Part shown: positions 1 through 56,716 of the stretch, one piece after another | Numbering within the stretch: the stretch's first letter is position 1 | Layout: every line of letters begins with the position of its first letter | Assembly: GCA_015296075.1 (NCBI GenBank) | Contig: DVDV01000113.1 | Location: forward strand, 1-56,716 | Reading direction: 5' to 3' | DNA: 56,716 nucleotides | DNA from: Leptolyngbyaceae cyanobacterium M33_DOE_097 | Lineage (GTDB): Bacteria > Cyanobacteriota > Cyanobacteriia > Leptolyngbyales > Leptolyngbyaceae | Program-made: the position numbers and the translations under genes | The notes under the pieces: generated by a model | Database searches by the model: none | The model's input: the letters and a program-made list of their open reading frames with translations, nothing else | Told to the model about the DNA's origin: nothing

Positions 1-48
1 CCTCCCTCCCCCTACTCCCCCACCCCCCTCTGCTTTCTTCCCCCCCCT
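1..48. other. C-rich homopyrimidine tract (G-quadruplex candidate on minus strand)
   Basis: Nearly every base is C or T. The minus strand carries G-runs of 7, 6, 5, 5 and 3; four of them, in about positions 4-31, are separated by spacers of only 1-4 bases, which fits the usual G-quadruplex pattern. The tract ends directly before the ATG of the rhodanese gene, where a ribosome-binding site would be expected. It stands out against the surrounding composition. Any function is inference. Confidence 0.6.
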
Positions 49-396
49 ATGTATTCCTCCGACCTACCCCACATCACCGTCCAACAACTCGCTGAACGCC
101 TCTCCGCATCGCTTGATGACGTGCAGCTAATCGACGTACGCGAACCCTATGAAATCGAACTGGCTCAAATCGCGGGTTTCAAAAACTACCCCTTAAGCGC
201 CTTTGAACACTGGGGCAGTCACATCTCAACTGAGCTAGACCCACATGCAGAGACACTCGTGTTGTGTCACCACGGCATGCGATCGGCACAGATGTGCCAA
301 TGGCTCATCAATCAGGGATTTACCAACGTCAAAAATATCTCAGGTGGCATCGACGCTTACTCAATCAAGGTCGATCCTGAAACGCCCCGTTACTGA
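49..396 (+). CDS. Rhodanese-like domain protein
   Basis: This 115-residue single-domain rhodanese probably moves sulfane sulfur, or otherwise does persulfide chemistry, in the cytoplasm. The fold markers are present: the DVREPYE segment (D29, R31) and an active-site loop CHHGMRS with the nucleophile at C73. The length fits a stand-alone domain of the GlpE/PspE type. The start is the first ATG after a C-rich tract; there is no Shine-Dalgarno sequence, which is common in cyanobacteria. hrcA follows 206 bases later on the same strand, too far to assume co-transcription. The family call is sure; the physiological acceptor is unknown. Confidence 0.9.
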   Translation: MYSSDLPHITVQQLAERLSASLDDVQLIDVREPYEIELAQIAGFKNYPLSAFEHWGSHISTELDPHAETLVLCHHGMRSAQMCQWLINQGFTNVKNISGGIDAYSIKVDPETPRY

Positions 397-602
397 GATT
401 TGCGTTACCAAGATTTACGAAAAACTCTGCTTGCTTTCGTCATATCTGTTACGGCAAGTTTCAGTTTCAGACGAAAAGATATGAGGTATCTGTTAATCTA
501 TGTCAGAAAAAGACCTGACATCTGTTTCTTAGGATTAAGATCAATTTACTTAAATTAACTGACTTTTAATAACAAGCCTCTGTTACTCCCTAATTCAAAC
601 CA

Positions 603-1694
603 ATGGTTAACGCGGTTAATCTTACCCATCGGCAGCAGCAAGTACTTTGGGCGACAGTGCGCCACTACATTGCAACGGCAGAGCCTGTTGGTTCAGAAGC
701 ACTGGTCAAAGAATATAACTTGAGCGTTAGCTCAGCGACGATTCGCAATGCGATGGGCGTTCTCGAAAAGGTTGGCCTCCTTTACCAGCCCCATACTTCG
801 GCGGGTCGCGTACCTTCTGACTCTGGCTATCGAATTTATGTTGACCAACTCATCACGCCTGCAAATGAGTTAAACCGTCGGGTTGAACAGTTATTGAGCG
901 ATCGCCTCCAGCAAGCCGACTGGAGCTTAGAAGCCATGCTGCGGGGAGCCGCACAGATTTTGGCAACTATGAGTGGGTGCATTGCCCTCATCACGATGCC
1001 CCAGGCTCAAACCGCTTGTTTGCGACACGTGCAATTGGTGGCGATCGACCCCAAACGAGTCATGTTGATTTTCGTGACTGACTCTTACGAAACTCAGTCG
1101 ATCTTGCTGGATCTGTCTTTCCCCGAACAGGCCAATGCTCCTAAAGTTGAGCTGCTGGAGCAAGAGTTGCAGATCCTCTCTAACTTTTTAAATGAGCAAC
1201 TGCGCGGACGTCCAGTTGGGGAGTTGACTAAGCTCGACTGGAGTGAGCTAGACCGTGAGTTTCAGCGCTATGGTGATTTTTTGCAAATCGTTTTGGGTGA
1301 GTTAGCTCGGCGTTCTCAGTCACCTTCCCCTACACAAATGATGGTCAGTGGCTTGTCTGAGGTGCTACGTCAACCTGAGTTTTCAGAGGTGCAGCAGGTG
1401 CAAACGATTATGCATCTTCTAGAGGATAAGCAAGACCAGCTGTTACCCCTGATTTTTAAGCCTTCAGGAGAAGTTGACTCTAACCGTCGCATTGTGGTGT
1501 GGATCGGGTCTGAAAATCCGCTAGAACCAATGCGAACCTGTACTTTAATTGCTTCAACCTATAATAAGGGCACTGTGCCTGTTGGTAGCGTGGGTGTGAT
1601 TGGGCCAACGCGAATGATGTACGAGAATGCGATCGCCATGGTCGAAGCCGCCGCCGATTACCTTTCAGAAACATTAAGTCCTCAAAGTTTGTAA
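603..1694 (+). CDS. hrcA: Heat-inducible transcription repressor HrcA
   Basis: HrcA represses chaperone genes (groESL, sometimes dnaK) by binding CIRCE inverted repeats, and its folding depends on GroE. The N-terminal 80 residues form the winged helix ([20 protein letters not shown], then the recognition region with [19 protein letters not shown] and [14 protein letters not shown]). The rest is the GAF-like dimerisation domain, ending with the family's [16 protein letters not shown] segment. The length of 363 residues is normal. No groE or dnaK gene lies in the window and I saw no CIRCE element next to it, so its targets are elsewhere. The call is very secure. Confidence 0.97.
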
Positions 1695-1758
1695 TCTAAG
1701 AGACAAAGCTCAATCAAAATCTACGCCTCAATGGTGGAAACCGCTGACTCAATTGCCC

Positions 1759-3189
1759 ATGTCTGAACCGTTGACGGGGCTGCTAGATCCAACGCGCATT
1801 TTGTTTGATTTGCAGCGTGGAAACGAAATCGCCCAACGATTTTCTGGCTGTTTAGAACCAGAAGAAATTGCTCGCCAACTCACCAATGGTCTGGTAGAGA
1901 CGTTTGGTTGCGCCTTTGCGCGTCTCTGGTTACTCGAATCGGATCAGTCTGCTCTGCGATTGGTTGCCTCATCGGGGATGTATACCAACACCGATGGTTT
2001 CTTCTCGCGAGTGCCAATGGGTGCTTATAAGGTGGGCAAGATTGCCCAAAATCGAGTCTCTTTCTTGAGTAACGATCTGCCTGCGGAACCGTGGGTTGGC
2101 AATCGAGAATGGGCGATCGCCAATGGAATTCGTGGTTTTGCGGGCTATCCTTTAACCGCGCAAGACCGGGTCATTGGGGTATTAGCAACCTTTAGCCGCA
2201 CACCCCTTGCCCCAGAGTTTTTAGAAATTCTGCAAACGCTCTGCACGATTACGGCGATCTCCCTTGCTACGGCTCTGCGTTACCAACAAGAAAAACAATG
2301 CTGGCAAGCCTCGCCCAAAGTTGCATTCAGCGCCCTCTCCCTATCGGATCAACTGGCTGGTGTGCTGCACTCTGCGCGGTTAACCCTGGTTGGTACTGAG
2401 CAACCCCTGCCTGTACCCCTGGCGTACCTTTTTCTCCACACTGCCAGCATTTTGCACAGCATCCAATGCACCTACTGTCGCCTCATCTACAAAGAAAGCA
2501 TGGTTTGCCTGGAGGCCATTGTTCCCACTTTTGCATTGACCGAGCAAAGCCCTGAAAGCTGGATCAAAGCGATCTTTCGCGATATTCGGTTGACGGTGGC
2601 TACCCACGGTGGTGAGTTACAGACTCAGGCCAGTGGCGATCGCCAAGCCATGCAGGTCATTCTCAAGCTGCCCTATTGGCTCGCAGAGCCGATCGGGTTT
2701 GTTGAAATTCAATGTCGGGCGATCGCGCTTCAGTTCGCGTTTACCCAGTTGGCAAATCTGGCTGGCCTCCAAGTCTGGTACGGCAACAGCAATGCCGAGA
2801 TCCCTCTAATTACGGATGATGAAACGTGTCTCACAGCTAATCGGCGTGTCCTTTGGGTGCATCAAAAGCATCAACCGTTACCCAAAGGCATCAAAGCAAA
2901 AGTTGATCTCTCCACCCCTCCCGAAGCGTTGCAAGAGGCATATCTAGCTATCAAAGCCAATAAGCCATGGGGCATTGAGACTCGCTCCAACGAACCACAG
3001 GTACTCTCCGATCGCGAGCTAGAGATTTTGACCCTACTGACGCAAGGGTTACGCGATCGCGATATTGCTGACCGCTTGATCATTAGCGAAAGCACCGTCA
3101 AATTTCACATGAACAACGTGCTGAGCAAGTTAAAAGCACGCACCCGCTATCAGGCAATCCATCTCGCTTTAGTCAACGGTTGGATTTAA
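1759..3189 (+). CDS. GAF-domain LuxR-type transcriptional regulator
   Basis: This 476-residue protein has a GAF sensor at about residues 28-180 and a LuxR/FixJ-type helix-turn-helix at about 415-474 (SDRELEILTLLTQGL, then IADRLIISESTVKFHMNNVL). The middle section (180-400) matches no domain I recognise. It lacks a receiver domain, so activity is probably set by a ligand or chromophore in GAF rather than by phosphorylation. I see no conserved bilin-attachment Cys-His in GAF. A TTG lies two codons upstream, but the ATG at 1759 is the more natural start. It follows hrcA by 64 bases on the same strand and might be co-transcribed. Targets are unknown. Confidence 0.85.
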   Translation: MSEPLTGLLDPTRILFDLQRGNEIAQRFSGCLEPEEIARQLTNGLVETFGCAFARLWLLESDQSALRLVASSGMYTNTDGFFSRVPMGAYKVGKIAQNRVSFLSNDLPAEPWVGNREWAIANGIRGFAGYPLTAQDRVIGVLATFSRTPLAPEFLEILQTLCTITAISLATALRYQQEKQCWQASPKVAFSALSLSDQLAGVLHSARLTLVGTEQPLPVPLAYLFLHTASILHSIQCTYCRLIYKESMVCLEAIVPTFALTEQSPESWIKAIFRDIRLTVATHGGELQTQASGDRQAMQVILKLPYWLAEPIGFVEIQCRAIALQFAFTQLANLAGLQVWYGNSNAEIPLITDDETCLTANRRVLWVHQKHQPLPKGIKAKVDLSTPPEALQEAYLAIKANKPWGIETRSNEPQVLSDRELEILTLLTQGLRDRDIADRLIISESTVKFHMNNVLSKLKARTRYQAIHLALVNGWI

Positions 3190-3193
3190 ACCG

Positions 3194-3218
3194 CAAAAAG
3201 GGGAGCGATTGCCCCCCT
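3194..3218 (-). terminator. Rho-independent terminator of the CURT1/CAAD gene
   Basis: Read on the minus strand, an 8-bp stem (AGGGGGGC / GCTCCCCT, one G-T pair) closes an AATC loop and is followed by five T. It lies about 50 bases past the stop of the minus-strand gene ending at 3269. The plus-strand regulator also ends here, so the stem may serve both genes, but only the minus side has the T run. Confidence 0.8.
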
Positions 3219-3268
3219 CCTGCATCAAGAAAGATTAGACGTTGACCTGTCGAGCGCGATCGCACGAA

Positions 3269-3748
3269 CTATGGCCGGGGGTTGTTTCTACCTAAAACAT
3301 CTGCCTTGAAGTTGTCGATAATATCCAACAGTTCCCGACGGTTTTCGGCCCGGCGCAAGTAGCGATAGACAAACCAGGCCGTATAAGCCAGACCAATCAA
3401 CTCAAAGGTTGGCTCTAACAGAGGAATATCGTTGATCGCGTCGAGCAGAGCCAATGTCAGCTTGACTGAAACAATTGAGCCAAAAATTAAGCCCAGAGTG
3501 ATCAGCGGACGGCGATAGGCACCAAAAAACTCAGATAAATACTCCGGCAAACCGGCTAAGAAGTTATAAACCCGTTCCCAGATTTGTCGTAGCTGCTCTT
3601 GAGTTTCATCGCCGCTGGGCAAGTTAAGCGTTGAGTCTTCTACAGTCGTTTCAAACGCAGGTTTTGAGTCGTTGACTGTAGGATCTACCTCGACAGTAAC
3701 TTTAGGAGGGGCCGTAGTAAATTCGGTTTCTTTCAATTCTGGATCCAT
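3269..3748 (-). CDS. CAAD/CURT1-family thylakoid membrane protein
   Basis: A 159-residue protein with an acidic, unstructured N-terminal ~60 residues, an amphipathic helix (residues ~50-75), two transmembrane helices (about 82-105 and 112-132, separated by a short NDIPLLEP turn) and a basic C-terminal helix. This is the CAAD/CURT1 architecture. CurT in Synechocystis bends thylakoid membranes and affects photosystem II repair; CAAD is also found appended to cyanobacterial aminoacyl-tRNA synthetases. Here it is stand-alone, which favours the CURT1-like role, though I cannot tell a true CurT orthologue from another CAAD paralogue. It is transcribed divergently from the receiver-EAL gene. Confidence 0.82.
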   Translation of the reverse strand: MDPELKETEFTTAPPKVTVEVDPTVNDSKPAFETTVEDSTLNLPSGDETQEQLRQIWERVYNFLAGLPEYLSEFFGAYRRPLITLGLIFGSIVSVKLTLALLDAINDIPLLEPTFELIGLAYTAWFVYRYLRRAENRRELLDIIDNFKADVLGRNNPRP

Positions 3749-4232
3749 AAAACTAACCTGGAATTAACAGCAGGTGCGCTAGCTAAAGGAAGTTTATACC
3801 AACCTTTGCCGAAAGAATAAGTCAAAACAATGTGTTACGAACTTATTGTGACTGGTTCTATAAAAAACTTGTTGTCTACTTACAAATATTGCAGCGTACT
3901 CCAACATTTTCTCCTCGCCCAATCGATAGATGTGGGCCTCACTTAGACCAATCTCAGTTTGTTCTCACAAGTTCAAACGAACAATACAGCGAAATGTCAC
4001 ATTGAGGGAAGCGTGTTAAAAATCTTTACTTCTACCGCTTCGGTAATGTTGCCTGCTTTCAAAAAATAGAGGACGCAGGCTTCCGTATATCTGTCGTTCC
4101 AAGAAATTAAACCCGCGACAGACACTAGAGGTGAACGGTAAGCACCGAAATGAAGCGGATATCGCTCTTTCGCTCAGTCGTTCGTGTGCATCCGTGAACC
4201 TCATCCATGCGTCACAAGCAAGAGTCGTGGCA
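3749..4232. other. Intergenic divergent promoter region
   Basis: This 484-base AT-rich stretch separates two divergent genes and should carry both promoters. I see no convincing small gene, tRNA or strong hairpin in it. Confidence 0.6.
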
Positions 4233-5963
4233 ATGACAAAAATTCTCATAATTGAGGATGACCTGACAACCCAAAAGTTGTTACTCAAGATTTTGCAAGA
4301 AGAAGGCTTTGAGGCGATCGCCGCTAGCAAAGGTCAAACTGGCATTCAACTTGCCCGCGCGCATGAGCCAGATATCATCATCTGCGATGTAATGATGCCG
4401 GAAGTCAACGGCTACGACGTGCTGAATGAAATTCGCAGCGACACCTCAACAGCTGACATTCCCTTCATTTTTCTGACAGCCCTTTCTGACCATCAGGATC
4501 GACGACACGGCATGGAAATGGGAGCCGACGATTACCTGACCAAGCCCATTAAGCGAACAGAACTGCTCAACGCCATCTCTGTCCGCTTAGCCAAGCGCAG
4601 TGCCATGACCCAGCCCTACATTGATGAAATGCGACGAGCCGCGCAAAATCTGGCGACGATGGCCTATTACGATCCCTTAACCCATCTCCCCAATCGCATC
4701 ACCTTTCATCATCGGCTGCAGGCGTGTCTAGAACGACAGCCTGATTCGGTTGTGGTGCTCTATCTAGGATTTGATGAGTTAGTCCCAATTCCCAATTTTT
4801 CTGACCCCACCCTGATTCATCAGGTGATTCAGGCAATGGCGCAACAACTGGCACGGCTGTTTGGTCAAGACGGTTGCATCGCTAGAGTTGGTGAGCGCGA
4901 ACTTTGTCTGTTTGTACAAGATGTGTCGGGACGCTCTGCGATCGCTGAAATGACACACCAAGTTTTAGCAGTCATGCAAGAACCCTGCAGCATCGATGGT
5001 CACTGTCTTCAGGTGCAGACCAACATTGGTCTTGTCGTCTTTCCAGAGCACGGCAACACGGCCAGCGAGCTACTCGAAAAGGCAACGATCGCCATGCAGT
5101 ACTCAAAAACGCAGGCACCTAACCAGTTTCAGTTTTACTCTGACAAAGCCGAGCAACTGTTGGCTGAGCAGCAACTCATCTACAACACCTTGAACTACGC
5201 GTTGGAGCGGCAACAGCTTTGTCTCTACTTCCAACCACAGGTACACCTGATCACAGGTCGCATTATTGGCGCTGAAGCATTTTTGCGCTGGCAACATCCT
5301 GAACTGGGCTTACTCAACCCGCAACGTTTTTTAGACGCCGCAGAGTCAACAGGCATGATTGTGCCCATTGGCGACTGGGTGATACAAACAGCATGTCAGC
5401 AGGCTGCCCTCTGGCGATCGCTCTATCAACTCCCGATCCGGGTGGCAGTTAACCTCTCAATGCGCCAGTTTATGCAGCCAAACCTGGCTCACAAAATCGT
5501 TGAGATCGCTGAGCGAGCCGGATTGCCACCAGAGTTTCTCATGCTTGAGCTAAAGGAAAATACCCTCACATCCAATGTGGAGTTTGCCACGATCAACCTG
5601 CGTCAACTTGAGGCAGCGGGGGTCAGAGTTGCCGTCGATAACTTTGGCACCGGCTTTTCGAGCTTACGACAATTGCGACGATTGCGCGTTAACCTGCTTA
5701 AAATCGATCGCTCGTTTGTGCATCAGGTCATGATTAACGAAGATGATGCGGCGATCGCCAAGGCGATTGTGGCGATGGCTCATGCCCTCCAAATCAAGGT
5801 TGTTGCAGAAGGCGTTGAGACTGAGGAACAAGCTCAATTTTTGCGTCAATGTGGGTGTTACGCGATGCAGGGTTATCTCTACAGTGAGCCAATGCCACAG
5901 GCAAACTTTCAAGAGTTGCTGACTTCTGATCGACGTTTGCTCACTTTGTCTAGCAAAACCTGA
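4233..5963 (+). CDS. Receiver-GGDEF-EAL response regulator with degenerate catalytic motifs
   Basis: The 576-residue protein starts at the ATG that opens the receiver fold (MTKILIIEDD); the frame stays open upstream but that part has no domain. Receiver: acidic pocket D9/D10, phospho-acceptor D52, K104, so phosphorylation looks intact. GGDEF-like region (about 150-300): the signature is RVGERE instead of RxGGDEF, so it is not a cyclase. EAL region (about 315-565): EAL reads EAF, and the metal-binding DDFGTG reads DNFGTG, while the KIDRSFV and AEGVET segments are kept. It is therefore probably a weak or inactive phosphodiesterase, or a c-di-GMP binder controlled by a partner kinase. No kinase is adjacent. 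Confidence 0.88.
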   Translation: MTKILIIEDDLTTQKLLLKILQEEGFEAIAASKGQTGIQLARAHEPDIIICDVMMPEVNGYDVLNEIRSDTSTADIPFIFLTALSDHQDRRHGMEMGADDYLTKPIKRTELLNAISVRLAKRSAMTQPYIDEMRRAAQNLATMAYYDPLTHLPNRITFHHRLQACLERQPDSVVVLYLGFDELVPIPNFSDPTLIHQVIQAMAQQLARLFGQDGCIARVGERELCLFVQDVSGRSAIAEMTHQVLAVMQEPCSIDGHCLQVQTNIGLVVFPEHGNTASELLEKATIAMQYSKTQAPNQFQFYSDKAEQLLAEQQLIYNTLNYALERQQLCLYFQPQVHLITGRIIGAEAFLRWQHPELGLLNPQRFLDAAESTGMIVPIGDWVIQTACQQAALWRSLYQLPIRVAVNLSMRQFMQPNLAHKIVEIAERAGLPPEFLMLELKENTLTSNVEFATINLRQLEAAGVRVAVDNFGTGFSSLRQLRRLRVNLLKIDRSFVHQVMINEDDAAIAKAIVAMAHALQIKVVAEGVETEEQAQFLRQCGCYAMQGYLYSEPMPQANFQELLTSDRRLLTLSSKT

Positions 5964-6028
5964 TTGTCTTGCAAAGCCTGAGCTAAACAACGACAACTTG
6001 ATTGAATCACTCAATCCTAGAACTTAGA

Positions 6029-6101
<73 letters not shown>

Positions 6102-6611
6102 TGGTTGGGACATTGCCTTAATACTTTACGGCGAACTCCTACCGCATTTTAGCAATGTTTCTAATTGTTATTAGAAGTTGTGCCGATCAGTTTTGTCAGA
6201 CTGGCTTTATGGGTGCTGAGCCAACACGAATAAATTTGTGAACCGAACGTTTGAGAGTATGTTAAATTACACCTCTCTAGGCTTGTGTTCGGACAGGGAA
6301 AAGGCCGGGTATTTCAGGTTTTTCTGAATTTGCACCAACCTGTCATAGCTGGTCAGGAGCAACAAAACCAAAACATTTTGTTGAGAACAATTGCACTCAA
6401 AAGTGAGTGACGCAAAATCTTCACACCTTTTGGGGCACATTTATAAAACGACAACAAACCAAAAACACTAAGGAGTTGTACACTGGCAGTCAACTAGATG
6501 AAGTTGAATAAGATAAGGTTTTATCATCTGCGATCGCACCGACTCACCAGCGGCTCTTCGCTAAGTTAGGTGTTTATCAGTTATTCGCCCTAGCTATTTC
6601 GTGGCAGTCTC
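6102..6611. other. Intergenic region between tRNA-Arg and the next gene
   Basis: About 510 bases with many stops in all frames. It should hold the tRNA promoter (minus) and the promoter of the gene at 6612 (plus). I find no RNA gene signature that I can support. Confidence 0.5.
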
Positions 6612-7280
6612 ATGTTTATTTTGAAACGGCAGGATGTTGAAATATCGAGCGTTCAGCACCCTAAACGAGATCAGCAAATCCCGATCCTGACGTATCAGGG
6701 GCAGACATTTCGCTTGATTAGTGTGTTTAACGCCAGCCAAGAGGAGGAAGCAAAATCCTTTTGGCGTGACCTGACTGACAATCAGGGCAAAGCCTGCGTT
6801 TTATTAGAAGAGCCTGAACGGTTTAGTGTCTGGGGAAAGATTCGGCTTGACCAGCTTGAGCATGATGCGGATGCGGCGGCGGGGAACGCTCTGCCACCCG
6901 CTTACCTGCGAGCGAGCCTATTGATGTTACAGGGTGTCTACATCGATATTGAAGACTTGCTGGGAGGGCGACAAGCCAGCCTATTTCAAAAAGATATTGC
7001 TGAGGTATTTAAGCAGTGGCGTTTTCCTCAAGCAGAAACACCCGACGCAGTTAAAAATTTGCTGGCGATCGATCCCTTAAATGCGGCTCAGCTCCCCCCC
7101 TGGCAGGAGCATCACCTCAACACCCTCTTGCAGGAGTTGCATCGCCTGGGTAAAGCCTATTTTGGCAACACGTCGTTTGTTGAGCGTGCAAACGATATTT
7201 TGCATGACTTATCTGATAATGACCATGCTCAGTTTCAAACCTGGCTAAATCGCTCACCTTTAGGGAAACTTTGGCGTTAG
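6612..7280 (+). CDS. Conserved cyanobacterial protein (Npun_F0813-like)
   Basis: A 222-residue soluble protein that I associate, from memory and with moderate confidence, with the cyanobacterial Npun_F0813 family of unknown function. No enzyme motif, signal peptide or membrane helix is visible. The N-terminal 60 residues look like a small beta domain (KRQDVEISSVQHPKRDQQIP, then LTYQGQTFRLISVF); the rest is helical and acidic, with a conserved-looking LPPAYLRASLLMLQGVYIDI segment. It is monocistronic, 165 bases before a membrane-protein gene. The function is unknown. Confidence 0.7.
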   Translation: MFILKRQDVEISSVQHPKRDQQIPILTYQGQTFRLISVFNASQEEEAKSFWRDLTDNQGKACVLLEEPERFSVWGKIRLDQLEHDADAAAGNALPPAYLRASLLMLQGVYIDIEDLLGGRQASLFQKDIAEVFKQWRFPQAETPDAVKNLLAIDPLNAAQLPPWQEHHLNTLLQELHRLGKAYFGNTSFVERANDILHDLSDNDHAQFQTWLNRSPLGKLWR

Positions 7281-7432
7281 CTAAAAGCCTAAAGAAATGT
7301 TCGACTTTGGCATTATTGGCTTAAGTTTCGACTAATATTCCTCTTTTGATCTGGTTATTAGAGTCACGGTTTACTCAAACAATGAACGATTACTTGTTCA
7401 TTTGCTGTTCACCTATTGCTGTGTTGTGCGAC

Positions 7433-7438
7433 GGGAGG
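7433..7438 (+). promoter_or_regulatory. Ribosome-binding site deciding a TTG start
   Basis: GGGAGG lies 7 bases before the TTG at 7446. It sets the start of the membrane protein downstream of an upstream in-frame TTG at 7416 that has no such site. Confidence 0.65.
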
Positions 7439-7445
7439 CATCCCC

Positions 7446-8456
7446 TTGGAAAAGTCAACTAGCCCCAAATCTGCCCTATCGGTACAGACGATTGTTCTGG
7501 CAGAAGTGACTTGGGCAGTCTTAGCGTTACTGTTCTTTCTGCTGTTTAGTGCGACTCCACAGGGGCAAGATCGGTCTTTTTGGTACTCGCTAGGAACGTG
7601 GATCTTTGAGCAGGTTTCTTACTTTGCGGCGTTTGTGTTTTGCCTGCGTAACTGGTTAAGCCGCCAAATTGTTAGTGGACGTAACGTTTGGCTAAGTATT
7701 GGCTTAGGCATGTTCTCTTACTTCATTGGCAACATCTTCTTCTTTCTGTGGGAAGACATCTTCAAGTTAGAACCGGATGTGTCACCTGGAGACTTTTTCT
7801 ACTTCTTGACCTACATCTTCCTGATTGCGGGGATGGTGCTGGCTGTGACCTCACGGCGGCTTAACCTGGAGATTTGGCAATGGGGTATTGTGGCCGCGAT
7901 CGCTGCGTTTGGCATCATTTTGGCGTGGTTTATCTCATCTCAAAGTGCTAATGAAGCGCAGTTACCAAACCCAAGCTTGGTGCAACCCGTAATGGCACAG
8001 ACAGCTCCAATGGGGGCGATCGTTGCGCAAGCGCCACCGCCGCCGCCAGCAAAACCTGCACCAGCACAGGCTGCCCCGGTCGAAGAAAGCACGGCCCCGG
8101 CATGGGCTGCCGCCGCTGTTGAAACTCTTAGTCCACTTAAGCCCTTCTTTGATTGGTTTTACATCATCAGCGATATTTTGCTCTTGATCTTAGCTGCCAC
8201 CTTACTGCTTGCTTTTTGGGGTGGTCGATTTGCCCAGTCATGGCGCATGATTGCCGCCGCTGCATTTTGTCTGTACATCGCTGACATCTACTTTAAGTGG
8301 GCGACCAGTCCCTCGCGGGTTGAGACCTACCAGAGTGGTAATTTGCCAGAAGTCTTTTGGGTCTTTAGCGGTGTGTTATTTGGCATTGGAGCAGCGTTAG
8401 AATACGATGTCTCGAGTCGGGCGCGGCGATCAAGCGGCAGAAGACGAGCGACCTGA
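7446..8456 (+). CDS. Multi-pass membrane protein with Pro/Ala-rich loop
   Basis: I do not recognise this 336-residue protein. It has about five hydrophobic helices in the first 165 residues, then a flexible stretch at about 185-225 rich in Pro, Ala and Gln (including five consecutive Pro), and about three further helices to the C-terminus, which is very basic (RARRSSGRRRAT). The first half, with Trp/Phe-rich helices, resembles the membrane sensor part of some signalling proteins, but no kinase or cyclase domain follows. The TTG start is chosen from the Shine-Dalgarno sequence. An HTH gene begins 67 bases later, so the two may be co-transcribed. Confidence 0.7.
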   Translation: MEKSTSPKSALSVQTIVLAEVTWAVLALLFFLLFSATPQGQDRSFWYSLGTWIFEQVSYFAAFVFCLRNWLSRQIVSGRNVWLSIGLGMFSYFIGNIFFFLWEDIFKLEPDVSPGDFFYFLTYIFLIAGMVLAVTSRRLNLEIWQWGIVAAIAAFGIILAWFISSQSANEAQLPNPSLVQPVMAQTAPMGAIVAQAPPPPPAKPAPAQAAPVEESTAPAWAAAAVETLSPLKPFFDWFYIISDILLLILAATLLLAFWGGRFAQSWRMIAAAAFCLYIADIYFKWATSPSRVETYQSGNLPEVFWVFSGVLFGIGAALEYDVSSRARRSSGRRRAT

Positions 8457-8523
8457 TTTTGTGAATCACGTATGTTCACGATGATTCGACATAAAATGGG
8501 ACAAGAGTTTGGGAATTGCAGGC

Positions 8524-9435
8524 ATGAGCGTACGCAGGCTATCGGAGTCAGAAAAACAGCAGATTCTAGATTTGTACCGATCGCCCAGCGAAACAACTTC
8601 GACACTGGCCAGTCGGTTTGGGGTGAGTAACAGCACGATCAGTCGTATTCTCAAGCTCGGCATTCCCGATGATGAGTACGAGATTTTGATTCAGCAAAAG
8701 AAACGAGGGGCAACCGCTTCAACCGCATCTTTTGAAGATGAGGTTGAAGAACTGGATGCACCGGATGAATCAAACCTCGATGCTCCTGAACCAGAGGAGT
8801 CTCCTGCTAACTCAGTCACTCCGACTATCCGGCGATCGCGCAAACGTTCCTCGGCCAAAGAAGAGGAGTTAGCTGCATCGATTGAGCCTGAAGAAAACGT
8901 TGAAGTGCTAGAACCAATTGTAGAGACGCCCCGGACTGAATTTGAGGCAGTACAAAGTGATATAGAAGCTGACTTAGACGATATAGAAGCTGATTTAGAC
9001 GATCTGGACGATGACGATCTGGATGATGATCTCGACGATGATGACCTGGATGATGACGATCTGGACGATGACGATCTCGGTGTCGCAGCTCCCCTTTTAG
9101 TCAGCCGTGATAAGCAAACTGCTGTACAGGTTTTGCCTTTTAAGGAAGCATCCATCCCTCGCACCTGTTACCTGGTTGTCGATCGCGCCGCTGAGTTAGT
9201 GGCTCGTCCCCTCGGTGAGTTTGGCGATTTAGGGCAAATTCCCGAAGCTGAAATCTCAGAAAAAACCTTACCTATCTTTGATAACCACCGGGTGGCAAAG
9301 CGGTTCTCAAACCCTCGCACCCAACGAGTTATCAAACTTCCAGATGGCAAAATTCTGCAAAAGACCTCACCCTATCTCCAAGCAAAAGGCATCACTCGCC
9401 TGCTCATTGATGGGCAAGTCTATTCCCTAAATTGA
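8524..9435 (+). CDS. Helix-turn-helix protein with Asp-rich tract
   Basis: A 303-residue protein. Residues 1-50 form a transposase-like helix-turn-helix (SESEKQQILDLYRS, then STLASRFGVSNSTISRILK). An acidic linker follows, with a repetitive tract at about 145-182 built from DDLDDD and DIEAD units. The C-terminal 100 residues are a separate basic/beta domain (PRTCYLVVDRAAELVARPLG, then VIKLPDGKILQKTSPYL). There is no DDE nuclease domain, so it is not a transposase. It is more likely a DNA-binding or nucleoid-associated regulator. The ATG at 8524 is preferred to a TTG five codons upstream. The gene ends at a good terminator. The function is unknown. Confidence 0.75.
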   Translation: MSVRRLSESEKQQILDLYRSPSETTSTLASRFGVSNSTISRILKLGIPDDEYEILIQQKKRGATASTASFEDEVEELDAPDESNLDAPEPEESPANSVTPTIRRSRKRSSAKEEELAASIEPEENVEVLEPIVETPRTEFEAVQSDIEADLDDIEADLDDLDDDDLDDDLDDDDLDDDDLDDDDLGVAAPLLVSRDKQTAVQVLPFKEASIPRTCYLVVDRAAELVARPLGEFGDLGQIPEAEISEKTLPIFDNHRVAKRFSNPRTQRVIKLPDGKILQKTSPYLQAKGITRLLIDGQVYSLN

Positions 9436-9487
9436 GCCATACCTAACTCAGCGTGGGTGCCTTCTCCCCATTTCAATCAGCTATACA

Positions 9488-9532
9488 AGCCCGATCAGGT
9501 ATTTTTCTTGGTCGGGCTAAATTCTTATTTTT
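9488..9532 (+). terminator. Rho-independent terminator of the HTH gene
   Basis: A 7-bp perfect stem AGCCCGA/TCGGGCT (9488-9494 with 9512-9518) is followed by a T-rich tail including six T in a row. It lies about 50 bases after the stop codon. Confidence 0.75.
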
Positions 9533-9594
9533 TGCCGACCTATAGCTGTCACCAGTTGGTTTAGGGCATTAAAAGTAAAGGGGATGTGGGAACT

Positions 9595-9632
9595 GCGCCC
9601 CCAACCAGGGGTTCCACCCCTGCACCCCGTCC
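9595..9632. repeat. GC-rich hairpin repeat, family A
   Basis: A run GCGCCCCC is followed by a perfect 7-bp hairpin CAGGGGT-TCC-ACCCCTG (9606-9622) and then ACCCCG. The same layout, with a different stem, occurs at 55500-55545. This suggests a small dispersed palindromic element, with compensatory change in the stem. Confidence 0.6.
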
Positions 9633-9795
9633 TAATCTAGATGACTACCGCTATACAAGAGACAAACCTAATCAAACCAGCATTACATCCTTCGGCCCAG
9701 CAATATCTTGACATCTGCGATCTTCTCGACGATCGCCCCTCTCTCGACCCAACAAACTACCCTAAAATGACTCAAAAACACGGGATCTAGAAACC

Positions 9796-10167
9796 ATGTC
9801 AAACATTCTCATTCAACTACTGATCATCGGTTTAGTCGCAGGGGTAGCAGGCGGTATGTTTGGGATTGGCGGTGGAGCCATTATGGTGCCTGCGATGGTG
9901 TTATTGCTAGGGATGGATCAGAAGTTTGCCACCGGAACGTCAGTCGCGGCACAGATTTTGCCAATTGGAATTTTAGCCGCTCTGGTTTACCACAAAAACG
10001 GCAATCTCAATATCAAATATGCAGTCTTAATTGCAATCGGGCTTGTAATTGGCAACTTTTTTGGTGCGCTCTTTGCCAACCAACCCTATATCAGCAGTGC
10101 ATTGATGAAAAAGCTGTACGGAATTTTCTTATTGGCGATCGGGGCACGCTATCTATTAGTTCGCTGA
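9796..10167 (+). CDS. TSUP-family (TauE/SafE) membrane permease, half-size
   Basis: The 123-residue protein has four hydrophobic helices and the family signature AGVAGGMFGIGGGAIMVPAM near its N-terminus. TSUP permeases export sulfite, sulfonates or related anions; typical members are about 250 residues with two such halves. This one is a single half, a form found in cyanobacteria that presumably works as an oligomer or with a second half encoded elsewhere. The frame is clean and ends with LLVR, so it does not look truncated. Its last 12 bases overlap the 3' end of the convergent def gene. The substrate cannot be read from the sequence. Confidence 0.85.
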   Translation: MSNILIQLLIIGLVAGVAGGMFGIGGGAIMVPAMVLLLGMDQKFATGTSVAAQILPIGILAALVYHKNGNLNIKYAVLIAIGLVIGNFFGALFANQPYISSALMKKLYGIFLLAIGARYLLVR

Positions 10168-10695
10168 GGGTGTCACCATGCGCGCTTGAAATTCTTTCTC
10201 ACTGATTAAATCGTGAGTGCTTTCAACCCGATCTAAAAAAACGAGGCCATTCAGGTGATCCAGCTCGTGTTGAAAGATCCGGGCGATAAAGTCTGTCAAG
10301 ATCTGACGGGTTGCCTTGCCATCGCGTCCCCAATACTCCACCTCGATCTCCGTGTAGCGCGGCACCATTCCCCGCAGTCCCGGCACACTCAAACAGCCCT
10401 CCCAGCCTTTTTCTAACTCATCGTTGTGAGCGAGAATTTTGGGGTTTAGCATCGCAGTCGGCTCCATCTCAGGCGCGTTAGGGTAACGGGGGTTGGGTCG
10501 CGAGGCCACGATAAATAACTGTAACGACTCGGCAACTTGAGGAGCTGCAATACCCACGCCATTTGAAAGCGTGACCGTGTGGAGTAGATCGTCGATCAGA
10601 GCTTGTAGAGCTGGGTCTTGGGGATCCGCGATCGCAGCTGCGGTCTGTCGCAATACTGGGTTCCCAAGTTCAACAATCGGGCGAGGTTCTGCCAT
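10156..10695 (-). CDS. def: Peptide deformylase
   Basis: Removes the N-formyl group from new polypeptides, a step before methionine excision. All three family motifs are present in the 179-residue protein: GVGIAAPQ (46-53), EGCLS with metal ligand C101, and QHELDH with H143, catalytic E144 and H147. HELDH replaces the more usual HEFDH/HEIDH, a conservative change. The length is normal. It lies downstream of the HtrA-type gene on the same strand but is separated from it by a strong terminator-like inverted repeat, so it probably has its own promoter within 100 bases. Confidence 0.96.
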   Translation of the reverse strand: MAEPRPIVELGNPVLRQTAAAIADPQDPALQALIDDLLHTVTLSNGVGIAAPQVAESLQLFIVASRPNPRYPNAPEMEPTAMLNPKILAHNDELEKGWEGCLSVPGLRGMVPRYTEIEVEYWGRDGKATRQILTDFIARIFQHELDHLNGLVFLDRVESTHDLISEKEFQARMVTPSAN

Positions 10696-10730
10696 TTCTT
10701 TCAGTTCGTTGAAACCATGTTTGACATTAT

Positions 10731-10763
10731 AAAACGGTCAACCCATTACAGAATTGACCGTTT
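10731..10763 (-). terminator. Terminator-like inverted repeat between the HtrA-type gene and def
   Basis: Perfect 10-bp arms AAACGGTCAA (10732-10741) and TTGACCGTTT (10754-10763) enclose a 12-base loop. On the minus strand the stem ends in a run of four T, about 35 bases past the protease stop codon. An operator for def at the same place cannot be excluded. Confidence 0.7.
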
Positions 10764-10795
10764 CAAGCATTATGAGTAGCGATCGCGTTCAGCGA

Positions 10796-12037
10796 TTAGC
10801 GAGGATTTTGTGCGGATTGAGTGGGAAACGCACCCGGACTTACCGCCAGATCCAGATTTCGCCCTTCGCGCTTGACCTGAAGCTGAAGCCGACCACCAAC
10901 CGAGCTACGCTCAACTGCTTGAGTCACCTGGTCAGCCTCCTTGATCGGGCGACCATCAATTGCTTTGATGATATCACCCTGACGCAACCCTGCTCGTGCC
11001 GCAGGAGAGTTAGGCATCACCCGCACAATCAACACGCCTTCAGAGTCGGTGATGTTGATGTTGCTTTCGGGGTCTTGGTTTAAGCGATCGCGAATCTCAG
11101 GCGTTAGCGTTGCCATCTGCACGCCCAAGTAAGGGTGATCTACCTTGCCGTTGGCAATCAACTGATCAGCAATTCTTTGAGCGGTGTTGATAGGGATCGC
11201 AAAACCTAAACCTTGAGCGCCACCAATAATGGCCGTATTCATCCCAACGACTTCACCCCGTTGATTAAGCAGGGGACCACCAGAGTTACCAGGGTTAATA
11301 GCCGCATCGGTTTGAATAAAGTTGACCCGCTTATCAGGCACGCGAACTTCGGCACTGCGTCGCCCTGTTGCGCTGATAATACCAACGGTCACAGTGTTGT
11401 CTAAGCCAAGCGGGTTACCAATTGCGATCGCCCATTCACCCGGCCGCAGGGAATCAGAGTTACCCATTGCAACCGTTGGCAAATTATTCTCACTGACCTT
11501 AACAACGGCTACATCGGTTAACGAATCAGTTCCCAGCACACGACCGCTAATTTCGCGGCCATCCTTGAGGGTGACAGTAACGGTATCTGCACCTTCAACA
11601 ACGTGAGCATTGGTCAAAATCAGACCATCTGACTTGATGATGAAACCAGAACCCGTACCTCGCTCAACTCGCGTGCGAGGCTGATTTGGCACTTCACCAA
11701 AAAATTCGCGAAAGAATGGATCGTTAAAGATTGCAGGGCGCTGCGATCGCACCGTCCGAGAAGAGTTGATCCGCACAACCGCAGGCCCCGTACGGTCAAC
11801 AGCATTCACGATGAAGTTAGGGTCTACCGTTGCCGCGATCGCCCCGCTGCGAGAGGCTTGGGCTAAAGCAGGCTGCTCAGTCAAGCGTGAAAGCGTTTCT
11901 CTCGGTGCCTCAGAAGAAAACCATTGCCCAGCCAGGGTTGCAACACCTGCACCCAAAAGAGGCAGCAAAAAATAAGAGGCTGATTTATGCCATTGGGACG
12001 TACGTTTGTTGCTCCGATTGTCAGTTGGTTTGGTCAT
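10796..12037 (-). CDS. HhoA/HhoB/HtrA-family serine endopeptidase
   Basis: A 413-residue Deg-type protease for protein quality control outside the cytoplasm. A hydrophobic anchor/signal at about residues 20-38 is followed by a PALAQA segment that could be cleaved. The trypsin-like domain has the full triad: H145 (TNAHVV), D175 (LTDVAVV), S252 (NPGNSGGPL). One PDZ domain covers about 300-400 (HPYLGVQMATL, then RAGLRQGDIIKAIDGRPI). Cyanobacteria usually have three paralogues (HhoA, HhoB, HtrA), and I cannot assign which one this is. It is followed by a terminator and def. A 1.1-kb noncoding stretch lies upstream. Confidence 0.95.
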   Translation of the reverse strand: MTKPTDNRSNKRTSQWHKSASYFLLPLLGAGVATLAGQWFSSEAPRETLSRLTEQPALAQASRSGAIAATVDPNFIVNAVDRTGPAVVRINSSRTVRSQRPAIFNDPFFREFFGEVPNQPRTRVERGTGSGFIIKSDGLILTNAHVVEGADTVTVTLKDGREISGRVLGTDSLTDVAVVKVSENNLPTVAMGNSDSLRPGEWAIAIGNPLGLDNTVTVGIISATGRRSAEVRVPDKRVNFIQTDAAINPGNSGGPLLNQRGEVVGMNTAIIGGAQGLGFAIPINTAQRIADQLIANGKVDHPYLGVQMATLTPEIRDRLNQDPESNINITDSEGVLIVRVMPNSPAARAGLRQGDIIKAIDGRPIKEADQVTQAVERSSVGGRLQLQVKREGRNLDLAVSPGAFPTQSAQNPR

Positions 12038-12295
12038 AGTTGTCGAATCGTACAGAACAAATCTCAGAAAGGTTTAGAAGCGGCGCAATTGCAATAAACA
12101 CCCATTACAGCACTCGATAAATAAGACACCAAATTTGCATAAAAAGTTCACTTGCGCCTCAAGTTATTTCCAAAATAACGCGCACACAATCAAACGTGGA
12201 AAATATTTGCAGAGAAATAAATTAATCACCTGATCGGTCAGGCACAAGAAATTTAACAACTACAATAACTGCGCGAATGGACGTTGGCTCCAACA

Positions 12296-12346
12296 TTAGC
12301 GTAGCCTGCTTAGCGGAGGCTCAGCAACTTTAGCGCAGCCATGCAG
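12296..12346. repeat. Interspersed short repeat, family B (TAGCGTAGCC-like)
   Basis: Two related copies of the decamer TAGCGTAGCC / TAGCGCAGCC occur about 40 bases apart around a TTAGCGGAGGCT segment. Similar pieces occur near 41467-41505 (AACGTAGCC) and 48241-48268 (GAAGCGTAGC). This resembles the small dispersed repeats common in filamentous cyanobacterial genomes. Confidence 0.5.
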
Positions 12347-13022
12347 AGCTGCCATTGCCCTCAGACTGGGTAACCAAACACCCGTTGCAGAACGAGATCA
12401 CTAGCGGCACTTTCTCAGTCAAACTAAAATTGCAAACCGTTGCACCTTCACACAAAGAGCAACTTTTCAGCAAGATTTGAGCGGGATACGAAACTCAAAA
12501 AATTTGTCATATCAAGTTCACCATGTGAACACAGAAGAGTCACACAGGATAAGTAATAATGTAAGTACAGGTGAATGAACGATAAGGGCAGTCGAAACAA
12601 GCTACTGGCCTAACAGCCGCAACTAACATGTTGCAATTGTTAAGCCAGATACGTAGAGATGTTTCGCCTGTCTTTTTTTTGAAAACTCGGCTCTCTCTTA
12701 GATAGCTAGGATCTGTACCAAGAGCGAGCAAAACTTGAACCAGGTGAATGAATTAACTATCACTCGCGACCCAGGATCCAAACAGTGCCTCTCACATTGT
12801 GTAATCAGCAACAAAATCCTGGTAGCGACTAAATCGTATATGTAGATGCTATCTATAGTGGCAGATGCATTCATCTATCCCAGGGTAGAGACTGTCTCGA
12901 AAAAGGCTCAGTGAGGCTAGTAGTTCACCAAAAGAACTTTGCTGGGTTAATGATGACTGAGTCATTGGTCATTCGTCTTCTCGACCTGGCAAATTTGGCT
13001 TGGAAGACTGCTGGATTCGTAT

Positions 13023-13050
13023 AAAAAAGCGATCGCCTTTTTGCGATCGC
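13023..13050 (-). terminator. Rho-independent terminator built from two HIP1 octamers
   Basis: Two copies of GCGATCGC (13029-13036 and 13043-13050) pair as an 8-bp stem around a 6-base loop. On the minus strand six T follow. It lies about 85 bases past the stop of the coiled-coil gene ending at 13134. Confidence 0.8.
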
Positions 13051-13133
13051 AGGTTGTTTGCAGTCGTACAACGCGCACTCAAAATCCGGTTTTGAAAGTT
13101 AGGGCAGACAATTGCTTTGCTGCCCTCTAGGCA

Positions 13134-13889
13134 TTAGAGTTTATCGGCTGTTTGGTAAAGCCAAGTTTTAATCTGGTGCTTGATTCGATCCTCAAAGTGA
13201 GCCGCTTTGGTACCAACATCAGCCGCAGTCTCAGACCATTGAGCCTGCTTTTGGTCAACCATGTTTGGCTCGCCTGCTTCAACTTTTGACTTGTTAGTCT
13301 CATACCAGGTTTTCGCATTTTCGAGCTGATGCTTGACCTCGGTATAGCGATCGCCATAGCGCTCAGCTAGTTTCTCATCTACGTAACCCAGTTGCGTCTG
13401 AAGATGAACGTACTGTTGTTTGAGTTGAGTAAATTGACGCTCACGAATTGAAGCGATCGCGGCCTGGAGCAAGGACTTTAGACTGACATTTGATGTTTCA
13501 GTCGAATTTTCCAACTCAACCAGAGCAGTGTTGATCTCAGCATCGAGAACTTGTTCTTCTGCTTGCAGTTCCGCTTGCATCACATCAAGCTGGGCTTTTC
13601 TTTGAGCAAGTTGTTCACGGGTGACACCGCTAATGCCCTCGATCGCGCCTTCAATTGATGCGACAACCTCATCTTTTGCAGATTCGCCCTTTTCTTTGAC
13701 TACCTCAGTCACACCAGAAACAGCATCCTTGGCGATCGTTTTAATCTCACCTGAGCCTGCTTTTACCTCAGTCAAGGCTTGAGCAACAGCTGACTTCACG
13801 ATTTCACGAATGCGATCAATCCGCAGGTTACCTTCCTGTTTCGCTTTTTGCAGATTTTCGACAACTTTTTCTTTAACAGAGTAGGTCAT
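13134..13889 (-). CDS. Coiled-coil protein, apolipoprotein/LEA-like
   Basis: I do not recognise this 251-residue protein as a named family. It is soluble, almost entirely helical and highly charged. Residues 1-90 have amphipathic repeats rich in Lys, Glu, Val and Ala (KEKVVENLQKAKQEGN, then DAVSGVTEVVKEKGESAKDE), reminiscent of LEA or apolipoprotein-like proteins. Residues 90-190 form a likely coiled coil. Cys is absent. It lies 57 bases downstream of the DUF1232 gene on the same strand and is probably co-transcribed with it. A stress or membrane-surface role is only a guess. A GAGGAAAAA stretch before the ATG gives a plausible ribosome-binding site. Confidence 0.75.
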   Translation of the reverse strand: MTYSVKEKVVENLQKAKQEGNLRIDRIREIVKSAVAQALTEVKAGSGEIKTIAKDAVSGVTEVVKEKGESAKDEVVASIEGAIEGISGVTREQLAQRKAQLDVMQAELQAEEQVLDAEINTALVELENSTETSNVSLKSLLQAAIASIRERQFTQLKQQYVHLQTQLGYVDEKLAERYGDRYTEVKHQLENAKTWYETNKSKVEAGEPNMVDQKQAQWSETAADVGTKAAHFEDRIKHQIKTWLYQTADKL

Positions 13890-13946
13890 GGTTTTTCCTC
13901 CGAGAGAATCAACGAGGGTGGATAGAAGACTTGAATAATTGGGAGG

Positions 13947-14258
13947 TTAGGCGACTTTTACATCGATGACTTCTTCGTTTGCAGACTCTGCGGATGTCAT
14001 CGTCATTTTCTTAGCCTTTTGATTTTTCAACTCAGCCAAAACAAACTGAGACATCTCAGTTACCAGCAGAGTTGCAAGCATACCGTCATCGATCCAACCC
14101 AGAACGGGTACAACATCGGGCGCAAAATCAGCAGGGAAAAGAATGTAAAACAGTGTACCGATGACTACAAACCAGCGATATTTAGGGTGACGTAAAATAT
14201 TGCGATACCAGTTGTAGATCATCTGAGTCGGGAACAGCTTCTTCATTTGGTTTTTCAT
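13947..14258 (-). CDS. YkvA/DUF1232-family membrane protein
   Basis: A 103-residue protein with the DUF1232 signature: a basic stretch before a hydrophobic helix, then LFYILFPADFAPDVVPVLGW with IDDG following, and a second hydrophobic segment (MLATLLVTEMSQFVL). The family's biochemical function is not established. The C-terminal 25 residues are Lys/Glu-rich and poorly conserved. It is first in a two-gene unit with the coiled-coil protein, a hint that the two act together at the membrane. Confidence 0.85.
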   Translation of the reverse strand: MKNQMKKLFPTQMIYNWYRNILRHPKYRWFVVIGTLFYILFPADFAPDVVPVLGWIDDGMLATLLVTEMSQFVLAELKNQKAKKMTMTSAESANEEVIDVKVA

Positions 14259-14667
14259 TGGTTTAATCCTCCAGCTACATGTTCATATTCGCAGTTGCAC
14301 ATGAAATTGTCTGGTGTAGAAAACCCTCGCCTTTTGCGTGTCTGCCTCCCGGCAAGACCGTATACGGTTAACCGATAGCGATCTCCTCAAAGTCTGTCGA
14401 GACAGGAATCTAGAAACTCAGATTAGTTAGAAGTTGCAGCGTTTCAACATTACTTAGATATCTGTTTCTAAAAACCAAAATAGAGCCAGTAAAAAGCCTT
14501 TTCCAACAATTTGTGAAACAACAATTTACTACAATAAAAAACTTCTGAAATAACCAACCACTAAAAAACGGGTAGGTATCTACCCGCTAAGAAAAGCTGA
14601 ATTAATGTGTGATGGATCGCGAACTGAACAATTTTCACTCGATCGCGATCGCCCAGTTAACCACGCC
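14259..14667. other. Intergenic region with terminator
   Basis: A 409-base gap. It contains the terminator at 14563-14586 for the gene to its right and, at its left end, the promoter of the DUF1232 gene. Nothing else is recognised. Confidence 0.6.
14563..14586 (-). terminator. Rho-independent terminator
   Basis: A perfect 7-bp stem CGGGTAG/CTACCCG with a 4-base loop is followed on the minus strand by six T, about 80 bases past the stop at 14668. It is one of the clearest terminators in the window. Confidence 0.9.
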
Positions 14668-15087
14668 CTACTTTTTGCGAATATCCCGCGCCATGTTACG
14701 GAACATATCCATGCTGGTATCGGTCTTGCGGCGCTCTGCCACTTCGTCAACTTGGGGTTTGAGTGGTTGTTGAGCTGGAGTAGGGCCTAACCCATTTGTA
14801 GATGGAGTTGGCAAAGCATTGAGCTTATCAGCCTTCTCAAAGCCCATAGAAGAAACGCGCACAATATACTCTTTTTCTTCAGGGTTACCAGCCGTTTTGG
14901 GGAAGGTGCGACGAATCGTCTTCGACTCACGCATGTAGCTTAAGTTGCCATAGGACTTAGCATCATCAGCATCCAGGAAATAAGCAGTATTGTTTTGTGG
15001 TTGTCTCGGAGCCGGTTGTGGCTTCGGTTCAGGCTTCTCTTTATCGTTGTTTTTGGAACCAAAAATCCCTCGAATAAATCCAGTCAC
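14668..15087 (-). CDS. Conserved hypothetical protein
   Basis: I do not recognise this 139-residue protein. It starts with a short hydrophobic/basic segment (MTGFIRGIFGSKNNDKEK), then a Pro/Gln linker. A compact middle (about 33-93) contains AYFLDADDAKSYGNLSYMRE and a basic TIRRTF segment. The tail is low-complexity and ends in a helix, SMDMFRNMARDIRKK. It has no signal peptide or catalytic motif. It is monocistronic, with its own terminator. The clean terminator and ordinary composition argue that it is a real gene. Confidence 0.7.
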   Translation of the reverse strand: MTGFIRGIFGSKNNDKEKPEPKPQPAPRQPQNNTAYFLDADDAKSYGNLSYMRESKTIRRTFPKTAGNPEEKEYIVRVSSMGFEKADKLNALPTPSTNGLGPTPAQQPLKPQVDEVAERRKTDTSMDMFRNMARDIRKK

Positions 15088-15275
15088 AGTTTGTATAACC
15101 CCAACGTATGTCGCGTGTACTTATGTAACAATCTATCAGAAAAATTAATGTCTGAACGGGTGCTGAGTGATTGATTTATCAAGGTTTTGGAAGAATTTTT
15201 AAACTCTTTTGCGAATAGTCGCGATCGCTTCTGAGAAATAGCAAAGTCTTATACCAGGCGATCGCTGCGTTTGAG

Positions 15276-17873
15276 CTAAAGCCGCTTCAACAACTCTGGC
15301 ATCAAATTCGCGGGGACACGGCTTAGCGCCCGATTTTGACCCTGCACACCAAACGATTCATGGCAAGCGCGAATCGTTTGCACGATGTAGTTCAACACCG
15401 TCTGGTAGTAATCGGGGTTATTTTCCCAACCCTGCAACGCCTGTACTTGATGTTGCAAAGCTAGATCTAAGTGATTGGCCTGCTGGTCGGACGTTAACGT
15501 CAATTGTTGATCGATCGCGAGTTGATAGTGCGCTAAACCCAGGTTGTTTTGAGTCGCGTTAGGATCAAACGTCAGCATGGGCGCGTGATTTGTGCCTGCG
15601 GCTTGGAGATATTGCACCGCCGCTAAAGCCGACTTATAAGCCTCGATCGCATTGAGTAGACAGGTTTGGCGATCGTTGGCGATCGTTTCTGGTACTAGAG
15701 CCAAGTGCCAGTAAGCCGTACCCAAGTTATTTTGAGTAGCCGCATTGGCATTTGGGGCGACTTCTAAGGTGCGATAAGCAAGAGCCGCACTGTAAGCTTT
15801 AATGGCTTCCTTGAGCAATTCTGCTGCCGAGATACCTGCGCTTTGAGGCACGTTTTTGGCATGTTGAGCCAGATTCCAATAGGCCGTGCCCAGGTTATTT
15901 TGCAACATGGCATAGTGAATCGGTTCCCGCTCAGGGCTGTAATAGCGCAGTGCCTCGTGGTAAGCTGTCACAGCCTGCCGCAGTCGGCGCACAGGTTGCT
16001 GGTGTTGCGCTAAATTCCAGTACGCAGTGCCCAGGTTGTTTTGGGTTGCTGCGTAGCGAGCCGGGTCTTCTTCGGGCCGACGATATTGCAGGGCTGCTTC
16101 ATAGGCTTGGACTGACTTTTGCAAAACTTCGAGCGTGTTGCGGTAACGAGCCAAGTCTCCATAGGCTGAGCCAAGATTGTTTTGAATCATGGCATAGGTG
16201 TGAGGCCGAGCCGTTGGGTTCGTTTTTTGCAAGGCCAACTGATAAGCGTTAATGCCCTGCTCTAGATAAGTGAGACTAATCGTTGCATCACTAAACTGGC
16301 GCGACAGCATCCAGTAAAGATTACCCATGTCATTCAGCACGTCGGCCCACAACGGCAACGTTTCATCTTCTAAATGCTGTAGCGTTTGCTCATAGGCATA
16401 GATTGCGATGATTAAGGTGCGGTCAATGATTTCACCTTGCTCAATCCGATCGCGATAGAGATTGCCCAAAACCTGGTAAGCCGCCGCTAAGGTGCTGCCC
16501 CCGATGTTGGCCAACTTGAGTTGCTCAATCCGGGCGATCGCCCCCAAAATAGCTGTAATCTGCGACGCATCTGAGGGTTCTGAGCGGACTAAGGCAAACA
16601 GTGTGTCTTCTGCGTAGACCTGTGAAATCAGAGTTAGCAGTTGGATCGGTTCAGCCGTAGGAGGTTCAGCCGCCGTTGCAGGCGCGACCGTAATATTTGG
16701 CGTAGGGGTTTCAACAACCGATTCTTCAACCTGAAGGATAGGCGGTTCGACTTCGGCAGGTGGTGGTTCAACTGCAGGGGCAGGCTCGACTTCTGCCTGA
16801 GTTGGGGGTGGGGATGGTGCTGTAAGGCCAGGGGCGATCGCGGGTTCAACCGCCTCGACAGGTGCCTCTGAGGGTGGCTCGGCGGCGTATTCATCCAACA
16901 TTGCCAAGTCATAAGTGAGAATATCCCACAGGTCTTCTGCTTGACCTGGCACGCCCAACAAATCCACGTCGTCATCGATCAGGGGCAACAGGGGAGGCTG
17001 GCTACTGTTATCGATAACGCCATTACGGGCTACATCATCCACCAGTCGCTCATCGTCTGGGTGGGGCAAACTACGTTGGGCATCCGTTACTGCATTATTT
17101 GCAAGAACCTCAGTTGCGATCGGAGCTGGCACAACCACCGATGTAGTCGCAACCTGTTCAACCGCAACCGCCTCAACCGGGGGAACTTCTACCGCAGCCG
17201 CCTCAACAGGCGCTATCACGGCTGGGCTGGGAGTCGGATCCCCCTCAAATTCTAGTAAGGCGGTATGGCAGTTCCAAAAGGCGGGCGCTGATTGCTGAAT
17301 CACGTTGAGCCAGGGGCGCGACACCCAGAGAATCAGACACGACTCAAGCGAACTGAGCGATCGCTCAACTTGTTGTAAAGCCAACAAAAATCGTTGTTGA
17401 GTCGTTGCAGGTTGACGGGTTAAATGCTCGACCCCAAGGATCTGAAAACTAGGAACCTGACGTGGCTGACCAATTGGGCTGCGGGGCGGATACTGGGTCA
17501 ACCACAAGGCAATTTGAGCAAACGGATCTGGGTGCGCCAGATCCAAATTTAGGCTCACAACTTGCGGGTAAACGGCTTCAGAAGGTGGCTCTTGCAGCAG
17601 ATCTGCCAACACCGCTTCGATCGAGGTCTGTGGCAAAATGCCCTGATTAAAAGGCGTTTGAGCAGACGGATCTAAGTCAGCATGGAGCTGAATCACCAAA
17701 CGATTGCGTAAACTCAAATCATCACAAACAGCGACAAAAATTTGACGCCTTAGCTGAAGCTCAATTGCGCGCTTGAGGCGATCATAGGTTGTCTGGTTGC
17801 GCTCCATGACAACAGAAGTTCGCATAGCAGAAGAACGTTTTGCAGAGTGGTTGGCAGAGTCGGCGAGTTGCAT
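15276..17873 (-). CDS. Large TPR-repeat protein
   Basis: About 865 residues in three parts. The N-terminal ~210 residues look like a degenerate ATPase-like domain (RLKRAIELQLRRQIFVAVCD, then LESCLILWVSRPW) without a P-loop. Residues ~210-420 are low-complexity, rich in Pro, Glu, Ala and Val. The C-terminal ~430 residues hold tetratricopeptide repeats with a strongly repeated core (TQNNLGTAYWNLA and variants), at least seven copies. It is probably a cytoplasmic scaffold. Start uncertain: the ATG at 17873 is used; a GTG lies 10 codons upstream and ATGs 16 and 22 codons downstream, and none has a good ribosome-binding site. No partner is evident nearby. Confidence 0.8.
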   Translation of the reverse strand: MQLADSANHSAKRSSAMRTSVVMERNQTTYDRLKRAIELQLRRQIFVAVCDDLSLRNRLVIQLHADLDPSAQTPFNQGILPQTSIEAVLADLLQEPPSEAVYPQVVSLNLDLAHPDPFAQIALWLTQYPPRSPIGQPRQVPSFQILGVEHLTRQPATTQQRFLLALQQVERSLSSLESCLILWVSRPWLNVIQQSAPAFWNCHTALLEFEGDPTPSPAVIAPVEAAAVEVPPVEAVAVEQVATTSVVVPAPIATEVLANNAVTDAQRSLPHPDDERLVDDVARNGVIDNSSQPPLLPLIDDDVDLLGVPGQAEDLWDILTYDLAMLDEYAAEPPSEAPVEAVEPAIAPGLTAPSPPPTQAEVEPAPAVEPPPAEVEPPILQVEESVVETPTPNITVAPATAAEPPTAEPIQLLTLISQVYAEDTLFALVRSEPSDASQITAILGAIARIEQLKLANIGGSTLAAAYQVLGNLYRDRIEQGEIIDRTLIIAIYAYEQTLQHLEDETLPLWADVLNDMGNLYWMLSRQFSDATISLTYLEQGINAYQLALQKTNPTARPHTYAMIQNNLGSAYGDLARYRNTLEVLQKSVQAYEAALQYRRPEEDPARYAATQNNLGTAYWNLAQHQQPVRRLRQAVTAYHEALRYYSPEREPIHYAMLQNNLGTAYWNLAQHAKNVPQSAGISAAELLKEAIKAYSAALAYRTLEVAPNANAATQNNLGTAYWHLALVPETIANDRQTCLLNAIEAYKSALAAVQYLQAAGTNHAPMLTFDPNATQNNLGLAHYQLAIDQQLTLTSDQQANHLDLALQHQVQALQGWENNPDYYQTVLNYIVQTIRACHESFGVQGQNRALSRVPANLMPELLKRL

Positions 17874-17969
17874 CGAAACACGTCTAGGTCTAAAGGTGAT
17901 CACCCAGGAATTTGGATACTACCCTCTTCTAGCAGCACTCTTTCCTTTCAGGATGAAAGCGGCTCAAAT

Positions 17970-18002
17970 AAAAAAACGGACTCCACGTCAGGAAACCCGT
18001 TC
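17970..18002 (-). terminator. Rho-independent terminator of the psb34-like gene
   Basis: On the minus strand a 10-bp stem (AACGGGTTTC with GGAGTCCGTT, including G-T pairs) is followed by seven T. It lies 83 bases past the psb34-like stop. A second small palindrome (ACTGTTT-C-AAACAGT) lies at 18020-18034. Confidence 0.65.
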
Positions 18003-18084
18003 TAAGTAACAACTTATGGACTGTTTCAAACAGTTCTTTATTAAAAACGAAGGTGCCACGCACTACAGATTCAGAGCATTTAGA

Positions 18085-18258
18085 TTAGGAAACCGAAGCA
18101 GCAACCGCAATCAAACCTGCGACTAACAACACTGCAATAATGCCCAAAATCAAATAGTTTCGCTTTTGGTTAGTAGTAGGGGGCTCAGCCTCGTACATTT
18201 TAGGTTCTACTGCAAAATTATTTAAGCGCCCACCTTCTTCTGTTGTGTATCCAGCCAT
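18085..18258 (-). CDS. psb34: Psb34-like photosystem II assembly protein
   Basis: A 57-residue single-pass membrane protein. The N-terminus MAGYTTEEGGRLNNFAVEPK is followed by MYEAEP, a basic NQKR and one hydrophobic helix (about 35-55), ending AVAASVS. This matches, from memory, the Psb34 family (Ssl1498 in Synechocystis, tsl0063 in Thermosynechococcus), which binds CP47-containing photosystem II assembly intermediates and resembles Hlip N-termini. An AAAGGAG ribosome-binding site lies 5 bases before the ATG. It is monocistronic with its own terminator. The gene is easily missed because of its size. The family assignment rests on remembered sequence, so it should be confirmed by alignment. 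Confidence 0.82.
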   Translation of the reverse strand: MAGYTTEEGGRLNNFAVEPKMYEAEPPTTNQKRNYLILGIIAVLLVAGLIAVAASVS

Positions 18259-18715
18259 GAAAACTCCTTTGCCTTTTCTTTATTCAAGAATACACAGAGT
18301 TACGCAACGACATAAAATTATTAAGATTTAATACGTATTTCTCGTAACAAAACATCTTCCTCAAAAAACTTTTTCCAGGTAGTATCAAGCTTGAGTCAGG
18401 TTAAAGCAGATTTTACGCTAACAAAGTTGGGCTTGTGTCCATTTTTTGGCTCAGGTCTGCGACTCACATTTAGGGTGCGATGTTCGACTCATTCTTCAAA
18501 TTCACTATCTTTCAAGCGACAGTCTAACTTTAAAAATTTGTTCTCACCTGCTGAGGGTCTACGACTCTAAACCATTATCCTTGCGACCAATTACTGTCAC
18601 TTTTAATCAGAAGAGCAATGCCGATCGCGGCAGTCGGGCAAATACAGTTCAGAACATCACTATCGTTAGCAGGCATGCGTGATGAAGAGTCACACTTAAT
18701 TGGTGGAACTTGTTA
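18259..18715. other. Intergenic divergent promoter region
   Basis: 457 bases between the psb34-like gene (minus) and the receiver-kinase gene (plus). It should hold both promoters. No further gene or strong hairpin is seen. Confidence 0.55.
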
Positions 18716-19843
18716 ATGTCGAAAATTCGCGTGTTGGTCGTAGAAGATGAGCCGATTGTGGCAGAAGATATTGCCAGTCGGCTAGAGCGGATGGGTTATG
18801 AAGTTGTTGATGTTGTTGAATCAGGAGAAGCCGCGATCTCTGCAGCGGCAGCAACCAAGCCCGACCTGGCCTTGATGGATATTGTGCTTGAAGGAGAAAT
18901 GGATGGCATTCAAGCTGCAGAGCATTTAAAAGAAAACTACGGCATCCCGATTGTTTATCTCACAGCCAATGCAGATGAAACCACTCTGCAACGGGCGAAA
19001 GCTACCGTGCCCTTTGGCTACATTCTCAAGCCGTTTAAGGAGAAAGAACTAAAAGTCACGATTGAGATTGCCATCTCACGACACCAGGCAGATTTAGAAG
19101 TGCAACGGGCCTTACAAAAAGTGCAAGCCCTAGCGGTTCCACAAGATTCACCTGAGAATGCCGAAGCCAACGGCCCACAATCCCAATATTTGATGATGGC
19201 TGTTCACGAGTTACGCACCCCGCTTTCGATCGTCAAAGTTTCTGCCAGTTTGTTGCGAGAACGGGGTGAGGATATGGCTGCCCCTGAACGGAATCGTAAT
19301 TTGGCCTACATCGAAAATGCCGTCAGCAGCATGAATGACTTGCTAGAAGACGTGTTGATGTTTAGCAAATTCAACCATACCTGCGCCACTTTAGCCCCTG
19401 AACCAATTGACCTCAAAGAATTTTGTGAAAGTCTGATCACGGCTTTACGTTGGAGTTTGGGTGAGCAATATGTTGTGAACTTTTCTGCTAGAGGCGATTG
19501 TCGCTCTGTGGCAGCCGACCCCAAGTTACTTTGGCACTTAATCAATAACCTCTTATCAAATGCAGTGAAATATTCACCGCAAGCCTCTACGGTTAGCCTA
19601 GAGGTTGAATGCACCGATCGCACTGTTACGATTCGTGTGATCGACCAGGGAATTGGCATTCCGCTTGAGGATCAAGACCAATTGTTTGAGCCATTTCATC
19701 GTGCCCGTAACGTCGGCAGCATTGCTGGAACTGGCTTAGGATTGGCGATCGTCAAACACTGTGTTGACTTGCATAATGGGCAAATCAGCTTTATCAGCAC
19801 CCCCGGTGAAGGCACCACGTTTACTGTCACCTTGCCGCGATGA
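18716..19843 (+). CDS. Receiver-histidine kinase hybrid
   Basis: A 375-residue cytoplasmic kinase with an N-terminal receiver. Receiver: E10/D11, phospho-Asp D55 (LALMDIV), K105. After a short helical linker come the HisKA dimerisation domain with H164 (HELRTPLS) and the ATPase domain with an N box (NLLSNAVKYSP), G1 (DQGIGIP) and G2 (GTGLGLAIVKH). All catalytic residues look present. There is no membrane segment, so input comes through the receiver, by phosphorylation from another kinase. No partner regulator is adjacent. The start is the ATG at 18716; a TTG two codons upstream is less likely. Confidence 0.92.
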   Translation: MSKIRVLVVEDEPIVAEDIASRLERMGYEVVDVVESGEAAISAAAATKPDLALMDIVLEGEMDGIQAAEHLKENYGIPIVYLTANADETTLQRAKATVPFGYILKPFKEKELKVTIEIAISRHQADLEVQRALQKVQALAVPQDSPENAEANGPQSQYLMMAVHELRTPLSIVKVSASLLRERGEDMAAPERNRNLAYIENAVSSMNDLLEDVLMFSKFNHTCATLAPEPIDLKEFCESLITALRWSLGEQYVVNFSARGDCRSVAADPKLLWHLINNLLSNAVKYSPQASTVSLEVECTDRTVTIRVIDQGIGIPLEDQDQLFEPFHRARNVGSIAGTGLGLAIVKHCVDLHNGQISFISTPGEGTTFTVTLPR

Positions 19844-20034
19844 AGAGTGTGCGTTTGACACGCTGTATATCGTTCAGATTTTCCGAAAAAACAAGGTTTA
19901 ACTCAAAATAAAGATAAATCAACTACTACTTTCTGCGAAAAGGTAATACGCAAGAAGTGCTGAGCCATAGTCTTTTATATAGTACAGAGAAAGGTATTAT
20001 AGGCTAATTGAACTCACCTCTCTGACAGTGCCTC

Positions 20035-20925
20035 ATGTCTGTACAAGACCTCTCGATTCTCGATAACTATGTTAAAACTGCTCCTAGCTTTGAAAATGCC
20101 GTAAACATTTTTTCAGGAGAGTGGTCATCTATCTTGCCACCTCCTTATGAGGAGATCACACGGGGACGAGCGCCACATTTTCAAGACCCTCGAATTCAAT
20201 GGTTCATTGATGAATTGAAAGGCATCAAGGGGCAAACTGTTTTAGAGTTAGGCCCCCTTGAAGGTGGACATACCTATATGTTTGAGCAGGCTGGGGCACG
20301 CCAGACAATTGCTATTGAAGCGAATACACGGGCTTACTTGAAGTGTTTAATCTCAAAAGAAATTCTTGAACTTAAGCGGGTCCGGTTTCTCTGCGGTGAC
20401 TTTAATGAGTATCTCCGTCACGATCCAACTGTGTTTGATATTTGTGTTGCAAGTGGTGTTCTCTATCACATGCTGAACCCAGTTGAGTTAATTGCCCTAT
20501 TAGCCCAACACTGCAAAAAGCATCTTTTTATCTGGACTCACTACTACAACGAAGAAATTATCAAACAACACCCTGTTTTTTCGTCAATGTTCACCGATGT
20601 CGTTCAGCAAGACTATCACGGGTTCAAACACACGCTCTATCGGCGGCAATACGAAACCGCCCTTGAGTGGCAAGGTTTTTGTGGAGGCAATGCCCCCCAC
20701 AGTTTTTGGATGCAACGCGATGAGATTTTGGCAGCCCTGAGCTACTTTGGCTTTGAGAACATACGAATTAACTTTGACGAAATTAATCACGTTAATGGGC
20801 CTAGTTTTGCCATTATGGCCGATCGCGTGCAGCCACCCAAAAGTCGGCAGATCAGAGCCTGGCTCGCTGAGAAGTACCCCTGGCTAAGAACTGCATATCG
20901 TGGGGTTAAATCACGTCTTACCTGA
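20035..20925 (+). CDS. Class I SAM-dependent methyltransferase
   Basis: A 296-residue Rossmann-fold methyltransferase. Motif I is VLELGPLEGGHTYMFEQAG (about 72-90), motif II ends with an acidic IAIEAN, and motif IV is FDICVASGVLYHM. The substrate cannot be told. The long C-terminal part with many aromatic residues (FIWTHYYNEE, then APHSFWMQRDEI) suggests a bulky substrate, and the overall pattern recalls methyltransferases in glycan or natural-product loci, but no such cluster is here. A short basic tail ends the protein. It is a single gene, convergent with pgeF. Confidence 0.82.
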   Translation: MSVQDLSILDNYVKTAPSFENAVNIFSGEWSSILPPPYEEITRGRAPHFQDPRIQWFIDELKGIKGQTVLELGPLEGGHTYMFEQAGARQTIAIEANTRAYLKCLISKEILELKRVRFLCGDFNEYLRHDPTVFDICVASGVLYHMLNPVELIALLAQHCKKHLFIWTHYYNEEIIKQHPVFSSMFTDVVQQDYHGFKHTLYRRQYETALEWQGFCGGNAPHSFWMQRDEILAALSYFGFENIRINFDEINHVNGPSFAIMADRVQPPKSRQIRAWLAEKYPWLRTAYRGVKSRLT

Positions 20926-20991
20926 ATTTCGTGATCAGAACCTCCAGCTAAACCGTCAATCCAGGTCTGCCATCTCGACAGACCCGGCAAA

Positions 20992-21774
20992 CTAACGGCT
21001 CACAATACCTGACCATTGCACCTTCTTTTCTTTCGTGCGGCGGTAGGAGAAGAAATTGTCGGGTTCTTGGTAGGTGCAGTTTGGCGCGATCGCGACTTGT
21101 TCCGCATTGATGTTCATCTGCTCTAGTTGCAGACTAATCACTCGGCGCACATCTAGTTTGGCTCGTCCCGGAGCTTTATCTTTCATCACAGGTGGAGACG
21201 CTAACTGGTGGGCAACTTCGAGAATGGATTGGGGCGACTCACCTGGAGTTTCGACAACCGTTTCGACAACTTCTGCGGCAACTTCTTCCGTCACCTGGTA
21301 AACCGAGCCAGAGATCGCGGGTCCTAACGCAATTCGCAAATCAGCCAAGCGACTACCTGATGCCTGCATCTGCGCGATCGCCTGGGGCACAATCTTGCGA
21401 GCAGTACCACGCCACCCAGCATGAATTGCCGAAACCTGTCCTGTCGCCGCATCCCCAATTAACACGGGCGTGCAATCGGCTGTGCAGACCCAAACCGCTT
21501 GATCCGGTTGTTCGCTCAAGAGGCCATCGGCTTCGGGCAGCTCTAACTCGGTAGCATCGAGTTGATCAATCCCTGCTTCAGACGCCTTAAGAACTGTGTT
21601 GCCATGCACCTGTTTGACACGGTAACTTGTCGTTTCTGGTTGAAGCACCTGAGCTAAATGAGCCGGCGATCGCGACCAAAACTGCTGTGTAAAAAAGCCA
21701 TGTACCCAACCATCTAGCAAATCGCAGGTGAGATACGGCAGATCATTCCAGGTTTGCCATTGCCAGGTATGCAT
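20992..21774 (-). CDS. pgeF: Peptidoglycan editing factor PgeF (YfiH/laccase-domain)
   Basis: The 260-residue protein has the family's His-Cys-His zinc triad: H57 (QVHGNTV), C101 (TADCTPVLIGD) and H118 (AIHAGWRGT). It ends with the expected APNCTYQEPDNFFSYRR motif. E. coli PgeF removes L-Ser wrongly inserted in peptidoglycan stems; other members act on purine nucleosides. The older names polyphenol oxidase or laccase are probably not physiological. It is last of three minus-strand genes (dnaX, an unknown membrane protein, pgeF) but 93 bases from its neighbour. Confidence 0.93.
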   Translation of the reverse strand: MHTWQWQTWNDLPYLTCDLLDGWVHGFFTQQFWSRSPAHLAQVLQPETTSYRVKQVHGNTVLKASEAGIDQLDATELELPEADGLLSEQPDQAVWVCTADCTPVLIGDAATGQVSAIHAGWRGTARKIVPQAIAQMQASGSRLADLRIALGPAISGSVYQVTEEVAAEVVETVVETPGESPQSILEVAHQLASPPVMKDKAPGRAKLDVRRVISLQLEQMNINAEQVAIAPNCTYQEPDNFFSYRRTKEKKVQWSGIVSR

Positions 21775-21867
21775 AACGACTCAGTGAAAAACAAAAACAA
21801 CTACCAAGGTACCAAAATAATCTCCTTTGCCTTGGGAATTGTTTGTAAGTAGCTCTATCCTCACTGA

Positions 21868-23076
21868 TCAGCGGGGAATCGGATCAATTGGTAAAGGAGC
21901 CGGACGTTGATCGGCTGACTGGTCAACTGGCAGTAACTCTGGTTGGGGCGGTTGAACTGGGTTCGAGACTGGAGGCGCACTGGGAGGAATTTGGGCCGGA
22001 GTCTCAATCGAAATTTGGAGCTGGTTCACTTGCAGCATCCATTGCTCAATCCGATTGCGGGCTTCACCGTAGAGCGCACGCCCTGGCGGAATCAAACTTG
22101 CTTCAGAAATCGCCGCTTGCAAAGAATCACGATCGCCCCTTTCAGCCAGCTTCATCGCGCGGGTCAGATAAGGCCGATCTTCAAGCACTTCAACTTGTTG
22201 TCGCCAGGTTGCGATCGCTTGCTGAGCTTCACCATACTGCGGGGCGTCAGTCAACACCATTTGCGCCTCGACAATAGCTTCGCGCAAGCTATCGGAGTTG
22301 TTCATTTTTGCCAACGCATAGGCCTTTCGCAGATGGTTAGCCATCTCCATGTCTTGTTTCCGTTTCCATTGAGTTGCCAGGTCGGGAACGGCTTGCTTCG
22401 CATCCTTCTCTTTTTTGGCTTTCTCAGCCTGCTCCGAGGCTTCTTTGGCGAGGCGTAATTCTTCAGCTAACTCCTGGTATTTTGTCGTCTCCCAATGGGT
22501 GTTGCCGAGGTACAAAAGCTTCCGGGCATTGGCCAGGGCTTCTGACCAGCGCTGATCAACAATGCTTTGTTGCGCATCTGCGTAGATGGATTCGGCCTGT
22601 CGCCACAGCGCTTGCCAGTTTGCTAATTGCTTTTCTGCCTGCGGCTGTATTTCACTTTGAAGCGGAATCGCCTGCACCATTTCTTCAGCCCGGTCTAGCT
22701 CCCCCGCTTGAAAAGCCCCCTCTGCCAGTCGCAACAAATCGCGCGACCATTGATCAATAAAGCGATCGCTAGTCTTGCGATAGGGGTCATCACCCGGAAT
22801 AGAATTTGCGATCTCAATCGCTGATTTCAGCCCATCAAAGGTTTGCTTTTTAGCCAATTGCTCAGCACAGTGAAGGCGTGCAGAGGTTGCTTCCGCTGTC
22901 CAGGCGGAGGTGCGGCAACTGGGAAATTCAACCACCTGAAGCAAATGAAGAAAGGCAACCGTTCCGACCGAAATGGGCAACACCGAAGCTAAAACAACCG
23001 CGAGCCAAAATTGAGCCGGATGTAGACTCGTTACCCATTGGGTCAATTGAGTCAGGAGAGAAGATTTGCGAAGCAT
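21868..23076 (-). CDS. Membrane-anchored coiled-coil protein
   Basis: I do not recognise a function for this 402-residue protein. One transmembrane helix lies near the N-terminus (about 25-45, FWLAVVLASVLPISVGTVAF), followed by a 300-residue helical region with Trp/Ala/Glu-rich repeats of the type IANSIPGDDPYRKTSDRFID and ALANARKLLYL (TPR-like, about 40 residues each), an alanine/lysine-rich coiled coil (KEASEQAEKAKKEKDAKQ) and a Pro-rich tail. Proteins like this are sometimes labelled chromosome segregation ATPase, but no nucleotide-binding motif exists here. The ATG at 23076 is preferred to one 17 codons upstream because it opens directly on the basic pre-membrane segment. Confidence 0.7.
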   Translation of the reverse strand: MLRKSSLLTQLTQWVTSLHPAQFWLAVVLASVLPISVGTVAFLHLLQVVEFPSCRTSAWTAEATSARLHCAEQLAKKQTFDGLKSAIEIANSIPGDDPYRKTSDRFIDQWSRDLLRLAEGAFQAGELDRAEEMVQAIPLQSEIQPQAEKQLANWQALWRQAESIYADAQQSIVDQRWSEALANARKLLYLGNTHWETTKYQELAEELRLAKEASEQAEKAKKEKDAKQAVPDLATQWKRKQDMEMANHLRKAYALAKMNNSDSLREAIVEAQMVLTDAPQYGEAQQAIATWRQQVEVLEDRPYLTRAMKLAERGDRDSLQAAISEASLIPPGRALYGEARNRIEQWMLQVNQLQISIETPAQIPPSAPPVSNPVQPPQPELLPVDQSADQRPAPLPIDPIPR

Positions 23077-23413
23077 CAGTAAGGAGAATCGTCGTATGGA
23101 AAGACCGAAAGTTGAGAGAACAAACAATTGATACCGTTTCGCTTTCTAGATTAAGCTACCGCTGCCACCAGCGTCTTTACGTATTTAGCCAGTTTTGTTG
23201 CCAGCCCGATAACCGTGAAGAATGGTAACCGAGAGGCAGACCACGCACTTTTTGAATCGGCGTGAAGGTGGGGATAAGGCAGGCTAGATGCTGCGACCTA
23301 TTCTAAAAGCAAGGCACAAGAAAGCCAAAGAAATTTCACACGGCGATCGCAAAATAGACTCCGCTCAACCAACAATCGATCAAAACTTAACTTTGCCGCT
23401 CCAAAGACAATGC
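23077..23413. other. Intergenic region downstream of dnaX
   Basis: 337 bases between the dnaX stop and the next minus-strand start. I see no gene, terminator or repeat that I would defend. It presumably contains the promoter of the membrane protein. Confidence 0.5.
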
Positions 23414-25405
23414 TTAGAACGGGATATCATCGTCATCTTCCTCGCTTTGGGTCGAGGCTTCCTCCACAACTTCCTCTAAGCCTGCACCCGTCGAAGGTGA
23501 GGTCGCTTTGGTGTCAGAGTCAAGATCCACAACTTTGCCTGCAAAAAAATCAGCCAACAGTTTCGCCGCAGAGGTCACTTCGTCTTCTTGCCAGCTATTT
23601 TCGGGGGGTGTGGCAAAGTTTTGGGGCGGCAACAACTCAGGCGGGATGTTCCCCACAGGGGGAGATGGCGCACCAGCATCAACCATAGGCGACTGAGGCG
23701 GTTCGCTTGATGGGCGCGGTTGGGGCGATCGCTCCGGGCTAGGAGTCGGTTTGACTGGCTTCGTCGGCGTCGAAGCAACCTGTCGCGCGGTTGGCGGTTC
23801 GGCTGGTGCTGGCTTCACATTGCCCGCTATCACTTCTAGGCTAATGCGAATGGGTGCCTCAAAAATCTGCTGAAACGCCGTCTCGACATTCGGTAGCTTG
23901 CTCTGGGCCATGCGATAAAGCGGCTGAGAGTTCACCCCAATCTGGGCAGTCTTACCATCAAAGCCCAATAAATGACACTGTTGCCGCACCATCACCTGTG
24001 TCGAAAACGGCTGAATCGCTTGAATAACCTGATGCCAAATCGTTTCTAAATCATCACTGGGGGCGGGTGGCTCAACCAACGGAGCTGCGGATTCTTCAGT
24101 TGGGGCGATCGCCGCTGGGGTCGTTGCCTCCTCTTCTACCTCAATCGGCTCTGGAGGAGCTGAGCCTTGAGCAGACACCGGGGCTGACTTCTGTACAACG
24201 GGGGGAGCCGCAACGGGCGCAGGTTTACTGACTGCCGCTGGGATGGGTGCAGGTTTGCTAACCGTGGCAGGAGCCGCAACGGCTGAATTGGTTGTAGTAA
24301 CTGGATGAGCCACCAATGCAGACGGTAACAAGCCCATCAGAGCAACTTCGAGCCAGAGACGCGGTTGGGTCGTGTGTTTGAGTTGCGTCTCACAACTGCG
24401 CAAATGTTGTTGTCCTGCCAAAATCGCAGTTGGACTCAACCCCTCCGCAAATTGGCAAAGCGCCTGCCAGGTCGGAGGCGTGAGTGCTACCAAATCGCCG
24501 CGCGCGGGGGCTGTTTTTGCAATCAACAAGTCCCGATAAAAGCTGGCTAAATTCTGCAAAACCACCATTGGTTCGCGACCCCGATCCATTAGGCGGCGCA
24601 CACTATCTAACAGAGTTTCTGGTTGGTCTTGCGCGATCGCCCCCAAAAGTTGCAACAAGTCTTGCTCAGGCACCGCACCAACTAAATGCCAGACCCGATC
24701 AATCGTGATTTCGCCTTCTAGTAGGCTGAGTTGATCCAACAAACTTTCGGCATCGCGCAGACCACCTTGAGACAGCTGCCCGATCAAAGTAATCGCCTCA
24801 TCAGTAATCGCGATCGCTTCTTTGTCAGCAATGTGACGCAAGTGCTGCACCATCGCATCGAGGGGAATGCGGCGAAAATCAAAGCGCTGACACCGGGAAA
24901 TAATGGTCGGTAGCACCCGTTGTGGATCCGTCGTTGCCAGCACAAACACGACGCGATCGGGGGGTTCTTCTAAGGTCTTGAGCAGCGCATTAAAAGCGGC
25001 TGTACTGAGCATGTGGCATTCGTCGATCGCGTAGACCTTATAACGGCACTGCACAGGTGCAAATTGTGCCCGCTCAATCAATTCACGAATGTTATCGACC
25101 CCCGTATTGCTGGCCGCGTCAATCTCAATTACATCAAGCGCCGAACCCGTTGTAATCGCGCGACAGACATCGCAAACACCACAGGGCTTAGCGGTCGGCT
25201 GATCTGCAGCCAGACAATTGAGCGACTTTGCCAAAATTCGCGCACTCGAAGTCTTCCCGGTTCCCCGCGCTCCGGTAAACAGGTAGGCAGGCGCAATCCG
25301 CTGTTGCTGCAAAGCGTTGGAGAGTGTTTGAGCGATCGCTTCTTGCCCCACCAATTCAGCAAAGGTTTGAGGACGATACTTATGGTGCAGCGGGATGTAA
25401 GTCAT
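23414..25405 (-). CDS. dnaX: DNA polymerase III subunit gamma/tau
   Basis: The clamp-loader ATPase (663 residues). P-loop GARGTGKT at 45-52, zinc-binding Cys C64/C75/C78/C81, Walker B with DECH at 128-131, and sensor-1 region (VFVLATTDP). The AAA+ and collar parts cover about 1-360. A Pro/Ala-rich linker (about 385-450, with repeated VSKPAP units) leads to a conserved cyanobacterial domain (ETIWHQVIQAIQPFSTQVMV, then DGKTAQIGVNSQPLYRMAQS) and a very acidic tail. Some cyanobacterial dnaX genes carry an intein at the ATPase core; this one has an uninterrupted frame. It is divergent from rnhA. Confidence 0.97.
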   Translation of the reverse strand: MTYIPLHHKYRPQTFAELVGQEAIAQTLSNALQQQRIAPAYLFTGARGTGKTSSARILAKSLNCLAADQPTAKPCGVCDVCRAITTGSALDVIEIDAASNTGVDNIRELIERAQFAPVQCRYKVYAIDECHMLSTAAFNALLKTLEEPPDRVVFVLATTDPQRVLPTIISRCQRFDFRRIPLDAMVQHLRHIADKEAIAITDEAITLIGQLSQGGLRDAESLLDQLSLLEGEITIDRVWHLVGAVPEQDLLQLLGAIAQDQPETLLDSVRRLMDRGREPMVVLQNLASFYRDLLIAKTAPARGDLVALTPPTWQALCQFAEGLSPTAILAGQQHLRSCETQLKHTTQPRLWLEVALMGLLPSALVAHPVTTTNSAVAAPATVSKPAPIPAAVSKPAPVAAPPVVQKSAPVSAQGSAPPEPIEVEEEATTPAAIAPTEESAAPLVEPPAPSDDLETIWHQVIQAIQPFSTQVMVRQQCHLLGFDGKTAQIGVNSQPLYRMAQSKLPNVETAFQQIFEAPIRISLEVIAGNVKPAPAEPPTARQVASTPTKPVKPTPSPERSPQPRPSSEPPQSPMVDAGAPSPPVGNIPPELLPPQNFATPPENSWQEDEVTSAAKLLADFFAGKVVDLDSDTKATSPSTGAGLEEVVEEASTQSEEDDDDIPF

Positions 25406-25707
25406 ACAGAGTTGCTCAGGTCTTGGCTCTTGCCGATGAAAGGTTATCAGAACAGATGATCTATTTTCGCTTAAAATAATCGGGTTGTTTTTAGCTGTAG
25501 CAATCCAATATGAATTGTTTCAGGGCTATGCGGCAACGAAAGACTCTCACAACTTTAATGATTTAGAACTGGAAATAACACAAGCATGCAAAGATTTAGC
25601 CCGACTTGAGCTATGCTTAGCCTCTGCTTCTCTACGCTACAGATGCAACGAAAGAAGCGGATCTATCCCTTGCGGCATGGCATCTAGCCTTACTGTAAAA
25701 CCATCAG
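25406..25707. other. Intergenic divergent promoter region
   Basis: 302 bases between dnaX (minus) and rnhA (plus), expected to contain both promoters. No other feature is recognised. Confidence 0.5.
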
Positions 25708-26322
25708 ATGACCGGAATGAACCCTCAACTCCAAACCGCGATCGCGGCTCTCAAGACGCTTCCCGAAGCCGACCAAACGGCGATCGCTACCATTATTCTG
25801 CAAGAAGTCACAAAACGCCAAAGTGTACCTGTCGCTGGTTCCCCCGACCGTCAATCAAGAACCATCAAAAGCATTTACACGGACGGAGCCTGTAGCGGCA
25901 ATCCGGGGCGCGGCGGCTGGGGGGTTGTGGTCTACTTTAGCGATGGCAGCATCTACGAAATTGGTGGCAAAGAGGCTCAAACCACCAATAATCGGATGGA
26001 ATTGCAAGCAGCGATCGCGGCACTAGAATTTTTGCAGCAAGCCAATCAAAAAGAACCCGTTGAACTTTACACCGACAGTGAATACGTCAAAAATGGCATC
26101 ACTAAATGGATCCACGGGTGGAAGAAAAAAGGTTGGAAGACCTCAACAGGAAAAGCTGTACTCAACCAAGATTTATGGGAAGAGTTGGATGCATTGAACC
26201 ATCCCCAAATACAGTGGCGCTATGTGCGTGGTCATGCAGGCAATATCGGCAACGAACGCTGCGACGAAATTGCTCGTGCCTTTGCGATCGGTAAAGTGCC
26301 CCAGCTCCAACAAGACACTTAG
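25708..26322 (+). CDS. rnhA: Ribonuclease HI with N-terminal extension
   Basis: Cleaves the RNA strand of RNA-DNA hybrids (R-loops, Okazaki primers). The 204 residues comprise a helical extension of about 50 and a complete RNase H domain. The catalytic carboxylates are D59 ([11 protein letters not shown]), E98 (NNRMELQ), D123 (YTDSEYV) and D186 (ERCDEIA), with the auxiliary H176 (RGHAGN). The basic-protrusion segment GWKKKGWKT is also present. The extension ([20 protein letters not shown]) has no named fold; it is not the RHBD domain of eukaryotic enzymes. Either the ATG at 25708 or the one three codons later could start it. Confidence 0.96.
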
Positions 26323-26551
26323 CCCAGAAGCTTCAGAACAATTTCTGAGAAAACGCCAAACTACGTAACAAAAGATTTCAGTAAGTTGCGGTATCTTATT
26401 GGGTGTTTAGCTTCATAAAACAATTTAAACTTTAATTAGAAAAATACTAGAGTCCAGCTTCATGCCTGCTCTAGCTGTTTTCGTCTTCGTTGAAATGCTT
26501 TTTAGAACCTCCCTGAATTTACCCTCTTATGCTGGTGAGGTCACACGCATC

Positions 26552-26845
26552 ATGGACTTGCAAGCTTCTTCTCAAGCAGAGTTAACCGATAGCCTCCCCC
26601 GTGAAGTTCGAGTCAGTCAGTTACGTGACCTGGTTGACACCCTTCACATTGCCGACGAAATCGCTAGCAAAGGATATTTGATCACCAGTTCTGAATTAGC
26701 CGATTTAATGGATGTCAACGCCAGTGCTGTCACCAGTCGTGGCGACAATTGGGTGTGGCGTAATTGGCTCGTTTCACGCGTACGACGCGAGGGTAACCAA
26801 ATTCTTTGGCAACTAGAGCGGGTTGACCTAGTCTCTAGTCCCTGA
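26552..26845 (+). CDS. Small conserved protein with wHTH-like domain
   Basis: About 97 residues. The segment DEIASKGYLITSSELADLMD followed by VNASAVTSRGDNWVWRNWLV looks like a winged helix (helix, turn, recognition helix, then Trp-rich wing). It ends with a strand-like NQILWQLERVDLV. It is probably a small DNA-binding or adaptor protein of cyanobacteria; I cannot name it. The start is taken at the ATG at 26552, preceded by GGTGAGG; an ATG 30 codons upstream would add a hydrophobic stretch that looks unlike coding sequence. Function unknown. Confidence 0.65.
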   Translation: MDLQASSQAELTDSLPREVRVSQLRDLVDTLHIADEIASKGYLITSSELADLMDVNASAVTSRGDNWVWRNWLVSRVRREGNQILWQLERVDLVSSP

Positions 26846-27044
26846 GGAACACGAATTCAACAAGACCAGCATTTTGCTATCTAAAGGGCAAACGGAGGTA
26901 TAGCCTCGCGATGTGGCTGCGATGTGGCTGTACTCACACCCCGTCCAAAGTAAAGGTAAACAAGCGAAGTTGTCAGGCTTTGCATGGAAGAGTTAGCAGA
27001 GAACCAGGCAAGTCCAAGAGACACGGTTAATTTTGCTTCTAGAG

Positions 27045-27965
27045 TCATCCCTTTTCTGGTGGATGCACCTCATGCCAGTGACGCGCAATATCCACGCGAC
27101 GGCAGATCCACACGTGGTCATGCTTCTGCACATGGTCAAGAAAACGCATCAAGGCAGCAAACCGTCCGGGTCGCCCAACTAAGCGACAGTGAAGCCCAAC
27201 ACTCATCATTTTGGGAGCCGTTTCACCCTCAGCGTAAAGGGTATCGAAGGCATCCCGCAGGTAAGCAAAAAACTGATCACCGGAGTTAAACCCCTGACTC
27301 GTCGCAAATCGCATGTCATTGTTGTCGAGCGTATAGGGAATCACTAAATGCGGTGTGCCATACTCATGCACCCAATAGGGTAAGTCATCGGCATAGCTGT
27401 CAGCGTCGTACAAAAAGCCTCCCGCTTCAACCACTAACTTGCGAGTGTTAGGGCTGTTGCGTCCGGTATACCAACCGAGAGGACGGCTGCCTGTCACCTC
27501 AGTATGAATCGCGATCGCCTTTTCTAAATGCTCTCGTTCAACGGCTTCGGGGGTGTATTTGTAATCGATCCAACGGTAGCCATGACTGGCAATTTCCCAA
27601 TCGGCTGCTTTCATCGCAGCAACCGCTTCAGGATTACGAGCCAGAGCCATCGCAACGCCGTAGATCGTGATCGGCAATTGGCGCTCGGTAAACGCCCGAT
27701 AGATGCGCCAAAAACCAGAGCGACTGCCGTACTCATAGCACGACTCCATATTCATATGACGGATTCCGGCGAAGGGAGGTGCGCCCACAATCTCCGACAA
27801 AAAGGCTTCTGAGGCTTCGTCACCGTGCAGAATGCAGTTCTCACCACCTTCTTCGTAGTTGAGCACGATTTGGAGGGCAACTCGTGCCTGATTGGGCCAT
27901 TGGGGATGGGGAGGAGTACGACCATAACCAATTAAATCGCGGGGGTAGGATTCAAACGTGTTCAC
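27045..27965 (-). CDS. puuE: PuuE-type allantoinase / polysaccharide-deacetylase family protein
   Basis: A 306-residue NodB-fold protein that matches PuuE, the cofactor-independent allantoinase that opens allantoin to allantoate. The diagnostic start is DLIGYGRTPPHPQWPNQARV. Other conserved parts are LNYEEGGENCILHGDEASE, the EYGSRSGFWRI segment, EIASHGYRWIDY and GWYTGRNSPNTRKLV. The start is GTG. In other bacteria it sits with ureidoglycolate/urate genes (puuD and others), but none is adjacent here, so the substrate could differ. The flanking genes are unrelated. Confidence 0.85.
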   Translation of the reverse strand: MNTFESYPRDLIGYGRTPPHPQWPNQARVALQIVLNYEEGGENCILHGDEASEAFLSEIVGAPPFAGIRHMNMESCYEYGSRSGFWRIYRAFTERQLPITIYGVAMALARNPEAVAAMKAADWEIASHGYRWIDYKYTPEAVEREHLEKAIAIHTEVTGSRPLGWYTGRNSPNTRKLVVEAGGFLYDADSYADDLPYWVHEYGTPHLVIPYTLDNNDMRFATSQGFNSGDQFFAYLRDAFDTLYAEGETAPKMMSVGLHCRLVGRPGRFAALMRFLDHVQKHDHVWICRRVDIARHWHEVHPPEKG

Positions 27966-28181
27966 AGTGCTGACCCAATTTTTTTTCAGTTAGGACATTA
28001 CACCACAACTGCCCAAAAGCAAAGCAAGAGAATCGCTCAAATCCCTGGTAAGTCTGGATGCTGAGCGATCGCGACAAGTTGTTACATTGTCAAAAAATGC
28101 CGACATAAAAATTGCCGACTTTTCAGCTAAATGTAACAATAGATACAGAAATTACAAATTGCGCTTGTGGGGGATCAGGTG

Positions 28182-28589
28182 ATGAAATCACAGTGGCAAA
28201 ACTATCGAAACCTTGAGCAAATTGACAGCGAGATCGCGCCTCCCCCGGCGAAACAAACCCTTCTGAGTCGATTATTGAGCTATTTTTGGCGATCGCGGCT
28301 TAACCGCTACACTGAGCAGTTGTCAAGCGTCCGACAGATTGAACATTTAGAAGCGTGTTTTGCAGATCAACCTAAATCGTTGAAACAACACCTCCTTCGA
28401 CTCTGGCAGGTCTTACTTCAGCCGCTCTTTCACCGCGAGCAAAAACCAGCCAAGCCGCATGTTTGGCAAAGCAGAAGTTGGAACGGCGAAGATCGCTGGC
28501 ATGTGTATGACCCCATTTCTGGGCAAACGACAGTCCTACTATCTGAGCAAGACCTGCTGATTTGGCTCGAAAGCCATTCCTATCAATAG
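28182..28589 (+). CDS. Conserved hypothetical protein
   Basis: I do not recognise this 135-residue protein. It is basic and helical in the middle (SRLLSYFWRSRLNRYTEQLS), and its C-terminal 45 residues look like a small beta domain with Trp and Asp (NGEDRWHVYDPISGQTTVLL), ending in LLIWLESHS. It has no signal peptide or Cys motif. The ATG at 28182 is preferred to a GTG five codons upstream. It ends 4 bases before the 3' end of the convergent Pit gene. The C-terminal part may match a family of cyanobacterial unknowns. Confidence 0.65.
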   Translation: MKSQWQNYRNLEQIDSEIAPPPAKQTLLSRLLSYFWRSRLNRYTEQLSSVRQIEHLEACFADQPKSLKQHLLRLWQVLLQPLFHREQKPAKPHVWQSRSWNGEDRWHVYDPISGQTTVLLSEQDLLIWLESHSYQ

Positions 28590-28593
28590 TCCA

Positions 28594-29889
28594 TTAGCTT
28601 GTCCGACTCAACATAAACCGCAACAGCGAGAAAACCAGCGCACTCAAGCCTGCCGACACTGGAATGGTAACAAACCAGGCCATCACCACATTTCGCAGCG
28701 TGGCCAGTTTGAGCGATCGCCAGTTTTGCACCAACCCAATCCCCACAACACCCCCTACAAGCGCGTGCGACGTAGAGATTGGAAAACCCAGCCGCGAGGC
28801 AATCAGAACGGTGGTGGCTGTGGCTAGCTCGGCACAAAAACCAGCACTCGGAAGTAGGGCAATAATACCTTCACCAATTGTGGCAATCACGTTCTTACCC
28901 CAAACCGCTAAGCCGCTGACAATACCCACTCCGCCCAGCACTAAAAGCCAGTAGGGCACATCAACCCCGCTTATCGGCACTAAACCGGTGGTGTGGGTGT
29001 AGACAATCGCGGCTACAGGGGCGATCGCGTTGCCAACATCATTTGAACCGTGGGCAAAAGCAACCCCGCAGGCACTCACCAGTTGAAATCGGGCAAACAG
29101 TCGTTCTGTCAAAGCCTGAGCCGGTTGAGTCAAATTTTGGTAGGGAGGCACCGTTTCAAGCTGGTTAGCGGCAGCAAGACTCCGCCAGTTGGCCCAACTC
29201 AGCCCGATCGCAGCAAGACTACCCAGCAAAATCGGTAGATCATAAGCGGGTAGCAAATGACCCAGGCGATCGCCCAGCCAATTCGTTATCGGTTGGCTAA
29301 TGATGGGCAAGACAATCACACCAAACACTGCACAGAGAGCTGCACTTAACCAGGGAATCCATTCATTTAATCGGGTTAATGGCTCGGCTTGTGTCAGGAT
29401 ATTGCGGCGAATTAGCCAATAAAATGAGGCGGCTACTACCCCACTAACAAATGGCGTCACGACCCAGGTGAGAGAAATGGTGCTAAGGCTCTGCCAATTG
29501 ACCACTTGAGGGCTAATCGCAATTGCCCCAAAGCCCGCGATCGCACCGACCACTGCATGAGAAGACGAAACGGGCAAACCAAAAGCGGTGGCGACGTTAA
29601 GCCAGACACTACACGCGATCAAAACTGCCAACATGCCCAACACAAACAGATTGGGGTGTTCGATAAATGCCGCTGGGCTGACCACCCCCGTTGCCAGCTT
29701 TTGCGAAACGTTTTTGCCAAATAAAACAGCGCCCGTAAACTCCAGCACGCCCGCGATCGCTAAAGCTTGCCGCAATGTCACCGCTTTAGAACCAACGGAG
29801 GTGCCCATTGAATTAGCAACATCGTTGGCTCCTAAATTCCAGGCCAAGTAAAAGGCAAGTAGGCTAACAAAAACAAGCAGCAAGTCCAT
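28594..29889 (-). CDS. Inorganic phosphate transporter, Pit/Pho4 family
   Basis: A 431-residue inner-membrane permease that takes up phosphate, typically as a metal-phosphate complex with protons. The duplicated family signature is seen in both halves: GANDVANSMGTSVGSKAVT near residue 20, and GSNDVGNAIAPVAAI near residue 285. About ten hydrophobic helices are visible, and each half also has a PxSSSHA/PISTSHA motif (GLPVSSSHAVVGAI and GFPISTSHALVGGV). The start is the ATG at 29889, directly before the first helix; a GTG/ATG start 13 codons upstream would add a polar segment. Single gene with no PhoU-like partner next to it. Confidence 0.94.
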   Translation of the reverse strand: MDLLLVFVSLLAFYLAWNLGANDVANSMGTSVGSKAVTLRQALAIAGVLEFTGAVLFGKNVSQKLATGVVSPAAFIEHPNLFVLGMLAVLIACSVWLNVATAFGLPVSSSHAVVGAIAGFGAIAISPQVVNWQSLSTISLTWVVTPFVSGVVAASFYWLIRRNILTQAEPLTRLNEWIPWLSAALCAVFGVIVLPIISQPITNWLGDRLGHLLPAYDLPILLGSLAAIGLSWANWRSLAAANQLETVPPYQNLTQPAQALTERLFARFQLVSACGVAFAHGSNDVGNAIAPVAAIVYTHTTGLVPISGVDVPYWLLVLGGVGIVSGLAVWGKNVIATIGEGIIALLPSAGFCAELATATTVLIASRLGFPISTSHALVGGVVGIGLVQNWRSLKLATLRNVVMAWFVTIPVSAGLSALVFSLLRFMLSRTS

Positions 29890-30050
29890 TGTTCTAGTGA
29901 AATCTACTGAGCAGTCTAAGGGAATCAACCAAAGGGCGCAGCCACAGCATCAGTAGAAACACGACTTTGAGCAGATGCCTTCAGAGAGCTGCTTTAGGAA
30001 GATCAGAGACACAAAGAGATTCTTTCGTTTCGCACTTTTTCACAAAGATT

Positions 30051-30272
30051 ATGTTGAACCTACTGGCAGCAAGCGTTAAGCCCCTTACTTTAAACCGCAA
30101 AGTTTTAGAAACAGCTTATGAGCTTTATTTGGCAGCACCAGAGGCAGCGTACCCCATCATTAACCTGAGAGAGCTTTCTCAACGGACTGGGGCAAGTCTG
30201 TTGGAGTGTCGCAACGCGATCATTGAGGCCCACCACCACGGTCGCTTTCCACAGTGTGCCTTGGAGACTTAA
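30051..30272 (+). CDS. Small conserved hypothetical protein
   Basis: About 73 residues from the ATG at 30051. It is helical, with LNRKVLETAYELYLAAPEAA and the Leu-rich NLRELSQRTGASLLECRNAI, which resembles a small winged-helix or HTH. It has no membrane segment. It lies 87 bases upstream of the photolyase gene on the same strand and may be co-transcribed with it. Earlier in-frame starts add a Ser/Arg-rich stretch that looks noncoding. Function unknown; the modest length makes the call tentative. Confidence 0.6.
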   Translation: MLNLLAASVKPLTLNRKVLETAYELYLAAPEAAYPIINLRELSQRTGASLLECRNAIIEAHHHGRFPQCALET

Positions 30273-30359
30273 GCAATCCGCGATCGCGTTTGAGAAAGCG
30301 GCTTAAATGCAGGCTTTTGCGTTATCTTAATCCCGTTCGCGATCGGCTCAATTTTCACC

Positions 30360-31799
30360 ATGACAGATCTGATTCTTTTTTGGCACCGGCGAGACTTGCG
30401 CTTGCGTGATAACGCAGGTTTGGCGGCAGCACGGCAACGCAGCCCCAAGGTGATAGGCGTTTTTTGCCTTGATACCAACTTGCTAGAGCGCGATGACATC
30501 GCCCCCGCTCGCGTCACTTATATGATTGGCTGCCTGCAAGCCCTTGAGAAAAGTTATCGCGAAGCCGGGAGCCAACTTCTCTTTTTAAAGGGTGAGCCTG
30601 CAAAAGTTCCTGAACTGGCAAAAGCACTCAATGCAAAAGCTGTTTTTTGGAATCTGGATGTTGAGCCTTACTCTCAAGACCGCGATCGCTTCGTAAGAGA
30701 GTCGCTCCAGGCAGCAGGCATTGAGGTTGCCAATTTTTGGGATCAGTTGTTGCATGCACCAGAAGATATTCGAAGTGGGTCGGGCACTCCCTACACGGTC
30801 TACACCCCCTTTTGGAAGAACTGGAGCAATCAGAAAAAGGATGATCCCTATCCGATTCTAGAAGGGGCAAAAGGGCTAACCAGCGAAGAACTAGAGCAGG
30901 CCAAAGCAGTTGGCGTTTGCCCGCTACCGACTGCGAAAGAACTCGGCTTTGATTGGCAAAACCCACTGGTAATTGAACCAGGTGAACTCGCCGCTTATGA
31001 GAAATTAGAAGAGTTTTGTGACGGAGCGATCGCCGACTATCAGGAAAATCGCAACTTCCCATTTGTGAGTGGCACCTCACAGCTTAGTGCGGCACTGAAG
31101 TTTGGGGCGATCGGGGTGCGGACGGTGTGGGCCAAAACAGTCGAGCAAATGGAAGCCGCTCGCAGTGATGAGACGCGTGACAGTATTCGCGTGTGGCGGC
31201 AAGAATTGGCTTGGCGCGAGTTTTATCAGCACGTCATGTATTTCTTCCCAGAGTTAGCTCAAGGTCCCTACCGCACGCCGTTCAAAGATTTTCCCTGGCT
31301 AGATAATGATGAACACTTTGAGGCGTGGTGTGAAGGCCGTACGGGTTACCCCATTGTTGATGCAGCCATGCGACAGATGAATGAGATTGGCTGGATGCAT
31401 AACCGCTGCCGCATGATTGTCGCTAGCTTTCTGACCAAAGACCTGATCATCGACTGGCGCAAAGGCGAAAAGTATTTCATGCAAAAGCTAATTGATGGAG
31501 ACCTATCAGCTAACAATGGGGGCTGGCAGTGGAGTGCGTCCAGCGGCATGGATCCTAAACCTTTGCGTATCTTTAACCCGGCGAGTCAGGCGCAGAAGTT
31601 TGACAGCGAAGCAGAGTATATTCGCGAGTGGGTGCCAGAGCTACGCAGCCTCGACACCGAAGAATTAGTGACGGGTAAGATTTTGCCCCTCGATCGCGAT
31701 CGCTGTGGCTATCCACAACCGATTGTTGACCATAACCAGCGCCAAAAACAGTTCAAAGAGCTTTACAGCAAACAAAAAGCAAAAGCAGGTGAAAGCTAA
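30360..31799 (+). CDS. phrA: Deoxyribodipyrimidine photolyase (CPD, class I)
   Basis: Repairs cyclobutane pyrimidine dimers using blue light. The 479-residue protein has the N-terminal antenna domain (TDLILFWHRRDLRLRDNAGL) and the FAD-binding domain. The FAD-region motifs are intact: VWRQELAWREFYQHVMYFFP, then RTGYPIVDAAMRQMNEIGWM, HNRCRMIVASFLTKDLIIDW, then the NNGGWQWSASSGMD turn. Cyanobacterial enzymes of this group use 8-hydroxy-deazaflavin as the antenna; this protein probably does too, by family inference. The Trp positions expected for photoreduction are present. cruF follows 242 bases later. Confidence 0.96.
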   Translation: MTDLILFWHRRDLRLRDNAGLAAARQRSPKVIGVFCLDTNLLERDDIAPARVTYMIGCLQALEKSYREAGSQLLFLKGEPAKVPELAKALNAKAVFWNLDVEPYSQDRDRFVRESLQAAGIEVANFWDQLLHAPEDIRSGSGTPYTVYTPFWKNWSNQKKDDPYPILEGAKGLTSEELEQAKAVGVCPLPTAKELGFDWQNPLVIEPGELAAYEKLEEFCDGAIADYQENRNFPFVSGTSQLSAALKFGAIGVRTVWAKTVEQMEAARSDETRDSIRVWRQELAWREFYQHVMYFFPELAQGPYRTPFKDFPWLDNDEHFEAWCEGRTGYPIVDAAMRQMNEIGWMHNRCRMIVASFLTKDLIIDWRKGEKYFMQKLIDGDLSANNGGWQWSASSGMDPKPLRIFNPASQAQKFDSEAEYIREWVPELRSLDTEELVTGKILPLDRDRCGYPQPIVDHNQRQKQFKELYSKQKAKAGES

Positions 31800-32041
31800 A
31801 CATTCACCCGCAAAATTTGGTTTTTGAAGTGCCGAACACGTAATAGCCGACTGTAATCGATTATTCTTAGCGCTGAACGCAGCCAACAACGAGCCGATAC
31901 AATAACCTTTAACTAACACCCAAAAAATTGTTGATCACAAAAAATTTAAATTGCGATCATTGTTTCTTAATGTTTACAAAAGTTTGTAAACTTAAGGAAA
32001 GATTCAGTCTTATGCCAGTTTGCCTTCTGTAAGGAGTGTCT

Positions 32042-32971
32042 ATGAAGCCCCTAGTGACGATTGAGCGCTTCAGTTTATTTGGTCATGTAATGGCATTGTT
32101 TTTTGGGTTAGCAGGCTTGCTGCTAGTGCTACCTAATCCCGCGCTGATTGCGACGCTGCCGCCTTTTGGGCAAAGTTTGTTTGGTTGGAGTATGGCAGGC
32201 GGAGGGGTTGCATACATCCTGCTAGGGGCGATCGCGGTCGCACTTTATGCCCGTCGTGTTTTAGGAACTCAGTTGTGGCTCGGCTTTATGCTGCCTGCAA
32301 TCGGGTTGTCACTTTCAAGTGAGCTATTGGGCACCAGCACAGGTTTTCCCTTTGGGCATTACGGCTATCTCAATGGTCTCGGTTATAAGATTGCGGGCTT
32401 GGTGCCTTTCACCATTCCCTTATCGTGGTTTTATGTTGGCTTATCAACCTATGTCTTGGCCCGAGCCGGTCTAGAAAATCGGGGTGTTAAGGGTGTTGTT
32501 CGCGAGATTGGTGCGATCGCTCTGGGTGCTTTGCTGCTGACCGCGTGGGATTTTGTGCTTGACCCTGCAATGAGTCAAACCCCTTACCCCTTCTGGGAGT
32601 TTCAAGATCCGGGTGAGTTTTTTGGCATGCCCTATCGCAACTTGACCGGCTGGCTCGGCACCGGAGCGTTGTTTATGACTGTTGCATCGTTCTTCTGGCG
32701 TGGTAAAGATCTCAAGCTGACGCGATCGCAATTGACGCTGCCTCTGGTTGTCTACCTTGTGAATTTTGGCTTTGGTGCGGCAATTACTATCGCTCAGTTA
32801 GATGTACGCTACTGGATTCCGACGGCAATTAGCGTGGCGTTGGGCGTTGTACCCGCGATCGCCTTCTGGCTTTCGGCGAAGCCTGCCCTGCCTCCTGTAG
32901 TTGAAACCGCAAGTGCTTCACCAACCCTGAGTCCTCCAGAGGTGGCGACCGTTGCCGCTGCCACCAAGTAA
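32042..32971 (+). CDS. cruF: Carotenoid 1',2'-hydratase CruF
   Basis: A 309-residue membrane protein with about eight hydrophobic helices; it matches the bacterioruberin/CruF hydratase family. In cyanobacteria CruF adds water across the psi end of gamma-carotene on the way to myxol glycosides (myxoxanthophyll). Family-type segments are GTSTGFPFGHYGYLNGLGYK, PFTIPLSWFYVGLSTYVLAR, and AWDFVLDPAMS with FGMPYRNLTGWLGTGALF. The start is the ATG at 32042 with AAGGAG 5 bases upstream. cruG, which acts next in the pathway, lies 251 bases downstream on the same strand, and this pairing supports both calls. Lys, Thr and Ala fill the short soluble tail. Confidence 0.9.
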   Translation: MKPLVTIERFSLFGHVMALFFGLAGLLLVLPNPALIATLPPFGQSLFGWSMAGGGVAYILLGAIAVALYARRVLGTQLWLGFMLPAIGLSLSSELLGTSTGFPFGHYGYLNGLGYKIAGLVPFTIPLSWFYVGLSTYVLARAGLENRGVKGVVREIGAIALGALLLTAWDFVLDPAMSQTPYPFWEFQDPGEFFGMPYRNLTGWLGTGALFMTVASFFWRGKDLKLTRSQLTLPLVVYLVNFGFGAAITIAQLDVRYWIPTAISVALGVVPAIAFWLSAKPALPPVVETASASPTLSPPEVATVAAATK

Positions 32972-33108
32972 ATCAATTTAAAGAGTCTGCATTCGTTATC
33001 TGGCACTTTGCTCTGCTTCCTTCTCCCTAGGAGAGGGAAAATGAGGATTGGCCAGGTATCGTTTAACTGGAGTTTGGACTATTTCAGAAAATACACCACA
33101 TTTAGGAG

Positions 33109-33128
33109 GGGCGAACGGCCGTTCGCCC
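33109..33128. repeat. 20-bp perfect palindrome, family C
   Basis: GGGCGAACGGCCGTTCGCCC is its own reverse complement and is flanked by an AGGAG and a CTTACA. A partial copy, with a similar right half and a changed left half, lies at about 41511-41540. It lies between cruF and cruG. Confidence 0.85.
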
Positions 33129-33222
33129 TTACACATAGTGGGAAATGGCATTTAATCTAAAGTCCAAGTTTAAGCTTTCTAAGTTTTGTATTTGTCTATT
33201 CAGAGGGATTTGAGAGGGGACA

Positions 33223-34401
33223 TTGCTAATTTCTGCGATCGCGCTGATCTTGTTACTGGCTCAGCTTCCAGCCGTTGCGATTTTAATGTCGCGACTCATC
33301 CAGGGTCCCTTTCGTCGCCCACCACTGCAACCTCAAACGCCAACACCAGATGATTTGGGCAAAGTAAGCGTCGTTGTGCCTACCCTCAACGAAGCAGAGC
33401 GTATTGCTCCCTGTTTAGATGGGTTAAGCCATCAAAGCTACGAAGTGCGCGAAATTTTAGTTGTTGATAGCAAGTCAACGGATGGTACACCTGACTTAGT
33501 TAAGGATGCCAGCTTGGTTGACCCGCGCTTTCGACTCATGAATGATCCCCCTTTGCCCAAAGATTGGGTTGGTCGTCCCTGGGCGCTACACAATGGCTTT
33601 TTGGCTAGCGATTCAAATAGCGAATGGATACTTGGCATTGATGCCGATACTCAACCGCAACCTGGCTTAATCGCGAGTCTGCTGCAAGTGGCAAACGCAG
33701 AAGGCTATGACCTGATTACCCTTTCACCCCGCTTTATCTTGCAATACCCCGGTGAATTGTTACTGCAACCCTCCTTGCTGGTCACACTGTTGTATCGCTT
33801 TGGCGCCGCCGGAGAACGTAATAGTTCACCAGAGCGAGTGATGGCAAACGGGCAGTGCTTTTTCTGCCGCAAATCGGTACTCACCCGCGTTGATGGCTAC
33901 ACCAGTGCGCGACAATCGTTTTGTGATGATGTGACTCTGGCTCGCCACATTGCCGCTCAAGGTGCCCAGGTTGTTTTTTTAGACGGGGCAAACCTACTGA
34001 AAGTCCGGATGTACGAGGGGGCGGCTGAGACATGGAAGGAGTGGGGGCGATCGCTTGACCTCAAGGATGCGGCCAGTCGGGCTCAACTTTGGGGCGACGC
34101 GCTGTTGCTTGTAGCTGTGCAAGGCTTACCCTGCTTCATCACCCTTGCCTTACTGAATCAGGCTTTGACCCACAGCCTCTCCCTCCCCGCGACCCTCTTG
34201 TTTTGGCTCAACCTCAGTTTGGTGCTGATCCGGTTTGGGCTCAATTTTGCGATCGCCCAATCCTACGATTTAACTCAGGCCAAACTTGGTTGGCTCTTTT
34301 GGCTTTCCCCCCTGACGGATTGGCTAGCCACAATTCGCATTCTGCTCTCTTCTAGCCAAACCCCCAAACAGTGGCGCGGACGGATTTATAGCAACTCCTA
34401 G
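33223..34401 (+). CDS. cruG: CruG-type carotenoid 2'-O-glycosyltransferase
   Basis: A 392-residue membrane-associated family 2 glycosyltransferase. It has one N-terminal hydrophobic helix, the GT-A catalytic domain (VSVVVPTLNEAERIAPCLDG, then the DxD segment GIDADTQPQPG and a DDVTLARH acidic pair), and three or so C-terminal helices. Next to cruF it is best read as CruG, which puts the sugar on the 2'-hydroxyl of the myxol backbone. The TTG start at 33223 follows a GAGAGGGG ribosome-binding site. The identity of CruG rests on synteny with cruF plus the family; alone the sequence shows only GT2. Confidence 0.86.
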   Translation: MLISAIALILLLAQLPAVAILMSRLIQGPFRRPPLQPQTPTPDDLGKVSVVVPTLNEAERIAPCLDGLSHQSYEVREILVVDSKSTDGTPDLVKDASLVDPRFRLMNDPPLPKDWVGRPWALHNGFLASDSNSEWILGIDADTQPQPGLIASLLQVANAEGYDLITLSPRFILQYPGELLLQPSLLVTLLYRFGAAGERNSSPERVMANGQCFFCRKSVLTRVDGYTSARQSFCDDVTLARHIAAQGAQVVFLDGANLLKVRMYEGAAETWKEWGRSLDLKDAASRAQLWGDALLLVAVQGLPCFITLALLNQALTHSLSLPATLLFWLNLSLVLIRFGLNFAIAQSYDLTQAKLGWLFWLSPLTDWLATIRILLSSSQTPKQWRGRIYSNS

Positions 34402-34533
34402 GGTGGATTCGCGCAGTCATGTATCACTCTTTCTAAACTCACTTGAACCAAAAACAATTTTTCAACGCCTGAGCCAATACACGTGAGGCAACTCAATCAG
34501 GTAGAATCGCCTCACACGGTTGAAAAATAGGCA

Positions 34534-37056
34534 ATGGAAACCACAGAGCGCGTCACCTGGCTGCAACAAAACACAATCTTAGCGTCGCTTTCAGAAGCAG
34601 CTCTAGGGGCGATCGCGGCGGCCATCCACGAAGAAACAATTCCTGAAAACCACCGCGTCAGTCTCGAAGAAACAGCGCCCGTTGCCCTCTACATTCTGGT
34701 GAGCGGCCTGTTAGAAAGCTACCGCACGAGCCAAGCCAGTCTTGCCAGCCACGTTGCAAATTTGCTCCCCGGCTCCGTCTTGCACCTGAAAGAATTGGTG
34801 CTTGACAAACCAACTGAAAATACCGTCATCACTCTGGCAGACTGCGTGTTTTGGGTCGTGCCTCAGGCAGAATTTCGAGCGATCGCCCAACAGTATCCCG
34901 AAATCGGTCAAAGCTTCTCACGCCAGCTTGCCAGCGAACTCGATCAAGTTGCCGCTACTCTCGAATATGAGCGCGAACGACAGGCGGCGTTGCGCCCCTA
35001 TTTGGTTCCTAAAGTCCGACGTGGGATTGTGGGCACCAGTCGTTATGCCAACCGTCTGCGGCAAGACATTCGCAAGGCGGCTCAAGACCGCAAACCCGTT
35101 CTGATTTTGGGCGAACCAGGGTTAGAAAAAGACAACGCAGCCGCTTTGATTCACTTTGGGTCGGCATTTCGCAAAGAACCCATGGTCAAAATCAATTGCG
35201 ATACCCTGCAAGCAAGTGGAGTGGAGTTATTTGGCCGCGAAGGTGGCAAACGCGGCTTAATTGAATGGCTCGATCAGGGAACCCTGCTACTCAACAACCT
35301 GCAAGACCTCTCCCCCAATATTCAGGAAAAGTTGGTGGAGTTGTTACGCACAGGCACCTACACTCCTGTCGGTGGCACAACGCCTCACTCGACCAATGTT
35401 CGCATCATGATGACCACTGAGAAGGTGCTACCCGCGATCGCTCGCAAAAACCTGATCGGTCATGACATCAAAATTTCTCCATTGCGGGTGCGCAAAGCCG
35501 ACATTACCGCCCAGGTCGAGTATTACCTCAGTTTGGCCTGCCGTTATAAGCGAATGACAAAGCCCAAAGTCACCCCAGAGGCGATTCGGCGGTTGCAAAG
35601 CTATGACTTTCCCGGCAATTTAACCGAGTTAGAGAGCCTGGTTGAACGTGCTGTGATTCAGTCTAATGGGGCAGAAGAACTGACCGAAGAAGTTTTCTGG
35701 TCGGCTAGCACCAAAGCCAAACGCTTTCGTTTTAACCTGTTAAATGGTTACCCCAGACTGCGCCAGTTTCTCCGGAGTCCCTGGTATCCCGATCGCATCA
35801 ACTATGGCTTTACCCTGCCTATTTTCGCGATCGTGGTTGGCATTCTCTTGTTTGGGCCGCAAAGCCGTGACCAAAACGTGATGTTGACGGTTTTCTGGGC
35901 CTGGTGGTGGCCCCTGATTCTACTCGCGTTTCCCTTTGTGGGTCGGCTCTGGTGTGCCTTTTGTCCGTTTATGATTTACGGCGAGTTGACCCAAAAACTG
36001 TCGCTCAAATTCTTTCCTCGAAAGCTTTTGCCCTGGCCACGCCAACAAGCTGAGAAAGTTGGTGGTTGGTTTTTATTTGGCCTCTTCACGTTGATTTTAC
36101 TCTGGGAAGAACTGTGGAATTTGGAAGACACCGCCTACTTATCTGGCTGTTTGTTGTTGCTCATTACGGCTGGAGCCGTTATCTTTTCGGCGTTGTTTGA
36201 GCGCCGTTTTTGGTGTCGCTACCTCTGCCCGATTGGTGGCATGAATGGACTCTTTGCCAAGCTCTCGGTGATTGAGCTACGGGCACAACAAGGCATTTGC
36301 TCTGCAACCTGTACAACCTACCAGTGCTACAAGGGTGGCCCCCAAAAAGGTGAAGGGCAAGAAACAGGCGGTTGTCCAGTCTACTCTCACCCTGCGCAAC
36401 TCGAAGACAATCGTGACTGTGTGTTGTGTATGACCTGCCTGAAAGCGTGCCCGCATCGCTCGGTGGAGTTGAACTTGCGTCCCCCTGGCATCGATTTGTG
36501 GACAACCCACAAAGCAACCGCGTATGAAGTGTGTCTACTCTTTCTGCTATTTGGAGCCGTCTTTTTGCATCGCCTGCCCGAAATTGAAGGTGAGTTCAAT
36601 TTGAATTTACACCTGAATAACTTCGTAGCTCATACGGGCGCTTCGTTGTTGGCTCTCGCTGTCCCGATCGCGATCGCGCTTCCGGCTCACCAACTGTTGC
36701 GTTGGCTGAATCCTGGTAACAAGTCCCTCACCTTCGTCAAACTGGCCTACGGCTATTTGCCCCTCGTTTTAGGAAGCAGTCTGGCCCATTACCTACGTTT
36801 AGGTCTAACCGAAGCGGGGCGAGTCTTACCCGTCTCATTTGCTACTTTTGGTCTGCCGGGTGCCTACCTACCTGTTGCGGTCGCCCATCCAGCTGTGATC
36901 GCGTTTCTGCAAGCCAGCCTACTGATTCTTAGTTTCTGGCTGAGTGTGTTTGTGCTGCAAAAGATCGCCCGTAAATCCCTGCTGCGCTTATTCCCTCAAG
37001 TTTTAGCCATGGTCGCGATCGCGACGCTGCAATGGTGGGTAATTGTTGGCTGGTAA
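34534..37056 (+). CDS. Fusion: cNMP-binding-like domain + degenerate sigma-54-activator AAA+ + membrane polyferredoxin
   Basis: This 840-residue protein joins three modules. Residues ~10-125: cyclic-nucleotide-binding-like beta roll (ALYILVSGLLESY, then LKELVLDKPTENTVI). Residues ~165-390: AAA+ resembling sigma-54 enhancer-binding proteins; it retains ELFGRE, KRGLIEW, IQEKLVELL and FPGNLTELESLVERAV. The P-loop reads GEPGLEKD (K199), Walker B is LLNNLQ with Asp/Glu lost, and the GAFTGA loop is absent, so ATP hydrolysis and sigma-54 contact are unlikely; cyanobacteria also lack rpoN. Residues ~400-840: transmembrane helices with Cys motifs C474-C477, C561-C565, C589-C593-C598, C614, and a ferredoxin motif C629-C632-C635-C639P, like NapH/NosR/CcoG polyferredoxins. 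It may be a redox- or nucleotide-responsive membrane protein. Its partner is unknown. Confidence 0.85.
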   Translation: METTERVTWLQQNTILASLSEAALGAIAAAIHEETIPENHRVSLEETAPVALYILVSGLLESYRTSQASLASHVANLLPGSVLHLKELVLDKPTENTVITLADCVFWVVPQAEFRAIAQQYPEIGQSFSRQLASELDQVAATLEYERERQAALRPYLVPKVRRGIVGTSRYANRLRQDIRKAAQDRKPVLILGEPGLEKDNAAALIHFGSAFRKEPMVKINCDTLQASGVELFGREGGKRGLIEWLDQGTLLLNNLQDLSPNIQEKLVELLRTGTYTPVGGTTPHSTNVRIMMTTEKVLPAIARKNLIGHDIKISPLRVRKADITAQVEYYLSLACRYKRMTKPKVTPEAIRRLQSYDFPGNLTELESLVERAVIQSNGAEELTEEVFWSASTKAKRFRFNLLNGYPRLRQFLRSPWYPDRINYGFTLPIFAIVVGILLFGPQSRDQNVMLTVFWAWWWPLILLAFPFVGRLWCAFCPFMIYGELTQKLSLKFFPRKLLPWPRQQAEKVGGWFLFGLFTLILLWEELWNLEDTAYLSGCLLLLITAGAVIFSALFERRFWCRYLCPIGGMNGLFAKLSVIELRAQQGICSATCTTYQCYKGGPQKGEGQETGGCPVYSHPAQLEDNRDCVLCMTCLKACPHRSVELNLRPPGIDLWTTHKATAYEVCLLFLLFGAVFLHRLPEIEGEFNLNLHLNNFVAHTGASLLALAVPIAIALPAHQLLRWLNPGNKSLTFVKLAYGYLPLVLGSSLAHYLRLGLTEAGRVLPVSFATFGLPGAYLPVAVAHPAVIAFLQASLLILSFWLSVFVLQKIARKSLLRLFPQVLAMVAIATLQWWVIVGW

Positions 37057-37421
37057 TTACCCCATACCGACGTTGGTTTTACCGATAAAAGTTGAAAATT
37101 AGCCATAGACAATCCGGGTTAAAGAAACTATCAAGGAATAAACTCTTCGTGCCACCACATTCAGTGTCCCTGTAATATGTAGGCATAAGCTTTTCTATCC
37201 GTACCCCCCGGTAAGTTTGATTTCGCTTCTCTCTATCCTGGTTTTTAAGTGCTTTCACTGAGAAATTATTAAACGTTCCTCTACGTTCCTATCATTAGGG
37301 TCATTTTGAGCATGTGGTGTATCTCCTTTTTGCAGGTATTTGCAAAGGGAATTGATTAGTATGGATAGAGAATTTATTCCCTGCGTTGCCTTCATTAAAC
37401 CAGTCCCTAGAGGCGTTTGTG
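37057..37421. other. Intergenic region before the PilB-like gene
   Basis: About 365 bases with no recognised gene or strong hairpin. An AGAGG at 37409-37413 may be the ribosome-binding site for the GTG start at 37422. Confidence 0.45.
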
Positions 37422-38774
37422 GTGGATACAGACAAAGCAACTCTTTCGTCCGATGATAAATTCGGCTTGCCGGCTTATGTCGATACTGAGACAGTTTTTC
37501 GTCTAGTTGATAGCATTTTGCCTTTTGAAGCCTGCCTTTACCATCAAGTCATCCCTTTATCTCTTGAAGGTAGTCGTCTAAAACTGGGTATCGTTAACTT
37601 AGACGACACGGCTGCACTTGATTATGTACGGCGCATCCTTGCCTACATGAATTGCTCACTCGTGCCACAAACGATCAGCCTGGATGTGCATCATGCCATT
37701 CTTTCGGCTTATTTGAGCCATTCGGGTAATAAGAAGGCAAGTCAAGCTCACAATAAGCCTCGTCACACTCCGGCAACAGATAGTTCGCCCAATTCTGCTG
37801 ACCCGCCCAAAGCAACTGGCACGCGCCCAGTATCCAGCGATCGCCACACGGCTCCAACCCTGTTGGTCGATAGCCCAGAAGAGTTATTACGCGAAGAAGA
37901 GGCAACCTCTGCGAACCGCCGTAACACCGACACCCTGGCAGATAACTTTGCTGAGGCACCGCCTGCGATTGATCAAGAAGCATCGCTGCCAGCTCCACTT
38001 GCGATCGATGTCGATGATGATACGCCGACCCAACCGCTCTCAGTCAGCGACTCCCCCCTATACTCCGCTAAAATTGGTGGTTTTAATCCAAATCTGACGG
38101 CACCTCCGCCAGTGAATCTAGCTCGCCCTAACAGTGCTTTACCCGCCTTAAAAATTCAGGCCAGCCACTTAAATGAGTCCCTGGAAACACTGACTGCGCT
38201 TCCAGCCGGGCAAATATTGCAAGAGTTACTGGGCCGCGTTTTAACAGGTGGCATTGGACGCCTGTACTTTCAACGGCTCCCCGATCGCGGGCGCATTTTG
38301 TGGAGTCAAAATGGAATTCCACAATCCATTCTGGAAAATTTGTCGCTTGAGAAATTGCAAGCCGTGATTAACGAGCTAAAAGCCCTGACTCACATGCCTC
38401 AAGTCGCCGTACAAAAGCCCAAACAGGTTGAAATTGAGCGTCAATATCAACGGCAACGATTGCTGCTACGCTTGCGCCTGATGCCGGGTAAACATGGCGA
38501 AGAAGCAACTCTCCAAGTCCTGCGAGGGGCAGCGCTTAAGTTTTATCAGCAGCAACAACTGACAAATCTCAGTCGCGACGCCTTAACAATCGCTCAAGAG
38601 CTACAAGCAAAAGTCGATGAGTTACAAGCTCGCACGCATTCTTACCCTACTTTGTCACCCGAACAACTCAAGCTTTTGCCAGCCTTAAACGAGGTGATTA
38701 AGAATGTGGAGCATCAGTTAGAGCTGCTACGGGCGATTCAAATTGATGCAAACAACAAACACAGTTCGGGTTAG
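37422..38774 (+). CDS. PilB/GspE-like protein lacking the ATPase motor domain
   Basis: About 450 residues. After a short tail, residues ~27-100 resemble the MshEN/T2SSE N-terminal domain (ILPFEACLYHQVIPLSLEGS, then RLKLGIVNLDD). A Pro/Ser/Thr-rich linker (~115-240) leads to a domain like the N2 region of PilB/GspE ATPases (HLNESLETLTALPAGQIL, RLYFQRLPDRGRIL, RLMPGKHGEEATLQVLRG). The protein then ends in a coiled coil. No Walker A, Asp-box or Walker B is present, so it cannot be a pilus motor alone. It may be an adaptor, inhibitor or c-di-GMP receptor (MshEN domains can bind it). The start is uncertain: GTG at 37419 or 37422, or TTG at 37386. Its last 4 bases overlap the convergent acetyltransferase gene. 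Confidence 0.72.
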   Translation: MDTDKATLSSDDKFGLPAYVDTETVFRLVDSILPFEACLYHQVIPLSLEGSRLKLGIVNLDDTAALDYVRRILAYMNCSLVPQTISLDVHHAILSAYLSHSGNKKASQAHNKPRHTPATDSSPNSADPPKATGTRPVSSDRHTAPTLLVDSPEELLREEEATSANRRNTDTLADNFAEAPPAIDQEASLPAPLAIDVDDDTPTQPLSVSDSPLYSAKIGGFNPNLTAPPPVNLARPNSALPALKIQASHLNESLETLTALPAGQILQELLGRVLTGGIGRLYFQRLPDRGRILWSQNGIPQSILENLSLEKLQAVINELKALTHMPQVAVQKPKQVEIERQYQRQRLLLRLRLMPGKHGEEATLQVLRGAALKFYQQQQLTNLSRDALTIAQELQAKVDELQARTHSYPTLSPEQLKLLPALNEVIKNVEHQLELLRAIQIDANNKHSSG

Positions 38775-40024
38775 AAGAAATCCCAACAGAAGGGGGCAAC
38801 TGTTGCCAAAGCCGCATCTAACTGCACCAGGACATCATGATCTCCTTCGATGGCGATTTCCTGTGTCCAAACCAGATCCTGAGCTCGACGAAACCCGGCA
38901 AACAACTCAGTCAGGTGCTCAATTGAGAGAGTAATCGTTGCCTGGGGAGTGGTACTCGTCTGGTGAACTTTGCCTTCCGCAAACTCTAGGGCGATCAGTT
39001 GATGACCCAAAACGGCATCCTGAATCTGAAACATGACAGCAAACGGTGCGTGTGGCTGTAGCGATCGCCGTTCAAAAGCAGCGCCAACGTCTACTAAGCG
39101 CCACATAAAACCACCCCCTATTTGACCAAAGGAATGGGTCAAGCCAAATTCAAATGAGGCAGGTTGCAAGATTTCCGCCGAACGTTGCTCCTTCAACAAA
39201 TGTGGAAATGGATCATCGCGATATGTGTTCCAAACCACTACTGCAACTTGATCCCGCAAATGACTCAAGAAACCCAGAATGCCGCGATAAGCAGTTGGAG
39301 TAACGGCAACCCACTCCTGCACGATCGCGCTTAGCTGCCCCCCAACCGTCGCAAATTGAAAAATAACGTACCCTTCAACGGCCTGATCTTCCACGCAGCA
39401 GTATACTTCTTGCCCCGCCCGCACCCGCAGTCGCTGTTCCCAGTGTCGAGGCGATCGCTTGAGCCAGCCATTCTGCGCGATCGCGGCAGATTCATAGACC
39501 GCATACAGCGATTCTGCGTGAGTTGCAGGGTCATAAGGTTGCATTTTGGCCCGCTCTGGGTAGCTGGGCAGGTGCCGCGCCGCTACCCGGTATTGCATAG
39601 TTTGCCCAACCCAGGCCCAACCCAATTTGCGGTAAAACCCATGCTGAAACGGGTAGAGCATCATCAACGGGCAGTGCTGCGATCGGCCTGTTTCAAGGGC
39701 GTGTTCTAACATTTGCTGTGCAATGCCTTGGCCCCGATAATGCGGGGCAACAGAGACAGCCGCAATTCCAATCAAGGGACATTCAACCTGAGTCAATCTC
39801 AGACTCAAATCAAGTTGAACGTAGGCCCCAATCGGTCTATCAGCAACCCGTTCAGCCGCGACAAAGAATCGTCGGTTGGGCGCATCTAAGCCTTCACCAA
39901 ACCATTCCGTTTGAATTTCTGCATCGGTTCGTTGGGGTGCAAAAGCGAGCCGATCCAGCCGAACAATCGCAGCTAAATCATCAGACCGGGCGGCTCGTAC
40001 ATGAATTTCAGAATCAGGTCGCAT
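38771..40024 (-). CDS. Eis-family GNAT N-acetyltransferase
   Basis: A 417-residue protein with two GNAT folds and a C-terminal sterol-carrier-like domain, the Eis arrangement. The acetyl-CoA site is in the first GNAT (AVSVAPHYRGQGIAQQMLEH). Residues after about 290 form the SCP2-like part (HAPFAVMFQIQDAVLGHQL). The protein ends with CWDFF; in Eis the terminal carboxylate is used in catalysis, and an aromatic end is typical. Eis of mycobacteria acetylates aminoglycosides and peptides; relatives in cyanobacteria have unknown amine substrates. It is a single gene, convergent with the PilB-like gene. Confidence 0.88.
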   Translation of the reverse strand: MRPDSEIHVRAARSDDLAAIVRLDRLAFAPQRTDAEIQTEWFGEGLDAPNRRFFVAAERVADRPIGAYVQLDLSLRLTQVECPLIGIAAVSVAPHYRGQGIAQQMLEHALETGRSQHCPLMMLYPFQHGFYRKLGWAWVGQTMQYRVAARHLPSYPERAKMQPYDPATHAESLYAVYESAAIAQNGWLKRSPRHWEQRLRVRAGQEVYCCVEDQAVEGYVIFQFATVGGQLSAIVQEWVAVTPTAYRGILGFLSHLRDQVAVVVWNTYRDDPFPHLLKEQRSAEILQPASFEFGLTHSFGQIGGGFMWRLVDVGAAFERRSLQPHAPFAVMFQIQDAVLGHQLIALEFAEGKVHQTSTTPQATITLSIEHLTELFAGFRRAQDLVWTQEIAIEGDHDVLVQLDAALATVAPFCWDFF

Positions 40025-40554
40025 AGGCGATTATTCTAACAGTTTCAAACCCACCATCATGAATCCGGGCGATCGCCCTACGGTTGCTTCTAACATCAAC
40101 AGAACTTTAAATCACAAAGCGTCCAACCTAACCAAAACGACTCGTTAATTTATTCAGTTTTTATCAGGTTTATACCCTTCGGCAATAGGCGAAGTCATTA
40201 AAAAATAAGGGGCATTTACGTCAAAATCAAGGTTTCATTCATTCATCGTATATTTGTACCATGCTCGCTCTGCTAAAGACTAGCAAGCAGTCTAGAAAGC
40301 TGACGTAGCCAACTCAATCTCAACAAAAGTGAAATTCAAATGTTTAAAGGTTTACGAAAACCTGATCGTTGATTTAGAAGAATAACTGTCAGCTACTTGT
40401 AGCAATTTTCTACTACTTTATCGCTTCAGCAGGGAAGACAATCGCTAGGCGGATGTAGTATCCTTTTTTAAAAAGGGAGATTTCTCTCAAGCCTAAACTT
40501 GCTTGAAAATTATCAGTAAGTTTTCTCTACATTGAACGACTTTAGGACAAGTCG
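40025..40554. other. Intergenic divergent promoter region upstream of cyAbrB
   Basis: 530 AT-rich bases between the acetyltransferase (minus) and cyAbrB (plus). The long leader before cyAbrB is compatible with multi-input regulation. I cannot name specific sites. Confidence 0.5.
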
Positions 40555-40971
40555 ATGAACAAAAAAAAGAAAGGTGAGCCTCTCACAGGGGAAGCTCTGT
40601 TAAAGAAAGTTGAAGAGCTTGGGAATCTTAGCAAGGAAGAAAAAGCTAAGCAATGTGGCTATTACACCGTGACAAAAGGCGGTGTTGAGCGCGTCAATAT
40701 GATGAAGTTTTACAATGCTTTAATTGACGCAAAAGGCATTGAGTTAGATGGTAAGCAGAGTCTTAATGGGCGTGGTGGGCGTAGTGCCAGCTACCGCATT
40801 AGTGTGCAAGCAAACGGCAATTTATTAATTGGCTCTGCTTACACAAAACAAATGGATTTAAACCCAGGAGATGAGTTTGTTATTACATTAGGGCGCAAAC
40901 ACATTCATCTCAAGCAAATCGAACGCGATGGCGAAATCGACGAGCTACTCGATGATGAAGATGAAATTTAA
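40555..40971 (+). CDS. cyAbrB-type transcriptional regulator
   Basis: A 138-residue AbrB-family protein of the cyanobacterial cyAbrB class, global regulators of carbon/nitrogen balance. The N-terminal helix region (EPLTGEALLKKVEELGNL) and the cyAbrB segment CGYYTVTKGGVERVNMMKFY precede a C-terminal AbrB/SpoVT swapped-hairpin fold (SYRISVQANGNLLIGSAYTK, then LNPGDEFVITLGRKHIHL), followed by an acidic tail. In cyAbrBs the AbrB domain sits at the C-terminus, as here. I cannot say whether it is cyAbrB1 or cyAbrB2. A 34-codon membrane ORF begins 28 bases after its stop. Confidence 0.93.
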   Translation: MNKKKKGEPLTGEALLKKVEELGNLSKEEKAKQCGYYTVTKGGVERVNMMKFYNALIDAKGIELDGKQSLNGRGGRSASYRISVQANGNLLIGSAYTKQMDLNPGDEFVITLGRKHIHLKQIERDGEIDELLDDEDEI

Positions 40972-40999
40972 GAATTACTCAATTTAAGAGTTAGAGCTA

Positions 41000-41104
41000 A
41001 TGGAATCAATGGATTGGATGAATATCACGGCAGGTGGATTAGCGATCGCAATTTTTATCGGCGGTATGCTGATGATGTTCACTGGCATTTGGACAAAGAA
41101 ATAA
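41000..41104 (+). CDS. Putative 34-residue single-pass membrane protein
   Basis: The frame begins with MESMDWMNITAGG, continues with one hydrophobic helix (about residues 10-31, including LAIAIFIGGMLMMF and GIW), and ends TKK. This is the layout of the small subunits common in cyanobacterial photosynthetic and respiratory complexes, with a positively charged cytoplasmic or stromal end. It lies 28 bases after the cyAbrB stop on the same strand and is probably co-transcribed. I do not recognise its family: it is not PsbT, PsaM, PetN, PetG or Psb30, and I could not exclude an NDH-1 small subunit. A random ORF is the main alternative. Confidence 0.5.
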   Translation: MESMDWMNITAGGLAIAIFIGGMLMMFTGIWTKK

Positions 41105-41466
41105 TTAGTTGATTGCCGCTTTTGCTTCAATCTCAGCTAGACATCAAAAACCTGCAGCTGTAGCGCCTTCTTAAATAGGCATAGAAATATTTCAAAATTT
41201 GAGACAACCGAAGAAAAGCAACCGAATCACAGAATCGAGTTCCTTATTCACTTTTTGTTGCATTCGTCCGTCTCAAGCGAAATTACCTCAATAGAGCCGT
41301 TAAAGCTATTCCTAAATACTTTTTACGTTCTATAGTCAGGCTTGCATAAGTTGTGAGCAGCACCTTCAGAAACCTTCTCACAACCTCGCTATTTCACAAA
41401 TCCTTCAAAGCCGTATGGGATTGTTAGGAACGAGAATTAAATAACTTCGACAATTCCTTAAATGGG

Positions 41467-41540
41467 CGCTAGCACAGCCTTAACGTAGCCATGCCAAAGG
41501 CTACTACCTCCAGGCGATCCAGCCGTTCGCCCCTTTACAG
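41467..41540. repeat. Composite of interspersed repeats, families B and C
   Basis: The left part has AACGTAGCCATGCC and AGGCTAC, like family B at 12296. The right part has a half palindrome, CCGTTCGCCCCTTTACA, matching the right side of the family C palindrome at 33109, with a changed left side. The two families adjoin here. Confidence 0.5.
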
Positions 41541-41651
41541 CAAAATTTTGATCGTATTTAATCCATAATCCTTACAGGTCTGCAAAGATTGAACAATCCA
41601 ACAACTGCACGCCATCTGCCCCCACGTTTCACCATTACTACACAACTCGTT

Positions 41652-41746
41652 TTTCAGCACTACAGGAGTAAAGCCAATTAACCCTAGTTAACTCCCAAAG
41701 CCAAAAACGGTAAAACTTGTTATCAGCGTTACAGTGGTAAAGCCAC
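41652..41746. repeat. Imperfect direct repeat, ~22 bp, 68 bp apart
   Basis: The sequence TTTCAGCACTACAGGAG followed by TAAAGCCA recurs 68 bases on as TATCAGCGTTACAGTGG followed by TAAAGCCA. The function is unknown; the pair lies just outside the inverted repeat at 41753. Confidence 0.5.
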
Positions 41747-41752
41747 CAAAAA

Positions 41753-41827
41753 TAATAAAGATAGGAAATACTGACAAAGAAATGTAGACGTTACACCCTC
41801 TACCTCTTCAGTTTCCTATCTTTATTA
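41753..41827 (-). terminator. 16-bp inverted repeat, possible terminator of the str operon
   Basis: Perfect arms TAATAAAGATAGGAAA (41753-41768) and TTTCCTATCTTTATTA (41812-41827), with a further 4-bp match inside (CTGA/TCAG). On the minus strand the second arm runs into ATTTTTGG. It lies about 200 bases past the rpsJ stop. The low GC content of the stem makes it an unusual terminator; a small mobile remnant is an alternative. Confidence 0.5.
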
Positions 41828-42023
41828 ATTGCCAGTATCACCCTAAGAATTGCTTAGGAATGGAAATCAAGTAAGCTCGATATTCGGTACGGGTGGATTT
41901 TGACGTTAAACCTATTACAAGGTGCAGGCAGGTCTGCCAAACCCGCCCGTACAGTTTGCAGATTCATTAAATTCGCGATCCTCAGCAAAGGGTGAACGCA
42001 CCACAAAAGCAACGGATGACAGC

Positions 42024-42341
42024 TTAGAGCTTAACTTCAATATCAACCCCAGCAGGCAAGTCAAGCTTCATCAACGCATCAATTGTTTTGGAGGAAGGTT
42101 GGTAAATGTCGATGATGCGACGGTGAGTCCGAGTCTCAAAATGCTCACGTGAGTCTTTATCAACGTGAGGCGAACGGAGCACACAATAAATTCGACGCTT
42201 AGTTGGAAGCGGAATCGGACCGATCGCCGTAGCGTTGGTGCGGTTTGCAGTCTCGACAATCTTCTCGCAAGAGGTATCGAGCAGGCGGCGGTCAAAGGCT
42301 TTCAGTCGAATGCGTATTTTTTGCTGTTGAATCGTTGCCAT
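42024..42341 (-). CDS. rpsJ: 30S ribosomal protein S10
   Basis: A 105-residue S10 (NusE), last gene of the str operon as in other cyanobacteria. It opens with [20 protein letters not shown] and has the [20 protein letters not shown] segment and a [13 protein letters not shown] region. Besides its ribosomal role it binds NusB in antitermination. The gap of 193 bases to tuf contains a hairpin at 42437-42472. Confidence 0.98.
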
Positions 42342-42436
42342 TAGCGTTCCCTATATTGTCAAGGTTCAAAATGAGCTGAGTCGTTTCGTTCATCTATCAG
42401 ACCAGAAAAACTGGCATAGAAGCTGACAAATCAACC

Positions 42437-42472
42437 CAGCCCTAACTTCGAATTAGAAGGCTACCAGGGCTG
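42437..42472 (-). other. Hairpin between tuf and rpsJ
   Basis: Arms CAGCCCT (42437-42443) and AGGGCTG (42466-42472) enclose a second small pairing (CTAA/TTAG). There is no T run next to it, so it may be a processing or attenuation site between tuf and rpsJ rather than a terminator. Confidence 0.4.
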
Positions 42473-42534
42473 CAAAAACAGCCACCGATAGCCTTTCTCG
42501 TCATTCTTCAAGCAAACTAGCTGAGATGCTCAGA

Positions 42535-43764
42535 TTACTTAAGAATTTTGGATACAACACCTGCACCAACTGTGCGTCCACCTTCACGAATTGCAAAGCG
42601 CATCCCTTGCTCAATTGCGATCGGGTTGATCAGCTCAACAGTCATCTTGATGCGGTCACCAGGCATCACCATTTCAGCTTCAGAACCATCGTCACTGGTG
42701 AAGGCACTGATAGTACCAGTCACATCAGTTGTACGCACATAAAACTGAGGCTTGTAGCCGGGGAAGAAAGGAGTATGACGACCACCCTCTTCTTTCTTCA
42801 AAATGTACACCTCAGACTCAAAAGTGGTGTGAGGCGTGATGGAACCTGGCTTAGCCAAAACCATCCCACGCTCAATGTCCGTCTTTTGAATACCCCGGAG
42901 CAGAATACCAGCGTTGTCACCAGCCATCCCTTCTTCAAGGCTCTTCTTGAACATTTCGATACCCGTTACCGTACTCTTACGAGTTGGGCGAATACCAACG
43001 ATTTCAATTTCGTCTTGAACCTTGACCTTACCCCGCTCAATCCGACCAGTCGCAACGGTACCACGACCTGTAATCGAGAAGACATCTTCAACGGCCATCA
43101 AGAAAGGCTTGTCTACATCACGCTCAGGAGTTGGGATGTAATCATCCACAGAGTCCATCAGCTTATAGATGCAGTCTACCCACTCGTTCTCACCACGAAC
43201 GGTTTTGGGGTTTGCTGTCATCGTTTCCAGTGCTTGCAGCGCCGAACCAGCAGTGATGGGAATTTCATCACCGGGGAATTCGTAGGAATCAAGCAACTCA
43301 CGAACTTCAAGCTCAACCAGCTCAAGTAGTTCTTCGTCGTCCACCATATCCTTCTTGTTCAAGAAGACAACGAGACGAGGTACACCGACCTGACGAGCCA
43401 ACAAGATGTGCTCACGGGTTTGGGGCATAGGACCATCCGCTGCGGACACAACGAGGATTGCACCATCCATCTGAGCCGCGCCAGTGATCATGTTCTTCAC
43501 ATAGTCAGCGTGGCCAGGGCAATCTACGTGTGCGTAGTGACGATTCTCAGTCTCATACTCAACGTGAGCTGTGTTAATCGTGATACCCCGCGCTTTCTCT
43601 TCTGGAGCCGCATCAATCTCATCATACTTTCTGGCTTGAGCTTGACCCAGAGCTGACAGCGTCATTGTGATAGCAGCAGTCAGAGTCGTCTTACCATGGT
43701 CAACGTGACCAATGGTACCAATGTTTACGTGAGGCTTTGTCCGTTCAAACTTTGCACGTGCCAT
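42535..43764 (-). CDS. tuf: Elongation factor Tu
   Basis: Delivers aminoacyl-tRNA to the ribosome as a GTP complex. All GTPase motifs are intact in the 409-residue protein: G1 [11 protein letters not shown]2 region [10 protein letters not shown]3 DCPGH, G4 NKKD and G5 SAL. The length includes the short insert (about ten residues after the SYEF segment) usual for cyanobacterial and plastid EF-Tu. It lies 30 bases downstream of fusA in the str operon. Confidence 0.98.
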
Positions 43765-43794
43765 GAGTTGTCTGTTCCTCTCTTTCCTTCCTGA

Positions 43795-45915
43795 TTATGC
43801 GTTCCCTTTGTTTTTAGCAATGATTGCTTCCGCTTCGTTACGGGGTACTTCCTCGTAGTTGCTAAACTCCATGGTGAAGATCCCACGTCCCTGCGTTTTC
43901 GTCCGGATATCAGTAGCATATCCAAACATCTTTGCCAATGGCACCTTAGCGGTCACCTTCGCAATTCCGGCTTCATTATCCTGGCCTTCAATTTGACCCC
44001 GGCGAGAGTTCAGGTCACCGATGACGTTACCAACGAAATCGTCGGGAACTTCAACCTCAACTTTCATCACAGGCTCTAAAAGCACAGGAGAAGCCTTCAT
44101 TACAGCCTCCTTGATTGCCATTGAACCAGCAATCTTGAAAGCCATTTCTGAAGAGTCCACATCATGGTAAGAACCGTCAACCAACGTTGCCTTAACGTCA
44201 ATCAGTGGATAGCCAGCCAGAATACCTGACTCGCAAGCTTCCTTCATACCTTGTTCAGCAGGACCGATATATTCCTTCGGTACAACCCCACCAACAATCT
44301 TAGAAACAAACTCAAATCCAGTACCTGGATCGCCTGGTTCCAATTCAATCACAACGTGACCGTATTGACCCTTACCACCACTCTGGCGGATGAACTTGCC
44401 TTCAGCCTTCACAGACTTGCGGACTGTTTCACGATAAGCCACCTGAGGAGCACCTACGTTAGCTTCAACCTTGTATTCACGCAGCATTCGGTCTACAAGG
44501 ATTTCGAGGTGCAACTCACCCATACCAGCAATAACGGTCTGATTGGTTTCGGGATCAACACTGACGCGGAAAGTTGGATCTTCTTCAGAAAGAGCCTGCA
44601 AAGCTTTAGACAGCTTTTCCATGTCTTGCTTTGTCTTCGGCTCTACGGCAACCGAGATAACAGGCTCAGGGATAAACAGAGATTCCAAGATTACGGGAGA
44701 ATCTTCCACACACAGAGTATCGCCAGTAAAGGTCTCCTTCAACCCTAGAGCTGCACCTAAATCACCTGCACGCAGCTCATCTACCTCAATCCGCTCATCA
44801 GCCTTCAGAACGATTAAGCGAGAGATTCGTTCCTTCTTACCTTTCGTGGAGTTGTAAACATAGCTACCCTTCTGGAGAGCGCCTGAGTAAACCCGCACAA
44901 AGGTTAGGCGACCATAAGGATCAGCCATGATTTTAAAGGCGAGTGCCGATAGAGGCTCACTATCATCAGCGTGACGCTCAACGGTCGAGCCATCAGGCAA
45001 AGTTCCCTGAATTGCAGGGATGTCGATTGGCGCAGGCAGGTAATCGATTACAGCGTCTAACAAAAGCTGTACGCCCTTATTCTTAAAGGCAGAACCGCAC
45101 AGCATTGGAATAATCGTGCCATTCAAAGTGCCTTTACGGAGAGCAGTCTTGATTTCAGCTTCAGTCAGCTCTTCGCCTTCAAGATACTTTTCAGTCAGCG
45201 AGTCATCTGTCTCAGCAACTGCTTCGACCAGGATGGTGCGGTACTTATCGGCCTGCTCCTTCATGTCATCCGGAATTTCACATTCCTGAATGTCAGTACC
45301 GATGTCGTTTCCATAGACATAAGCACGCATCCGCACGAGATCCACAAGACCGCGCAGATTGTCTTCGCTACCGATCGGAATCTGAATGGGAACTGCATTC
45401 GCACGCAAGCGATCGCGCACCTGGTCTAAGACTTTGTAGAAGTTAGCACCGGTACGGTCCATTTTATTAATAAAAATGATCCGAGGGACGTTGTAACGGT
45501 TTGCCTGCTTCCATACAGTTTCCGTTTGAGGCTGAACGCCACCAACGGAACACAGCACAGTAATAACACCGTCTAGCACCCGCATGGAACGCTCAACTTC
45601 AATTGTGAAATCAACGTGTCCAGGCGTATCAATAATGTTGATACGATGCTCTAACTCACCAGGCATAGGCTGAGTCGGATTCTCAGGATCACGACGCGTC
45701 CAAGAGGTGCTAATCGCAGCCGCCGTAATCGTGATACCGCGCTCCCGCTCTTGTGCCATCCAGTCTGTTACGGCTGTTCCATCATGAACTTCGCCCATTT
45801 TGTGAACAACACCGGAGTAGAACAAAATACGTTCGGTTGTGGTGGTCTTGCCTGCATCAATGTGAGCGGCAATCCCTATGTTTCTGACCCGTTCAAGCGG
45901 GATGGTACGTGGCAC
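43795..45915 (-). CDS. fusA: Elongation factor G
   Basis: Translocase GTPase of the ribosome (706 residues; domain order G, II, III, IV, V). G1 is [11 protein letters not shown]3 is [10 protein letters not shown]4 is NKMDRTG. The start codon is GTG, supported by AAGGAGG five bases upstream (plus positions 45921-45927). It is the third gene of the str operon, 83 bases after rpsG. Cyanobacteria often have a second, divergent EF-G; this one, from its place in the str operon, is the housekeeping copy. Confidence 0.98.
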
Positions 45916-45998
45916 GGCTACCTCCTTGGTTCTGCCTGCGCGGCATGAATTTACGTTAAGATTCTATACTTTTTAAGGATGACAGATTTATCGGCAAA

Positions 45999-46469
45999 TT
46001 AGTACCGATAGTGAGCAAATGCCTTATTTGCATCTGCCATTTTATGAGTTTCTTCGCGCTTACGGATAGCACTTCCTGTTTCATTTGCTGCATCCATCAG
46101 CTCATTTGCCAAACGGCTTGCCATCGACTTACCAGGACGCTGCCGCGAGTATTGAATCAGCCAGCGAAGGGCTAAAGCGACTCCACGATCAGTCCGCACT
46201 TCCATAGGAACCTGATAAGTCGCGCCTCCAACCCGACGAGCCTTGACCTCAACTAGAGGAGTTGCATTTTTCACCGCCTTTTCAAACACCTCTAGAGGAT
46301 CAGCACCTGTCCGCTGCTTGACCGTCTCAAATGCGTCATACACGATGTTAGCAGCAACTGACCGCTTCCCGTTTCGCATGACACGGCGAATCATCATGTT
46401 TACCAGGCGAGAGTTGTAGACCGAATCAGGAGGGACAGGCCGTTTTTGAATAGAAGTTCGTCGGGACAT
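45999..46469 (-). CDS. rpsG: 30S ribosomal protein S7
   Basis: A 156-residue S7, the assembly initiator of the 30S head. The segments [20 protein letters not shown] and [16 protein letters not shown] are typical; the C-terminal half ends with [12 protein letters not shown]. In E. coli S7 represses its own synthesis through the rpsL-rpsG spacer; here the 155-base spacer contains a clear hairpin at 46567-46587. Confidence 0.98.
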
Positions 46470-46561
46470 AATTCACTTTTACTTTTGTTGCAAGCGTCTC
46501 TAAACACCAGGGGTGACTAAAGCCAGGAGATCTGTTAAGAAAGCCCAGCATTCAAACCAGA

Positions 46562-46587
46562 CAAAAATTGCCGATGCGCACGGCAAT
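46562..46587 (-). promoter_or_regulatory. Attenuator-like hairpin between rpsL and rpsG
   Basis: Perfect 7-bp arms ATTGCCG (46567-46573) and CGGCAAT (46581-46587) with a 7-base loop. On the minus strand a T-rich run (TTTTTG) follows, as in a weak Rho-independent terminator. It lies about 35 bases past the rpsL stop and could lower expression of rpsG-fusA-tuf or act as an S7 target; this is inference. Confidence 0.55.
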
Positions 46588-46624
46588 GAAATTCTACTAA
46601 ATTTAGAGGAGATGGAATCAGGCT

Positions 46625-46996
46625 TTACTTAGGACGCTTTGCTCCGTACTTAGAGCGCCCTTGCTTACGATCTTTCACTCCAGCCGTGTCAAGCGTTCCA
46701 CGAATAATGTGATAACGCACACCGGGTAAATCTTTTACCCGTCCACCACGAATCATGACAACCGAGTGTTCCTGAAGGTTATGCCCGATTCCAGGGATGT
46801 AAGCAGTTACCTCAAAGCCAGAAGTCAAGCGCACACGCGCAACTTTCCGCAGAGCAGAGTTAGGCTTTTTAGGGGTTGTTGTATAGACACGCGTACATAC
46901 CCCTCGACGCTGGGGGCAACTCTTAAGTGCGGGAGACTTTGTTTTCTTCTGGATTTTCTGGCGTTCGCTGCGAATTAGCTGCTGGATGGTGGGCAT
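46625..46996 (-). CDS. rpsL: 30S ribosomal protein S12
   Basis: A 123-residue S12, first gene of the str operon. It has the decoding-centre motif [20 protein letters not shown], including the lysine whose changes give streptomycin resistance (wild type here, PKKPNS), and the [20 protein letters not shown] segment. Confidence 0.98.
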
Positions 46997-47087
46997 TGTG
47001 CAAGATAAAGATAAATCTGAACTTTTCCAAACGTTAATGTTAGCAAGTAGATAGGGACAGAGTCAACCAAAATTTTCATCTGTCAGT

Positions 47088-47423
47088 TTAATCTACAGGA
47101 GCGATCGCAAAAGAGTTACCGCAACCACAAGTTTGCTCAACTTTTGGGTTTTCAAACCGAAAGCCGCCGCCCATCAAGTCTTCTGAGTAATCAATCAACA
47201 AAGTCTCAACCTCTGGCAGACTGGTTGAGTCACACAAAATCCGTAATGGGCCAAGGTCAACCTGTTGATCCCCCGGTTGCGGACTACTATCAAACCGCAA
47301 ATCGTAAATTTTGCCAAGGCAGCCGCCCGCTTTGATACTCAAGCGAACATAGTTTGGGTTTGAGGTTTGCCTCTGTTGAAGACGTTGCAGCTCTTTTTGA
47401 GCAGCCGGACTAACTTGAAACAT
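47088..47423 (-). CDS. IscA/SufA/HesB-family iron-sulfur assembly protein
   Basis: A 111-residue A-type carrier protein. The three conserved Cys are present: C35 (KAGGCLG), C99 and C101 (QTCGCGNSF). These proteins pass Fe-S clusters to target proteins, or hold iron, in the cytoplasm. It has no nif or suf neighbours, so it is probably a housekeeping SufA/IscA-type copy rather than a heterocyst HesB. It is transcribed from just after the cupin gene's terminator. Confidence 0.92.
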   Translation of the reverse strand: MFQVSPAAQKELQRLQQRQTSNPNYVRLSIKAGGCLGKIYDLRFDSSPQPGDQQVDLGPLRILCDSTSLPEVETLLIDYSEDLMGGGFRFENPKVEQTCGCGNSFAIAPVD

Positions 47424-47431
47424 TGCTAAAC

Positions 47432-47460
47432 AAAAAAAAGGAAAGCAATTGCTGCTTTCC
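47432..47460 (-). terminator. Rho-independent terminator of the cupin gene
   Basis: A 7-bp stem GGAAAGC/GCTTTCC (arms 47440-47446 and 47454-47460, loop of 7) is followed on the minus strand by eight T. It ends only about 8 bases before the HesB-type ATG, so it lies in that gene's leader and may double as a control element. Confidence 0.85.
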
Positions 47461-47523
47461 TATCCTACAGTTTGAATTAGCCAATTTACCGAGTTGTAGC
47501 AAAGAGATACCAACTAAAGAAAA

Positions 47524-47943
47524 CTACTTTGCGCGTGAATAGTCATCTTGAAAGCGAATGATGTCATCTTCACCCAGATACTCGCCGTTTTGCACTTCAA
47601 TCAGAATGAGGGGAATCACTCCGGGGTTTTCGAGGCGGTGAGAGGTACACTGAGGCACATAGGTCGATTGATTGCTGCTGATAATGATTTCTTCATCGCC
47701 ACAGGTCACTTTTGCTGTGCCTGAAACAACAATCCAATGTTCGCTACGGTGGTGGTGCATTTGCAAGCTAAGACGGTGACCTGGCTTTACTTCGATGCGC
47801 TTGATTTTGTAGCCACGCCCTTCTTCTAAGATGGTGAACGATCCCCAGGGACGCAGCTCAGTCGCAGCAATTGGATTCAGATTGCTAGGAGCATCCTTAA
47901 CACTGTTTCCGGTAAAGCTTTGGGCTTCTTGAAGTTGAACCAC
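47524..47943 (-). CDS. Cupin, mannose-6-phosphate isomerase type II C-terminal-like
   Basis: About 139 residues of a single cupin matching the isomerase domain at the C-terminus of bifunctional ManC/AlgA-type proteins: RPWGSFTILEEGRGYKIKRI, then the cupin motif GHRLSLQMHHHRSEHWIVVS with three metal-binding His, and SHRLENPGVIPLILIEVQNG with EYLGEDDI. A stand-alone copy could make mannose-6-phosphate for GDP-mannose. The start is the GTG at 47943, fixed by AAGGAG 6 bases upstream; earlier in-frame starts would add 17 residues of non-cupin sequence. Confidence 0.85.
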   Translation of the reverse strand: MVQLQEAQSFTGNSVKDAPSNLNPIAATELRPWGSFTILEEGRGYKIKRIEVKPGHRLSLQMHHHRSEHWIVVSGTAKVTCGDEEIIISSNQSTYVPQCTSHRLENPGVIPLILIEVQNGEYLGEDDIIRFQDDYSRAK

Positions 47944-47949
47944 AGTTGT

Positions 47950-47955
47950 CTCCTT
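47950..47955 (-). promoter_or_regulatory. Ribosome-binding site that sets the cupin start
   Basis: AAGGAG on the minus strand, 6 bases before the GTG at 47943. No similar sequence precedes the earlier in-frame GTG at 47994. Confidence 0.75.
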
Positions 47956-48240
47956 AAATGGCAATTGTTGACTTGCTTTCAAATACACATACACGCTTCA
48001 CAAGTTAGGAGGCGAAACGAGTAACAACATCTAACTAGGGTAAGAGAGGTCACACCCTAGTTTTGTTCCCTACTTGCCGTGTTATTTTCTGGCACACGCA
48101 CCAGTCACCTAGGGGTTAACCATCGATAATTTTGGTTGATTCCTTCTCTAATGAACTAGGTGCGAGTCATGATCTACATCAATTCTTCACACGCCTAAAA
48201 TTGTTCTTCGTAACGTTTTAATGTTGGCTGCTAGGAGATA

Positions 48241-48268
48241 CCTTCGCGAAGCGTAGCATTACGGATTA
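48241..48268. repeat. Interspersed short repeat at a gene's 3' end, family B
   Basis: The palindrome CTTCGCGAAG is followed by CGTAGCATTACGG, related to the family B repeat. It overlaps the stop codon and last bases of the minus-strand gene ending at 48259, so the repeat supplies that gene's end. Confidence 0.55.
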
Positions 48269-50085
48269 CGCAAGATTAAAATCCCAAGTCCGTTATGAAC
48301 ACGTGCGATCCCGCGAGGTGGGAGATTAATAATTTGCCCGCCCAAGTAGAGGGTTGTTGAACTTCCGCCATCTAAATTAAGCGCATCGATCGCCCCCATT
48401 TTTACCATCAGTTCCGCAGTCTCACCGAGAGAAGGTCCTGGCCCGTCCAAGCGGTTATGGATGGTCATTAGCAGCAGACGACCATCACCTGTACGAACAA
48501 CAGTGCTACGAGCTGCCCGTTCATTGATAAATGCGGGACTAAACCCCTCCTGAGCTGCATTCAGCACAATCTGACGATTCTGTACCAGCAACGGGCCTGC
48601 CGCAACAATGTTGGGGTATTGACTGAAACCTGTCGGTGCCGTTTGACTCTCCAGCTTAAGTGGCGTACCGATCGCCAAACGCTGAGCCACGCTACCAAAC
48701 GAACGGGCGACCAAAAGATAGCCGTTTGCAGGAATTGGCACAACCCCACCTGGATTCGCAATGGTTTGTTGAGCCACCACGCGATCTCCCTGGACAGTAA
48801 TGACCAATTCTTGATTTGAGAGGGTCGTGTAGGTTGCTCCCCAAGTCGGCGTATAACGAGCAATACCCGCTTGCACAAAGCCACTATTGAGATGCGTGAT
48901 TGGCAATCGTTCTCGCGGAAGAATCAGCGTTTCTTGCAGCACCAGACGGTCGATCAGAATATTAGGGCCATTCCAGGCGATCGCCCCACGCCCTAAAATC
49001 GGCCCCGATAACCAACGCCCTTGTTGGCGCACAGCCCCTAACGGTAATTGATTGTTGCGATTAAAGAAGCCACCGTTAATCGCCGCCGCAACCTGATTGC
49101 GCCGTGCTGTATCGGCCAGCGTAGCAATTCCCTGCATTTGATTAGAGTTTGGCAGAATTGGAACCACTTGCAAACCAGCCTGTTTAGGGTCTAGCTCTAA
49201 CCAGGTGACTGGAAACTGAGCCGTATTGAGGGAGATCAGTTGCGATCGCCAGCGAACTCCGGGGGCCCAAAAAATGTCGCGCTCTACCAAAGCATCTGGA
49301 CGCACATCAATCACAAGCCGGTTAGGATTCGTTAGACTCCAGACCCGCACAGGACGATTGGTGTCGAGCTGAATCTGGGTTTGTTTGCCCTTTGGCACCA
49401 GGTTAAACGCTCGAACTGCCTCCGAAAATTGGGGCTTGACTGCCGTAAGGATGGTTGGGTCAATTTGAGCATCCAATATCACAGTTGCCTGGGTTGGCTG
49501 CTGGATCGTTTGCCAGGTTGCTGGACGGTCTAACTCCAACACCAGGCGATCGCCCCACGGTTGCACCCCTGCCCGAATTGCCATAATTTGGGTGACCGGG
49601 GTATCAATACGCAGGGTTTTGCCCCTAACAGTTAGCCTCCAACCAACCTGCCTGGCCAAGTCTGTAATGTCGAGTAAACGCGCTTGCCCAGTTAAACGCG
49701 CACTCAGCTGTTGCATATTTGTGGCAGGTTGAGCGAACCACTGAATCGGCTGAGTTTGCCATTGACGATTTCGGAGTAGCTCAAAACCAAAGGCTTGCCC
49801 TAGCGTCGTATCGCTGATGCCATAGCGTAGACCAGCAGACGTTTTCCACTGCCCCCAATAAGCCGGAAGCGATCGCTCATTTAAGATAATCGTCTCGCCT
49901 TGAGCCTCTTGATTAGTTGCTGAGTTTAGCGGTTGGCTCATTGAAGGCGAATCTATTTGAGCAAATCCTGGTTGATGGGCAGTCGTCGTCAGCAAGAGGG
50001 TCAAACAAACCAAAGTTGCAAGCGGGCAATTACCTAGCGATCGCTGGCGTAAGAAAAAAGTTTGAAACCGTCGTTTTGGAATCAC
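48259..50085 (-). CDS. Secreted AMIN-like + NAGPA/DUF2233 phosphodiester glycosidase-family protein
   Basis: A 608-residue exported protein. The N-terminus has a signal peptide: basic start, hydrophobic LATLVCLTLLLTTTA, cleavage near GFAQ. Residues ~140-285 look like an AMIN-type peptidoglycan-targeting domain plus linker (WGDRLVLELDRPATWQTIQQ, NRLVIDVRPD). Residues ~310-608 are a NAGPA/phosphodiester glycosidase domain (AAINGGFFNRNNQLPLGAVR, AGPLLVQNRQIVLN, and IDALNLDGGSSTTLYLGGQI with GIARVHNGL near the end). It probably acts on periplasmic or cell-wall glycans; the exact substrate is unknown. The start is GTG. The final residues are supplied by a repeat. Confidence 0.87.
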   Translation of the reverse strand: MIPKRRFQTFFLRQRSLGNCPLATLVCLTLLLTTTAHQPGFAQIDSPSMSQPLNSATNQEAQGETIILNERSLPAYWGQWKTSAGLRYGISDTTLGQAFGFELLRNRQWQTQPIQWFAQPATNMQQLSARLTGQARLLDITDLARQVGWRLTVRGKTLRIDTPVTQIMAIRAGVQPWGDRLVLELDRPATWQTIQQPTQATVILDAQIDPTILTAVKPQFSEAVRAFNLVPKGKQTQIQLDTNRPVRVWSLTNPNRLVIDVRPDALVERDIFWAPGVRWRSQLISLNTAQFPVTWLELDPKQAGLQVVPILPNSNQMQGIATLADTARRNQVAAAINGGFFNRNNQLPLGAVRQQGRWLSGPILGRGAIAWNGPNILIDRLVLQETLILPRERLPITHLNSGFVQAGIARYTPTWGATYTTLSNQELVITVQGDRVVAQQTIANPGGVVPIPANGYLLVARSFGSVAQRLAIGTPLKLESQTAPTGFSQYPNIVAAGPLLVQNRQIVLNAAQEGFSPAFINERAARSTVVRTGDGRLLLMTIHNRLDGPGPSLGETAELMVKMGAIDALNLDGGSSTTLYLGGQIINLPPRGIARVHNGLGILILRNP

Positions 50086-50595
50086 ACAAATCTACCGAAA
50101 GCGTCCCAGCAATGATGACTTATGATTCACTGACTCTGCCAAAAATCTTCTCTAGGAGACGGCTGGTAGCGCTGTCATGCCTCTCTAGCAGGTGATTTGA
50201 CACTTTAGAGAGTTGTCATTTCAGCGACCAGCTCACTGAAATGCAACGTATAGACTAACAAAGTCGGAATCGGGAGATGTAAGATGTAAATTCCACAAAG
50301 TTTTTAGAGAGTTGAAGATTTCATCACATTTAGCCAGAACTGGTGTAATCTAACCCTCCCTCTTAACTGGCAAGATCCCTTATCCTACGAAGCAAGTCCC
50401 GACTGGTGCTTGTTAATTCTCACATTCTAATGCCGCGCAAAGCTTGCTCTATCAAGGCATTTGGGTATGGTGAATCGGGGCGATCGGGGTGTCTGAAACG
50501 ACAATTTGAAGGTTTAGCCAATTACTGAGCCAAATTTCTTTTGCAAAAGCAAATATAACTCAGTGCCTCTGTTTAAGTGAATCGTAAGCTGTCTC
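50086..50595. other. Intergenic divergent promoter region upstream of glsF
   Basis: 510 bases between the NAGPA-type gene and glsF. glsF is often nitrogen-regulated, but I could not find a clean NtcA site (GTA-N8-TAC). No small gene is supported. Confidence 0.5.
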
Positions 50596-53500
50596 ATGGG
50601 AAACAAGACTGTGAATCAGGACAATTGGAATCAGGAGTTCAATGCTGGTTACGCCGGACAACCTTGGTTGATTGAGGAACGGGATGCCTGCGGTGTAGGT
50701 TTCTTGGCAGACCAAAAGGGAAGACGCAGTCATGAATTGATTCGGCAAGCGTTAGGGGCACTGACTTGTGTTGAACACCGGGGTGGCTGCAGCGCCGACC
50801 AAGATTCAGGCGACGGTGCTGGGTTGTTGTCAGCCATTCCCTGGGATCTCTTTTCAGATTGGCTAGCTGAGCAGGGCGTTGCGACATCAGCAGTTGAGCA
50901 TATTGGCGTTGGCATGGCATTTTTGCCGACTCACGCCGAGGCAGCAAGCTCCGTACGCCAAGTCGTTGAGCAAGTTGTCGTAGCAGAAGGCTTGAAGTTG
51001 ATTGGCTGGCGGAGTGTGCCCGTCAAGCCTGAAGTGCTTGGCCCGCAGGCGTTAGAAAACCAGCCTTTGATCGAGCAAGTCTTTGTGCAAGCTGACACAC
51101 TTTCGGGTGATGAGCTAGAGCGTCAGTTATATCTCTTGAGAAAGAGAATCAACAAGGAAGTATCGAACACGATCGCATCAACCCAACTGGATGCAAAACT
51201 GTTTGAGAATTTTTACTTCTGCTCGTTCTCCAGCCGCACGATTGTTTACAAAGGGATGGTGCGGTCTGCGGTGCTGGGCGAGTTTTATCTGGACTTGCAA
51301 CAGCCGACCTTCACCAGTTCATTTGCGGTTTACCATCGCCGCTTTAGCACGAACACCATGCCTCGTTGGCCGCTCGCCCAACCCATGCGCTTGTTAGGTC
51401 ACAACGGCGAAATTAACACGCTATTGGGCAACATTAACTGGATGCTGGCGCGTCAAGCAGATTTAGCACACGAATGTTGGGGCGATCGGGTTGAGATGCT
51501 GAAGCCAACCGTCATCCCAACTAACAGCGACTCTGCCAACCTGGATAATGTTTTTGAGCTACTGGTACATTCCGGACGGACACCTCAAGAAGCCCTGATG
51601 ATTATGGTGCCGGAAGCGTATCAGAACCAGCCTGATTTGCTAAATCATCCCGAAATTGTTGATTTTTATGAATACTACAGCGGCATTCAAGAAGCATGGG
51701 ATGGTCCCGCTCTTCTGGCCTTTAGCGATGGCAAAACGGTAGGTGCCACGCTAGATCGTAATGGTTTGCGTCCGGCCCGCTACGTGATCACCCGTGATGG
51801 TTATGTCATCGTGGCTTCTGAAGCAGGCGTTGTGCCCGTTGCCGAGTCAGACATTGTTGAGAAGGGGCGACTGGGTCCTGGGCAAATGATTCTGGTAAAT
51901 CTGGAAAACCATGAAATCCTCAAGAATTGGGAAATCAAGGAACGCGTCGCGAAAATGCACCCCTATGGCGAGTGGCTCAAGAATCGCCAGACCATTGCGC
52001 CCCAACCCTTCCCCGATGAGCAAACGCGGCTAGATGAGCAGACCGTTTTACGCTATCAGACCGCTTTTGGTTACTCGGCAGAAGATGTCGAGATGATCAT
52101 TGAAGAAATGGCTGCTCAAGGCAAAGAGCCGACCTTCTGCATGGGCGACGACATTCCTTTGGCAATTCTATCTTCGCGTCCACGCTTGCTCTACGATTAC
52201 TTCAAGCAGCGGTTTGCACAGGTAACTAATCCAGCGATCGATCCTCTGCGTGAGAGCCTGGTGATGTCGCTGTCAGTTGCATTGGGCGATCGCGGCAACA
52301 TTCTCAACCCCTGTGCTGACCTGGCGCATTTGTTAAAGCTTGAATCTCCTGTATTAGGTGACGCTGAGCTAGAAACAATTCGTGGGTCAGGCTTTAAGAC
52401 CGCGAATCTATCGACGCTATTTGCCGTTTCTAAGGGGCCAGATGGGTTGCAGGAGGCTGTGAATGACCTGTGCCAAAAGGCTGTTGCGGCAGTTCGTGAT
52501 GGCGTCAAGATTATCGTTTTGAGCGATCGCCTCAACCTGAATGGTGAAGCGGGTGGCATCAGCGCTGATTGCACTTACGTTCCGCCCTTGCTGGCTGTCG
52601 GAGCGGTTCACCACCACCTGATCCGTCAGGGGTTACGCATGAAGGCTTCGCTGGTCGTGGATACGGCTCAGTGTTGGAGTACCCACCACTTTGCCTGTCT
52701 GATTGGGTATGGTGCTAGCGCCGTTTGTCCCTATCTGGCATTGGAAACGGTGCGTCAGTGGTGGTCTGACAACCGCACTCAAAACCTGATGCAGCGCGGT
52801 AAATTGAAGCAAATTTCGGCAACTGCGGCCCAAGCCAACTTCCGCAAGTCGATTGAAGCTGGCTTATTAAAGATTCTCTCTAAGATGGGAATCTCATTGT
52901 TAGCGAGCTATCAAGGCGCTCAGATCTTTGAGGCGATCGGCATCGGTGGAGATTTGCTCAACCTCGGATTTTCTGGCACAGCATCGCGGCTGGGCGGGAT
53001 GAGCATCGCTGAGTTGGCGCAGGAAATTTTATCGATTCACTGCCGCGCCTTCCCTGAGTTGACCGTGAAGAAGCTCGAAAACTATGGCTATGTGAACTAC
53101 CGCCCCGGTGGTGAGTACCACATGAACAGCCCTGAAATGGCGAAGTACCTGCACAAGGCGGTCACGGGCGTTAGTACTGACCACTATGAGTTGTACAAAA
53201 AGTATTTAGAAGAGCGTCCGTTGACCGCATTACGCGACTTGCTTGACCTTAAGAGCGATCGCCCGTCCATTCCCTTAGAAGAAGTGGAGTCAGCAGCAGA
53301 TATCGTTAAGCGATTCTGCACGGGGGGCATGTCACTCGGTGCGTTATCTCGTGAGGCTCACGAAACGCTGGCGATCGCGATGAACCGTCTGGGTGGCAAG
53401 TCAAATTCTGGTGAAGGTGGCGAAGATCCGGTTCGCTTTAACGTGCTGAAAGATGTGGACGCAGCTGGACGTTCTGAGTTGCTGCCACACCTAAAGGGCT

Positions 53501-55269
53501 TAAAGAATGGTGACACCGCTAGCTCTGCCATTAAGCAGATTGCTTCAGGGCGTTTTGGTGTCACACCTGAGTACTTAATGAGTGCGAAGCAGCTTGAGAT
53601 CAAAATTGCTCAAGGGGCAAAACCTGGTGAAGGGGGTCAGTTACCTGGCACTAAGGTTAGCTCTTATATTGCACTGCTGCGTCGTTCGAAGCCGGGAGTG
53701 ACGTTAATTTCGCCACCGCCTCACCATGACATTTACTCAATTGAGGATCTGGCTCAGCTTATTTTTGACCTGCACCAGATCAATCCTCAAGCGCAAGTGT
53801 CGGTGAAACTGGTGGCAGAAGTTGGGATTGGCACGATCGCAGCTGGGGTGGCAAAAGCAAACGCTGATATCATTCAAATTTCGGGACATGATGGCGGCAC
53901 GGGTGCCTCACCGCTCAGCTCGATTAAGCACGCGGGTAGTCCGTGGGAGCTAGGTCTAACCGAAGTTCACCGAGTGTTGATGGAAAATCACCTGCGCGAT
54001 CGCGTGATTTTGCGGGTTGATGGTGGCATCAAGACAGGTTGGGATGTAATTATGGCAGCCCTGATGGGGGGTGAAGAGTTTGGCTTTGGCTCGATCGCGA
54101 TGATTGCGGAGGGCTGCATCATGGCGCGGATCTGTCACACCAACAATTGTCCGGTTGGGGTTGCCAGCCAAAAAGAAGAACTGCGGAAGCGATTCCCCGG
54201 CACACCGGAGCATGTTGTTAACTTCTTCCTGTTCATTGCGGAAGAGGCTCGCACTATCATGGCGAAGTTGGGTTATCGCACGCTGAATGAGTTAATTGGT
54301 CGCGCTGATCTGTTGAAGGTGCGGGAAGGTGTGAAGCTGGCTAAGACTCAGACTTTCAATCTCGATTGCCTGACGAAGTTGCCCGATACCCGTATAGATC
54401 GCTCATGGCTACAACATGAGGAAGTGCATGACAATGGGCCGGTGCTGGATAATGAGATTCTGACAGATGCGGAAGTGCAAGCCGCGATCTCAAATCAGAG
54501 CAGCGTTAGCAAGAGCTACCCCATTGTCAACACGGATCGGACGGTTGGCGCTCGGATTGCGGGGGCGATCGCGAAGCAGTACGGCGATACAGGCTTCGGT
54601 GGTCATCTCACGCTGAACTTCACTGGGGCGGCGGGTCAAAGCTTTGGAGCCTTTAACATTGCTGGTGTGACGCTGCACCTGACAGGTGAATCAAATGATT
54701 ACGTAGGCAAGGGGATTAACGGTGGTGAAATCATCATCGTGCCGCCCAAAGATGTGACTTACGACCCATCCGAGAATGTGATCATCGGTAATACCTGTCT
54801 CTATGGAGCAACGGGTGGCTTCTTGTTTGCCAATGGGCAAGCAGGTGAGCGGTTTGCTGTGCGGAACTCGCTGGGTAAAGCGGTTGTTGAAGGGACGGGC
54901 GACCACTGCTGCGAGTACATGACGGGTGGTGTCGTCGTTGTCTTAGGACGGGCAGGACGCAACGTTGGCGCGGGTATGACGGGCGGCTTGGCTTACTTCT
55001 TAGATGAAGATGGCAGTTTCCCGGCGAAGGTCAATCCTGAGATTGTGAAGATCCAGCGGGTGATTACTGCTGTTGGTGAGCAACAATTGAAGGATTTGAT
55101 CCAGGCGCACGCTGAGAAAACGGGTAGTCAGAAGGCGAAGACGATTCTGGAGAACTGGTCGGAGTATTTGCCGAAGTTTTGGCAGGTCGTTCCACCGTCT
55201 GAGAAGGATTCGCCAGAAGCTAATCCTGATGCGACGAGTGATGCGGATAAGGAGTTAGCTGTTAAGTAG
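50596..55269 (+). CDS. glsF: Ferredoxin-dependent glutamate synthase
   Basis: Makes two glutamates from glutamine and 2-oxoglutarate with reduced ferredoxin. The 1557-residue protein starts with a propeptide of about 31 residues; C32 ([10 protein letters not shown]) is the N-terminal glutaminase nucleophile after processing. The order is glutaminase (to ~430), central domain, FMN-binding synthase domain (~830-1230) and a C-terminal beta-helix. The 3Fe-4S ligands lie in [19 protein letters not shown] (three Cys). The segment [12 protein letters not shown] before the conserved [12 protein letters not shown] belongs to the ferredoxin-type insertion, and no gltD is adjacent, so it is glsF rather than NADPH-type gltB. 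Confidence 0.95.
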
Positions 55270-55307
55270 CAAGGGCGATCGCGCTTGTTTTTAACTGCAG
55301 TTTCAAC

Positions 55308-55341
55308 AAGGGGGAGTTTCGGCTTCCCCTTTTGTTTTTTG
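55308..55341 (+). terminator. Rho-independent terminator of glsF
   Basis: A stem of AAGGGG with CCCCTT, extended by weak pairs, around a short loop is followed by TTGTTTTTT. It lies about 40 bases past the stop codon. Confidence 0.8.
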
Positions 55342-55386
55342 AAGTTTAGGTAGGAATGGCAAGGGGGGCTGGATTTGGAAGTTCAT

Positions 55387-55483
55387 CCCCAAGAGTTGCT
55401 GGCTTGGAATGAAATGAGTTGCTCTTGGAGGAAGCCTTTTTGATGGGAGTGAAGCGAAGATTTGGGGGCGGCGGAGCCGCAAG
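55387..55483. repeat. Diverged direct repeat, copy 1
   Basis: This copy begins with CCCCAAGAGTTGCTGGCTTG, contains GAGTGAAGC, and ends with GCGGAGCCGC. It matches copy 2 at 55886-55975 over most of its length with scattered changes and small gaps. Confidence 0.65.
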
Positions 55484-55499
55484 ATCGGGGGACTTCCCC

Positions 55500-55545
55500 C
55501 CGCGCCCCCGCTCGTAGGGGACTCACTCCCCTACAACCCCCGCAA
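55500..55545. repeat. GC-rich hairpin repeat, family A
   Basis: CGCGCCCCCG, then a perfect 8-bp hairpin GTAGGGGA-CTCAC-TCCCCTAC (55514-55534), then AACCCCCGC. It has the same order of elements as the copy at 9595-9632, with different stem bases. Confidence 0.65.
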
Positions 55546-55885
55546 GGTGGTATCGGTGGGTGTTGAATGGTGAGTTAGTCAAATGGTACGGGTCACAGGT
55601 TTGGCACTTTGATCGCTGACAGAGGACACGGGTGAGGTGAGGCGGAGGTTACGAAGCCGATCGCCCTGTCGTTTGCCTGAAGAACTTGGCAGTGTGAATG
55701 ATTCGCGAGAGCGGTCTGATCTTAGAAATCGCTTTCTGTTAGGAGTGCAAGATGTGGTTTAAGCCTGCGCAGCAGGGTTCCTACTCCACCCTTAACTCCT
55801 TTGATCAAACACTCGGACTAGCAACACCTTCCGGAGGGGAGGCGAGGGGAAGCGGTCGTCCCTTCGTGGGGGTTTGGGGGCGACG

Positions 55886-55975
55886 CCCCAAGGATTGCTG
55901 GCTCGGAAAAATAGCTCTTAGAAACAGCCTTTTCTATTAAATTGAGTGAAGCTTTGAGGACAGCGGAGCCGCTAG
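55886..55975. repeat. Diverged direct repeat, copy 2
   Basis: Begins CCCCAAGGATTGCTGGCTCG, contains GAGTGAAGC and ends GCGGAGCCGC. It is about 500 bases from copy 1. The GC-rich stretches around both copies are also related. Confidence 0.65.
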
Positions 55976-56017
55976 ACTGAGAAGCTTCTTGAGCCTTATG
56001 CAGTAAAAAAAGAACCT

Positions 56018-56596
56018 TTAGCGGACAAGATTCGCCGCATCTACACGCTCAACCAAACGCCCGTCTTCCATGTACACGATGCGATCGGCAATATCTAGAA
56101 TTCGGTTGTCGTGCGTCACCAGCAAAATAGTGCAACCTTGCTCCTTGGCAAGTTTTTGCATCATCTCAACAACATCTCGGCCTGATTTTTTATCAAGCGC
56201 AGCGGTGGGTTCGTCTGCCAAAACGATCTTGGGGCGACTCACAAGCGCACGAGCGATCGCAACCCGTTGTTTTTGCCCACCCGATAATTCTTCAGCGTAG
56301 TAATCGACTCGTTGACCTAACCCAACTTCTTCTAAAATCTCAGTCGCTAGCTGATCCATATCTTGCTTGAGGTAATGCTCATGCAACTCCAGGGACATCC
56401 GCACGTTTTGTTTAGCTGTCAAAAAAGACATCAGGTTATGTGCCTGAAAAATATAGCCAATGTTGCGGCGAATCTCCGTTAGTTGTTGTTTACTCGCACC
56501 GCAGATCTCCTGGTCTAAGATTTTTAAGCTCCCTTCTTGCGCCGATCGCAGTCCTCCCATGAGAGTTAGCAGGGTGGTTTTAGCTCGACCATAAGA
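56018..56596 (-). pseudogene. DevA-type ABC transporter ATPase lacking its N-terminus (P-loop damaged)
   Basis: This is the ATPase of a DevBCA-like exporter, which in cyanobacteria moves glycolipids or lipopeptides. The body is well kept: KTTLLTLMGGLRSAQEG, GYIFQAHNL (Q loop), the signature LSGGQKQRVAIARAL, Walker B IVLADEPTAALD and H-loop LLVTHDN. The expected ~45-50 N-terminal residues, including GPSGSG of the P-loop, are missing. Just before the preserved KTT, a good ribosome-binding site and ATG (56596) open a frame that reads MVELKPPC and stops, so the gene looks internally deleted, joining its start to the P-loop lysine codon out of frame. The first in-frame ATG after that is at 56560. 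A sequencing or assembly error is the main alternative. Confidence 0.7.
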
Positions 56597-56605
56597 ATGC
56601 CCTCC

Positions 56606-56716
56606 TAGGAAGAAGATTTTGGAGATGAACGGGTTTGTTGCACGGCTTGTCGTAGTCGTTCTATCAGATGTTCGTTGTCAGGAATTAGGTAATTCCCTGA
56701 AGGGCGACGAATCAGA
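56606..56716 (-). CDS. C-terminal fragment of an upstream gene, cut by the window edge
   Basis: The minus-strand frame runs from the window edge to a TAG at 56606-56608 and reads LIRRPSGNYLIPDNEHLIER followed by LRQAVQQTRSSPKSSS. It is open across all visible codons and stops just before the ribosome-binding site of the broken ABC gene, the spacing expected of an operon. It does not look like the end of DevC. I do not recognise it. Confidence 0.4.

Follow-up and report, generated by a model that had tools for sequence, protein, structure and literature searches.

A cyanobacterial protein family that joins a sigma-54-activator-type AAA+ domain lacking GAFTGA and the Walker B Asp-Glu pair to a membrane iron-sulfur-type module

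The window, that is, the whole stretch of 56,716 nucleotides from Leptolyngbyaceae cyanobacterium M33_DOE_097 that was analysed, carries an uninterrupted frame of 840 aa at 34534-37056 on the forward strand. The encoded protein belongs to a family whose members are treated here as type I, type II and picocyanobacterial-type proteins, and the gene is laid out as follows:

34534-37056, forward strand: whole gene, a type I family member of 840 aa with an ATG start
34648-34896, forward strand: beta roll of the cNMP-binding type, residues 39-121 (Pfam cNMP_binding, E 3.7e-10; predicted model)
34900-35025, forward strand: long linker helix, residues 123-164, joining the beta roll to the AAA+ domain (predicted model, block pLDDT about 59-81)
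35026-35460, forward strand: AAA+ core of the sigma-54-activator type, residues 165-309 (Sigma54_activat, E 2.2e-23; predicted fold)
35110-35133, forward strand: P-loop GEPGLEKD, residues 193-200 (alignment of 84 type I proteins)
35233-35256, forward strand: site of the lost L1 loop, where GAFTGA is gone, residues 234-241 (alignments)
35293-35298, forward strand: Walker B acids replaced by N254 and N255 (alignments)
35485-35688, forward strand: AAA+ lid, residues 318-385 (AAA_lid_14, E 7e-12)
35782-36195, forward strand: predicted transmembrane helices 1-4, residues 417-554
35953-35964, forward strand: first membrane-side cysteine motif, C474-x2-C477-P (alignment)
36214-36228, forward strand: second membrane-side cysteine motif, C561-x3-C565-P (alignment)
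36298-36450, forward strand: ferredoxin-like part with C589, C593, C598 and C614, then C629, C632, C635 and C639-P (Fer4-type matches below cut-off; alignment)
36514-37053, forward strand: five predicted C-terminal transmembrane helices, residues 661-840, with the conserved H679 (predictions, alignment)

A preliminary description of this DNA had proposed a single 840-residue frame joining a beta roll, a sigma-54-activator AAA+ domain and a membrane part, and both its coordinates and its domains agree with the Pfam assignments. Fer4_5 matches two stretches of the window protein (E 2.9e-9), and the cNMP_binding, Sigma54_activat, Sigma54_activ_2, AAA_lid_14 and Fer4_5 families are each present in 38/38 orthologues scanned. 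The best NCBIfam match of the window protein is PspF (E 1.6e-34), which at 120 bits is far below the cut-off of 444. A helix-turn-helix following the AAA+ lid was found neither in the window protein at E<=1 nor among the families of the 38 orthologues at E<=0.001, and Pfam returned no DNA-binding, kinase, cyclase or other output domain from the same proteins.

The distribution of the family among cyanobacteria is wide and patchy. It had first been described as occurring "in a cyanobacterium", which is true and understates the matter, as a six-frame search at E<=1e-30 matched 201 of the 291 genomes of the cyanobacterial class. The other 90 gave no match at this threshold, and 20 of them, searched again at 1e-5, remained negative (0/20). 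Within the taxonomic family f2, for instance, the larger members are positive and three small genomes (1.7-1.9 Mb) lack the gene; such patchy absence shows that the function is dispensable in some cyanobacteria. In a draw across the phylum, 52/194 genomes matched at 1e-40, all 52 within the same class. Synechococcus elongatus is presumably among the carriers; the locus, which we take to be Synpcc7942_1527, was placed by gene order after rpoC2 and typA. An assembly artefact or a decaying gene would have little to recommend it beyond the odd motifs and some single members elsewhere that are split or contain an internal stop (for example in G150, G221 and G263). Near-full-length agreement in most of the matches listed, invariant cysteines and a nearly fixed Asn-Asn pair make such an explanation scarcely credible.

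The membrane part, in which nine helices are predicted, is characterized by twelve cysteines: C474/C477, C561/C565, C589/C593/C598/C614 and C629/C632/C635/C639. Each of these is present in 96/96 aligned members, type II and picocyanobacterial-type proteins included, so that the earlier count of ten or more, with a complete C629-C632-C635-C639P motif among them, is borne out. The alignment was thinned to 96 from 130 sequences, and fragments, duplicates and unrelated AAA+ proteins were left out (L001, L003-L008, L044, L059, L061-L065, L104 and L139). Hydropathy and loop charge would place all twelve cysteines in the cytoplasm, on the same side of the membrane as the AAA+ domain, and we infer that they hold iron-sulfur clusters. 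H679 is nearly invariant (94/96), H700 is a feature of type I (82/84), and H752 occurs in 81/84 type I and 34/38 type II proteins; speculatively, these histidines could bind heme, a metal or a quinone. The NapH model (TIGR02163) matched 38/38 membrane parts, with a best E of 1.2e-16 and 52 bits against a curated cut-off of 213, and the NCBIfam NosR model gave a weak match in 16/38. The predicted structure of this part is mediocre, with a mean pLDDT of 69 and values under 50 in the ferredoxin part. Searched with it, Foldseek returned no solved fold at E<=0.001, and VIA-align reached a Z of 6.5 at best; given so weak a model, this does not imply a new fold. Two other Fer4_5 membrane proteins, C239 and C250, are encoded in the same genome, and no AAA+ domain or beta roll was seen in them by eye.

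The membrane module also occurs by itself elsewhere. In Deinococcus ficus a protein of 452 aa carries 12/12 cysteines and is 32.5% identical over 93%, with neither AAA+ domain nor beta roll, so the membrane part can exist without the AAA+ domain. The gene for this stand-alone copy overlaps that of an upstream His-rich protein by 4 bp. Stand-alone modules, likewise free of AAA+ and beta roll, are present in the two haloarchaea examined, with 8/12 cysteines aligned.

The AAA+ domain is readily recognized as being of the sigma-54-activator type. Its Sigma54_activat score in the window protein is 83.2 bits against a cut-off of 20.2, it aligns with a NifA chain at E 1.6e-26, and its predicted model matches DmpR, NtrC1 and NtrX at Z about 19; structure alignments covered 37 of 80 loci in addition to the window protein. 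In bEBPs the GAFTGA motif forms the sigma-54 contact loop, the FRxDLYYRL segment carries the arginine fingers, and the P-loop follows the pattern GExGxxK(E/D). When the window protein is aligned with NifA, an 8-residue gap takes up five of the six GAFTGA positions, which confirms the loss that the preliminary description had noted in this one sequence, and no GAFTGA-like pattern was found in 96 aligned members or in 40 type II proteins. Most of the arginine-finger segment lies in a 9-residue gap of the same alignment, and it is short too in the 22 members displayed. Where bEBPs have Asp-Glu at Walker B, N254 occupies 84/84 and N255 83/84 type I proteins, which confirms the replacement noted before; an Asp-Glu pair is absent from all 84. 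The possibility first raised that these losses were a local sequence error, to be corrected by intact close orthologues, found no support among the 96 members for GAFTGA or the 84 type I proteins for Asp-Glu. The six picocyanobacterial-type proteins aligned have Asp (4) or Ser (2) in the first of these positions and Gln, Gly or Cys in the second.

The P-loop had been described as changed as well. It is indeed altered, but G193, E194, P195, G196, L197, K199 and D200 are each found in 84/84 type I proteins, position 198 being Glu in 45/84 and Gly in 31/84, and GEPGL(E/G)KD is the only 8-mer of the AAA+ domain with at least seven invariant positions among them. Since the P-loop, though altered, is the best-conserved stretch of the domain, nucleotide binding has probably been kept and hydrolysis lost. 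Mg-ATP should be bound less well once the Walker B Asp has become Asn, and this counts against the explanation preferred below. In one study PspF E108Q has <1% ATPase activity, binds ATP 30-fold more tightly and is hexameric (PMC4132715), which shows that an ATP-binding state with low ATPase can be functional; compared with that variant the change here is more severe, both Walker B acids being affected. In genome G025 a tandem variant of 1121 aa (L165) has two AAA+ domains with the P-loops GEAGVGKVN and GEPGLGKDN, which suggests that AAA+ domains of the family work as pairs or rings; G040 and G054 are listed in the search with frames about as long.

The genome itself offers no evident partner for a sigma-54 activator. 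The models PF04552 and PF04963, each positive in 4/14 control genomes, gave 0 rpoN matches in the source genome, an rpoN gene being the finding that the preliminary description had named as speaking against it. Across the 291 class genomes four yielded fragments of 33-41 positions, one of which narrowly exceeded the cut-off (23.7 vs 22.8 bits), and these are read as chance helix-turn-helix matches. VpsR- and FleQ-like relatives of bEBPs regulate without canonical sigma-54 activity, and on this precedent the family protein might be thought to regulate transcription with a sigma-70-type polymerase, through contact with DNA or with the polymerase; one type II member is annotated as a nitrogen assimilation regulatory protein. 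Such a role is very improbable for a predicted membrane-bound protein in which no helix-turn-helix was found and from which GAFTGA and both Walker B acids have gone. The best reading is that the family protein is not a sigma-54 activator, and the earlier view that a bEBP fold had been reused without GAFTGA or the Walker B acids, fused to a membrane iron-sulfur-type module, is upheld as a conserved arrangement in a genome where no rpoN was found. A 2011 survey states that none of the 29 cyanobacteria sequenced by then has sigma-54 or its activators (PMC3162934). A 2025 paper reports rpoN in two cyanobacteria (PMC12316311), so the absence of rpoN from cyanobacteria is not absolute.

The beta roll is likewise well recognized, with a cNMP_binding score of 40.1 bits against a cut-off of 27.5 and, for the model of residues 2-139, a Z of 17.5 to a potassium-channel chain (17.0 for residues 1-118). 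The position that we take to be the phosphate-binding cassette Arg (CRP R82) is Asn in the window protein and Arg in 16/84 type I proteins, a placement that depends on the alignment, and in 0/37 type II proteins having a residue there. The roll is missing from all six picocyanobacterial-type proteins aligned and from a few other type I proteins. Because the Arg is poorly conserved and the roll dispensed with in the picocyanobacterial type, binding of cyclic nucleotides is doubtful to judge from sequence, and the cyclic-nucleotide signal that had been suggested is unlikely.

A second member of the family is found in the same genome (C65:4671-6920, 749 aa), on a contig that ends 88 bp beyond it. 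It belongs to type II, a separate clade that received support of 100 when 46 rows were placed in a quick tree with many open forks. Type II was detected in 37/291 genomes (E<=1e-215; 57-100% identity to the query). Its P-loop is classical, ending in GKT in 37/38 proteins; at Walker B the first position carries an acid (Asp or Glu) in 20/38, and the second is occupied by Asn (32), Gln (5) or His (1) and never by Glu among the 38. Two type II records carry the titles "cyclic nucleotide-binding domain-containing protein" and "nitrogen assimilation regulatory protein", names that are generic or misleading.

Type II genes are linked to cysK. In 26/40 type II neighbourhoods cysK lies downstream, in the same orientation and no more than 1.2 kb away; in 22 of those 26 it is <=268 bp away with no ORF between, and in four there are one or two intervening ORFs. 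One further type II locus has cysK 6.8 kb upstream, and three of the 14 loci without a downstream cysK lack room for it before the contig end. The linked gene is a cysteine synthase A by NCBIfam, over cut-off. Among other family loci, type I and picocyanobacterial type together, a cysK-like gene occurs within about 10 kb on each side in 3/110, the distances being about 5.9, 5.0 and 1.2 kb; not one of the three is adjacent, and the nearest is on the opposite strand. A Fisher test of 26/37 against 3/110 gives p 4e-17, which serves as a guide only, related genomes not being independent. A CysE-like C-terminal Ile peptide that would dock CysK was considered and rejected: 14/40 type II proteins end in Ile, and the C-terminal stretch is hydrophobic.

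Other families recur around the 40 type II loci, each named from one representative: NUDIX (11), rhodanese (10), petC (9), Tll0287-like (7), aldehyde oxygenase (6), RND efflux (6), psbA (5), DUF302 (5) and ArsR (5), along with an SQR-like protein in 7/40 that scores far under the SQR model cut-off. In sulfide-using cyanobacteria sqr is described close to arsR and special psbA genes (PMC5061849), and in Synechococcus PCC 7002 H2Sn is reported to raise psbA, petC and cysK2 and to lower sqr (PMC12466478); the passages of these two papers that were available do not name the family protein. A role for type II in sulfur metabolism is suggested by neighbours that occur in a minority of loci, and NUDIX and the oxygen-using aldehyde oxygenase recur too.

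Around type I no conserved operon was seen. The survey comprised 114 neighbourhoods of at least 12 kb, four of them type II, and among families present in at least eight loci the commonest neighbour occurs in 19/114. The carotenoid-synthesis-type gene, the glycosyltransferase, the MshEN/T2SSE-like protein and the GNAT protein beside the window gene have 0 homologues in the other 113 neighbourhoods, and the photolyase neighbour has a homologue in one. These surroundings bear on whether the family might be a CcoG-like cupric or ferric reductase, with the AAA+ domain serving in assembly or regulation. The cysteine layout is of the same class as in CcoG, which is reported to be a Cu(II) reductase with two tetranuclear iron-sulfur clusters (PMC7558416), and both the His-rich protein gene overlapping the Deinococcus stand-alone copy by 4 bp and the RND efflux family at 6/40 type II loci would fit such an activity. 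It is unlikely all the same, as no Ig-like C-terminal domain was found and type I lacks a common neighbour family in what was a general survey, not specific to copper or oxidase genes.

Taken together, the family is best explained, at a probability of about 0.5, as a membrane electron conduit of the NapH/CcoG class governed by a nucleotide-binding pseudo-AAA+ domain, and carrying a beta roll whose capacity for cyclic nucleotides has probably been lost. Electrons would travel through the membrane part, with the quinone pool or a metal at one end and a cytosolic acceptor at the other, and the nucleotide-bound pseudo-AAA+ domain, probably as an oligomer, would open or close this path or permit its assembly. 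Type I would be the general form, and type II a form for the handling of sulfide or reduced sulfur and its conversion to cysteine. A more specific version is put forward tentatively. In it a pseudo-AAA+ ring would read ATP/ADP or another nucleotide and gate the passage of electrons through the iron-sulfur centres that link the plastoquinone pool with the cytosol, and a paralogue tuned to sulfur would work next to a cysteine synthase of its own.

It is also possible, if less probable than a gated conduit, that the protein is a redox sensor, in which the iron-sulfur part reads the quinone pool or sulfide/oxygen and signals through the pseudo-AAA+ domain and beta roll to a cytoplasmic partner. 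This comes close behind as a reading, given soluble domains of a regulatory type, an AAA+ domain that is conserved yet non-catalytic and doubled in one clade (L165), and a paralogue tied by position to cysK and, in part, to genes of a sulfide type. It is weakened by the lack of a conserved type I neighbour gene. The gated conduit is preferred to it on two grounds: the membrane unit is found elsewhere free of AAA+ and beta roll, and the domain searches gave nothing of an output type (DNA-binding, kinase, cyclase or other). As far as the sequence goes, the signal could run in either direction.

How cyanobacteria sense the redox state of electron transport and adapt to sulfide are open questions. 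A family present in about two thirds of the sampled cyanobacterial genomes (201/291), for which no function was found, and whose motifs point to an ATPase fold kept for a non-catalytic job beside twelve invariant cysteines at the membrane, may embody a form of redox control that is new for photosynthetic cells. Were the gated-polyferredoxin reading true, it would constitute a new device for coupling redox state and energy and a candidate reader of the quinone pool in cyanobacteria, and the type II-cysK pair provides a concrete physiological handle. The open-licence literature, outside of which most subscription journals lie, yielded neither a functional study nor a published function, the latter being a finding that would have gone against the preliminary description, and the protein was not found in passages of PMC11237479, PMC1858693 and PMC8002359. 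The domains are all known ones; what that literature was not found to describe is their union with a conserved, naturally dead bEBP AAA+ domain, or the linkage of type II to cysK.

With regard to known systems, the family resembles the bEBPs PspF, NifA, NtrX and NtrC1 in its AAA+ core and lid, by sequence and predicted fold, and in the P-loop pattern. It differs from them in having no GAFTGA, an Asn-Asn pair at Walker B, a short arginine-finger segment and an attached membrane part, with no helix-turn-helix found in the protein and no rpoN in the genome. The NapH/MauN family is marked by Cys-x(2,3)-Cys-Pro pairs plus ferredoxin cysteines, and the present proteins likewise have two such membrane-side motifs followed by ferredoxin cysteines; compared with NapH/MauN they have five additional C-terminal helices and the fused AAA+ domain and beta roll. 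NosR/NirI is a membrane polyferredoxin filed as a regulator, from which the family differs in that no FMN domain was found and the AAA+ domain and beta roll are present instead. CcoG/FixG/RdxA is similarly a polytopic membrane protein, with two tetranuclear iron-sulfur clusters (PMC7558416); against CcoG, no Ig-like tail was found and no CcoG model match was listed, and it is the fusion to an AAA+ domain that sets the cyanobacterial proteins apart.

The second paralogue clade of the family, type II, is represented by L209 (contig C65 of the same genome, G000), L154-L157, L206, L207, L210-L214 and L217-L244, and in 26 of these 40 neighbourhoods cysK lies downstream of the type II gene on the same strand. 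Part of the type II neighbourhoods also hold rhodanese, petC, SQR-like, psbA or ArsR genes, and annotated plasmids carry two type II copies. The neighbourhood of the copy at L211 contains a rhodanese together with several ORFs that, on inspection of their sequences by eye, look like CCG-type heterodisulfide reductases.

Features of the family loci and of the window
L209, 4671-6920: type II copy of G000
L165, 7143-10505: tandem AAA+ form of the family protein, 1121 aa
L201, 5042-7323: stand-alone membrane Fe-S-type module, Deinococcus ficus plasmid
Window, 32036-34401, same strand as the type I gene and just upstream: carotenoid-synthesis-type (Caroten_synth) gene and family-2 glycosyltransferase
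Window, 37386-38774: 462-aa protein with MshEN domain

Genomes G040 and G054 have frames about as long as that of the tandem protein. The stand-alone module gene shares 4 bp with an upstream gene for a His-rich protein lacking a Pfam match. Two further G000 membrane proteins matching Fer4_5 (L194 and L195; contigs C239 and C250) have long C-terminal parts, in which proteins no AAA+ was seen.

In the window, the MshEN protein, whose T2SSE match is weak and partial only, is possibly a regulator derived from a pilus ATPase. Homologues of the Caroten_synth and glycosyltransferase genes are absent from the 113 other neighbourhoods; we take the pair to be CruF/CruG-like.
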